Assembly: GCA_955652915.1 (NCBI GenBank)
Contig: CATPCJ010000051.1
Location: 1-39,645, forward strand
DNA length: 39,645 nt
From: an uncultured Bryobacteraceae bacterium
Lineage (GTDB): Bacteria; Acidobacteriota; Terriglobia; Bryobacterales; Bryobacteraceae
Direction of reading: 5' to 3'
Shown here: positions 1-39,645 of the stretch, piece by piece
Layout of the letters: each line of letters starts with the position of its first letter
Numbering within the stretch: the first letter of the stretch is position 1
The notes under the pieces: generated by a model
Database searches by the model: none
The model's input: the letters and a program-made list of their open reading frames with translations, nothing else
Told to the model about the DNA's origin: nothing
Translations under genes and position numbers: made by a program

Positions 1-3000
1 AGTACGTTTTTCCGGTTCCTGCGCTTGCTCCAGAATCACGTGCGCATTCGTTCCACCAACTCCGAAAGCGCTAACCCCAGCGCGCCGCGGCAGCTCGGCC
101 GGATTCCAAGCGGTCAGCTTGTCATTCACATAAAACGGACTGTTCGCGAAATCGATTCGTGGGTTCGGCTTCTTGAAATGCAACGTGGAAGGCAGTACGC
201 CATGGCGAATCGACAGCGTCGTCTTGATGAGACCCGTTATACCTGCCGCGGCATCCAAATGCCCGACGTTCGTTTTCGCCGTTCCGATTGCGCAGAATTG
301 CTTCTTGCCGGTCCTCGTGCGGAACGCCTGCGTCAGTGCGGCGATCTCGACCGGATCGCCTAGCGGGGTGCCTGTGCCGTGTGCTTCAACATAGGTAATG
401 GTTGCGGGATCGATGCCGGCCATCGCGTGCGCTTTGCGAATCGCGGCGGCCTGTCCCTCGATACTCGGTGCGGTGAAGCCAACCTTGCTGGCGCCATCAT
501 TGTTGATGCCGTATCCTTTGATAACCGCGTAGATGGAGTCGCCGGCCGCGAGCGCGTCTTCGAGCCGCTTGAGAAGCACCACCGCGCAGCCCGATCCGAA
601 TACCGTCCCCTGAGCATCCTGGTCAAATGCGCGGCAGTGCCCATCCGCCGAAGCCAGTCCGCCTTCCTGGTACGCATATGCACGCTTTTGTGGAAACGTT
701 ATCGAAACGCCGCCTGCCAATGCCGCATCGCAATGCCCGCCGATCAAGCTTTCACAGGCTTGCGTGACCGCGACGAGCGAGGTGGAGCAAGCCGTGCCAA
801 TAGTGATGCTCGGGCCGGTTAGATTCAGCTTGTACGACACACGGGTGGAGAGGAAATCCGGACTTGTTCCCAGCATCGTCTGGTAATTTGAGACCTGATA
901 ACCGCTGGTGTAGTCTTCCACGAACGCTCGACCGGCGCAGAGATTGTGCAGGAAGTAAGTGTTGGGACTGCATCCTGCGAATACGCCGATCGCGCCCTGA
1001 TACCGGTCGGGATCGCAGCCTGCATCTTCCAGCGCTTCCACCGAGCACTCCAGAAAAACCCGGTGCTGCGGATCCATCACCTCGGCTTCTTTAGGAAGAA
1101 TGCCGAAATAGGAGGCGTCGAATTGGTCGACATCGTCCAGAATCGGGCGGGCCTTGATTGCGTTCGGGCCGTCGCCCGCTTCCAGTTCTTCAGCGGTGAA
1201 GCGCGTGATCGTCTCGACGCCGTTCTTCAGGTTTTCCCAGAACTCGTTAACGTTTTTCGCGCCGGGAAAACGGCCGGCCATGCCGACGATTGCAATATCA
1301 TGCGTGAGTCTTCGCCCGCTGCATGATGTAATTTGGGAATGCGTCGCGCTTCCGGTAAGAAAGGCAGTGAGCGAGCGCAGGGTTGGATATTGAAACAGGT
1401 CTTGGAGCGTCACGTCCCGCTTGAGCCGCCGCTCCAAATGACCCTGCATCTGGAGCAACTGCAGAGAGCTTCCACCCAGGTCGAAGAACGCACGATCTGC
1501 ATCCGGCGCAGCGATGCCGAGCACGGTCTGCCACACTTCAGCGACAATGTTCGCTACATCTTGAGGTTGAGGAAGAGCCTGCCGGTCCACCTTGCCGTTT
1601 GCATTCAGCGCAAGCGCATCCACAAAAACAAATTGCGCCGGGACCATGTACGATGGCAGCCGGCTTTTTAAAAACACCCGCAGGTCCGCCGGCGCCGGTC
1701 GATGTCCGTTAGAAGGCACCAGGTATGCGACCAGCGACTTTTCCGCGCGGCCATCCTTCGCCGCCACCACCGACTGGCTTACAGCGTGATGCTGGTTTAG
1801 CGCAGCTTCAACCTCGCCCGGTTCGATCCGAAAACCATTGAGCTTGATCTGACCGTCGGCGCGTCCCAAGAACTCGATCACGCCATCCTCGCGAAACCTC
1901 GCAAGATCGCCGGTACGATAGAGGCGGGCCCCGGGCTTGCTGGAAAATGGATCGGCGACGAACTTCTCGGCCGTCAGATCAGGCCGTTTCAGGTAGCCGC
2001 GCGCGATGCCATCGCCGCCCGCGTATAGGTCGCCGATCTCGCCGGCCGCCGCGGGCCGCATGTTTTCGTCCAAAATGTGCACCGTGGTATTGGCGATGGG
2101 CTTGCCAATCGGAACTGTGGCGTTCGCCGGATGGCCGTCAGGCACCGTGTAGCAGCAGGTAAACGTCGTACCTTCCGTAGGACCGTAGCCATTGATTAAT
2201 CGACTGCCTTTAGCGCGATCCAGAAACTTTCGAACGTGGACCGGCGATAGTACGTCGCCCCCCGCGAGAAGCTGCCGCACCGGGATCAAGCTATCCAGTT
2301 GCTGATCCACCATCGCGTGGAACAGACCAGCCGTCAGCCACAGGGTGGAGACTTCATGCTGTGAAATTGCCCGGCCAATATCCGCCAGCGTCGCCAAGCC
2401 CGGAGGCATGATGGCCAGCGTTGAACCATTCAACAATGCTCCCCAGATTTCGAAAGTCGACGCATCAAACGATAGCGGGGCAAGTTGCAGGAATACCTGT
2501 TTGTTATCCAGCGTGACGTAGTTGGTGTTCTGAACCAGCCGAACCACCGAGCGGTGTTCCACCATGACGCCCTTTGGAGTTCCGGTGGATCCCGAAGTGA
2601 ACATCACGTAGGCGAGGCTGTCCGGCGAACTGAAGTTTCCCGGATTCTCAATCGACTCTGCATTTGTCGCGCCCAGTGTTTCGTCCGTTAGAACCGTGAC
2701 GGGACTCAACTCCGCCAGCAACTTCGCCCTGCGATCCGCTGGGTCATTCGCATCGAGTGGGGCATAGGCGCCGCCGGCTTTGAGAATGCCGATGAGCGCC
2801 GCGATCGTTTCGACCGAGCGATCCATGGACGAGGCGACAATCGAATCCCTGGTGACACCGAGCCGGCGAAGATAGTGCGCGATCTGGTTCGCGCGCTCAT
2901 TCAAACGGGCATAGGTCCAGCGATCGCCACCAAAAACCAGTGCCGTGGCCCCAGGCGTCCTGGTAGTTTGATCCTCGAATATTTCGTGGATGCACGATTG

Positions 3001-3042
3001 CCGGGGATATTCAGACTCCGTGCCGTTCCAGTTGCAAATCAT
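1..3042 (-). CDS. Hybrid NRPS-PKS: adenylation, carrier and ketosynthase domains (3' end beyond the left edge)
   Basis: The gene reads from ATG 3042 to the window edge, 1,014 codons without a stop. An adenylation domain (about residues 15-500) shows the FTSGSTGTPKG core near residue 145, LSFDASTFEIWG, NGYGPTEG and YRTGDLAR. A carrier domain follows with GGSS, Ser526 being the phosphopantetheine site. A ketosynthase then has Cys752 (GTACSTS), His888 (EAHGTGTPLGDP) and His928 (KTNVGHL), with family-like spacing, and ends in GGTNAHVILEQ just before the edge. The enzyme would activate an amino acid and pass it to a polyketide extension module; an acyltransferase should follow off-window. Read by eye, the specificity residues are D-A-F-W-L-G-G-T-F, close to the valine-type code; that assignment is inference. 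It lies 94 bp after a glycosyltransferase on the same strand. In-frame GTG 3054 is an alternative start, and no strong ribosome binding site is visible. Confidence 0.93.
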   Translation of the reverse strand, partial: MICNWNGTESEYPRQSCIHEIFEDQTTRTPGATALVFGGDRWTYARLNERANQIAHYLRRLGVTRDSIVASSMDRSVETIAALIGILKAGGAYAPLDANDPADRRAKLLAELSPVTVLTDETLGATNAESIENPGNFSSPDSLAYVMFTSGSTGTPKGVMVEHRSVVRLVQNTNYVTLDNKQVFLQLAPLSFDASTFEIWGALLNGSTLAIMPPGLATLADIGRAISQHEVSTLWLTAGLFHAMVDQQLDSLIPVRQLLAGGDVLSPVHVRKFLDRAKGSRLINGYGPTEGTTFTCCYTVPDGHPANATVPIGKPIANTTVHILDENMRPAAAGEIGDLYAGGDGIARGYLKRPDLTAEKFVADPFSSKPGARLYRTGDLARFREDGVIEFLGRADGQIKLNGFRIEPGEVEAALNQHHAVSQSVVAAKDGRAEKSLVAYLVPSNGHRPAPADLRVFLKSRLPSYMVPAQFVFVDALALNANGKVDRQALPQPQDVANIVAEVWQTVLGIAAPDADRAFFDLGGSSLQLLQMQGHLERRLKRDVTLQDLFQYPTLRSLTAFLTGSATHSQITSCSGRRLTHDIAIVGMAGRFPGAKNVNEFWENLKNGVETITRFTAEELEAGDGPNAIKARPILDDVDQFDASYFGILPKEAEVMDPQHRVFLECSVEALEDAGCDPDRYQGAIGVFAGCSPNTYFLHNLCAGRAFVEDYTSGYQVSNYQTMLGTSPDFLSTRVSYKLNLTGPSITIGTACSTSLVAVTQACESLIGGHCDAALAGGVSITFPQKRAYAYQEGGLASADGHCRAFDQDAQGTVFGSGCAVVLLKRLEDALAAGDSIYAVIKGYGINNDGASKVGFTAPSIEGQAAAIRKAHAMAGIDPATITYVEAHGTGTPLGDPVEIAALTQAFRTRTGKKQFCAIGTAKTNVGHLDAAAGITGLIKTTLSIRHGVLPSTLHFKKPNPRIDFANSPFYVNDKLTAWNPAELPRRAGVSAFGVGGTNAHVILEQAQEPEKRT

Positions 3043-3136
3043 ACTCGCAGCCACAGGTCTAAGTTAAGGGAAGGACCGGCATATACCCATAGATCGGGAG
3101 TGCCGAACTGATAACCGGCAGTCCTATGACCGGGGG

Positions 3137-4318
3137 TTACTTCCGATTGGTACCAGCGGTTCGCATCAGTACATTTGCCGATGTTCCAACCGATGTTCCA
3201 ACCGGGGGCCGCTCGGTCTCGGGAGATGGCCGGCGCGTCGCGGCCGATCGATAAATGCCGGCGGTCCTCAGCAGCATCGCCTCCACCGTAAACTCTTTTT
3301 CAAAACGTTGGCGGCCCGCAATGCCGAATTTTTCCCGCAATGAATTGTCTTCCAAGAGCTGCTCCAGCCGACGCCGGAATATCGCGATGTCGCCCGCCGG
3401 CGCAAGGAACCCGGTAGCCCCTTCGGCTACTGCCTCTCTCACTCCATTGACATCCGACGCCACCACTGGAAGCCCTGCCCGCATGGCTTCTAGAATGCTG
3501 ATCGGGAACCCCTCCCAGCGGGTGAACAACGCGAAGATGTGGCTGGATGCCAGTATCTCCGCGATGTCCATGCGCTGGCCCAGGAAGCTGACGCGATCGC
3601 CGAGATTCAGCTTGGCAACCTGCCGCTCCACCGCGGCCCGTAGCGGTCCATCACCCACCAGGAGCAGCCGAAAGGGCGCACGGATTTGCGCCACCGCGTC
3701 AATCAACAGCCCCTGCGCTTTCTGTTCACTGAAGCGCGCCACCATTACGATTCGAGGCAGCGACTTTTCCCCGGGATTTGCCTGCCGCGGCGAGTCCGCG
3801 ATGCCGTTGTGTACGGTCACGAATTTATCGGGCGCGGCGATCCGATGATGCATCGCCAGCTCTCGATTCGCTTCCGATACCGTGATAATTTGTTCCGCAC
3901 AGCGTGCCGCGATTCGCTCGGCCGGAATCCCCACCGCTTTCCACTTCCACGAAGTTCCCTCCGCGAAACACCAGGTGTGCGCGGTGAAAATAGCAGGAAC
4001 TCCAGCCAGACGCGCCGCCAGCCGTCCAATTACCCCTGCCTTCGACGTGTGTGTGTGAACCACATCGGGCCGAACTTTCCGGATCAACCGGTAGCATTGC
4101 CAGAAGGCTCTGAGATCCTGCAGCGGGCGCATTGGCTGGACGAGATCCGGAATCACGTGAGCCGGAATGCCTAGCTCCTCAGCCGCTTCTGTCAGATATC
4201 CCGTTTCTCCCGTTGCCAGTTCCACTTCGAACTCGTCGCGCAATCCGCGCAGCAAGTCCACCACGTGCGTCTGCCCGCCACCTAGTTCAGCCCGGGTAAT
4301 CAAGAGGAGAATTTTCAT
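3137..4318 (-). CDS. GT4-family glycosyltransferase
   Basis: A 393-aa GT-B fold glycosyltransferase. The N-terminus MKILLLITRAELGGGQTHV is the usual GT4 start, with a glycine-rich acceptor-side loop. The C-terminal half has VGDGPLR and the nucleotide-sugar-binding EGFPISILEAMRAGLPVVASD motif, with the two glutamates in EX7E spacing. It probably adds a sugar to the lipid-linked exopolysaccharide repeat unit on the cytoplasmic side of the membrane; donor and acceptor cannot be told. The start is 8 bp after the stop of the preceding glycosyltransferase, so it is probably co-transcribed with the export genes upstream. The last 40 residues are low-complexity (repeated VGTS) and lie outside the conserved fold. 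Confidence 0.93.
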   Translation of the reverse strand: MKILLLITRAELGGGQTHVVDLLRGLRDEFEVELATGETGYLTEAAEELGIPAHVIPDLVQPMRPLQDLRAFWQCYRLIRKVRPDVVHTHTSKAGVIGRLAARLAGVPAIFTAHTWCFAEGTSWKWKAVGIPAERIAARCAEQIITVSEANRELAMHHRIAAPDKFVTVHNGIADSPRQANPGEKSLPRIVMVARFSEQKAQGLLIDAVAQIRAPFRLLLVGDGPLRAAVERQVAKLNLGDRVSFLGQRMDIAEILASSHIFALFTRWEGFPISILEAMRAGLPVVASDVNGVREAVAEGATGFLAPAGDIAIFRRRLEQLLEDNSLREKFGIAGRQRFEKEFTVEAMLLRTAGIYRSAATRRPSPETERPPVGTSVGTSANVLMRTAGTNRK

Positions 4319-4326
4319 CGTGTTTT

Positions 4327-5361
4327 TCAGAGAAGAGAAGAAAACACTTGCCGTGTCTCAGTGACGGCGCGTTCCCATGTAACTCCGCGAGCGCGCTGCA
4401 AGCCGCTTTCCCGCAACTGCTCCCGCAAGGTCGAATCCAATACGATGCGCTGAATTCCTTCGGCGATTGAGTCCGGGCTCAAGGGATCCACCAGCAGCGC
4501 AGCTTCGCCAACCACTTCCGGTAGCGAGGTCGTGCCTGAAGTAACTACCGGCGTGCCGCACGCCATCGCTTCCAGCGGCGGCAAACCGAAACCTTCGTAA
4601 AGCGACGGATAGATCAAAGCCATCGCTCCGGAATAGAGCGCCGGCAGTTGCTCCTGCGCGACATAGCCGGTGAGACAAACGCGCGGGGGAGCCTCCCCGA
4701 GCTTCGCATCGGAAAAAACGAGCGGGGCTCCCTTGGCCCCCACCACCACCAGATCGATATCGCCGGGTAGTTTGGGTGCGATTCGGCGCCAGGCGGTCAT
4801 TAGAGCGCCCAGATTCTTGCGGGGCTCCAGCGATCCCACCGAGAGAAGATATTGGCGGCTCGGGATTCCAAGCTCGCGCCGCATTCGCTCGATTTCGTCC
4901 AAAGGCCGCGGCGTAAATTGCGCATCCACGCCGTTCCACACCACCGTCACCTTGGAAGGCGCGACGCCCAACCTTTCGATTAGCCGCCGCTTGGTGAATT
5001 CCGAAACCGCGATGAGATGCTGAACGCGATGCACCAGCTTCGGCAGCAGCCAGTTGTACCAGGCCGCGAAACGTGGACTGAACCATTCCGGCCGGTCGAT
5101 TGGAATGATGTCGTGAATGGTGCACACCTGCCGCGCGACCCCCAGTGGTCCCGTGTTGTTCGGGCTCCACAACAGCCGGCCCCGGGATGCGATCGGCAGA
5201 TACAACTGCTCCCAGACATGCCCTTCGGTGCCGCGCAACGGACGATTGGGCCGCACCACGAACAACTCCTCGGCGAAACGCTTGGCCATTTCCAGGCCGT
5301 AGCGCTGCATGCCGGTAGGCAGGTGCGAATAGAAACGTGCGTTTAATGCGATGGCTGCCAT
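4327..5361 (-). CDS. GT4-family glycosyltransferase (mannosyltransferase-like)
   Basis: A 344-aa glycosyltransferase. It has an N-terminal [13 protein letters not shown] segment, the [10 protein letters not shown] donor-side motif and [21 protein letters not shown] with EX7E spacing. [17 protein letters not shown] is the usual end of the GT4 donor domain. This pattern is common in WbaZ/MtfB-type mannosyltransferases, but the sugar is not provable. The ATG at 5361 lies inside the 3' end of the polymerase gene (19-bp overlap), which suggests translational coupling. Its place after Wzx/Wzy-like genes supports a role in building the exopolysaccharide repeat unit. Confidence 0.93.
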
Positions 5362-6674
5362 TCGGGCTCCTCCCGGGACAATTGATATCTCCGCTCATAG
5401 GAGCGGCAGGCGAACACCACCATGGCCAGCACGCACAACGGGACAAAGACGCGTCCTTCGGCCCAATAGATGATGCGGGTTAATTCAATCGCGCCCACAA
5501 ACATCACTGGATAAAACAAAAGTCCCCCCATGCGTTTTTGCTGGAACAGGCGGTACAACACTCCGCATGCAATTCCCGCCAGGAGCCAATACAACAGCGC
5601 TCCGGTAAAACTGAAATCGAGAACCGGAAGGAGAAATCCCCCGCCATTGTTGAACTCCGGATTCGCTTCCACCTGCAAATAGCGCATGTACGGATCAGTG
5701 TCATTGGCGGCCATCGCGAAGTTGGGGTACAGCGTGTCCACGATCCCGCTCAAGACCGGAAATCGCCACAGCAGATGGAACGTGAAGAATGGCGCGCCCG
5801 TCGGATCGATTCTTTGCGCCAGCAGTGCGCCATTGTTCAAGGCCGTGACGTAATACCCCAGCAGGCGGCTGCTGACGAATTGCCAGAAGCTCATATCGCG
5901 GCCGGCATAAAAATTGATCCAGGAACGAAAATACTCGGACGCTCCGAAGACGACGATCAGTCCCGCGTAACCCAGCGCGGGCGCGGCGCGCAGCAGGTTC
6001 CATAACCGCTTGCCGAAGCGCGAAGCATCCAGAACAACCAGTCGCAGAAACAACACCGCGGCGGGCAGCACCAGTTCCATCAACGCCAGCCGTTCGCTGT
6101 TCAGCAGTGCGCGGATCACTGTCAGAACCAGCAAAATCCCGCACTTCGGGATCACTCGCCGCCATCCGTCGCGAATTCCGATGAGGACGGCCAGCAGCAA
6201 ACACACGATGGCCAACTGCGTCAGCGTCGTAACCCCGCTGATGGTGCGCAGGTAAACTTCTTTCATCAGTGCGCTGGCGCCCTTGTCGCCACGCAGAACT
6301 CCCAGAGCGAGCTCTAGCGTCGCCCCGCGGGAAATTGCCGCGCCCACCCAAGCTACATATCCCAACAGTGAAAGGTAGAAGCAGGCGTTGAAAACTCGAC
6401 GCACGAACGTCCACGGCACACGCTCAGTCCAGTCGCCGCCCGAAGCCTGATGGCTATATAGGCGACGGAACCCGCCGGCCATCGCGCCACAGGTGAACAT
6501 CCCGACGCAGGCCAGTACCATTCGCAAGGCGGCCGTATCGAAGAACTTTGGCGTTCGCCAGTACGTGCGGTACATCGATTCCGGAATCAGGAAGGCAGCC
6601 AACGTCAGGAGTCCGCCCATGATTCCGGCTACGTAAGCGGGGTTCAGCCACCAGAGCTCGCGTTCGCGCGTCAT
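5343..6674 (-). CDS. Wzy-like polysaccharide polymerase / O-antigen ligase-like membrane protein
   Basis: A 443-aa polytopic membrane protein with about ten hydrophobic segments, for example AGIMGGLLTLAAFLIP near the N-terminus and GALLYWLLAGIACGVLYRLF near the C-terminus. Sequence identity of Wzy proteins is too low for a residue-level claim. The call rests on topology, size, the loop around SWINFYAGRDMSFWQF, and position between the flippase and glycosyltransferase genes. In Wzx/Wzy systems such a protein joins lipid-linked repeat units on the periplasmic side. ATG 6674 is preferred to ATG 6695: it sits one base after the upstream stop and has GGCGGAG at good spacing, whereas 6695 overlaps the upstream gene. 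Confidence 0.8.
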   Translation of the reverse strand: MTRERELWWLNPAYVAGIMGGLLTLAAFLIPESMYRTYWRTPKFFDTAALRMVLACVGMFTCGAMAGGFRRLYSHQASGGDWTERVPWTFVRRVFNACFYLSLLGYVAWVGAAISRGATLELALGVLRGDKGASALMKEVYLRTISGVTTLTQLAIVCLLLAVLIGIRDGWRRVIPKCGILLVLTVIRALLNSERLALMELVLPAAVLFLRLVVLDASRFGKRLWNLLRAAPALGYAGLIVVFGASEYFRSWINFYAGRDMSFWQFVSSRLLGYYVTALNNGALLAQRIDPTGAPFFTFHLLWRFPVLSGIVDTLYPNFAMAANDTDPYMRYLQVEANPEFNNGGGFLLPVLDFSFTGALLYWLLAGIACGVLYRLFQQKRMGGLLFYPVMFVGAIELTRIIYWAEGRVFVPLCVLAMVVFACRSYERRYQLSREEPEWQPSH

Positions 6675-6675
6675 A

Positions 6676-7974
6676 TCAGGACTCCGCCGGAACATACGCG
6701 CGCACCCTCCGGGGCGTCATGTTCGCGGCCGCGGCCACCATGCTCACCGCCACAAACGCTTCCGAGCACACCACCGCCCAAGCCATCCCGATGTGCGCGT
6801 ACCTTGGCGCCAGAACAAGCGAGAGCGCAAGATTCAGCAAGCCGGCCAGGATAATGATCCGGTTGATGACCGCGTCCTTTCCCCAGGGCAGCAGCCATTG
6901 CATCCCCGCCGAATTCGTGATGGAGAGAAGCACCGGCAAAAATGCCAGAATCCGAAGCGCCGAAACCGCAGGCGCATAGTCGCCGCCAAGCACCAGCCGA
7001 ATCAGCCAGGGCGCGACCGCGAAAATTCCGCCGCCCAACACCAGGCCGCCTCCGATCATCACGGCAGCACCCTGCTTCGCCAACGCCGCCGCGCCCATTC
7101 CACCGGATTTCGCCAGATGGCTGAGGCGCGGGAACAGCGAATCGCGGATGGGCGTGAGCAATCCGTAGGCAGCTTTTGAGATTTTCTCCGCGGATGCGAA
7201 ATAGCCGACAATTTCAGGTCCCGCGAACAAGCCGAGCAAGAGCGCATTGCCCACTCCATACAGGCTCTCCGCGCTGCGAAAGACGAACATCGGCCAGCCC
7301 ATTCGCAAGGCTGTCGAAATCAAATGGAACGTCGGCAGCCGCAGCGGAATGGTTTGATACGCGACCCTCAACGCAACTATCGTCGAGATGGTCGGCGCGA
7401 TACCGCACAGCGTCATCCACTTCCACGCGTCGGCCGGTGAGTGTATGAACAGGAACATGCCGCACAGCGTGCCCAGCTTGCCCCCGATCTCCAGAGCCGA
7501 CGAAAGGCGTAACCGTTCCAAGCCTTGGAAGAACCAAAGCGGTGCGAAGCCTTGCGAAACCCCATAAATCAGGCCGCCCATCAACAGCGCCGGACTCTCG
7601 TGCAGCAGCGGTATCCAGCGCGACGCCAAGACTGCAAGAGAGACACCCATTACCGCCAACAGCGCCTGCGCGCCCAGCACGCCGCTCATCACTTCGCCGC
7701 AGGCTACGGGTGAGTTGCGATGCCGGGCGATCTCACGCGTGGCCGACAGGTTGAACCCGAATTCAATGGCGATGACGACAAATTCGCTAAGCGCCGTTAC
7801 GAACGCTATCTTGCCCCATCCGGCGATTCCAAGCACTCGCGCCAGATAGGGAATGGTGACCAGGGGAATCAGCTTGCGGCCGATTTGAACGCCATATAAT
7901 GCCGCGACGTTTTGCATCAACAGACTTCGGGCGATACGTCGTGGATCGAATTTCCGCAGCGGCATCGCAGTCAT
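6676..7974 (-). CDS. Wzx-like polysaccharide flippase (MOP/MATE superfamily)
   Basis: A 432-aa membrane protein with about 12 to 14 predicted helices. The N-terminal VQIGRKLIPLVTIPYLARVLG segment is the hallmark of RfbX/Wzx-type polysaccharide biosynthesis proteins, followed by GWGKIAFVTALSEFVVIAIEFGF. It is expected to move the undecaprenyl-linked repeat unit across the inner membrane. The gene sits 18 bp after the export lipoprotein gene and one base before the polymerase start, so it is an internal operon member. Length is normal for the family. Confidence 0.93.
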   Translation of the reverse strand: MTAMPLRKFDPRRIARSLLMQNVAALYGVQIGRKLIPLVTIPYLARVLGIAGWGKIAFVTALSEFVVIAIEFGFNLSATREIARHRNSPVACGEVMSGVLGAQALLAVMGVSLAVLASRWIPLLHESPALLMGGLIYGVSQGFAPLWFFQGLERLRLSSALEIGGKLGTLCGMFLFIHSPADAWKWMTLCGIAPTISTIVALRVAYQTIPLRLPTFHLISTALRMGWPMFVFRSAESLYGVGNALLLGLFAGPEIVGYFASAEKISKAAYGLLTPIRDSLFPRLSHLAKSGGMGAAALAKQGAAVMIGGGLVLGGGIFAVAPWLIRLVLGGDYAPAVSALRILAFLPVLLSITNSAGMQWLLPWGKDAVINRIIILAGLLNLALSLVLAPRYAHIGMAWAVVCSEAFVAVSMVAAAANMTPRRVRAYVPAES

Positions 7975-7992
7975 TGAAATCGCCGTCGTCCG

Positions 7993-8631
7993 CTACTTTA
8001 TGCCCCACAGAATCGTATAGAGGCTGGTTTCGGCGAGACGAATGTACGGGTCAATCCGGCTGATGAAATTCCGCGGCACCACGATCATGTCGCCGGAATG
8101 AATCGCAATATCCTCCCGGATATTCGCCGCCGCCATCATTTTTCGCAGATCCAGCAGCTTCACTTCCGCCATCTCCTGATTCGCCTTGCGCACCAGGATC
8201 ACTTGCGTGCGCTTGGCGCTGTCCTTCAATCCGCCGCTCACCGCCAACGCCTCCACTAAACTGACCTCGCCGTGCAATTCGAATCTGCCCGGATGCGCCA
8301 CTTCGCCGGCCACCACGAAATACGGTTTAACGTACTCTTTGAGCAACACCGTCACCTCGGGATCAGCCAGCCGTTCATCGGCCTTGGCAACAATCGCCGC
8401 TCGCGCTTGGTCCAGCGTCTTACCCGCCAGCTTCACTTCTCCAATCAGCGGAAGAGAAACGTAGCCATCCGGTTGCAGCGCTACGGTGGCGTTGTACTCC
8501 GGCGTGTATCGATACTGCACCTCCACTTTGTCTTCCGGCTGCAGCTTGTAGTGCGCGTCCCGTCCGGCGAACGTTCCGGTCTGCGCCGAGGCGCATCCGA
8601 TCAATAAAAATGCGGCCCAGAGCGATTTCAT
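7993..8631 (-). CDS. Wza-like polysaccharide export protein (outer-membrane lipoprotein)
   Basis: A 212-aa protein. MKSLWAAFLLIGCASA is a signal peptide with a lipobox-like LIGC, so Cys13 is the likely lipidation site. The Poly_export domain follows (YKLQPEDKVEVQYRYTPEYN, then LPLIGEVKLAGKTLDQA), and an SLBB domain holds VAGEVAHPGRFEL and LVEALAVSGGL. Such proteins form the outer-membrane channel for capsule or exopolysaccharide. It is shorter than E. coli Wza (about 380 aa), having one clear SLBB repeat. The ATG overlaps the TGA of the upstream ATPase gene by 4 bp (ATGA). The C-terminal SLYTILWGIK is hydrophobic and could be membrane-associated. Confidence 0.93.
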   Translation of the reverse strand: MKSLWAAFLLIGCASAQTGTFAGRDAHYKLQPEDKVEVQYRYTPEYNATVALQPDGYVSLPLIGEVKLAGKTLDQARAAIVAKADERLADPEVTVLLKEYVKPYFVVAGEVAHPGRFELHGEVSLVEALAVSGGLKDSAKRTQVILVRKANQEMAEVKLLDLRKMMAAANIREDIAIHSGDMIVVPRNFISRIDPYIRLAETSLYTILWGIK

Positions 8632-9281
8632 AAAAGGTTGTAGAGAAAGTTCGGCACCGGATAGGTGCGCCGGTTCAGGACCAATCCCTGCAAGCGCGCC
8701 GAAGAGTGCTTCAGGAGTTTCTGCGCATGCTCGATGTGATCGCGCCGCGTTTCGCCGGCGGACACAACCAGGAAAACTCCATCGGTCTCGTGGCCCAGCC
8801 GCAGCGCATCGCCTACTTCATTCAGAGGCGGGCAGTCGATTAGAATGAAATCGAAATCCCCAGGACCGACGTCCACCCACAAGCGATCCAGAAGTTCCTC
8901 GGGTATGCATTCGAGATGATCGTCGTCCACCATGCACCACACGTCTGGCGCGCGTTCAATGCAGCCTCCCAGCGCGCGCCGTATGTCGTCATCGGTGGCT
9001 CCCTCCAGCATGCTGGATGAGGCGGTCAGAACCCGGCAGCGATTTTGCGCCGCTAATTCCTGAGCGATGATTTGCAGCACATGGCTGACGCCGGCTCCCG
9101 AACCGGGGCTCGTGAACGCAAATACGCCGCGGCCTTCCCCGCTGCTCTTGATCTGAATCATCGTCTGCAGGAGCGGTTGCAGAAAACCGGCTTGCGCGCC
9201 GCTGAAACTGTCGTGCCGCCGCCGGGGCCTGCGGACCAGTGAATTGGGCTTCGACGGCGTGTGTTTGACAAGTACGTTCAT
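8628..9281 (-). CDS. CpsD/CapB-type ATPase-like protein with a degenerate P-loop
   Basis: A 217-aa protein with the fold order of the cytoplasmic half of bacterial tyrosine kinases, which control exopolysaccharide chain length together with a Wzc-type membrane partner. FAFTSPGSGAGVS (residues 54-66) is at the Walker A site but has Val65 where lysine is expected. The Walker A' aspartate strand is replaced by RVLTASSSM. Walker B (FDFILIDCPP, 143-152) is intact. There is no C-terminal tyrosine cluster, only Tyr207 and Tyr214. It may therefore be a catalytically weak or purely structural partner; this is inference. ATG 9281 is chosen because it forms an ATGA overlap with the stop of the Wzc-like gene; a longer reading to 9419 would run back into that gene. 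Confidence 0.88.
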   Translation of the reverse strand: MNVLVKHTPSKPNSLVRRPRRRHDSFSGAQAGFLQPLLQTMIQIKSSGEGRGVFAFTSPGSGAGVSHVLQIIAQELAAQNRCRVLTASSSMLEGATDDDIRRALGGCIERAPDVWCMVDDDHLECIPEELLDRLWVDVGPGDFDFILIDCPPLNEVGDALRLGHETDGVFLVVSAGETRRDHIEHAQKLLKHSSARLQGLVLNRRTYPVPNFLYNLL

Positions 9282-10792
9282 TGGCTTTTTGCTCCCATTT
9301 CCACCGCCACCCTGGGCGCGCAGAGGGCCACCGTTCCCAGTACGGGCATGCCCGCGAATGCTTCCAGTTCCCACGGCGTGAAAACAGTGCGGCGATACTG
9401 GCCGATCGCCAAAGCGCACACGAAAATCAAAATAATTCCAAGCGCGTAGCTTGCCAGGATGGTGGCGCCGAGCCGCGGCAAAGGCAATACGGGCACCCGC
9501 GGCGGTTCCGAAAATGCCACGTTGGCGATTTTCTGCTGGTCCAGTGCGTCGCCGATCCGGGCCTCTTCGCGTTTCTTCGAATACAGCAGATAATTTTCCT
9601 CGGCCACTTTTATTTCGCGCAGCAGCTCTTGCTCGCCCGGCCGGATGCCTTCCAGCTTTTCGAGTTCCGCGCGATACTCCCTGGTCTGTTGGCTCAACGT
9701 GGCGATGCGTCCGCGCAGTCCGTCGGCGGATGTTTGGGCCCGCGCGAGCTCAACCTCAAGCGTCTGCCGCAAGGGATTTACATCCGTTGCTTCTTCCTTG
9801 GAACTGATCTTCTCCGAATTTTCCAGCGCCTTCCGTGTATCGGAAATCTGGCGATCCACCTGCGTCACCATGCGATCGTTCGGCCGGAACTTGGTGAGCA
9901 ATTCCGTTCGCTTGTTCTGCAGTTCCACCAGCAGCGTATTCAGCCGTTCCACCGAGTATTGATTGGGAATCTGACGCGTTTGCGTCGTGATCCGAGGGGC
10001 CAGGCCCGCCAGTTGAGATCGCAAGCCGGCGACGCGCTTCTGCGTTTCACTCCGATTTGCCTGGGCCTCGCGAAGCGCGGCCTGCTCCTCCACCACTTTG
10101 CGGATGAGCAGGTCCTTCTGTTCCGGCGCTCCGACGACACCCGAAGTATTCTGAAACTCCACCAACCGTTTTTCGGCGTCCTTCACCTGTTGTTCGTAAG
10201 CTTCGGCCTGCTGCTGGAAGAATGCGAACGAACCGGCGTTGCTGTGAATCTGAAGATGACGCTCGAAGTAGGCGTCTGCCAGCGCTTGCAGCACCTCGGC
10301 GCTCATTCTCGGATCCGGCGATGCATAGCGGACACGAATCATACTGGACTTCATTACCGGCGCGATACGGACTTTCTTCTGGAGTTTTGCGGTTGCCTTT
10401 TCGTGTGACGCGGGCGTCATTCCACCCAGGTCGCATCGGTCCACCACCTTGCGGAACAGATCCGCGCTCGACAAGAGCTGGATTTCGGTGGCCATTTGAG
10501 TGTCGTTAATTTCCGGTTGCGCCATCGCCGCCGACCGGCCGTCGGGCGTCACAATCAAGTCGGCGCGCGTGTTCTTGACCAGGATGGTCATCTCGGCTTC
10601 GTACATCCGCGGAGTGAACCAGAAATAGGCGGTCATCGCCAGCGTGAAAATCGCGCACAGCGTCAGGATCACGCGGGATTGGCGGAACAGCGTGTCGGCG
10701 ACATCGCGCAGAGACAGCAATTCCCGTCTGGTTGCGTGTACGCTCACGCTTTCATTGGTGCTGAGTCTTATTGGTGTCTTGTCCCGTTTCAT
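9278..10792 (-). CDS. Wzc/GumC-like polysaccharide chain-length determinant (Wzz domain)
   Basis: A 504-aa inner-membrane protein and the first gene of the exopolysaccharide operon. A transmembrane helix (ILTLCAIFTLAMTAYFWF) is followed by the Wzz-type PRMYEAEMTILVKN strand. A long periplasmic coiled coil rich in Q, E, A and R spans roughly residues 170-400. A proline-rich PRVPVLPLPR segment then leads into the second helix (ILASYALGIILIFVCALAIG) and a short cytoplasmic tail. The kinase domain is not fused; the next gene encodes a separate ATPase-like partner, as in Gram-positive CpsC/CpsD pairs. ATG 10792 (MKRDKTPIRL) is preferred to the start at 10864 because the extra 24 residues lie in the repeat-bearing upstream region. 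Its ribosome binding site is weak (GAG). Confidence 0.92.
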   Translation of the reverse strand: MKRDKTPIRLSTNESVSVHATRRELLSLRDVADTLFRQSRVILTLCAIFTLAMTAYFWFTPRMYEAEMTILVKNTRADLIVTPDGRSAAMAQPEINDTQMATEIQLLSSADLFRKVVDRCDLGGMTPASHEKATAKLQKKVRIAPVMKSSMIRVRYASPDPRMSAEVLQALADAYFERHLQIHSNAGSFAFFQQQAEAYEQQVKDAEKRLVEFQNTSGVVGAPEQKDLLIRKVVEEQAALREAQANRSETQKRVAGLRSQLAGLAPRITTQTRQIPNQYSVERLNTLLVELQNKRTELLTKFRPNDRMVTQVDRQISDTRKALENSEKISSKEEATDVNPLRQTLEVELARAQTSADGLRGRIATLSQQTREYRAELEKLEGIRPGEQELLREIKVAEENYLLYSKKREEARIGDALDQQKIANVAFSEPPRVPVLPLPRLGATILASYALGIILIFVCALAIGQYRRTVFTPWELEAFAGMPVLGTVALCAPRVAVEMGAKSQ

Positions 10793-10817
10793 GAGCTCAA
10801 AGTGATTTTGTGTTCTA

Positions 10818-10870
10818 GGACGAAGTAAGACAATAGCGAGGCAGTACTGGACCGGAGTAAGCAATACTGG
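10818..10870. promoter_or_regulatory. Direct repeats upstream of the exopolysaccharide operon
   Basis: Two interleaved repeat pairs lie between the divergent Wzc-like and hydrolase genes. AGTAAGACAATA (10824-10835) recurs as AGTAAGCAATA (10856-10866), and CAGTACTGG (10842-10850) recurs as CAATACTGG (10862-10870). On the minus strand they sit 26 to 80 bp before ATG 10792, where a promoter or activator site would be expected. No convincing -35/-10 pair was found. A regulatory role is inference. Confidence 0.35.
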
Positions 10871-10946
10871 GCCACGAGTCCCGTACCTGTTTCGCTTCAG
10901 TTAGTTCCATGCTGAGAAGTGAAGGAATAAGAAGGGAAGCGATAAA

Positions 10947-11996
10947 ATGACTCTGCCTACGTCCGCGGCTTTCTTGACGCTTGCCGTTACCCTCGCAGGC
11001 GTCCTGGGCATCGCGGGAGTGCGGTATTACCGCATCGATCGTCCTATCGTTCTTCCGAAGCCGCGCGGCCCCTACCTCGTTGGGCGCGTGCTCTTGGACT
11101 GGACCGGCGATCGCCGCCATCGTGAATTAATGACCTTCGTTTGGTACCCCGCGGCTCCAGGTACCGTTGGACCCAGTGCGGAATATGTGCCAGGCAGGTG
11201 GGGCGAATTGGCAGCCAAGGGCGGGTTTCCGATTCCAGCGCGCCGGATTCGAGAAACGAAAGTCAGTGCCATCGAGCATGCCGCGCTTCTCGCGGGCCGG
11301 CATCCACTCCTGATTTTGTCGCCCGCGATGGGCTCCATACCGGCGGATTACAGCACCCTCGCTGAAGATCTGGCAAGCTACGGATACATAGTAGTTGGTG
11401 TCACTCCTACCGGCAGCGCTCGCGTCGTGGTTTTCAGCGGCGGCAGAATTGTTACCGGACAGGACGGCGTCGATCTGGACCATCGCGACCTCGCGCAACC
11501 CTTGGTGGAGCGATGGGTGGGCGACTTCACCTACGTGCTGGACCGTCTTGCGGCCGACTCAATGTTCCAACAACACGTCGACTGGAATCGTGTGGGAGTG
11601 TTCGGCCACTCTTTCGGCGGGGCAGCCGCGATGCATGCCCTACTAATGGATAGCCGCTTGAAACGCGGAGCCAATTTAGACGGCGCACCCCAAGGGACGG
11701 AGATCACGGGTCTTACCAAGCCGCTGCTCCTGGTCAATGGCGAACCGCTTCCGCCTTCGCAAAAAGCGCTCAACGGCAAAATTCTGGATGAGCTGAAACG
11801 CATTTGCAATTCCGGCTCAGGCGGATGCCGCATCCAGGATTACCCCGAAGCCGGTCATATGAATTTCTCCGACGCCGCGGTGTGGCCGTCACGCTTCCCC
11901 ATCCCTCGCTCTCACTTCGGCCTCACCGGCATCGACGGACCAGCCTTTCTCCGAAAGATATCGGATCTGTTGCGCGGCTTCTTCGATGAAATGTGA
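10947..11996 (+). CDS. Alpha/beta hydrolase, platelet-activating-factor acetylhydrolase-like
   Basis: A 349-aa hydrolase with an N-terminal hydrophobic segment (residues 7-25) that could be a signal anchor, so it is probably periplasmic or membrane-bound. GHSFGG places the nucleophile at Ser222. Asp245 (GANLDGA) and His304 (EAGHMNFSD) complete a triad in the order and spacing of PAF-AH-type lipases. Family members cleave short or oxidised acyl esters; the substrate here is unknown. It is divergent from the exopolysaccharide operon and could in principle trim ester groups on the polymer, but nothing in the sequence shows that. AAGGGAAG lies about 10 bp before the ATG. Confidence 0.85.
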   Translation: MTLPTSAAFLTLAVTLAGVLGIAGVRYYRIDRPIVLPKPRGPYLVGRVLLDWTGDRRHRELMTFVWYPAAPGTVGPSAEYVPGRWGELAAKGGFPIPARRIRETKVSAIEHAALLAGRHPLLILSPAMGSIPADYSTLAEDLASYGYIVVGVTPTGSARVVVFSGGRIVTGQDGVDLDHRDLAQPLVERWVGDFTYVLDRLAADSMFQQHVDWNRVGVFGHSFGGAAAMHALLMDSRLKRGANLDGAPQGTEITGLTKPLLLVNGEPLPPSQKALNGKILDELKRICNSGSGGCRIQDYPEAGHMNFSDAAVWPSRFPIPRSHFGLTGIDGPAFLRKISDLLRGFFDEM

Positions 11997-12028
11997 CATT
12001 GTGGCACAGCGCGGCTTCGCCTGTGTGG

Positions 12029-12065
12029 GGCAGGTTGGTAACCTGCCGCCGATTGGCAAATCGGC
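12029..12065. repeat. Paired hairpins (REP/BIME-like palindromic unit)
   Basis: Two consecutive perfect hairpins occur here. GGCAGGTT/AACCTGCC (12029-12047) has a 3-nt loop and GCCGATT/AATCGGC (12048-12065) has a 4-nt loop. They are 33 bp after the hydrolase stop in the 291-bp gap before the cupin-like gene. No T-run follows, so a classic intrinsic terminator is unlikely. The twin-palindrome layout resembles interspersed REP-type repeats. The rest of the gap shows nothing recognisable. Confidence 0.6.
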
Positions 12066-12287
12066 CCGTAAGTAATTCCGGATCCAAAACCCAGGTGGAT
12101 TATCAATCCGCCGCAGGATGCCATAATGATGTCCAAACTCCACCCACCTGCATTCTTGCCTGTATGGATCTTAGAGCGATTTCTTTCCCAGCTTCCGGCG
12201 GTTCATGCGTCCCCGGTACTCCTAGGACTAAAGAGCGTCTTCCCGTTCCAAGTCCCGCCCCTATAATCGCCCCAGGTACTTATCACC

Positions 12288-13208
12288 ATGCAAACCTCCG
12301 CCGTAATGGAACTTGAAGCAGCTCGCGTTATCCAGCTCGAAGCCCAGGCATTCCGCGAAAATTTCAATAAGCGCTGGTTCCCCCTGGAGCACGCGCTGGC
12401 CCGGCATCCTCTCTTCGATCTGGATCGCCTGATCGCCCTGGCGAAGCAGACCGCCCAGGACCGTCCCGAACATCTGCATTTCGACAAGGGCGCGACGCGC
12501 GTGGGTCAACGCTGGAGTGAGACGCCGGCTTGCGACTTGCCGGTGGACGAAACCATCCGCCGCATTGAGCACGAAGGCGCATGGATCGTTTTGAAGCACG
12601 CCGAGCTGGACCGCGAATACAAAAGCATCCTGGAACGCACCATGGCCGAGGTTCACGAGCTGGCTGGTCCTCAGTTGCGCAAGCAGGTGAACTTCGAGGA
12701 AGTCATCCTGTTTATTACGTCGCCCAATCGCCTGACTACTTACCACATCGATCGGGAGTGCAACTTCATCGCGCAGATCCGCGGCGACAAAACGATTTAT
12801 ATTTTCGACCGCGAGGATCGCGAGGTCCTGCCGGAGCCGGAGATCGAGCGGTTCTGGGCCGTGGACAATAACGCAGCGGTCTACAAGAAGGATTTGCAAT
12901 ACCGCGCCGATTCGTTCGTGCTGCGCCCCGGAAACGGCGTCCATGTGCCGGTGAACGCTCCCCATTGGCTGCAGAATCACGACGACATATCCATCACGGC
13001 CAGTTTGAATTTCAAGTTCAAGGATTCCAGGCTGGCGAATATTTACCGGGCCAACTACGCCTTGCGCAAGCTTGGCTTGGACCCGCTGCCGCCCGGAAAA
13101 TCGGCGGCCCGGGATTCCGTCAAGCGTTCCGTCGTGACCGCTGCAATGGCGCTGGCGAATGCAACACCGAACGGAATTCGGGACGGCTTCAAGCGATTGT
13201 TCCGCTAA
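12288..13208 (+). CDS. Cupin/JmjC-like protein (putative Fe(II)/2-oxoglutarate oxygenase)
   Basis: A 306-aa soluble protein with a cupin-like double-stranded beta-helix in its second half. TTYHIDRECNFIAQIRGDK provides the HxD iron ligands (His153, Asp155) and the NxxxQxxGxK pattern of FIH/JmjC-like proteins. PGNGVHVPVNAPHWLQN provides the distal ligand, probably His226. Family members hydroxylate proteins or small molecules using Fe(II) and 2-oxoglutarate; the substrate here is unknown. The N-terminal 130 residues are helical and unassigned. ATG 12288 has a weak upstream site, and ATG 12306 is an alternative. It precedes a PilZ gene on the same strand. Confidence 0.75.
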   Translation: MQTSAVMELEAARVIQLEAQAFRENFNKRWFPLEHALARHPLFDLDRLIALAKQTAQDRPEHLHFDKGATRVGQRWSETPACDLPVDETIRRIEHEGAWIVLKHAELDREYKSILERTMAEVHELAGPQLRKQVNFEEVILFITSPNRLTTYHIDRECNFIAQIRGDKTIYIFDREDREVLPEPEIERFWAVDNNAAVYKKDLQYRADSFVLRPGNGVHVPVNAPHWLQNHDDISITASLNFKFKDSRLANIYRANYALRKLGLDPLPPGKSAARDSVKRSVVTAAMALANATPNGIRDGFKRLFR

Positions 13209-13320
13209 ATAACCGTTGGCCCATTCGAGTAGTACCCGAAATCGGGACCAAGATTCTATTGTTACAGCCCGGCGATTACCGCATGCTGGTATTTCGCCAG
13301 GTCCAGGAAAAGCAGGGGGC

Positions 13321-13671
13321 ATGTTGAAGTCAGATCACGAAGACAAGCAGCGCCGGTCGGCGGATCGATTCCCGATGGATCGCGAAGTACGCTATCGCGT
13401 GCTGGAACGAAAAAGCTCAGAGCCTTTCCACCTTGGCAAGACCATCAACATGAGCAGCAATGGCGTGTTGTTTACCACCGATCAATTCCTGAATCCCGGC
13501 CGCTATCTGGAAGTCTCGATCAACTGGCCGGCACAACTGGATAGCAAGGTGGCGTTGAAATTGGTGGCGCGGGGCCGAGTGGTCCGCACGGATCACACTG
13601 GCGCCGCCGTCCAAATCCATCAATACGAATTCCGTACGCAAGCGCCTCAGGCAGCGCCGGCCGCCGGGTAG
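13321..13671 (+). CDS. PilZ-domain protein (probable c-di-GMP receptor)
   Basis: A 116-aa single-domain protein. RRSADRF supplies the RxxxR motif and INMSSNGV supplies the [DN]xSxxG motif, the two c-di-GMP-contacting elements of PilZ. The following strands (GRYLEVSINWP, ALKLVARGRVVRTD) fit the PilZ beta-barrel. PilZ proteins often control exopolysaccharide or motility; proximity to the exopolysaccharide operon is suggestive only. ATG 13321 is chosen because it follows GCAGGGGGC and starts just before the conserved core. An upstream in-frame start at 13216 would add 35 residues without PilZ features. Confidence 0.88.
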   Translation: MLKSDHEDKQRRSADRFPMDREVRYRVLERKSSEPFHLGKTINMSSNGVLFTTDQFLNPGRYLEVSINWPAQLDSKVALKLVARGRVVRTDHTGAAVQIHQYEFRTQAPQAAPAAG

Positions 13672-13815
13672 CTTTCCCCTGCGCCGAGAAGCCGGACTCC
13701 GCAAACCTCGGGAAGATTCGCGCCATCTGCGTCACGCCGGAGAACAATTCGGGATCCGCGTCCATCCTTTAAGTCAGGTGTCGGAGGCAACGAAACCGCG
13801 GTGTCGTTTGTCCAT

Positions 13816-14082
13816 TTATGGACAGTTTAGATCGACACAATCCTGCCATTGCAGGTCGCAGTTGTCTTGGGCGAAAGAATACGCGTCATCGCACCGCTGC
13901 AAGCACGTGCTGTCGTTCGGATCACAACTGTTAGTGCAAGCATCGTAGTCAACTGTAGCTTCGTGCAAGCAGCGCTGCTGCGTAATGTGACATTGAAAAC
14001 AAGGTGAAACATCGGCGCTTATGACGAAGTACGAGGTAAGTGTAAGCGCTCCGAGCACCAAAAGCCGGCGTGTCAAACGCAT
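13816..14082 (-). CDS. Small cysteine-rich secreted protein, unknown function
   Basis: An 88-aa protein. MRLTRRLLVLGALTLTSYFVISA is a signal peptide, followed by a mature part of about 65 residues with 10 cysteines. These include CFQC, CTNSC and CLQRC pairs, and acidic residues dominate between them. An even number of cysteines in an exported peptide suggests disulfides, though CxxC/CxxxC spacing could also bind metal. I do not recognise the family. The start is well supported: AGGAGG lies 9 bp before ATG 14082. A palindrome TGTCCAT-TT-ATGGACA (13809-13824) overlaps the stop codon. It sits just outside the left end of the transposable element. Confidence 0.7.
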   Translation of the reverse strand: MRLTRRLLVLGALTLTSYFVISADVSPCFQCHITQQRCLHEATVDYDACTNSCDPNDSTCLQRCDDAYSFAQDNCDLQWQDCVDLNCP

Positions 14083-14147
14083 ATTCCATAGCCTCCTGCG
14101 ATTGATGGATCACAATACCATGCCCCTTCCGCGGCGTCAATAGCGTC

Positions 14148-14155
14148 CCTTTTTG
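14148..14155. repeat. Target-site duplication, left copy
   Basis: The octamer cctttttg directly abuts the left inverted repeat and is repeated exactly at 16660-16667 next to the right one. An 8-bp duplication is usual for IS1 and IS1595 relatives and shows that this copy inserted as a unit. Confidence 0.92.
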
Positions 14156-14172
14156 GGTAGTGTCCTAATTTG
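14156..14172 (+). repeat. Left terminal inverted repeat
   Basis: GGTAGTGTCCTAATTTG is the exact complement of 16643-16659. The GGT start matches the usual IS1-family tip. Confidence 0.95.
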
Positions 14173-14175
14173 CCT

Positions 14176-14199
14176 GCTAGTGCTCCTGCTAGTGCTCCT
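14176..14199. repeat. Subterminal tandem 12-mer, two copies
   Basis: GCTAGTGCTCCT is repeated twice in tandem just inside the left inverted repeat and beyond the passenger gene stop. No matching array was seen at the right end. It could be a transposase accessory site or simple slippage. Confidence 0.6.
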
Positions 14200-14209
14200 G
14201 GCAGGGTGC

Positions 14210-15259
14210 CTACTGGGATATTGTGCCAAAAACCACGGATGGGCCAAACCGCAATCTTTGTATGGGAACGTCCTCGCCCAGTTTGATAACAAAAGACAGG
14301 TTGGGGTGCGCCGGATCGGATCTGCTGAGATCGTAAAGAATGCCGGTATAGTAGGGGGCCTGTGGATACTCTCCGAATGGTGGTCTGTAAGCGACGCATG
14401 CAATTACGTAGATAAAAAGCCCGCCCCCGCCGGGGGCGCTGTTTTCCGCCATGTCCCTTGGGGTCAAGTTAAGGCCATTCAGCATAGGCATCACCTCTCC
14501 AGGGAAAACTGTCTCGCCAAGTGCAGGGCCGCGCTTGATAAGTTCACTGCACAATCGCCTTCTTTCGGCGACTGGGTTCTTCTTCAAGCTAAGCGTATAG
14601 AGTTCCGGCTCAAGAAATACGCCGACAGCGGGAGACTTCCCGCTGTTCTTGACGGTGAATTGAAATGTGACGCGAGCGCCGTCTGCGCCAAACGTGAATG
14701 GACTGGCAATACTGGCTTCCAGCGACAACCAAGGTCGCTCAGATACCTCAGTGTGTTTTTGCATCGCCGCAAGCTGGCCAATGCTGGCCTTCAAAGAGTT
14801 TTTGTTTTGCTCAATGGTAGTATTCAGCGCCATGTCGTTCTGAGCGAGAGCCTTAGCAAGCGACTCTCGGTTATCCTTAAGGGCTGCGGCCAGAGCCTGC
14901 TTATATTGTTCGATAGCGGTTGTCGTGTTGGTTGCAATCGAGCCAGTTTTCTCAACGAGTCTGTCGGTCTGGACGGAGCCGCTTTTCATCTCTTGCAACT
15001 GCCCGCTCATTACGCCCAATTGCTTCCAAAATATCACCCCGGTAATCGCGGCTACCGTTACGCCAAGAATAGTGAGACTGATCATCCATCCCTCAAAGAT
15101 GGAAAATCTTCTCTCCAGGTTTTGTTGGGCGGATTGGGGTGGTTTGTGTTCGGCTCCGTGCTGTTCTCTTACGGGTTCGTCCGAAGCTATCGCAGGTGGA
15201 GTGGGATCGGGTTGCTGTGGAGCATTCTGGCCATTGGGGGCCTGTGTTGTCTCATCCAT
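14210..15259 (-). CDS. Passenger gene: membrane-anchored coiled-coil protein of unknown function
   Basis: A 349-aa protein inside the transposable element, divergent from the transposase. A proline/glutamine-rich N-terminus (about 50 residues) precedes one transmembrane helix (GWMISLTILGVTVAAITGVIFW). A coiled coil of about 110 residues follows (QLQEMKSGSVQTDRLVEKTG onward). The C-terminal domain begins SERPWLSLEASI and contains VTFQFTVKNSGKSPAVGV, an immunoglobulin-like beta pattern. This architecture is common in unannotated membrane proteins of soil bacteria, and I cannot assign a function. ATG 15259 is used instead of the upstream TTG 15283. No ribosome binding site is visible, but TACAAT lies 12 bp upstream, so a near-leaderless transcript is possible. 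The opposite strand is also open but codes for nothing recognisable. Confidence 0.75.
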   Translation of the reverse strand: MDETTQAPNGQNAPQQPDPTPPAIASDEPVREQHGAEHKPPQSAQQNLERRFSIFEGWMISLTILGVTVAAITGVIFWKQLGVMSGQLQEMKSGSVQTDRLVEKTGSIATNTTTAIEQYKQALAAALKDNRESLAKALAQNDMALNTTIEQNKNSLKASIGQLAAMQKHTEVSERPWLSLEASIASPFTFGADGARVTFQFTVKNSGKSPAVGVFLEPELYTLSLKKNPVAERRRLCSELIKRGPALGETVFPGEVMPMLNGLNLTPRDMAENSAPGGGGLFIYVIACVAYRPPFGEYPQAPYYTGILYDLSRSDPAHPNLSFVIKLGEDVPIQRLRFGPSVVFGTISQ

Positions 15260-15269
15260 GGCGGCGATG

Positions 15270-15327
15270 TTATTGTAACACAAAAACTACTTGACATACC
15301 TTAGTTATTGTATTACACTTATTGTAT
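15270..15327. promoter_or_regulatory. Divergent element promoter with three TTATTGTA boxes
   Basis: The gap between passenger gene and transposase contains TTATTGTA three times, at 15270-15277, 15305-15312 and 15319-15326. On the plus strand TTGACA (15291-15296), a 17-bp spacer and TACACT (15314-15319) would place the transcript start at or next to ATG 15326, a leaderless message. On the minus strand TGTTACAAT, an extended -10, overlaps the first box. The boxes cover both promoters, as operator sites would. The ribbon-helix-helix protein encoded at the element's right end is a candidate ligand; that link is inference. Confidence 0.55.
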
Positions 15328-16162
15328 GGCGAACGTACTCAGCACCGACAAGCAGACCGTGATCATCGGGTCGCTGTGTGAAGGTTCCAGCATCCGCTCT
15401 ATCGAGCGAATCACAGGCGTTCACCGAGATACGATCATGCGGCTGGGCGTGCGGGTAGGCCAGGGATGCACAGCACTCCTGGACGCCAAGATGCGTAACC
15501 TGGATTGTCACCGTCTAGAAATGGACGAAATATGGGGATTTGTGGGGAAGAAAGAACGCCACATGCGGCCCGGTGACGATCCGACGTTCGGAAATGTTTG
15601 GACGTTTTGCGCCATTGATGCCGATACGAAGCTGGTACCGGCCTTTCGGGTTAGCGGTGATCGTGACGTGAAAACCGCAACGGCGTTTGTACTCGACGTG
15701 GCTGATCGTATGAAGAATCGGCTGCAAATCTCTACCGATGGTCTGAGCGCTTACGTGGAAGCTATTGACTGGGCTTTTGGTGGCAATGTGGACTACGGCC
15801 AAATCATCAAAACCTACGGAACCGAGGAATCCGTAGAGGCGCAGCGCCGGTACAGTGCGCCCAAGATCAGTTCTATCGAGAAGAAAGCCATATACGGGCG
15901 TCCCGACTTCGATCTGATCTCCACGAGCTACGTAGAGCGGTTGAATGGCACCACGCGGCTGCACATGAAACGGCTTGCGCGTCTAACGTATGCGTTCAGC
16001 AAAAAGCGCGAGAACTTTGAAGCAGCGGTTGGGCTGCATTTCGCGTACTACAACCTCGTGAAGCGTCACAGCACGCTGCGCTGCACTCCGGCTATGGCCG
16101 CTGGTGTTGAGAAGTCCTTTTGGACGGTAGATGAATTGGTAGGGGCAGCGATGGCAGCATGA
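15326..16162 (+). CDS. IS1-like DDE transposase
   Basis: A 278-aa transposase in a single frame, unlike classical IS1, which needs a frameshift between insA and insB. Residues 8-45 form a helix-turn-helix (IRSIERITGVHRDTIMRLG) like the InsA DNA-binding part, without an obvious zinc finger. The catalytic triad is Asp67 (EMDEIWGFV), Asp138 (ISTDGLSAYV) and Glu204 (SYVERLNGTTR). The C-terminal NFEAAVGLHFAYYNLVKRH is the family's closing helix. It cuts and joins the element ends. ATG 15326 has no ribosome binding site, but the predicted promoter places the transcript start there; an in-frame TTG at 15308 is less likely. The stop overlaps the next gene as ATGA. Confidence 0.92.
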   Translation: MANVLSTDKQTVIIGSLCEGSSIRSIERITGVHRDTIMRLGVRVGQGCTALLDAKMRNLDCHRLEMDEIWGFVGKKERHMRPGDDPTFGNVWTFCAIDADTKLVPAFRVSGDRDVKTATAFVLDVADRMKNRLQISTDGLSAYVEAIDWAFGGNVDYGQIIKTYGTEESVEAQRRYSAPKISSIEKKAIYGRPDFDLISTSYVERLNGTTRLHMKRLARLTYAFSKKRENFEAAVGLHFAYYNLVKRHSTLRCTPAMAAGVEKSFWTVDELVGAAMAA

Positions 16163-16470
16163 CCTACATCGAGGAACTACGCGACGTGATTCGACGATTA
16201 CATGGGGCAGAAGCTACGCACATCAAAAGCGTTCCCGTGAAAGAGACGTACCAAGGAAAGACAGTGTGGGAAGGGATTGTAGAAGTGTTCGAGCTACGTG
16301 GGCATCCTACAGCGTCCAGGCTCTACGCATGGGCGCACGAGACGGATAACCAGGATAAACCACGGCGGCATGTGACGGTGCTGCACAGCCACCCAATTAC
16401 CTCACCCGTGCTTGCAGTGCGGGCAGCAATCGTACAGGAGTTTAGAAGCCTTGAGCCAGCCGAAAGCTAG
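16159..16470 (+). CDS. Small element-encoded protein of unknown function
   Basis: A 103-aa soluble protein whose ATG overlaps the transposase TGA (ATGA), so it is probably translationally coupled. The sequence (IEELRDVIRRLHGAEATHIKSVP, then TVWEGIVEVFELRGHPTASRLYAWAHE) suggests a small alpha/beta fold with conserved-looking aromatic and histidine residues (HVTVLHSHPITSPV). I do not recognise the family. Its coupling suggests an accessory role in transposition or control. The C-terminal end overlaps the start of the next small gene. Confidence 0.75.
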   Translation: MTYIEELRDVIRRLHGAEATHIKSVPVKETYQGKTVWEGIVEVFELRGHPTASRLYAWAHETDNQDKPRRHVTVLHSHPITSPVLAVRAAIVQEFRSLEPAES

Positions 16471-16636
16471 AAAAGTCGGGCGTCCGAAAATGGCGAAGGG
16501 CGACGCCAAAGCCCGCATTGTGCCGGTACGCTTCAACCCCGATTTGATGAAGCGCGTAACGGGCGCGGCGAAGGCCAGCAAGCAGACTCTATCGGAATGG
16601 ATCAGGAGCACGTTGAATGCCGCAACCACGGGATGA
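16451..16636 (+). CDS. Ribbon-helix-helix-like small DNA-binding protein
   Basis: A 61-aa basic protein from TTG 16451, or 48 aa from ATG 16490. GRPK, an AT-hook-like tetrapeptide, is followed by the strand ARIVPVRFNP and two helices (DLMKRVTGAAK and TLSEWIRSTLN), the ribbon-helix-helix pattern of Arc/CopG-type repressors. TTG 16451 is preferred because AGGAG lies 10 bp upstream and the GRPK lead-in is common in this fold. The gene ends 6 bp before the right inverted repeat. It is a plausible repressor of the transposase/passenger promoters through the TTATTGTA boxes; this is inference. Confidence 0.72.
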   Translation: MSQPKARKVGRPKMAKGDAKARIVPVRFNPDLMKRVTGAAKASKQTLSEWIRSTLNAATTG

Positions 16637-16642
16637 AAAGAT

Positions 16643-16659
16643 CAAATTAGGACACTACC
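16643..16659 (-). repeat. Right terminal inverted repeat
   Basis: CAAATTAGGACACTACC is the exact complement of 14156-14172. Confidence 0.95.
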
Positions 16660-16667
16660 CCTTTTTG
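16660..16667. repeat. Target-site duplication, right copy
   Basis: The octamer cctttttg is identical to 14148-14155 and directly flanks the right inverted repeat. Confidence 0.92.
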
Positions 16668-16730
16668 GCTTCTTTATCGAAAAGGCCAGCGCGAAACAGC
16701 CAGGCGTGACAGCCGCCAGAAGCTCTCCAC

Positions 16731-16765
16731 AAAACAAAACGGCGGGAACCGCTCGGGTCCCCGCC
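16731..16765 (-). terminator. Intrinsic terminator of the receptor gene at 16795-20199
   Basis: On the minus strand a GC-rich hairpin (arms 16755-16765 and 16741-16750, a 4-nt loop and one bulge) is followed by GTTTTGTTTT. It begins 30 bp after the receptor stop. Confidence 0.85.
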
Positions 16766-16794
16766 GCCTGATTAATTTACTTGGTAAGTCTCGA

Positions 16795-19700
16795 CTAGAA
16801 TTGGAACTTTCCAGTCAGGACCAAAACGCGGCCGGATACGGCTGAACCTTGGAACGATCCGTACGGACTCGTCGGAGCGCTTACCGTGCTGGAAATCAAA
16901 CCCAGGCCCCCAACCGCGACATTAAAGGCCGGGCTGGTGAAGTTGGGGTGATTCATGAGGTTGAACGCGCTTGCTCCCAGGATGAACTTGGCGCGCTCAT
17001 GGATCGCGATTGTCTTGTATACGCTGGTGTCCACATCGGTATATCCCGGCGCCCGGAAGGAGTTGCGCGGAAGATTGCCGAAAGAGGTTTGCGATGTGAG
17101 TGTCGCAAACTGGCTGGTTGTGAAGCAAGCCTTATCGATATTGGCGTGGCCGCACGAGGTTTGTATGTTCCCGTCTAGCAAGGCGGCTAAAACGTTGCCG
17201 CCAACGGAGGCTCCCAGGCGGCCGGCGATGCGGCTATTGATGACACTGAACGGAGTGCCGGTGCGCGCGAAGATCTTGCCGGCCAGCGCCCAGCCCCCGA
17301 AAACGTTGCTCACCAACTTGTTCGACGACTTCACCGGCAATTCCCACAGAAAATCCGCGACGAAGTTATGACGGATATCGTAGTCGGCGTTACTGTAGTT
17401 CAGCCGGCGCAGGTTGAGCGCGTCGTTCTGGCTGGTCAACGAATCGCCGCTGAAGAATAGTGTGAGTCCACCATTGGACACGGTGTCCAGGGCATGGCTC
17501 CAGGTGTAGCCCATTTGGCCCTGGAAGCCGTAGCCGAAGGCTCGGCGGTAAGAAGCCGTCAGGCCCGAATAATTCGACCATCCGTTGTTGGAGAGGTCCG
17601 TAACGATTCGGAAACGAGTGTCGGGGGCGACGCTAGGCAGCCCTCCAAAGCCGTTCGGATAGCTCGCGGCGGAGGCGCTCCCATTCGCTTTCAAATTTCT
17701 ATTGAAGACATCGTATCCGTGATTTCCCACATAGGCGGCCGTGAACACATTCTTGGTAAGGAATTGGTGCTGGATCTCAAAGCTCCATTCCAGATACTTG
17801 GTGTTGTTGAGCGTCGAGGGAATGTTGAAGTACGGCGGGGGAGTGAATGCAACCGGCGCGAGAGCCGCCTGCAGTTGCGACAAGGTGGCGCCGCCGGCAA
17901 AGCCGCGTTGGAATGCTTGACCGGTTGCAACAGCGATCGCCGGGGCCGAACCCGCACCGCCGGTGTTAACTGTACCCGTGCGAATCGTGGGTGTGAAAAC
18001 GTTTGGAGAGTTACCGAATAGGCTGCCTGCGAAGAAGGCTGGGAATTGATCGGCGAACAAACCAACGCCGCCGCGAATCACGGTATTTCTCGACCAGCCC
18101 GGATTGTAAGTGATGCCGAGGCGCGGCTGGGGAACTACCGATTCGATGTTATAAAACGCGTGCGACAGGCCGGTTTGAATGGATTGATTGTAAGGAATGC
18201 TGGCGCCCTTCTGTAGTGAGGCGAACGGAGTGACGAATCGCGAGAAGCAATTGTCCGTGCAGTCCGGATTCCCCGTCCGATCCAAGCGAAGGCCCACGGT
18301 GATCTTCACATTCGGCTTTACGGCCCACTCATCCTGCAAATAGAAGCCGACATTGTACAGCCGCAGGTGAGCGGTTGGGCTTGCCGCGAAGCGCTGGACG
18401 TAATTACTGCCGGTGGTGGGATCGATGATGCCGGCGGCGAACTCATCCAGGCCCGCGAACTGGAAGCGGCCGGCCCGAATTAAGGTGTTGTTGCCGGTGT
18501 CGGTGACGCGGTTGTAACGATAATTCACGCCGACCTTGACCGTATGCTTGCCGATGATATAGGAAAAGTCATCCACTAGTTGGATCTGACCCACTCGGCG
18601 ACCTTGCGGGTATCGCGTATTGTCGTTACCCAGTCCAGTGAACCCTGCTGCGTTTGATCCACCATCCAGGATCTGGAACTGTGTCGGAAATGCCGCCAGG
18701 GTTGCATTCAGGTCGGACGGACCGAAGATCGCGCTGTACCAGTTTACGGAGGCCGTCAGCTTATTCACCGTGCGCGGCGTGAGGATCGACGTATAATCGA
18801 TGTCGCCTTCGTACTGCGGCTGGTTGCTGATGGCGTTGAATATCGGATTGATGGGGTCGGTGGCCGTCGGCTGCAAACCGTGATCGGTCTTGAAGCGGAT
18901 GAACAGCTTGTGTCTGTCGTTGACGTTGTAGTCCACCCTGGAGCTGAACAGCCATTCCGTATTCTGATTCGACACATTGGTGCCAAACCCATCCGCGCAC
19001 GAGACGTTGGTTCCAAAGATGCCATTGCCCACGCCGGTCGGGGTATCGGCCAAAGCGCCGCAACCCAATGTTCCGGTGCTGTCCTGCAGGTTTCCATCGC
19101 CGTTGGTGACCTTCACCTTCCGGCTGCTTCCCGGAGCGGAATTGTACAGTCCGAATGCTTTTTGATACAGCGGAACCTGCGCCGAGGGAAGGTTCTTCAA
19201 AATGTAATTCTGTAGATCCACGGATGGAATAGTCACGAAGCCGGCGCTGGGAAGTGTGTAGCGCAGGCCTTCCGTGTCGACGAAAAAGAACAGCTTGTCC
19301 TTGATAGCCCGCCCGCCGAACGATGCGGCATATTGATTCGAGAGCGCGCGCGAACGGGGGGTGTCGCTCGAGTTATTGAAGAAATCGTTCGCGTTCATGA
19401 AAGATCCGTTGTAGGTGTACAACAGGTTCCCGTGGAATGCGTTGGAGCCGGACTTGGTGATGGTGTTCACCTGCGCCCCGGCCTGGCGTCCATATTGAGC
19501 CGAATAGCCGTTCTGAACCACCGTGGTTTCCTGAACTTCATTCGCGCCCAGCGTAAGGTTGCTGGCGCCGGAATTGTTCAGGTTGAGGTAAGGATCCATG
19601 TTGTCGATGCCGTTGATCGTGAAAAGATTGGCTGTGCCCGGCAAGCCATGCGAGCTGAAGTTCCCGTAGCCCGCGCCGGTGCTGACGGCGATTCCAGGAA

Positions 19701-20199
19701 CCGTAAACGCAGCGGCCGTGATGTCGCCGCCGGGAGTGGGAAGCAGATCGAGCTGCTTGGTGGAAAACGTCGAAGCGATGTTCGCGTTATCGGCCTGAAG
19801 CAACGGAGCGGAGTCGTTCACCATCACCACTTCCTTCGCTTCTTCCGGCCGTAAAATCAGGTTGAGCGTCTGCACTTGGCCCACTGCCACCGCCACCCGC
19901 GTGCTGTCCGATTTCAAACCGGGGGTCGAGGCCGAAACGGCATATTGGCCCGGTTTCAAGAACGTAAAGCGGTATTGTCCGTCGCCGCCCGAATCCACCG
20001 TGCGCCCATCACCGGTGTCGACATTTTTCAGTACCACTTTCGCGCCTGGGACAACTGCGCCCGAGGAGTCTGTCACGGTCCCCGTGACGTCTCCTGAAGT
20101 AATAGTTTGGGAATGTACCGCTGGTGCGACAAAGGTCAGCGCCAACATAATGGTCGCGGCAATCAGTGCCGCTGAAAATTTCTTTGCTTGTATGTTCAT
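16795..20199 (-). CDS. Oar-like TonB-dependent receptor
   Basis: A 1,134-aa outer-membrane protein. A signal peptide (MNIQAKKFSAALIAATIML to AVHSQ) is followed by a carboxypeptidase-regulatory beta-sandwich (GDVTGTVTDSSGAVVPGAKV, about residues 35-115). The TonB plug includes ETTVVQNGYSAQYGRQAGAQVNTITKSGSN, given here as a landmark only in part. A long beta-barrel ends in LTGKFQF with the terminal phenylalanine expected for BAM-dependent insertion. Receptors of this class import large substrates, often glycans or peptides, using TonB energy; the ligand is unknown. ATG 20199 is strongly supported by AAGGAGG 6 bp upstream; the open frame extends further but lacks features. It is divergent from the next receptor across a 606-bp gap. 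Confidence 0.95.
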   Translation of the reverse strand: MNIQAKKFSAALIAATIMLALTFVAPAVHSQTITSGDVTGTVTDSSGAVVPGAKVVLKNVDTGDGRTVDSGGDGQYRFTFLKPGQYAVSASTPGLKSDSTRVAVAVGQVQTLNLILRPEEAKEVVMVNDSAPLLQADNANIASTFSTKQLDLLPTPGGDITAAAFTVPGIAVSTGAGYGNFSSHGLPGTANLFTINGIDNMDPYLNLNNSGASNLTLGANEVQETTVVQNGYSAQYGRQAGAQVNTITKSGSNAFHGNLLYTYNGSFMNANDFFNNSSDTPRSRALSNQYAASFGGRAIKDKLFFFVDTEGLRYTLPSAGFVTIPSVDLQNYILKNLPSAQVPLYQKAFGLYNSAPGSSRKVKVTNGDGNLQDSTGTLGCGALADTPTGVGNGIFGTNVSCADGFGTNVSNQNTEWLFSSRVDYNVNDRHKLFIRFKTDHGLQPTATDPINPIFNAISNQPQYEGDIDYTSILTPRTVNKLTASVNWYSAIFGPSDLNATLAAFPTQFQILDGGSNAAGFTGLGNDNTRYPQGRRVGQIQLVDDFSYIIGKHTVKVGVNYRYNRVTDTGNNTLIRAGRFQFAGLDEFAAGIIDPTTGSNYVQRFAASPTAHLRLYNVGFYLQDEWAVKPNVKITVGLRLDRTGNPDCTDNCFSRFVTPFASLQKGASIPYNQSIQTGLSHAFYNIESVVPQPRLGITYNPGWSRNTVIRGGVGLFADQFPAFFAGSLFGNSPNVFTPTIRTGTVNTGGAGSAPAIAVATGQAFQRGFAGGATLSQLQAALAPVAFTPPPYFNIPSTLNNTKYLEWSFEIQHQFLTKNVFTAAYVGNHGYDVFNRNLKANGSASAASYPNGFGGLPSVAPDTRFRIVTDLSNNGWSNYSGLTASYRRAFGYGFQGQMGYTWSHALDTVSNGGLTLFFSGDSLTSQNDALNLRRLNYSNADYDIRHNFVADFLWELPVKSSNKLVSNVFGGWALAGKIFARTGTPFSVINSRIAGRLGASVGGNVLAALLDGNIQTSCGHANIDKACFTTSQFATLTSQTSFGNLPRNSFRAPGYTDVDTSVYKTIAIHERAKFILGASAFNLMNHPNFTSPAFNVAVGGLGLISSTVSAPTSPYGSFQGSAVSGRVLVLTGKFQF

Positions 20200-20332
20200 C
20201 CACTTCCTCCTTGACAGTAGGGCTACAACCGGCCGGCCGATTCTTGTACCCACAAAGCGCGTCTTGTACTTTCGGTTCTCATGAGCACCCGCGATACCAA
20301 AGCGGGATGCCTCGAAAATTACAAACAGGTTC

Positions 20333-20338
20333 ATTATA
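20333..20338 (-). promoter_or_regulatory. Candidate -10 box for the minus-strand receptor
   Basis: On the minus strand the sequence reads TATAAT, a perfect -10 hexamer, within TTATATAATG. No good -35 is found at 15 to 19 bp. It would give a leader of about 127 nt before ATG 20199. Confidence 0.4.
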
Positions 20339-20714
20339 TAACAAGAACTTAGGCTCCGTGACCACAGATTTTAGATATGTTTTACGGAAGATTTCCAGGC
20401 CCAGCTTCCAGAATCCGGATGCCAGCACCAACGCTACGGTGGTGCCCTACGGCAGATAGGTCTGGCGCGCTGTTCCTTCGCGTACACGGTATCGACCGGG
20501 ATTTCCCGATCCTCTGCATGATTCCTGTTGCTTCTGACGAAAGCGAGTGCTCCGCCGCTTGCGCGCTCATTGATCGATGATTTCGGTAGAGAAAAGTAGT
20601 GAGCCGATCGGGTCCGATTTCCGCCGCTCTTTTTCAAGGCCGCCGCGAGGCCGTTGCGGCCGTTTTTGGAATCTTTCCCGCCCAATCTACCAGAAAACAT
20701 ATCTTAACAATTTT

Positions 20715-20744
20715 TTGCCATTTGTAACTTTGTTGTTATACAAT
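20715..20744 (+). promoter_or_regulatory. Candidate sigma-70-like promoter for the receptor gene at 20806
   Basis: TTGCCA (20715-20720) and TACAAT (20739-20744) are separated by 18 bp and each matches the consensus at five of six positions. The predicted leader is about 55 nt. Confidence 0.5.
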
Positions 20745-20805
20745 CATCTTGTTTGGAACGCCATAAACCATTTGAGTGGTTATCCGGGCGCTCCAGGGGA
20801 GGCGT

Positions 20806-23800
20806 ATGAAAACCAGAAGGACCCATCGGATGTATATTCTGGCGGCTGCTTTATTGGCGGCGCTGACGATTCTCTCGGTCGGCGCTTTCGCCCAATCAAC
20901 GAGCGGCGACTTGGTTGGCACGGTAGTGGACGCGACGGGCGGAGCGGTCTCCGGCGCAACCATCACCGCGGAGAATCAAGCCACCGGCATCAAGGCAACG
21001 GCAACCACCAACGGGAGTGGGCAGTATCGTATCAGCAACTTGCCTGTAGGACAATATGCGGTGTCCGTTGTAAAAACAGGATTCACATCCGCCACGCTCA
21101 AAGATGTAGCGGTTGAACTGAGCAAGATCTCAACCGCGAATGTCACGGTTCAAGTGGGACAGGTTTCCGCTTCCGTAGACGTACAAGAATCCGTCGTGAG
21201 CATGGACACTACCACCGCACAGGTGCAGAACACGTTTCAAACGAAGGCGGCTGCGGATCTGCCAACGGCCAGCGTCGGCCTTGGAGTTCTGAATCTGTCT
21301 CTGCTGGGCTCCGGTGTGTCCAGCAGCGGGGGTATCGGCGCCGGCACGGGGCCCGCTGTTGGCGGTCAGCGCCCGCGCAACAACAATTTCACGATTGAGG
21401 GAATCGACAATAACAACAAGTCGGTGACCGGTCCGCTGGTCTTCATTCCGAATGACGCCGTTGCCGAGTTCTCTCTGCTGCAGAACCAATTTGCCGCCGA
21501 ATACGGCCACTCCTCCGGCGGCCAATTCAATACCATCGTGAAGAGCGGCACCAACCAATTGCACGGCTCCATTTACGACTACTTGCTGAACCGGAATCTC
21601 AACGCCATCGATCAGTCGCTGCAAAATCAAGGCTTCACAAAGAATCCGCGTTTCGACCAGAATCGGCTGGGGGCAACCATCGGTGGTCCGATTAAGAAGA
21701 ACAAGTGGTTCTACTTCGGCAACTTCGAGTACACTCCCCTGGGGCAAGCCAGTTCGCAGTCGGCTCAAGTCGAGTCTCCCACGTCGGCGGGTTATGCCGC
21801 CTTGGCCGGGCTCCCCGGTTTGTCGGCGGCCAACTTCGGGATTCTCAAACAGTATGTGCCCGCGTCGCCGGCTTCGAACGGCGACGTCCTGTTGCAGGGC
21901 GACGGTAAGACGCCGGTTCGGGTGGGCGGGCAGACAATTCCGTTGGGCGTGCTGCCGTTGGCTTCGCCTAACTTCACCAACTCGTATGCCGCAATCATCT
22001 CTTCCGACTACAGCTTCTCGGAAAATGACCAGTTGCGCGGCCGCTACATCTATAACAAGGTGAGCGCAATCGACGCCAATGCGGAGCTTCCTCAATTCTT
22101 TCTGTCCGCGCCGACCACCTACTACCTGGCAACCCTGACTGAATATCACAATTTCAGCCCGAATCTGACCAACGAGTTCCGCCTGGGCTATAACCGCTAT
22201 AACAACACCACCCCGTCCGGAGACTTCAAGTTTCCAGGCCTCGATCAATTCCCCAATATCGTGTTGAACGACCTGAACCTGAATATCGGGGCCGACGGCA
22301 ATGCCCCTCAGTTCACCATCCAGAACACCTACCAGATCACCGATAACGTGAGCTGGGTCAAGGGCCGTCATAGCTTCAAGTTTGGCTTCGACGGAAGGAA
22401 AGCCATCAGCCCCGGAACGTTCACGCAACGCGCGCGCGGCGAATACAACTACAACAGCACCCTCCTGTACCTCCAGGATTTCACGCCCGACAACCTCTCC
22501 GAACGGAGCGTCGGAAACGTGATTTACTATGGCGACCAGGTTGCGTTATATCCGTACTTCAACGATAACTGGCGTATCAAGCCGAACCTTACCCTGAACT
22601 TGGGTTTACGCTACGAATTCACCAGCGTGCCCTACTCACAACGGCTGCAGCGCCTGAATCACATCTCCGACACGCCGGGTGTGCTGGTCTTCAATGAGCC
22701 TCAACCGCAGTACCATAACTTCGCGCCGCGCATTGGCATCGCCTATACGCCCGGCAAGAACGGCAACACCTCCATTCGGGCCGGTTTCGGCATCTCTTAC
22801 GATGTCCTGTACGACAACATCGGAATTCTTTCGCTGCCGCCTCAGCTCAGCACCACGGTGGATACCGATCCGCTGGGTTCTCCCACCGGTAGCGGACCCA
22901 ATTTCCTGAAGAATGGCGGTATCCCGCCGAATGCAAGCGTCGGCCAATTATCCCGCGCCGATGCCATTGCCTCCACTTCCAACTACGTCCCGAATCAGCA
23001 ACTCCCGTACTCCATCCAGTGGAACTTCGGCGTCCAGCACGTGTTCAAGAAAGACTATACGTTTGAGGCCCGCTACCTGGGCACGCGCGGCGTTCACCTG
23101 AACGTGCAGGAGCGTGTCAACAAGCAGCCGAAGGTGACGTCAAGCGTCTTCCTGCCCACCTACCTGCAGGCCCCCAGTCAGGCCACGTTGGATGGGCTCA
23201 CCACGACGCTGGCGCAAATCCAGGCCAGGTCGAATACGGTCCCTCAGTTCCTCGCGGCCGGCTTCACCAATCCGATCGTGGAATTCTCGCCAATCGGGAA
23301 TTCGACGTACAACGGGCTCGCCTTGCAGTTGAACAGACGCTTCTCCAACGGGTTCAGCATGATCGGAGCTTATACCTGGAGCCATCTAATCGATGACAGC
23401 ACGGCGGACTTCTTTACCACGCGCGTCTTACTCCGCGGCGCGCTGAGGATTTCACGAACCTGAAGAGGGATCGATCTACCTCGGCTTTGGACCGCCGGCA
23501 TAGATTCACCCTTACCGCCATCTACGATCTGCCGTTCTTCAAGCATTCCAACTGGCTGGCCAAGAATGTTCTTGGCAACTGGGAGATCGCGCCGATCTAC
23601 ACCTTCGAGAGTCCCGAATACGCCACCCCGCAGAGCTCAGTCGATGCCAATCAGAACGGCGATTCGGCCGGCGATCGCACCATTATCAACACCGCCGGAG
23701 TCGATGGAACCAGCAGCAACGTTACCGCGCTGAAAAATAGCGCGGGGGCCACGGTTGCCTACCTTGCCACCAATCCCAACGCCCGATACATCAAAGCTCA

Positions 23801-24110
23801 ACTGGGTGCGCTCACAAACGGAGGCAGAAACACCCTCGCTACCCGGCGGATCAATAACGTCGATCTCACGGTGGTGAAGCGGTTCAATGTGACGGAGCGG
23901 GTGCGTTTTGAATTGTTCGGACAGTTCCTGAACGCTTTCAACCATCCGCAATTCACCCCTGGTTTATTGAATCAGGTTAATTCGATTGCCACCACCGGGT
24001 CCGGCGTGCTCAATTTCGTCACTGCGGGAAACAAGGCGTTCAACAATCCGGAAGTCACTTTCAACAGCAACGCGCGCGTGATCCAGATTGCCGCCAAGTT
24101 CGTCTTCTAG
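20806..24110 (+). pseudogene. Oar-like TonB-dependent receptor, frameshifted
   Basis: The first frame runs from ATG 20806 (GGGGAGG just upstream) to TGA 23463. It has a signal peptide (MYILAAALLAALTIL to GAFAQ), a carboxypeptidase-regulatory domain (GDLVGTVVDATGGAVSGATI), a plug (NQFAAEYGHSSGGQFNTIV) and most of the barrel. After residue Val at 23425-23427 the conserved text continues one frame away (TPRRAEDFTNLKRDRS, from 23430) and reads on through DRRHRFTLTAIYDLPFF to the terminal AAKFVF at 24110. A one-base loss at 23428-23429 explains this. No slippery heptamer is present, so programmed frameshifting is unlikely. It is either a recent pseudogene or a sequencing error; the rest of the gene shows no decay. 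Unbroken length would be about 1,100 aa. Confidence 0.85.
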
Positions 24111-24133
24111 CGAGTTGCAGGCTTCAGCTTGTG

Positions 24134-24159
24134 GAGGGTGTGGATCCGGCCGCACCCTC
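24134..24159 (+). terminator. Possible terminator hairpin after the frameshifted receptor
   Basis: GAGGGTGTG pairs with CGCACCCTC (one G-T pair) around an 8-nt loop, 24 bp after the stop. Only TTCCTT follows, so efficiency is doubtful. Confidence 0.45.
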
Positions 24160-24317
24160 TTCCTTGGATCGTTCGGCAGAGCGATCCCAGCCGAGGCGGC
24201 CGCTATCTCCACAATGATCCTGCATCGCTAACACTCTCGCATCACGCCACTTACTAAACCTGAGTAAGTCCCGCGAGGGAGCCGCGCCCGGACCGGTTCT
24301 GGCGGTAAGATTAATTA

Positions 24318-24348
24318 TTCACTATAAATGTTACATCTGTGATACGAT
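24318..24348 (+). promoter_or_regulatory. Weak candidate promoter for the receptor gene at 24427
   Basis: In the AT-rich stretch before the gene, TGATACGAT gives an extended -10 (TACGAT 24343-24348). TTCACT (24318-24323) is a loose -35 at 19 bp. The 316-bp gap holds nothing else apart from the hairpin at its left end. Confidence 0.3.
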
Positions 24349-24426
24349 TTCGTAAGCCCGGTCAGCTTCTTGTTTGGCGTGAAGAAATCGCTCGGCCGAG
24401 GTTCATTCAAAACTGGGGGTAACAAA

Positions 24427-27400
24427 ATGGTGAACAAATGTTTGGCGCTGCTGTCAGGCGTCCTTTTATGCGGCGTCTCGCTTTACGCTCAAGCCAACGC
24501 GACCGGAACGATTCAGGGAACTGTAACGGACAAATCGGGTGCGGTGGTCCCGGGCGCCGGCGTTAAGCTTTCGAGCAAGGACACAGGCCTCGCGCGCGAA
24601 GCCAAGAGCGGTGCGGCCGGGCAATACCGGTTCGAGCTGCTTCCGGCCGGAACGTACAACGTTCGTGTAAGCTCCCTTGGATTCTCGACGATCAGCTTCG
24701 AGAACGTCTCCGTTTCGGTGAGCCAGACGACGGACTTGAATGCGAGCTTGTCGCCCAGCACTCAGGCGGAAGTGGTCACGGTAGAGGCCAGCGGCGCGGC
24801 ATTGGTCGACACCACCAAGTCGGATGTCAGCCTCGCCATTTCTCCCAAAATGCTTCAGGATCTTCCGCTGAATGGCAGGGACTTCGTCAATCTCGCCACC
24901 CTCGCTCCCGGCGCCCGTCCCGTCAATTCTTATGACCCCACCAAGAACCGCATCGGCGTATTCGCCGTGGATGGCTCCAACGGCCGCAACGTGAACGTCA
25001 CGGTGAACGGCATCGACGACAAAGACAACACCGTCGGCGGACCGGTGATGCAGCTTCCCCTCGAGGCCGTGGAAGAGTTCCATATCAGCACGCAGCGCTT
25101 CTCGGCCGCCAATGGCCGCAGCGAAGGCGCGGCAATCACCACCATCACCAAGTCCGGCACCAATCAGTTTCACGGCTCGCTGTATTTCTTCGATCGCAAC
25201 GAAGCCCTGAATGCTAACGACTACTTCGATGTGCAGGCCGGCAATCCGAAATCGCCTTACTCCCGCCAGCAGTTCGGCGGTTCCATTGGCGGCCCCGTTC
25301 GCAAGGACAAAGATTTTCTGTTCTTCACCCTGGAGCGCGAGCGCGAGGCCACCAACATCATCGTGGACCCGACGCTGTTTACAGAATTGAGCTTGGTGAA
25401 ATCATTAGGCGCTCAGCCCGTCAGCGCGATTCCGACGCCGTATTTCGACTGGCGCTACAACGGACGCTGGGATCATCGGATCAACGACAAGAACAACCTG
25501 TTCGTCAGCTACAGCAACCAGAACAACACCGGACTCAACGATCAATCCAGCTCCAACAACGACCTGACGGCCGGCAACTTCACCACCAACCAGTTGATTC
25601 TGGCCAGCGTCAATCTAAGCTCCGTAATCACGCCGAGTGTAGTGAACTCCGCGACGGTGGGTTATCAATACTGGAACAATCTGATCGATTCCACCCTCAA
25701 GTTGCCGACGGTCACCTTCGCTTCCGGCGAGTATTTCGGAACCAACGGCAACGTGCCCCAGCAGTCCTTCCAGAAGAAGTGGCAATTCCGTGACGACCTG
25801 TCGTTCACGCGCGGCAAGCATAACTTCAAGACCGGTTTTGACTACCTGCATGAGCCGGTGCTCGGCGGATTCTTCGAATTCACTCCAACTCCATCGGTAA
25901 CGTTTAGCGCCGATCCGAGCCAGATCCTGGGCGATCCGAAGACCTATCCGCAGCGCTTCGCCACTCCTGGCCTCATCACCAACATTGCCGAAACATCCGG
26001 CAATCCGTACTTCCTGCTCAGCACCAAAATGCTGGGACTGTACTTCCAGGACGACTGGAAAGTCTCGCGCCGCCTGACGCTTAATCTAGGTCTCCGCTGG
26101 GATAAAGATTTCAACATGGTCGCTGGTCAAGTCCAGACCCGTTCGCGGGCGTTTCAGGAACTCAAGGCAATCAACAGCCCCTATGGCGGCGGAGTCCCGC
26201 ACGACGACAACAAGGATTTCAGTCCCCGGATCGGCTTTGCCTATGACCTCACCGGTCACGGCAAGCACATTGTTCGCGGGGGATTTGGTCTCTACTACGG
26301 CCAGATCTTCCAGAACATTACGCTGTTCATGATCCAACAGGCTAACCCCACCATCTTCGCGACCGTTTTGAACCTGAACAGCACCGGGCCCACGGATGCA
26401 CAAGCGGACATCGTTCCCACCACGGGAAAACCGCTGTCGGCCTTCCGCTATGGAGTCGACCCACTGCCGATTCCCCCGGCCCCGCCCACCAGCCTTCCGG
26501 CTGGATCGACGGGCCGTATCATCGATCCAAAATATCGGAACCCGTTTACCGAACAATTCAATATCGGATACTCGTTCTCGATTGACGACGCCAATGTAGT
26601 CGAGGTGGACTATACCCACGTTCTCAGCTTGCACGAGTCGAAGAGCGTTCAAATCAATCCGAAGAGTCCGAACTTCTCCGGCCGCCTTCTGGATTCCGCA
26701 TTCAGGGCGGCGAACCAACCCGTTTTGGGCAGCATCACCGATTTCGCCTCGGTCGGCCGTTCACGCTACGACGGCTTAAATCTCGTCTATCGCCGTCGCT
26801 TAAGCCGCCACTTCACTCTGAACACCAGCTATGTGTTCTCCAAAGCTCTGGCATATAACGGATCGGCTGCGAATTTCGGACAGGCGGGCACGGATCCGTC
26901 CAACATTTTTGCCGCGCACGATTTCGGTCCCACGCCGGTTGATGAAAGACATCGCTGGGTTACCAGCGGCGTCGTTAATCTTCCCTGGGGCTTCCACGTC
27001 GCGCCCATTATGCAATGGGCATCCGCGCGTCCGTACACCCCAAAGCAAGGTACCGATTACTTCGGAGTCGGCAATGGCAGCACGACTGATTACGCCATCA
27101 CCTTGAACAGCGACCCCACCAATCTGACGGCCACCAAGGCTTATACGGCAGCGCAGCTTCGCTCCTGCCTGGCAGCGGCAACTTGCACCATTCAGTCCTT
27201 CGGTTCTCTGCGCGGTGCGCCTTTCTACCAATTGGACGCGCGCTTCGGCAAGACCTTCACATTCCGCGAAAAGATCAAGCTGGAATTCATCTTCCAGGCC
27301 TTCGACCTTACCAACCGCGCGAATTTCGGCGCCAACTTCCAGAACAATATCCGCAGCTCGCAGTTCGGAAAGCCCACCGGATTCATCACGCCATCCAGCG

Positions 27401-27453
27401 TCGTGATCCCGCAATTCTTCTCCGGCGAGGCGGGCTTCATCCTCCGCTTCTAG
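24427..27453 (+). CDS. Oar-like TonB-dependent receptor
   Basis: A 1,008-aa outer-membrane receptor, intact. A signal peptide (MVNKCLALLSGVLLCGVSLYA) precedes a carboxypeptidase-regulatory domain (GTIQGTVTDKSGAVVPGAGV). The plug contains LQDLPLNGRDFVNLATLAPG, the very common NGRxF signature of Oar-like receptors, and EEFHISTQRFSAANGRSEGA. The barrel ends GEAGFILRF. ATG 24427 follows GGGGGTAACAAA; a longer frame from 24370 would place charged residues before the signal peptide. It lies in tandem with the frameshifted receptor and differs clearly from it in the plug, so they are not recent duplicates. The ligand is unknown. Confidence 0.95.
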   Translation: MVNKCLALLSGVLLCGVSLYAQANATGTIQGTVTDKSGAVVPGAGVKLSSKDTGLAREAKSGAAGQYRFELLPAGTYNVRVSSLGFSTISFENVSVSVSQTTDLNASLSPSTQAEVVTVEASGAALVDTTKSDVSLAISPKMLQDLPLNGRDFVNLATLAPGARPVNSYDPTKNRIGVFAVDGSNGRNVNVTVNGIDDKDNTVGGPVMQLPLEAVEEFHISTQRFSAANGRSEGAAITTITKSGTNQFHGSLYFFDRNEALNANDYFDVQAGNPKSPYSRQQFGGSIGGPVRKDKDFLFFTLEREREATNIIVDPTLFTELSLVKSLGAQPVSAIPTPYFDWRYNGRWDHRINDKNNLFVSYSNQNNTGLNDQSSSNNDLTAGNFTTNQLILASVNLSSVITPSVVNSATVGYQYWNNLIDSTLKLPTVTFASGEYFGTNGNVPQQSFQKKWQFRDDLSFTRGKHNFKTGFDYLHEPVLGGFFEFTPTPSVTFSADPSQILGDPKTYPQRFATPGLITNIAETSGNPYFLLSTKMLGLYFQDDWKVSRRLTLNLGLRWDKDFNMVAGQVQTRSRAFQELKAINSPYGGGVPHDDNKDFSPRIGFAYDLTGHGKHIVRGGFGLYYGQIFQNITLFMIQQANPTIFATVLNLNSTGPTDAQADIVPTTGKPLSAFRYGVDPLPIPPAPPTSLPAGSTGRIIDPKYRNPFTEQFNIGYSFSIDDANVVEVDYTHVLSLHESKSVQINPKSPNFSGRLLDSAFRAANQPVLGSITDFASVGRSRYDGLNLVYRRRLSRHFTLNTSYVFSKALAYNGSAANFGQAGTDPSNIFAAHDFGPTPVDERHRWVTSGVVNLPWGFHVAPIMQWASARPYTPKQGTDYFGVGNGSTTDYAITLNSDPTNLTATKAYTAAQLRSCLAAATCTIQSFGSLRGAPFYQLDARFGKTFTFREKIKLEFIFQAFDLTNRANFGANFQNNIRSSQFGKPTGFITPSSVVIPQFFSGEAGFILRF

Positions 27454-27480
27454 ACCTCTCTGCTTAGATCGCTTAACTCG

Positions 27481-27523
27481 ACGCCGGCACGGCAGCAACG
27501 CCATGCCGGCGTAGTTTCGTAAT
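27481..27523 (+). terminator. Intrinsic terminator after the receptor gene
   Basis: ACGCCGGCA-c-GGC pairs with GCC-a-TGCCGGCGT around a 6-nt loop (27481-27512), followed by a T-rich tail. It starts 27 bp after the stop. Confidence 0.75.
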
Positions 27524-27527
27524 TTCA

Positions 27528-27544
27528 AAATTAGGATACTACCC
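27528..27544 (-). repeat. Solitary transposon end matching the IS1-like element
   Basis: AAATTAGGATACTACCC matches the right end and adjoining base of the element (AAATTAGGACACTACCC, 16644-16660) with one difference. No partner end or transposase lies nearby. It may be a relic or a non-autonomous remnant. The rest of the gap to 27750 has only a short repeat ACCCGGCAAG at 27541-27550, recurring about 20 bp later. Confidence 0.6.
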
Positions 27545-27750
27545 GGCAAGCTTGAGGTGAAAGTTACCCGGCAAGAATCCCGGCAAAAACGGCGGCCGCG
27601 CGCAAGATTCAGGGCGGCTTGCGAATTCTCCCGCCCTTTACTGGTTGCCTGGCTGTTCGTTACTCCGCGTCGCGTGGGATCCCAACCAAGCGCAAAGATT
27701 TCTGGATCCAATGACCCACTATGCTGGCATTCATCGCACTCATGCGTACG

Positions 27751-29166
27751 CTACGACGCGGGCCGCGGCGCCTCCAATCCCATGCGCTCCAGCAAGACCC
27801 CTGCCCTGTTGACATTGGCCAAGGCAAACCAAGCGGGATTGACGCACAGGTCGGTCACGTTGTCGTTGGATACGGTGGCGCCATCGGGCAGACTCAAGCG
27901 AACTCGCGCGCCCAGGACCACGTCGTAAAGGTCGACACGATTTTCGAGAATCCCAACCAGGTCGTTGACATGAATGCGCATTCCCGGCGCTGAAACTTTC
28001 GCGCCGGGAGGCATTCGGTCCAACCGCGCTCCTGGGGGTGTCCAGGAGAGGACGTATTGTCGAGGCCGATCCAGACCGTCGACGATGAGATGCCACGCCG
28101 CGGCTCCGGAGGCGGCGGCAATTCGGTTCCCTTGCTCGAAAAACGGCCGATTCGCCTGCTCCACAAAGCCGCGAATGCACTCGTCGATTTCACCGGTAAG
28201 CGCGTCCAGACGGCTCTCGCTTGCCGCGACAGGCCCGCCCAGCAGCGGACGGATCGAGGAGTCCAACTGCGCCAACGGTTGGAAGCGAAGCCGGTCGCCC
28301 GGCCGACTGACGCCGTCAAGGCACGACGCCGCGTGTTCTTCAATCCGGGGAACGCCGCCGCGCAATTCGAGCCGCAAACCAGGATAGGAGAGATGTCCGA
28401 GAACGTCCGGCAGACGTTCCCGCACGGCTTCGATCAGCACTCCGTCATCGTCAAGGAAGTGCAGGCTATTCATGCTCTCCACGTCAGCCGGATAGCACAA
28501 CCCGTTTGCGAACGGAATTACCACTTTCGGCCGAATCTTGATCGCCGCCTCCACCAGAGTGTTACGCCACGCCGCCGCGACCGAGCGCAGAGCGGCGACA
28601 GTAGCTCCCGGCATCAAATCCCCAAGGAGCGGGATGTACTCGTTGAACGTGCCGCTTTGGTATGGAATCAAGACCGCGTCAATCTGCCTTTGCACACATC
28701 TCAACACGTCGTCGACGAACGGCGCGAAGTGGCTGTCCACCTGGTTCCAGACCACGCCGTCATCGTCGATCAACACAAAGCCGAGCTCGGGAACGTCGAT
28801 GCTGGATGGGGTGGCCACGATGGTCAGGCCGCCGGTCTGTACTATCTCAAAGGGTTTGAGCCGGCGCGTCTCCGTGTAGCCGAGCGCGCGCAAGCCGCTC
28901 TCCAACGCAGGATCGTCCGGCAGCAATACGCTCGGGTTGCCGAGGCCGCGCAACGTCCGCAGGCTCTCGGCATCGAAGTGATCGTTGTGCCGGTGCGAAA
29001 TAATCAGGCGGTCAATCGGGGGCAACCGCGCGGGATCGATATGGCGAGACGGGTATATTTCATTTGCTCCGTGGCCCAGCGTCGATCCCAATAGGGGATC
29101 GAACAGTAAAGCGCCCCACTCACCTTCCGCGAGCAGGCTGGCATGGCCTAGAAAACTCACGCGCAT
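27751..29166 (-). CDS. Metallo-beta-lactamase-fold protein with a C-terminal extension
   Basis: A 471-aa protein. The N-terminal half is an MBL-fold hydrolase of the UlaG/CMAH-like type: MRVSFLGHASLL, then ISHRHNDHFD supplying His58, His60, Asp62 and His63, and VWNQVDSHFAP as a probable later metal-ligand strand. Such proteins bind two metals and hydrolyse lactones, phosphodiesters or amides, and some relatives are oxygenases. Residues from about 300 onward form an additional domain (LNRRxGD-like elements are absent; MRIHVNDLVGILENRVDLYDVVLGARV is partly conserved-looking) that I cannot assign. The start overlaps the radical SAM stop by 10 bp, so it is the third gene of that operon. The gene's product could act on what the radical SAM pair makes; that is inference. 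Confidence 0.85.
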   Translation of the reverse strand: MRVSFLGHASLLAEGEWGALLFDPLLGSTLGHGANEIYPSRHIDPARLPPIDRLIISHRHNDHFDAESLRTLRGLGNPSVLLPDDPALESGLRALGYTETRRLKPFEIVQTGGLTIVATPSSIDVPELGFVLIDDDGVVWNQVDSHFAPFVDDVLRCVQRQIDAVLIPYQSGTFNEYIPLLGDLMPGATVAALRSVAAAWRNTLVEAAIKIRPKVVIPFANGLCYPADVESMNSLHFLDDDGVLIEAVRERLPDVLGHLSYPGLRLELRGGVPRIEEHAASCLDGVSRPGDRLRFQPLAQLDSSIRPLLGGPVAASESRLDALTGEIDECIRGFVEQANRPFFEQGNRIAAASGAAAWHLIVDGLDRPRQYVLSWTPPGARLDRMPPGAKVSAPGMRIHVNDLVGILENRVDLYDVVLGARVRLSLPDGATVSNDNVTDLCVNPAWFALANVNRAGVLLERMGLEAPRPAS

Positions 29167-30203
29167 GGAGCATTCGGGACCTGCCTGAATGGGTCGTCGC
29201 CGGCGGGATTTCTCAAAGCCCGCGCCTCAGCCTCGAGCGCCGGGAGCATTGCCAGATAGCCGTCGATAATTCCATAGTCGTTCGTCATATTGAATTCGTG
29301 CATGAGGGTCATATAGATATCCGGCCTGGCGCACGTCTGCACCATGTCGCCGTGGGGAACCGCCCTGGTTTCCGAATGGGGACACACCCAAACGCGAACG
29401 TCGAGCCCGCGAAATGACCGCAGGGTTTCCAGGAAATCGCGTTCCCGGACCACATGATATTTTCCCTGCTGAAACTGCTTGTACAACGGCGTTTCCGGCG
29501 CCACGTAGGTGGGCGCCACATGGACTTCCATCTCCACTCCGGTTTCCGCCTGCAGACGCGCGAGGTACGCCACGGTGTCGAAGGCTTCCTGGCGCCACTC
29601 GTCGACCGCAGCCTCCCATGGCTTGATAAGACACAGTGGCTTCAACGCCCGGTGCCTGCGGCTGACCGTCGTCACCATTTGTTCGAAGACCTCATCTGGG
29701 AGAAACTTGTGCAGAAGATCGTTTCGCACCCGGGAGGACCTGGTCTCGTAGCCGACAGCCGGGATAACGTTCAGGTTCGCAGACTCGGCCCGGTCGCAGA
29801 TTTCGTCATAGCGATCGCCGGTCAGCAGCTCGGCGCGAGTTTCGAAGTTCAGCCACTTGATATCGGTGTGCTCCCCGATGTGGTCGATAGCCAGCATTAG
29901 CGATTCCGGATCGACAGAATTCGTGTCGAGCAGGGACCCTGCCAGAGAAAGATTGATTCGAAAGATGTTTCTACTCTTGAAGCGCTTGCAGTAATCTATC
30001 GCGAAACGTATCTGAGGCAGGATGTCGTTGGATAGTTCATCGGCTTCCCGTTTACCGCTGTTTGGAATATGAATGGCGCAAAAGGTACAACGATACGGGC
30101 ACGTCGGCGTAGCCAACTCCACGATGAATTCGTCGCCCCAGGGATAACAGAAATCAAAACCCATGTAGAATGGTTCTCGGCTTACGCGCCGCTCGCTGTT
30201 CAT
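29157..30203 (-). CDS. Radical SAM protein (Elp3/RaSEA-like branch), function unknown
   Basis: A 348-aa enzyme. TCPYRCTFC (Cys35, Cys39, Cys42) is the CxxxCxxC motif for the 4Fe-4S cluster that cleaves S-adenosylmethionine. The SAM barrel continues through NIFRINLSLAGSLL, KWLNFETRAELL and VIPAVGYETRSSRVRNDLL, the last resembling the ETxxxxxR pattern of Elp3/MiaB-like radical SAM proteins. There is no TRAM, B12 or SPASM domain, and further cysteines are too scattered to name an auxiliary cluster. It overlaps the upstream paralogue as ATGA and the downstream MBL gene by 10 bp. The C-terminal YMTLMHEFNMTNDYG recurs in the upstream protein. The substrate is unknown. Confidence 0.88.
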   Translation of the reverse strand: MNSERRVSREPFYMGFDFCYPWGDEFIVELATPTCPYRCTFCAIHIPNSGKREADELSNDILPQIRFAIDYCKRFKSRNIFRINLSLAGSLLDTNSVDPESLMLAIDHIGEHTDIKWLNFETRAELLTGDRYDEICDRAESANLNVIPAVGYETRSSRVRNDLLHKFLPDEVFEQMVTTVSRRHRALKPLCLIKPWEAAVDEWRQEAFDTVAYLARLQAETGVEMEVHVAPTYVAPETPLYKQFQQGKYHVVRERDFLETLRSFRGLDVRVWVCPHSETRAVPHGDMVQTCARPDIYMTLMHEFNMTNDYGIIDGYLAMLPALEAEARALRNPAGDDPFRQVPNAPCA

Positions 30204-31069
30204 GAATCGGCCTCCTCCATGGCGGCCACGATCTGCAATAGGTTCCGCAGCGCCCCGTAATCCTGCGTACGATTGAACTCAACAAGCGTGTCGTAACAGA
30301 TCTCATTGATGAGCGACGTCTTGCGCCGGCGCGGTCCCGCGGGCGCGAGCGGGTCCACCTCAGCCAACACCTGAATCATGGCGGGAATACCCATTAAGGA
30401 CAGTATCGATCGCGCCATGAGGACCCACAGATCGTCGCGCATCGGAGGAATGCGGGGACACATTTGTAACTCGAGATCGACCTTCAGGCATCTGCTCATT
30501 TCCGCGATTGTTAAACCGGCGCCGCGGAAAAAATCGTCCAATTGAAAACTCTCTAACCAGCGGCCGGGTGTTTCGACGCGGCAGGCCACGCGCCCGATTT
30601 CCGCGCCGGCGTCCAGGCAACGATGGACGATCTCCCGCCAATCCGCATGCAGCGGGTCGATCGAGAATCCGGGACGAAAGATCAAGCGCTCGGAGGCGCA
30701 GGCGGTATGACACTCCATCGCGGCGGAGCCGAACTCGCTATTGCGGCTGCCCTCGATCGACCAAACCACCTGCAAACATCGGACGCCCGAGGTAGAAACG
30801 GCCCGCGGCAGGCGCTTCATAAATTCGTGAAGTTCATTGGCCGTCATCTTGTCGGCGGCCAAGTCCAAGAACGTCAAGCGGAAAATTCCACGCCGCGACA
30901 ACAACGCGGAGTAGCGCGATGCGAATTCCACCTGTTTTAGGAAAGAGTCCTGAATCGATGGAAGTTCTTGATGATATCCATCCGAGAGAACGACCTGGAG
31001 CTCATTCCCTTTCGGATGCTGATTGATCACCGCTAAACGCGCCGGAATAGCAGAACGATCTATCTCCAT
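30200..31069 (-). CDS. Cysteine-less radical-SAM-like paralogue, putative partner subunit
   Basis: A 289-aa protein that aligns by eye with the radical SAM enzyme encoded next to it. QVEFASRYSALLSRRGIFRL parallels QIRFAIDYCKRFKSRNIFRI, and YDTLVEFNRTQDYG parallels YMTLMHEFNMTNDYG. In between, HRCLDAGAEIG and VETPGR parallel DRAESANLNVI and YETRSSR. The segment that should hold CxxxCxxC is shortened and contains no cysteine (ELQVVLSDGYHQ), so it cannot bind the SAM cluster. A stray CHTAC occurs later, outside the cluster site. The tight ATGA overlap suggests a heterodimer in which this subunit is structural or regulatory. It is the first gene of the operon; ATG 31069 is preferred to TTG 31081, and no ribosome site is visible. 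Confidence 0.75.
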   Translation of the reverse strand: MEIDRSAIPARLAVINQHPKGNELQVVLSDGYHQELPSIQDSFLKQVEFASRYSALLSRRGIFRLTFLDLAADKMTANELHEFMKRLPRAVSTSGVRCLQVVWSIEGSRNSEFGSAAMECHTACASERLIFRPGFSIDPLHADWREIVHRCLDAGAEIGRVACRVETPGRWLESFQLDDFFRGAGLTIAEMSRCLKVDLELQMCPRIPPMRDDLWVLMARSILSLMGIPAMIQVLAEVDPLAPAGPRRRKTSLINEICYDTLVEFNRTQDYGALRNLLQIVAAMEEADS

Positions 31070-31089
31070 GGCGGTGGACAATATCGACT

Positions 31090-31118
31090 AAAATAGTACG
31101 CAATAGGGTGCATGTCAA
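31090..31118 (-). promoter_or_regulatory. Sigma-70-like promoter of the radical SAM operon
   Basis: On the minus strand TTGACA (31118-31113) and TATTTT (31095-31090) are separated by exactly 17 bp. Transcription would begin near 31083, about 14 nt before ATG 31069. Confidence 0.65.
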
Positions 31119-31167
31119 GCGTGGGAGAGCCTGGAGCGGCCCGTATTATGGTGCGGGAGTGAGAAGT

Positions 31168-31998
31168 GTGACGCAGGAATCCCATGCAAGCCGGAGACTC
31201 GCCGCGGTTGTGGAGTTCGGTGAAGCGAATGCTTGGGCCGACCTGTTCCGGGCGTTGCCGGCGGACCTGGCGAAAGCATGGAACGCGCGCGTGGACATCA
31301 TCGGCTCCGCGATAGCGCTAGTGTCGCGAGAGGATCATCGAACCACGTACCGGCGCGTGATCGGCCTCGGCCTGCGGGAGCCGGCCGGCCGGGACGCCGT
31401 GAAACGGCTGGTCCAACTGTACCGCGACGCCGGCATCTCCGACTTCGCGGTTCAACTGAGTCCTGCCGCACAACCAACCGGGTTGCACCAGTGGCTCTCC
31501 GACGAGGGACTCCGCGTTGCCGGTGGAGAGGTCAAGTTCATACGATCGGCGGAATCGGCGCCCGCGACGAATACGCTTCTCCGCATCGAGCAGGCGACCG
31601 GCGCCGAAGCTTCCGAATTCGCCCGGATCGCCGGCGACGTACTAGGGCTGTCGGCGCTCCTTCGCACCGGCCATGCGGCCGTGGTCGGCCGCAATCGATG
31701 GCGGCATTATATCGCCTATGCAGGAGAAAAACCGGTCGGGACGGGAGCCTTGTACGTGGAGGATCGTGTGGCCTGGCTCGGGATCGACACCACCCTGCCC
31801 GCGTATCGTGGCCGCGGCGCACAGAGCGCGCTCCTCGCCCGGCGGATTGAGGATGCGCGTGCGCTGGGTTGCGATCGGCTCACTATTGAGACCGCCGAGG
31901 AGACGCCAAGTTGCCCCAATCCCTCCTATCGCAATATCTTGAGGGCGGGTTTTCGGCGCGTCTATTTCCGGCCGATTTACGTTATTCAACCGCGGTGA
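31168..31998 (+). CDS. GNAT-family N-acetyltransferase
   Basis: A 276-aa protein. The C-terminal half carries the GNAT core: VGTGALYVEDRVAWLGIDTT, then LPAYRGRGAQSALLARRI with the R/QxxGxG/A-type acetyl-CoA pyrophosphate loop. YRNILRAGFRRVYFRPIY is the closing strand. The N-terminal half (about residues 1-130) may be a second, degenerate GNAT-like fold. The acceptor is unknown. GTG 31168 is chosen because GGGAG lies 8 bp upstream; the in-frame GTG at 31108 would place the start within the divergent promoter. The gene faces away from the radical SAM operon and converges with the SHMT-like operon. Elp3 enzymes join radical SAM and GNAT domains, so proximity here is notable, but a functional link is only inference. 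Confidence 0.8.
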   Translation: MTQESHASRRLAAVVEFGEANAWADLFRALPADLAKAWNARVDIIGSAIALVSREDHRTTYRRVIGLGLREPAGRDAVKRLVQLYRDAGISDFAVQLSPAAQPTGLHQWLSDEGLRVAGGEVKFIRSAESAPATNTLLRIEQATGAEASEFARIAGDVLGLSALLRTGHAAVVGRNRWRHYIAYAGEKPVGTGALYVEDRVAWLGIDTTLPAYRGRGAQSALLARRIEDARALGCDRLTIETAEETPSCPNPSYRNILRAGFRRVYFRPIYVIQPR

Positions 31999-32070
31999 TC
32001 GGCGCGCTCCGGCAGGTACGCATTGCGGCAGGAAATCACGCGTTTCCCGCTACCGGAATGATTGAAGAAT

Positions 32071-33417
32071 TTAGCGATAAAGAAAATCGACGAGTGGCTG
32101 AAGGTTGCCCTCGTCAGCGCAGAAAGGTGCGCACAAACGCCTCAGGCTCTCACAAAACACGGAAGGACCGTAGCAGTAAGCAGGACGGCATCGCGCCCGG
32201 CGCTCGGCAACCGCCCTGCCCAGTTCCGCCGCATCGCGTCCCTCGATCAAAAGTTCGCGGAAGCATTGTGCAAAGAACCTCATGTCGTCTTTCTTGAGGC
32301 CAAGCCGGGTCGCTTCATTCACGCCCATGCGTATTCCGGGTCCCGCCAGACTCGGCAGCGGGTTATATGGATTAACCACGAAACCCACATCAAACAATGA
32401 CGTCGCGCAAACATACGCGTCGCCGAACGGCGATGGATCCACCCAGACCTGGTGATTGCCGGTAAAGCCCTTGTCTTTGGCCTGCACCGCAAATCCAAGG
32501 CTGTGCAACGCTTCAGCAAACGCGCGAGCGTTGCTCAGCGTCTGAGTCGCGTACGCGGCGCCGCCTTCCTCGACGAATTCCAGCAGTGTAATCGCCAAGG
32601 CAATCACTTCGCTTAGATGATGATGGCTAATCATATTGACCGCCGTCATTGTGATTCTGTCAAAAATCTCGGCATCGTTCGTGAAGAGAACTGCCTTGTG
32701 GGGACCGGGGAAAGTCTTGTGAGTGGAGCCGCCGTACGAATCCGCGCCGCAATCCAGGGGGTTTGGATAACATCCACCCCAGATAAGCCCATTTACATGG
32801 CTGGAGTCGACGTGAATGTGGACTTTCCCGGGGGAGGCTTGACGAACAGTTTCGATCATCGCCTTTAAGTCGATCGGAAAAAGGCTCGTGGCATGATCCA
32901 CGTAAATCAGCTTCGGCTGCTCGCGGCGCACCATGGCAGCCAACCTGTCCAGGTCGATAGCGGACCAATCGGCGCCGGGCAGGAACGTCACCTTCATGCC
33001 CAACTTGCCCGCGACGTACTGAGTATCCGGATGTCCACCCATTTCAACGGGCATGCTAAAAACCGTGGCCCCTGCCCCTCCGCCTAGCGCGGCGAGCGCC
33101 AGCGTCATGCCGGTCAAGCCGGAAACCGCGCGGACATCTACGTATTCGGCTTTTGATATCTTTCGAAGAAGAGGAAAGAGCATCTCCTTCTGAATCTCGC
33201 CGGCCAGGCTGCCACCCTGAAAACTCCACCGCCCGAACACCTCTTTCTCATCGAAAAAGTAGCGGCTGTACGCGTCCGACAAGAAGGCCAGCCGTGCCAC
33301 GGGAGATAGCAGATTCTCGCTCGGGATCAGGCTGAACGAATTTTTCAGCTTGCGATCGTGCCGGCTAAGCATTTGGATCAGCGTGCCGATCTGAGAGCTC
33401 TCAGACATGGGAGTCAA
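32071..33417 (-). CDS. Serine hydroxymethyltransferase-like PLP enzyme with cysteine-rich tail
   Basis: A 448-aa fold-type-I PLP enzyme. SLIPSENLLSP, EMGGHPDTQ, VDSSHVNGLIWGG (Asp204, His207) and GGSTHKTFPGPH (Lys234, Schiff-base lysine) follow the SHMT order. Several SHMT positions differ (THKTLRGP becomes THKTFPGP, GGHLTHG becomes GGHPDTQ), so it is probably not the housekeeping GlyA. SHMT-like proteins in secondary metabolism act as transaldolases or alpha-hydroxymethyltransferases. The last 45 residues contain five cysteines (C-x5-C-x6-C-x6-C-x3-C), not part of SHMT. The ATG forms an ATGA overlap with the creatininase-like gene, the third and last position of this operon. Confidence 0.87.
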   Translation of the reverse strand: MTPMSESSQIGTLIQMLSRHDRKLKNSFSLIPSENLLSPVARLAFLSDAYSRYFFDEKEVFGRWSFQGGSLAGEIQKEMLFPLLRKISKAEYVDVRAVSGLTGMTLALAALGGGAGATVFSMPVEMGGHPDTQYVAGKLGMKVTFLPGADWSAIDLDRLAAMVRREQPKLIYVDHATSLFPIDLKAMIETVRQASPGKVHIHVDSSHVNGLIWGGCYPNPLDCGADSYGGSTHKTFPGPHKAVLFTNDAEIFDRITMTAVNMISHHHLSEVIALAITLLEFVEEGGAAYATQTLSNARAFAEALHSLGFAVQAKDKGFTGNHQVWVDPSPFGDAYVCATSLFDVGFVVNPYNPLPSLAGPGIRMGVNEATRLGLKKDDMRFFAQCFRELLIEGRDAAELGRAVAERRARCRPAYCYGPSVFCESLRRLCAPFCADEGNLQPLVDFLYR

Positions 33418-34160
33418 GAGCTCGCCGGCTGTGGCGGCAATCCGGCCAGGAACTCTGCTAGCGCATCAACGCACATTTGCAGGAGCGCGGACGGAACCTC
33501 GGAGTCGGGTGGTTTATATTGGCCGCGGACGACCCCGTCGCCCAAGTACGTTCTGGCCGTTCTAGGATTGAGCGGGAACATGGGAAAATCCGGCGTTTCC
33601 GGCCATGGCTTCGCGCCTTCGGGAATCTCGGCGACACGCGAAAAAGGAAATACTTCATACCAGGACGCGTGTTCTCCGCGGGCGACATCGAGTTTTGCCT
33701 CTATCGCGTGCACGGCCTCGGCCATCCCGGCCCAGGCACTTTTATAATAGATATTCAATCCTGTTCTATCGAGCTGCACTTCGGAAAGAACGCCGGTCAC
33801 AACCTCGTTTCCCCCATGCCCGGTGACAACCACGATCCGCCGGAATCCCTGCCGATACAGACAATCGACCATATCTTCCAGCACCGCGCAGAGAGTTGCC
33901 GTACGCAGCGAGATGGTGCCTGGGTAATTGATGGAGAATGCAGAACAGCCGAATGGCAGCGTGGGCGCGATCAGCACATTTGCCCGGCTGCACGCCTGGC
34001 GTGAAACTTCGTTGACAAAAAGCGTATCTGTCAGCAGGCTCAGGTATCCGTGCTCCTCCGTTGCGCCCAGCGGAATAACTACTCGAGTATCGAGCTGAAG
34101 GTAGCGTTCTACGTCCATCCAATTGAGACCGGCAAAGTCTACAGTCTGCATCAAGCTCAT
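33414..34160 (-). CDS. Creatininase-family amidohydrolase
   Basis: A 248-aa metal-dependent hydrolase. LGATEEHGYLSLLTDT carries the creatininase E-x-HG...D ligands (Glu35, His37, Asp45), and VVTGHGGNE is the HGGN signature (His114). RGEHASWYEVF corresponds to the family's HAGxxET segment, with Glu as a likely ligand. Members cleave creatinine or formamides, or act as peptidases such as MftE of mycofactocin. No precursor peptide was found here, so a RiPP role is not supported. It lies 22 bp after the oxidoreductase gene and overlaps the SHMT-like gene by 4 bp. ATG 34151 is an alternative start. Confidence 0.88.
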   Translation of the reverse strand: MSLMQTVDFAGLNWMDVERYLQLDTRVVIPLGATEEHGYLSLLTDTLFVNEVSRQACSRANVLIAPTLPFGCSAFSINYPGTISLRTATLCAVLEDMVDCLYRQGFRRIVVVTGHGGNEVVTGVLSEVQLDRTGLNIYYKSAWAGMAEAVHAIEAKLDVARGEHASWYEVFPFSRVAEIPEGAKPWPETPDFPMFPLNPRTARTYLGDGVVRGQYKPPDSEVPSALLQMCVDALAEFLAGLPPQPASS

Positions 34161-34182
34161 CCCCGCTGCTCAACCCAAAACA

Positions 34183-35277
34183 TCAGTCCGAAAATTCAAT
34201 TGGCTGGCGGCCGGCACGCTGGCAGGCTTCGAAAAAGCGCACAATGTGCCAGGCGTCGTCCAGCCCTCCGATCCGGATTGGTTCGACATTCAAAATGCAC
34301 TGGCAAAAGTACAGAATTTCCTGCGCGTAGCCTTGCGAGAAAAGGTGCATGTTGTACGGCTGTCCGGAATAGCAATCCATCTCCCAATGGAGCGGCGCAT
34401 CGGCGTCCGAACTTGTGAAATCGCCGATCCGGCCGTACTCGTACCTGCCCAGACCACGATGCCCCGGGCGGTAGTAGGTCAGCCGGATATTGTTCTCGAC
34501 TATAACGTTCGCGCCTTGACCGACGATCTCCAGACGCTCCATCGGGCTGGTGCCCGACATGCCCCATGGCATATGTAGAACACCGGCCGCGCCACTCGAA
34601 AACTTCATCGCGAAAATTGGCTCGCCGTCCGGCCCCTCTTCCAGATACATCCGCCGTAATGGCCCCATGAGTGAGTGAATTACCGACATGGGATGCACAA
34701 TGTGGTCCAGGAAATAATGCATGTGCTCCGGGTCTCCGCGGAGATGAGCGGGAGGAAGCTTTTCGGGATCTCTCAGGTACAGTGTGGTCGGTTTGCCGAA
34801 TTCGGGCTGCTTGAGGATCGCACGAACTTTGGCCGTCGCTGGAGAAAACATCTTCATAAAACCAACGCCGACCTGCCGGCCGCATTCGCGGCTGATATTT
34901 CGGAGTTCCTCGATAGCGCTAACCGAATCGGCGGGAGGCTTCTCGATCCAAGCATGACACCCGGCACGCATCGCGTCGGCAGCCTGGGCCGGATACAAAG
35001 GCCGCCAGGACTCATCGTATCCAGTCGCGAAGAATACCGCGTCCAACTGCTCATGCTCGAGCATTAGCCGATAATCATGGTAGACGCGGCCGGCGCCGAA
35101 CTGCTTGGCGTAGGCATGGGCTCGATCGACGCAGACATCGGCCAGGGCGACCAACTCCACTGGAGCAAAATGAAAAGCGGGAAGAATGTTGCGGAATGCC
35201 TGACCGCCGCAACCGACTAATCCGGCCCTGATCTTCGTTGAAAACTCGTGGTTAAAAGTCAGCCGCTCTGAAAACAT
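34183..35277 (-). CDS. Gfo/Idh/MocA-family oxidoreductase
   Basis: A 364-aa NAD(P)-dependent oxidoreductase. The Rossmann fold starts RAGLVGCGGQAFRNILPAF, ADVCVDRAHAYA follows, and WIEKPPADS is the EKP motif with the catalytic lysine. HYFLDHIVHPMSVIHSLMG carries the DHxxHxxD-like segment, with His rather than Asp at the last position in my reading. Family members oxidise or reduce sugars, inositols or biliverdin-like substrates; the substrate is unknown. It is the first gene of the Gfo/Idh-creatininase-SHMT operon. ATG 35277 gives a normal N-terminus; GTG 35313 would add 12 residues. Neither start has a strong ribosome site. Confidence 0.9.
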   Translation of the reverse strand: MFSERLTFNHEFSTKIRAGLVGCGGQAFRNILPAFHFAPVELVALADVCVDRAHAYAKQFGAGRVYHDYRLMLEHEQLDAVFFATGYDESWRPLYPAQAADAMRAGCHAWIEKPPADSVSAIEELRNISRECGRQVGVGFMKMFSPATAKVRAILKQPEFGKPTTLYLRDPEKLPPAHLRGDPEHMHYFLDHIVHPMSVIHSLMGPLRRMYLEEGPDGEPIFAMKFSSGAAGVLHMPWGMSGTSPMERLEIVGQGANVIVENNIRLTYYRPGHRGLGRYEYGRIGDFTSSDADAPLHWEMDCYSGQPYNMHLFSQGYAQEILYFCQCILNVEPIRIGGLDDAWHIVRFFEACQRAGRQPIEFSD

Positions 35278-35337
35278 ACAGTTGCCCGCATTCGGACACA
35301 GGCTACCCCTCACGTTGCCGTTTGTTCACTGGCCGCC

Positions 35338-35844
35338 ATGTATCGAAATCAGGACTCTTCGTTCGAAAAAGTCCGGGTGAATTCGCTTAGTATAGCACCG
35401 CGAAAAGCCGAGGCGTCCGCAAGATGCCGAGTGCTTCCCGCGTTCAATAACGATTGGACCTTGGCGTTGGACGGGGAACTGCGTTTTAATTTCGTGCATG
35501 AAGAGAAGACGGGAATCTCGATGGTGCAAGACCGTGGGGACGCGCGGAACAACGCCTGGACCGTGGCCAACGCGTGGCCCCACCCCAGAATCCCCATCGA
35601 CTACGCGATTGTGACACGGGCGCGGAATGCGACCACGGAACGGACAGTCGTCATTGGCGCCGGAATCACACAGTTCGGTACGGTAGCCGCCGGCGAGTTC
35701 CTCAGCAATCCCGCGTATTTCGAGGCGGCGTTGAAGACCGCGCCGCGCGATTGGTATCGGAAGAATATGCAGGTGGTGCTTTCGGTGAAGGTGATGTCCG
35801 GGACGGCCGGGCCGCCCAAAGTGGTTGCCGTTCATTTCTGGTAG
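35338..35844 (+). pseudogene. C-terminal fragment of an Acidobacteria-type protein
   Basis: A 168-aa frame. From LDGELRFNFVHEE through DYAIVTRARNATTERTVVIGAGITQFGTVAAGEF to VVLSVKVMSGTAGPPKVVAVHFW it resembles, from memory, the C-terminal domain of larger acidobacterial proteins that begin with a winged-helix or TPR part. Those N-terminal domains are missing. The first 40 residues look non-conserved and there is no ribosome binding site at ATG 35338. I read it as a gene remnant, although a free-standing small gene cannot be excluded. It is divergent from the oxidoreductase (60 bp) and converges with the receptor, 14 bp before its end. Confidence 0.55.
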
Positions 35845-35858
35845 ACACGCTGCCCGGC

Positions 35859-38800
35859 TCAGAAATCCAGCCGTAAGGCGAGCTGCCATTTCCGCATCTG
35901 CGACAGGCTCGCCAAAGCGAAGATCTTTCCGCCGGTGGCATTATCGACACTCGCGTCCGGTTGCCCCAGATTCACGTGGTTGAATACGTTATAAGCTTCT
36001 GCCCGGAACTGCGCTCTCAGCCTCTCGGTAAGCGCGAAGCTCTTCATCAGCGACGCATCCGCATTGAACAGATGGGGCCCATGCAATGCATTGCGGGGAG
36101 CGTTCCCAAATGTTCCCTTCCGCGGGCGCTGCCACGGTCCGATGGTGTCGCCATTCGCGGCCAATGCCACGCCGGCGGTGGTGGCGAACCATCCTTGCGC
36201 GCCAGGATTCGAAACGCCCGCATCGCCCACCTGATTGGGGCGGCAAGGACCGGTGTCCCGGTCTGAGTTGCAATTCTTATAGCTGGCCGTGAATGGCAGT
36301 CCGCTCTCGTATACCCAGGTACCGCTCAGTTGCCAACCACCCAGCAGCAGATCCACCGGGCGCGAAGCGTTATTGAGGAAGCGCCTGCCTTTGCCGAACT
36401 GGAGTTCATAGAGATCGTTAGCCGTGAAGACGTGCCGCCGGATTCCATCCTCCGGACCGTAATCGATCTTGGGGTTCCAGAAGAAGTAGTCGGTGGCAAA
36501 GTCGAATGCGCTGGCCCAGGTATAGTTGGCTTGAAACTGCATCCCGTGGGAGAACCGCTTCTCGATGCGCGCTTGCAGCGAGTTGAAATGCATGGTGGCG
36601 TCATCGCTGAAGTACTTGATCGATTGCGACCAGCCGAACTTCTGATAGAAGTACTGGCGCTGGATCGTACTCAAGGCGCCAAAGCCGACGATGCTGGGTT
36701 GGTTGATATTGTAATTGGTGCCGCCGGGCGCAACATGCGTGGCCTTGTTGCCGACGTACCCTACCGAAGCAACAAACGAAGAAGAAATTTGCCGCTCCAG
36801 CGTGAAATTCCAAGAGTCGACAACTGGCAAGCGAATGGTTGAATCCGAAGTCAAAGGAAGCACGTTCGGAGTGATGCCGTTCGGTAAAATCGGGAAGCCG
36901 TTGGGACCCTTGGGCTGAGATGCCAGTATGGATGTCGGGTCGATGATGGACCCAGGTCCTTTCGACAAATTGAATACCGGAAGGAAACTGCTGGACGGAG
37001 TAAAGCTCTGGATCGCGAGCACGGGTAGATTCTGCGTCACGTTGTGTCCAAATGAGGTGCCGAAAACACCCACGTCATAGGAGCGTCCGTACCCGGTACG
37101 GATCACCGTCTTGTCCGTGATCTGGTAGGCGATGCCCAGGCGAGGCGCAAAATGTGTCAGAGCAGTGCCGATGTTTCCGTTCAAGCTGACGCCGTTCTCG
37201 CCCATGGTCATGATCTCGCCCGTATCCAGTCTCAAAACCCCTCCGTTGTCCTTGGCGTTCACGTACTGCGGGTTGTAAATCTCCCAGCGCAGGCCGTAAT
37301 TCAAGGTCAGGCGCGGTGTGATCCGCCAGGTATCCTGGACATAGAAAAATTCGCGATTCTGCCGCTCGGCCGCATTGGTGGAGTTGCTGACATAACGCTG
37401 CATGGCGCTGGCGTTGCCGAGAAGGAACGAGGCCAACGGCAGACCTCCGCCATTCGGGCCCGCCGTCTGGTCGACTGCGAAGGTCAATTGTCCGGCACGG
37501 TGGGAATCACTGGGAACGCGCAGATTCTGGGCGTGCCGGAAATCGGCGCCGAATTTGATGGTGTGATTACCGCGGATGTGAGTCCAGTTGGTCACCCACT
37601 GAAATTGGTTCTCCTGTTCATTCAGAGGGCAGTTGCACTGATTGATGGGAAGCGAATAACCGAACGAGAAGCCACCGAATCCGCTGAGCGTGAAGGCAGG
37701 CATTCCCGAGGTGTAATAGCTGTCCAGATTCAAACCTGGAATGCCGGCATCCGTGGCGGGCGAAGTGCCCAGACCATTCGGATTCACCAGCACCCGATAC
37801 CGGAAGAAGCCGAAGCGAAAGTCACCCAGCCAATTCGGCCGCACTACCGCGTCAAGACCGTATGCCAGACTTTGATTGCGGACCGCCGAGGTCCCCGAAA
37901 AAGAGGTGCCCGGGAAATTGGGTCCACCGGCCTCGGTTCCGAAAGCGCCTGGCGCCGCTAGACCCCACTGTTGCAAACTATACCGCCCGAACATGTGGAT
38001 CTTTTCGCTTTGATAGCGATCCACGCGCACGTCGAAAGCATCGCTGTTGGTGATGGCCGTTCCGGATGCAAGGTAGTCCGGCGTGGCGCCGCTAACCCCC
38101 GGTACGTTCGGAAGCGGAATGAACTTCAACAGGTTTTGCGCTTGAGGCGATAGCAGCGAGTTCGGAATGGTGTTGTTCGCGAATTGAGTGCGCTGCGCCG
38201 GCGTGAGGGCGCAGTTCGATCCGTCCGCCGTGCAGGGGTTGTAGATGTTGGTTCCGAGAGCGCTCAAGTCGCCGCCGCGCTCAGCCGCGGTAGGTACGAA
38301 CAAAAGTAGGGAGCCGCCATCTCTCTGCCTGCGGCCCTGATAATCTCCGAAGAAGAAGGTCTTGTCCTTCTGAATCGGTCCTCCGATGGACCCGCCGAAT
38401 TGATGCCAAAGTGTCGATGGGATGAAGCGATTGTTTGTGCCGACAATGGGGAGGGACTGTGAAAAAGGATCGCGCGCCTGCCCGTTGTCGTCGCGGCGGA
38501 CCCAGAACCCGCCGCCATGCAGCGCGTTGCTTCCCGATTTGGTTTGGACGGCGATCACCGCTTGATTGGCCTGCCCAAACTCGGCGTCGTATGCGCCGGT
38601 GGTGATTTTCAATTCGGAGACCGCGTCGATATTAGGAGATACCACCGGCTCGCCCAACACCGATTCGCGGTTGTCCGTGCCGTCCAATTGGAACGATATG
38701 CCGCCCCAATATCCACCGTTGACCTTGGGCCGGAAAATTGCCTGCGGCTGCTCGCTCGCCGCGGTGGTGCCGTTGGCCTGCACACCCGGCACGAAGAAGT

Positions 38801-39275
38801 AGAGGCGGTTGATATCGCGCGCGAACACCGGCATATCCATCACTTGTTTTTGGGTGAAGGTATCGGACACATCGCTCCGCGAGGTCTTCAGCAGCGGCGT
38901 CTCAGCCGTCACGTTGACCGTTTCACCCACTTTGCCCACCGTGAGCTGAGCGTTCACCTGCGTTACCGCGTCCACTTCCACGGTGACGTTCTGTTGCACG
39001 AAGGTGTCGAAGGCGGGAACTTCCACACGCACCTCATAGACACCGACAATCAAATGGGTCTGGCTGTAATTTCCAGTTTCGTTCGTTTTTGTGACGTGAC
39101 TGATGCCCTTCCCTACGTCCACCACAGTCACTTTCGCACCGGGGATTGGGGCCCCCGAACTATCCCGGACCGTCCCCACGATGCTTCCGTAGACGGCTTG
39201 GCCAAACATGGTTACCGGCGCGCACAGCAAAAGCGCGAATCCTAGCCCTACGCGGGCGATAGTAGACTGCGTCAT
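35859..39275 (-). CDS. Oar-like TonB-dependent receptor
   Basis: A 1,138-aa outer-membrane receptor. MTQSTIARVGLGFALLLCAPVTMFG is the signal peptide. GSIVGTVRDSSGAPIPGAKV begins the carboxypeptidase-regulatory domain. The plug has DMPVFARDINRLYFFVPGVQ and TGAYDAEFGQANQAVIAVQTKSGS-type elements, and the barrel ends QLALRLDF. AGGGGGA lies 5 bp before ATG 39275. A GG...DNGQARDPF stretch after the plug and a cysteine pair (NQCNCPLNE) near the middle distinguish it from the other three receptors. No regulator or SusD-like partner is adjacent. Substrate unknown. Confidence 0.95.
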   Translation of the reverse strand: MTQSTIARVGLGFALLLCAPVTMFGQAVYGSIVGTVRDSSGAPIPGAKVTVVDVGKGISHVTKTNETGNYSQTHLIVGVYEVRVEVPAFDTFVQQNVTVEVDAVTQVNAQLTVGKVGETVNVTAETPLLKTSRSDVSDTFTQKQVMDMPVFARDINRLYFFVPGVQANGTTAASEQPQAIFRPKVNGGYWGGISFQLDGTDNRESVLGEPVVSPNIDAVSELKITTGAYDAEFGQANQAVIAVQTKSGSNALHGGGFWVRRDDNGQARDPFSQSLPIVGTNNRFIPSTLWHQFGGSIGGPIQKDKTFFFGDYQGRRQRDGGSLLLFVPTAAERGGDLSALGTNIYNPCTADGSNCALTPAQRTQFANNTIPNSLLSPQAQNLLKFIPLPNVPGVSGATPDYLASGTAITNSDAFDVRVDRYQSEKIHMFGRYSLQQWGLAAPGAFGTEAGGPNFPGTSFSGTSAVRNQSLAYGLDAVVRPNWLGDFRFGFFRYRVLVNPNGLGTSPATDAGIPGLNLDSYYTSGMPAFTLSGFGGFSFGYSLPINQCNCPLNEQENQFQWVTNWTHIRGNHTIKFGADFRHAQNLRVPSDSHRAGQLTFAVDQTAGPNGGGLPLASFLLGNASAMQRYVSNSTNAAERQNREFFYVQDTWRITPRLTLNYGLRWEIYNPQYVNAKDNGGVLRLDTGEIMTMGENGVSLNGNIGTALTHFAPRLGIAYQITDKTVIRTGYGRSYDVGVFGTSFGHNVTQNLPVLAIQSFTPSSSFLPVFNLSKGPGSIIDPTSILASQPKGPNGFPILPNGITPNVLPLTSDSTIRLPVVDSWNFTLERQISSSFVASVGYVGNKATHVAPGGTNYNINQPSIVGFGALSTIQRQYFYQKFGWSQSIKYFSDDATMHFNSLQARIEKRFSHGMQFQANYTWASAFDFATDYFFWNPKIDYGPEDGIRRHVFTANDLYELQFGKGRRFLNNASRPVDLLLGGWQLSGTWVYESGLPFTASYKNCNSDRDTGPCRPNQVGDAGVSNPGAQGWFATTAGVALAANGDTIGPWQRPRKGTFGNAPRNALHGPHLFNADASLMKSFALTERLRAQFRAEAYNVFNHVNLGQPDASVDNATGGKIFALASLSQMRKWQLALRLDF

Positions 39276-39645
39276 GGAGTCCCCCTGTCCTGAAAGTATA
39301 GATCACCGAAGCTACCGGTAGTGCGCTAAATCTGTTTCCTTGATCCGCTCTCAACTTTTCGGGGAGTGCCCGGCGCTCACAGGGGTCCACTTGGAGATCG
39401 GAATTTCTTGGTGAGGTTAACCCCACCGAAGGCGGCGGAGTCGGTTTCCGTTCGTTGGGTCGGTGACGCGCGCGGTTCCGTCTGGTGTCCGTTCTTGGGA
39501 TTCGGTTCGTTTTTCACCTTCTTTTCTTCCAGGTTGTTAGGTTGTGGCATGGAGGGTGAGCGATGGTAGGGGGCAAGGGCGGTGAGAATCGGCCTGGCGG
39601 GCCTGTGTGAGTCGAACGTTGCGCTGGATGCAGGTCTCGATTTCG
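39276..39645. other. Right-edge stretch without a convincing gene
   Basis: This is the upstream region of the minus-strand receptor. A minus-strand frame is open from the edge (39643) to a stop at 39377; its last part from ATG near 39550 reads MPQPNNLEEKKVKNEPNPKN, very polar and without recognisable features. No clear promoter or RNA was seen. Confidence 0.4.

Follow-up and report, generated by a model that had tools for sequence, protein, structure and literature searches.

A cargo-carrying IS1-like transposon with a candidate ribbon-helix-helix repressor, and its relatives with constant ends

IS1 is regarded as a minimal transposon: classically, two frames joined by a frameshift make up an element under 1.2 kb, and the ISfinder size range for one IS1 subgroup reaches about 4.6 kb. 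Cargo-carrying insertion sequences and cassettes are already known as concepts. The transporter IS (tIS), in which passenger genes lie between IS ends together with the transposase of the IS itself, is cited for IS1595 and other families in PMC3129680 and PMC7986276. Mobile insertion cassettes (MICs) and MITEs have the ends and target duplications of a full element and no transposase. Tn7-like carriers of defence genes (PMC8649781) transport a changing set of accessory genes. Ribbon-helix-helix (RHH) repressors such as Arc, MetJ and CopG, as well as RHH antitoxins, are proteins of about 60 aa with an N-terminal DNA-contacting strand and a negative-feedback layout.

The element described here shares features with all of these systems. 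It resembles the IS1 family (PF03400) in having a DDE transposase that scores above the family cut-off, ends starting with GG and an 8-bp target duplication, whereas the one-frame branch to which it belongs measures 2.2–4.5 kb, carries cargo, accessory and RHH genes and lacks the N-terminal zinc finger that the transposases of L048 and L029 appear to have. As in a tIS, passenger genes accompany the transposase of the IS inside its ends; however, the branch is IS1-like, its regulatory operon is conserved and its slot is recurrently refilled. Relatives with the same ends and 8-bp duplications but no transposase correspond to MICs (324–1838 bp) and MITEs (about 210 bp), although a HicA-type toxin, a VOC protein and an Mrr-like nuclease are among the proteins that the cassettes encode. 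Unlike the Tn7-like carriers, whose changing accessory gene set it recalls, the element has one small DDE transposase, one or few cargo genes and no targeting machinery. It differs from described RHH systems in that predicted operator arms lie over both −10 boxes of divergent promoters inside a transposon, and in that many natural specificity variants occur within one transposon group. What is new, as far as the alignments indicate, is this arrangement of overlapping divergent promoters whose predicted −10 boxes sit in repeat arms covarying with the RHH strand. We consider it probable (about 0.8) that the locus is an intact IS1-like "transporter" transposon with RHH feedback on both promoters, refillable slots and derivatives mobilized in trans.

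The window, i.e., the whole stretch of DNA analysed, is a 39,645-base contig (C51) of a 7.09-Mb genome in 506 contigs. The element occupies 14,156–16,659 (2504 bp), and its limits and genes are as follows.

14148..14155: target duplication, left copy, CCTTTTTG; exact match to 16660–16667
14156..14172, plus strand: left inverted repeat, GGTAGTGTCCTAATTTG; the same 17 bp, with up to a few mismatches, ends 30 delimited elements
14210..15259, minus strand: cargo gene, 349 aa, ATG start; homologues inside the same ends in relatives
15326..16162, plus strand: IS1-like one-frame DDE transposase, 278 aa; DDE_Tnp_IS1 domain (PF03400), 30.8 bits against a cut-off of 24.1
16159..16470, plus strand: accessory protein gene, 103 aa; conserved in relatives
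16451..16636, plus strand: RHH gene, 61 aa, DNA-contacting strand IVPVRF; best start TTG at 16451
16643..16659, minus strand: right inverted repeat, perfect 17-bp partner of the left repeat
16660..16667: target duplication, right copy, CCTTTTTG; 8 bp, identical to the left copy

The terminal repeats are perfect over 17 bp; counting the ambiguous outer G/C would make this 18 bp. An inverted repeat of at least 12 bp combined with an exact 8-bp duplication is present in the window and in none of 20 shuffles in which dinucleotide blocks were permuted; the window was counted as seven overlapping 12-mer seeds, the number expected from a single 18-bp repeat. An artefact of metagenome assembly was ruled out, as numerous assemblies, among them that of an isolate, show the same ends, operon and arrangement of cargo, and relatives with cargo were found on plasmids whose records give them as complete. 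An empty site for the window copy was not found, the right flank not being conserved in relatives. Likewise, no exact empty site could be shown for the copy on contig C15 of the same genome, where a neighbouring gene is kept in four genomes of the same genus and the sequence downstream of it is unalignable.

The transposase is encoded in a single frame with no frameshift, and its DDE residues D67, D138 and E204 lie within the motifs DEIWGF, STDG and YVERLN at a spacing of D-x70-D-x65-E. Both a target duplication of 8–9 bp and ends starting with GG, by which IS1 elements are recognized, are present, while one frame in 2504 bp departs from the classical layout. The NCBIfam equivalog for IS1 family transposases (NF033558) matches at 56.8 bits, below its cut-off of 100, and we therefore call the element IS1-like. 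The profile PF12762 (DDE_Tnp_IS1595) does not match the transposase of the window; it does match those of L157 and L165.

The transposase, accessory and RHH genes form a plus-strand operon, from which the cargo gene diverges on the minus strand. The accessory gene shares 4 bp (ATGA) with the end of the transposase gene and, to judge from this overlap, is translationally coupled to it; the RHH gene overlaps the accessory gene by about 20 bp, and its stop at 16,636 falls 6 bp short of the right inverted repeat. Conservation in relatives indicates that all three non-transposase genes are real genes beyond mere open frames. An upstream TTG start proposed for the cargo gene by the ORF finder falls within the predicted promoter and was discarded in favour of the ATG, and long plus-strand frames over the left slot were discarded as antisense to the conserved minus-strand gene. 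An earlier note, made from the bare sequence, had described these ends and a one-frame DDE transposase accompanied by a membrane-anchored coiled-coil protein, a small protein coupled to the transposase stop and an RHH protein ending next to the right end, and each of these elements of its description was borne out.

The accessory protein is 55–75% identical across 20 relatives and has a fairly confident predicted alpha-beta4-alpha fold, for which a fold search returned nothing above noise and no clear match. No toxin profile matched it, and no toxin was found for it in the PDB by sequence. It occurs alone, without the RHH gene, in two genomes, and thus need not serve transposition. At L111, L117 and L118, it is found with neither transposase nor RHH gene, as a possible case of domestication or as relics.

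Of 399 genomes of the same class, 50 contain an exact match to the 17-bp end (89 places listed), and a control with the reversed pattern gave no occurrence. Searching for relatives by the end, the transposase and the accessory protein, we delimited 31 two-ended elements with 8-bp duplications, allowing at most one mismatch in the duplication; 30 are distinct, since identical contig and element lengths indicate that one Terracidiphilus contig was counted twice. Target duplications vary between the delimited elements. Transposase, accessory and RHH genes are present in all 18 full-length two-ended elements (the transposase frame is broken in L049, and its start is unreadable in L047), and 15 full-length elements enclose cargo between the ends and 8-bp duplications. 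Passengers accordingly lie within IS ends and would move as a unit with them, as the tIS concept has it. Only one element with exact ends and a transposase comes from a named isolate, Terracidiphilus gabretensis, the rest including metagenome bins. Outside the class, exact ends were found at L188, with the same three-gene operon, and at L190, with an 8-bp duplication and no RHH gene found; at L189, the operon and one end were seen. The order of L190 (3878–6664) is rearranged, with the accessory gene on the opposite strand at the left end.

Derivatives without a transposase are part of the same family. Mobile insertion cassettes with the same ends and a duplicated target were found at L032, L126, L127, L134, L140 and L143, whereas the window copy carries its own transposase and is in this sense autonomous. 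A MITE family of about 210 bp includes two identical 210-bp copies that sit at two sites of one genome, each flanked by its own duplication, which suggests mobility in trans. The RHH gene persists in four derivatives (L116, L119, L120 and L123) whose transposase gene is gone and whose small gene is incomplete.

The cargo protein of the window, which we refer to as type A, has a disordered N-terminus, one membrane helix, a long coiled coil and a C-terminal beta-sandwich domain with an N-x-G-x-x-P-A motif; its predicted structure places helices at residues 44–92 and 98–174 and strands at 178–325. A divergent type A gene, likewise coding for a membrane helix, coiled coil and C-terminal beta domain, fills the left arm of most full-length elements. 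An unrelated membrane/coiled-coil family (type B) takes this place in L042, L047 and L107; L106 holds a third kind of protein in sense orientation, the only non-divergent slot among the full-length relatives, and the left slot of L041 and L108 contains a degraded gene. A second slot, between the transposase and accessory genes, is occupied in L044, L046, L105, L108, L110 and L112. Between elements, transposases are 59–86% identical (median 72%), while the median is 59% for accessory proteins, 52% for RHH proteins and 18% for type A cargo (maximum 29%). L042 and L046 have transposases that are 85% identical and cargo of unrelated families. Where these ends enclose no transposase, L126, L143 and L032, the last from the genome of the window itself, carry type A cargo, L134 carries a HicA-type toxin with a DUF1902 partner, L127 and L136 of two genomes carry a VOC protein (L136 without a detected duplication), L137 carries an Mrr-like protein (no duplication found), and others carry small membrane proteins. 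L032 (C15, 18,474–19,620, duplication GAAAATCG) retains a cargo gene together with the last part of the RHH gene and therefore looks like a deletion derivative of a window-like element. The VOC/bleomycin-resistance-like genes of L127 (2702–3160) and L136 (3056–3511) are near-identical and form 459- and 456-bp cassettes, bounded by the same 17-bp ends, in genomes that belong to different families.

Homologues of type A cargo occur in 53 of 200 genomes of the class, some of them outside these ends, so that this element is not the only carrier of the family. Type A cargo also lies in three transposons that have different ends and IS1595-like transposases (a Pfam check covered two of these transposases), and the family seems, from this distribution, to move between IS families. 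These are L157 (1440–3445), L160 (1335–3494) and L165 (1348–3442), all with 8-bp duplications. Searches against PADLOC, Pfam, PHROG and the PDB gave no match for the window's cargo protein, and a fold search with its model gave only weak immunoglobulin-like beta-sandwich matches (best E 0.02).

More distant relatives extend the branch. The window's genome contains further transposases, about 40–49% identical, in elements that carry cargo between GGTAGTG ends and are flanked by 8-bp duplications: one on C1 (2498 bp), one on C452 with an XRE regulator (3052 bp) and one on C374 with an MqsA-like antitoxin (4481 bp), in addition to a 1334-bp copy on C473 whose transposase is broken. Plasmids of cultured Acidiphilium, Methylocapsa, Mesorhizobium and Hoeflea, all alphaproteobacteria, carry relatives that are 43–45% identical with similar ends, 8-bp duplications being present in three of the four. 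Their cargo comprises an SDH-type protease, PD-Lambda-2_B-like proteins and a full pair of RosmerTA, a phage-defence toxin-antitoxin system (PMC10440598). The latter, with both RmrA and RmrT, lies in the IS1-like element of the Hoeflea plasmid (L178, 2561–6784). As far as sampled, carrying cargo is the habit of the one-frame IS1-like branch. The premise of the earlier note that IS1 relatives are normally cargo-free consequently fails for this branch: every full-length element examined carries cargo, if degraded in L041 and L108, and so do the four plasmid elements. Its description of a cargo element holds, as the rule of the branch and not as an oddity of the window copy. Copies with different target duplications and with cargo exchanged between constant ends, which it had named as support, are now on record, and no copy with closer ends that exclude the cargo was found. 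In its refuting case, cargo homologues would always reside elsewhere; some do, including those on IS1595-like transposons, and others lie inside these ends.

Alignment of the regions upstream of 22 transposase genes revealed the following predicted elements between the cargo and transposase genes.

15272..15277, minus strand: predicted −10 box of the cargo promoter, TACAAT; TACAxT here in 21 of 21 elements with a left arm
15274..15282, plus strand: predicted operator left arm, TGTAACACA, from alignment and covariation
15291..15296, plus strand: predicted −35 box of the transposase operon, TTGACA; TTGAC[AT] in 21 of 22 and a 17-bp spacer in 21 of 22 elements
15309..15317, plus strand: predicted operator right arm, TGTATTACA, overlapping the −10 box; from alignment and covariation
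15314..15319, plus strand: predicted −10 box of the transposase operon, TACACT, from the alignment

The exceptions to the pattern of TTGAC[AT], 17-bp spacer and TACAxT are L049 and, at one base, L112. The two promoters overlap, and both −10 boxes sit within the arms of an inverted repeat, TGTA...CA / TG...TACA, whose arms in the window are the sole copies of their sequences within 39.6 kb. The left arm is absent from L106, with its sense-oriented cargo. In most elements, the cargo start lies 12–47 nt from its TACAxT box, close enough for leaderless messages.

The arms vary together with the DNA-contacting strand of the RHH protein. Arms of the TGGG(G/A)TACA type go with the strand L-R-[VI]-R in 8 of 8 elements and those of the TGTA[AT]TAC type with V-P-V-R in 10 of 10, while four single arm classes each have a strand of their own, the third residue being Q in two of them, A in another and V in the last. 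The correspondence is consistent in all 22 elements (mutual information 1.77 bits, reached in none of 20,000 permutations, in a test that ignores relatedness and with arm classes grouped by eye). The transposase tree requires seven changes of arm class, and the match of operator and strand therefore arose several times; since the tree offers only four independent, well-supported contrasts, all four agreeing, a tree-aware test cannot reach significance (sign test, p = 0.125). Two elements from outside the class that were read after the rule had been noted fit it: L189 combines IVPVR with TGTAACACA/TGTATTACA, and L188 combines LQSR with GTAGTACA, as in L042. Aligned via the conserved arginine, the third strand position corresponds to Asn11 of Arc, which is a base-contacting residue. 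An arginine at this position pairs with a G-run in the arms, as chemistry predicts. Profile matches of the RHH protein are all sub-threshold (NikA-like, HicB, RHH_10 and YlcI/YnfO, with RelB weak). At the level of sequence, the covariation supports a role of the RHH protein in repressing the two promoters as their dedicated regulator, and the guess of the earlier note that it is a candidate repressor is strengthened by the 22 elements and the two read later.

We propose that the element works as follows. The transposase would act on the 17-bp ends and yield 8-bp target duplications. It would be made with the 103-aa and RHH proteins from one overlapping operon, the cargo being read in the opposite direction from the overlapping promoter. 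As the last product of the operon, the RHH protein most likely binds the two-armed operator and covers both −10 boxes, so that its occupancy would repress transposition and cargo expression jointly by negative feedback, as the covariation suggests. The segment from the left end to the operator arm and the transposase/accessory junction both serve as slots, other genes having been observed in each. Deleted derivatives and cassettes keep cargo without a transposase and would be movable in trans, as their duplications and the identical 210-bp pair imply. Most likely, host or element gains some accessory trait from the cargo; in the window, this might, as a guess by analogy with the cargo of the more distant relatives, be defence-like.

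Other readings account for parts of these data. The element could be an ordinary tIS, an IS1-type element with acquired passenger genes and nothing more. The tIS and MIC concepts have been published (PMC3129680, PMC7986276); a fixed operon, a matched RHH/operator pair and a recurrent slot, however, exceed a chance passenger, and no prior paper on this group was found in a search that covered few subscription papers and lay outside ISfinder (ISMhu11 likewise yielded no paper). We regard this reading as rather unlikely. That the cargo is a vertically inherited, very fast-evolving part of the element and has never been exchanged would suit the prevalence of the type A architecture in the same place and orientation in most left slots. 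It is quite improbable in view of the unrelated cargo of L042 and L046 beside such similar transposases, the sense-oriented third kind in L106, the HicA-type, VOC and Mrr-like cassettes between nearly identical ends, and the type A cargo on IS1595-like transposons.

Two further alternatives concern the small genes. If the accessory and RHH proteins were a toxin-antitoxin pair stabilizing the element, with promoter control merely antitoxin-style, one would understand why the genes are small and overlapping with an antitoxin-like RHH gene last, why the RHH gene is kept, as if still needed, in the four transposase-less derivatives, and why HicB and RelB profiles match weakly. Yet the small protein has neither a toxin-family match nor a clear fold match, and its presence without the RHH gene in two genomes is unexpected for a toxin; we consider such a pair improbable. 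That the RHH protein is no repressor but assists transposition, by binding the ends or by shaping the complex, seems very improbable: its gene adjoins the right end, and plasmid-mobilization proteins NikA/MobA are among its nearest named relatives, below cut-off, but the ends stay constant while the RHH strand varies and tracks the promoter arms instead. The preferred reading thus remains a transporter transposon under the feedback of its own RHH repressor.

A bolder extension, which we put forward tentatively and with the odds somewhat against it, is that this IS1-like lineage is a regulated cassette carrier, in which an operator-retuning RHH protein silences cargo and transposase without cross-repression and the slot is refilled from a pool shared with IS1595. 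If so, operator specificity would be retuned element by element, co-resident elements in one cell would avoid repressing one another, and the pool of membrane, toxin-antitoxin and defence genes would be common to IS1595-type transposons. The usual annotation of such loci is "IS1 family transposase" beside hypothetical proteins. Cargo being the rule in this IS1-like branch, and the payload between its constant ends changing and in other members comprising known phage-defence genes, these small elements are a place to seek new defence genes. The 24 natural RHH/operator pairs hint at which residue matches which base change, so that a specificity rule for RHH repressors is open to direct testing.

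Two minor observations concern the surroundings and margins of the cargo genes. A RelE/ParE-like toxin gene, recognized by eye (L032, 4640–4963), adjoins the C15 cargo element. At the left ends of L032, L040, L046 and L050, the cargo stop is a TAG within the inverted repeat (CAAATTAG), and the gene thus enters the transposon end.

Follow-up and report, generated by a model that had tools for sequence, protein, structure and literature searches.

A radical SAM enzyme and an overlapping gene for its cysteine-less sequence relative in an uncultured Bryobacteraceae bacterium: a candidate heteromer

The stretch of DNA analysed here, a window of 39,645 nucleotides from an uncultured Bryobacteraceae bacterium, carries two overlapping genes which encode a radical SAM enzyme of 348 aa and a 289-aa sequence relative of this enzyme that lacks the cluster-binding cysteine motif. 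Most likely, with a probability of roughly 0.6, the two products form one heteromer in which a live catalytic enzyme is joined to a dead, cysteine-less barrel. The first-pass annotation had described an active radical SAM enzyme coupled to a cysteine-less paralogue; the coupling of a live enzyme to such a relative stands, while the further step that both chains make up a single enzyme is one that we infer from the sequences. Dead paralogues that activate or shape live enzymes are known in several enzyme classes, and in the literature found they are hardly documented for radical SAM enzymes, searches for inactive or pseudo-enzyme partners having returned nothing direct. The overlapping pair would offer a simple system for the capacities of a radical SAM barrel without its cofactor.

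The gene for the 289-aa radical SAM-like protein, the proposed non-catalytic subunit, occupies positions 30200..31069 on the minus strand (an alternative TTG start at 31081 would yield 293 aa instead of 289), and it is followed on the same strand by the gene for the RaSEA-like radical SAM enzyme (29157..30203), in which a CX3CX2C motif is formed by C35, C39 and C42. Both genes share an ATGA stop/start overlap at 30200..30203 on the minus strand, the ATG of the radical SAM gene lying at 30203-30201 and the TGA stop of the 289-aa gene at 30202-30200, and a Shine-Dalgarno-like run, GGAGGAGG, is located directly 5' of this ATG, an arrangement through which translation of the two genes would be coupled. 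The lengths, coordinates and 4-bp overlap reported in the first-pass annotation were correct on re-reading. A 471-aa MBL-fold protein (27751..29166, minus strand; PF13483 at 31.6 bits, above the cut-off) is encoded by a gene that shares 10 bp with the radical SAM gene and is likely to belong to the same transcript. In the order of transcription of the minus strand, the pair is preceded by genes for a Gfo/Idh/MocA oxidoreductase (34183..35313; PF01408, 46 bits), a creatininase-family amidohydrolase (33414..34160; PF02633, 137 bits) and an SHMT-like PLP enzyme (32071..33417; PF00464, 59.7 bits), the latter two overlapping by 4 bp; a divergent GNAT gene on the plus strand (31108-31998) then intervenes, and the 289-aa, 348-aa and MBL-fold genes complete the series. 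The GC content of the pair (0.57) and its GC3 (0.69, and 0.69 in each gene) are unremarkable compared to the rest of the window. An anti-phage system was ruled out, a PADLOC match being absent.

Elsewhere in the window, an open reading frame at 15308-16162 resembles by eye an IS1-type transposase and is flanked by exopolysaccharide-like and large TonB-receptor-like genes. A large Oar/TonB-receptor-like protein is encoded at 20776-23463 and its apparent C-terminal part lies in another frame at 23487-24110; this split of the receptor over 20776-24110 suggests a frameshift or a sequencing error. Similar large receptors are found on either side of the operon.

Relatedness of the 289-aa and 348-aa proteins is well supported at the level of sequence comparison. 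Their whole-length global alignment reached a Z of 9.0, with a score that 0/1000 shuffles attained, and when the pair was compared with 163 other proteins its global Z was 9.4 versus a maximum of 4.1, the latter belonging to a radical SAM relative. Among 1310 open reading frames, the best non-self match of the 289-aa protein was its 348-aa neighbour. BLASTP between the two proteins recovered the C-terminal block only (E = 0.001), which is ungapped and reads EFNRTQDYG in one and EFNMTNDYG in the other. An ungapped N-terminal block (LKQVEFASRYSALLSRRGIFR / LPQIRFAIDYCKRFKSRNIFR) has a local score that, after removal of the C-terminal block, was reached by 2/1000 shuffles. The shared N- and C-terminal blocks pointed out earlier are therefore real, as demonstrated by BLASTP, hhalign and shuffle tests. 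The pairwise HMM comparison that had also been proposed bore out the C-terminal block, for which hhalign gave a probability of 79% between the 289-aa protein and the family profile, compared to 2.4% for a control protein.

Once the C-terminal block is removed, the global score is no longer significant (70/1000 shuffles; rank 8/164), so that relatedness rests on two colinear blocks and not on the mid-barrel. Ungapped similar stretches are colinear on diagonals +2, +18, +26 and +39, only +18 and +39 being strong individually, and homology probably extends over the full length of both proteins, mid-barrel included. It could be argued from the same loss of significance, and from fold matches that are to barrels in general, that the two proteins have no more in common than a docking segment at the C-terminus (EFNxTxDYG plus helix), the N-terminal block being a chance resemblance and the body of the 289-aa protein an unrelated beta/alpha protein. 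Such a scenario is rather unlikely, because so few shuffles attain the local score of the N-terminal block, which is moreover colinear with the C-terminal one, and because the flank from the N-terminal block to beta-1 is ungapped save for the cysteine loop. In a tree the 289-aa protein was not placeable (branch length 5-7), and a lineage-specific duplication is thus unsupported by the tree.

As claimed in the first reading of this DNA, the 289-aa protein is without CxxxCxxC, and its neighbour has C35-PYR-C39-TF-C42. In the ungapped reading, beta-1 (ELQVVLS / EFIVELA) falls on diagonal +2 and the 38 residues after it on diagonal +18, with a score of 45 versus a shuffled mean of -35 (0/20,000 shuffles). 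The step from +2 to +18 amounts to 16 residues missing from the 289-aa protein at TPTCPYRCTFCAIHIP, the CX3CX2C loop, a placement that is the reading of one alignment, given that MAFFT puts the gap elsewhere. A frameshift concealing the cysteine loop was ruled out, as the gap is internal to the open frame. Across 37 family-conserved columns derived from 24 members, 26 are retained in the 348-aa protein as against 12 in the 289-aa protein, which is gapped at 9 of them, these counts depending on an alignment that is weak for the mid-part of the 289-aa protein. Its losses, likewise alignment-dependent, include all three cysteines, the GS after beta-2 and the ETR.E and KP motifs.

Several scattered cysteines are present in the 289-aa protein (e.g. 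ECHTAC), and these could be taken to indicate a stand-alone enzyme or binding protein which descends from a radical SAM barrel and carries out its own step of the pathway, especially as ATGA overlaps are common among enzymes of the same pathway, such as the creatininase-family and SHMT-like enzymes of this window. This explanation is unlikely, since neither a recognised active-site motif nor a family was found for the protein, zero matches being obtained in Pfam, NCBIfam and PADLOC searches, and since its best-kept part, the FNxTxD-type segment, is a C-terminal helical motif and not a pocket motif. The preferred reading remains that of a dead barrel working alongside the live enzyme.

Structure prediction, which had been suggested as a check, returned a beta/alpha barrel for the 289-aa protein at low to moderate confidence; its matches were barrels in general and did not single out radical SAM enzymes. 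The single-sequence AF2 model (pLDDT 54.7, pTM 0.36) shows alternating strands and helices, and the model based on a family alignment of 22 radical SAM sequences (pLDDT 68.9, pTM 0.65) consists of alternating beta/alpha units, the latter representing consistency and not proof because its alignment presupposes homology. Both models matched beta/alpha barrels of many kinds, with a best Z of ~8. PFL activating enzyme (3c8f, 8fo0), a radical SAM protein, was matched with a Z of 7.0 over 187-190 residues at an rmsd of 4.3-4.4, ranking among the other barrels and not above them, and radical SAM families were not prominent in these fold searches. In the preferred reading, the two proteins would share a common barrel throughout.

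As judged from profile searches, the 348-aa protein belongs to the RaSEA/queuine-lyase-like radical SAM enzymes, among which it is divergent. It matched the NCBIfam model for RaSEA (TIGR01210) with 43.3 bits (E 2.7e-11, model positions 24-252 of 313), a score far below the equivalog cut-off of 212 bits, and PF04055 with 14.9 bits, below the gathering score of 29.5. Against a profile built from 21 bacterial, RaSEA-like relatives, and thus without its own sequence, the window enzyme scored 116 bits. These relatives come from a scan of 84,980 genomes with the pattern H..PT[FY]....TPL...h..G, designed on the window enzyme together with a single relative, so that relatives without this motif escape detection. 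The scan yielded 27 loci, 22 of which encode relatives (identity about 24-30%) in Spirochaetes, delta-proteobacteria, Omnitrophota, Polyangiaceae, Verrucomicrobiae and other groups; the remaining five (L031, L032, L033, L043 and L053) showed zero match and were not counted as relatives. Sampling the phylum to which a Myxococcales MAG belongs added three further relatives (L061-L063), bringing the total to 25. Two weak matches were set aside, namely a helicase-like protein (L003) and a radical SAM protein that is larger and of a different type (L005), and L006, L007, L060 and L064, with similarly weak scores, were left out of the relatives.

Where the site is covered, the relatives found with the pattern show a CRWxxCxxC-type, CX4CX2C motif (one with CQW, one with CRY), and the CX3CX2C of the window enzyme differs from this CRWxxCxGCNLP-type arrangement. 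The FNxTxD-type C-terminal segment is general in the relatives, including the RaSEA-type L062 (FNRTAD) and L063 (YNRTLD). When the profile of the relatives was compared with the PDB, the sole match below 0.01 was queuine lyase 6p78 (23.2 bits, E 2.6e-4).

Some observations were made in the surroundings of these relatives. In an Acidobacteria MAG, the RaSEA-like protein is part of a 938-aa open frame (L041 2325-5138, equivalent to L008 7826-10639 on the same contig) whose C-terminal part resembles by eye an FGGY-type sugar kinase. Neighbours shared across phyla, in clusters of 3-7 loci, occur at L030, L038, L044, L048, L008, L029, L047 and L051, those of L008 resembling an ABC transporter (binding protein, permease and ATPase) and a ~600-aa AAA-type ATPase, and this shared-neighbour set around RaSEA-like genes constitutes a recurring, unnamed system. 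In L062 (445-2714), the RaSEA-type gene overlaps a NodU/CmcH-type carbamoyltransferase-like gene by 4 bp.

The genomes searched with the 348-aa protein were 200 relatives, all 257 of the order, and samplings of its own phylum and of the phyla to which a Streptomyces, a Myxococcales MAG and an Anabaenopsis genome belong; in these ~1,470 genomes a second copy of the pair was not found. None of the other 256 genomes of the order carries the radical SAM gene, G045 being a false match only, and the pair therefore looks horizontally acquired or lineage-specific. The co-occurrence survey that had been called for was carried out on the stretches around the live subunit's 25 relatives (mostly up to 8 kb, with four at 3.4-7.1 kb, L061-L063 at ~2.8-3.8 kb and L008 at 19.5 kb), and among their open reading frames of at least 60 aa a cysteine-less second copy was detected beside none of them. 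The 289-aa protein itself, searched in 200 related and 11 diverse genomes, gave chance-level matches only in the 11; homologues of either protein were absent from plasmid and viral-contig collections, and the phage collection searched with the 289-aa protein contained no homologue of it. In none of these searches did relatives of the 289-aa protein emerge apart from the 348-aa protein next to it and the family's C-terminal segment, and homologues occurring alone, which had been named as evidence against the pairing, were not seen. The proposal of a new two-subunit family is not established, as the genomes searched hold a single example of the pair.

Occurrence in a single genome, together with the very long branch and the lost loops, might also be expected of a decaying, functionless duplicate. 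It is very unlikely that the 289-aa gene is such a remnant, considering that its frame is open over the full length, that GC3 is the same in both genes and composition is neighbour-like, and that the stop/start overlap is intact and the 348-aa gene is provided with a good ribosome site.

In the heteromer favoured here, the 289-aa protein would be a dead barrel of paralogue type in which the cluster loop and the majority of the SAM-site residues are gone and the C-terminal helical FNxTxDYG segment is retained. Both proteins would be made together from their overlapping genes and assemble into a physical complex, in which the dead subunit may stabilise the live 348-aa subunit or shape substrate binding. 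The enzyme would act in a small-molecule pathway with the MBL-fold protein and perhaps also with the SHMT-like, creatininase-like and Gfo/Idh proteins, membership of the SHMT-like enzyme being uncertain because of the intervening divergent GNAT gene. This enzyme is closest in NCBIfam to fluorothreonine transaldolase (TIGR04506, 186 bits, below the cut-off) and matched threonine aldolase 7k34 in the PDB at 2.2e-36, and its resemblance to L-threonine transaldolases suggests a beta-hydroxy amino acid as an intermediate. The best plasmid relative of the MBL-fold protein (32% over 72%), annotated as a hypothetical protein, is from Pseudanabaena and lies in a RiPP region, with a LanM gene and a Nif11 precursor close by. 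RaSEA and queuine lyase break C-N bonds in modified 7-deazaguanines, and by analogy it may be speculated that the live enzyme cleaves a C-N bond next to an abstracted hydrogen. A more specific proposal, which we regard as tentative and somewhat short of even odds, is that a duplicated barrel without cluster or SAM site serves as the obligate substrate-binding or activating subunit of a RaSEA/queuine-lyase-type enzyme, in an undescribed small-molecule pathway that would also involve an SHMT-type transaldolase and an MBL-fold protein. In this regard, the pair flags an unexplored biosynthetic operon in an acidobacterium.

Several known systems resemble the pair in part. In peptide systems of Bacteroidales, members of the pseudo_rSAM_GG family (TIGR04150) form pairs with live radical SAM enzymes. 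As this named NCBIfam family comprises radical SAM-like proteins without cluster cysteines, the idea of a dead radical SAM protein has a precedent. On the other hand, the 289-aa protein is unmatched by TIGR04150 (cut-off 250 bits), and a precursor peptide was not recognised at the window locus. Dph1 and Dph2 are paralogues, although both Dph subunits bind Fe-S clusters, in contrast to the 289-aa protein with its missing cluster motif, and Dph chemistry is non-canonical. Dph1-Dph2 is presented as a radical SAM enzyme of two subunits (PMC11048331). Queuine lyase (6p78) has a CIWGKCSFC motif, with the CX4CX2C spacing seen in the 348-aa protein's bacterial relatives, whereas the window enzyme has CX3CX2C; the profile match is weak and partial, and queuine genes were not identified near the pair. 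The likeness to RaSEA lies in the TIGR01210 match of the 348-aa protein and in the FN.T C-terminal segment common to RaSEA-type relatives. The partner in the window is, however, a cysteine-less relative and not ArcS, and archaeosine genes, ArcS included, are absent among the identified neighbours (MBL, SHMT-like, creatininase, Gfo/Idh and GNAT). RaSEA is bound to ArcS in a complex and free ArcS is inactive (PMC11298593), so that dependence on a partner has a precedent in the RaSEA group.
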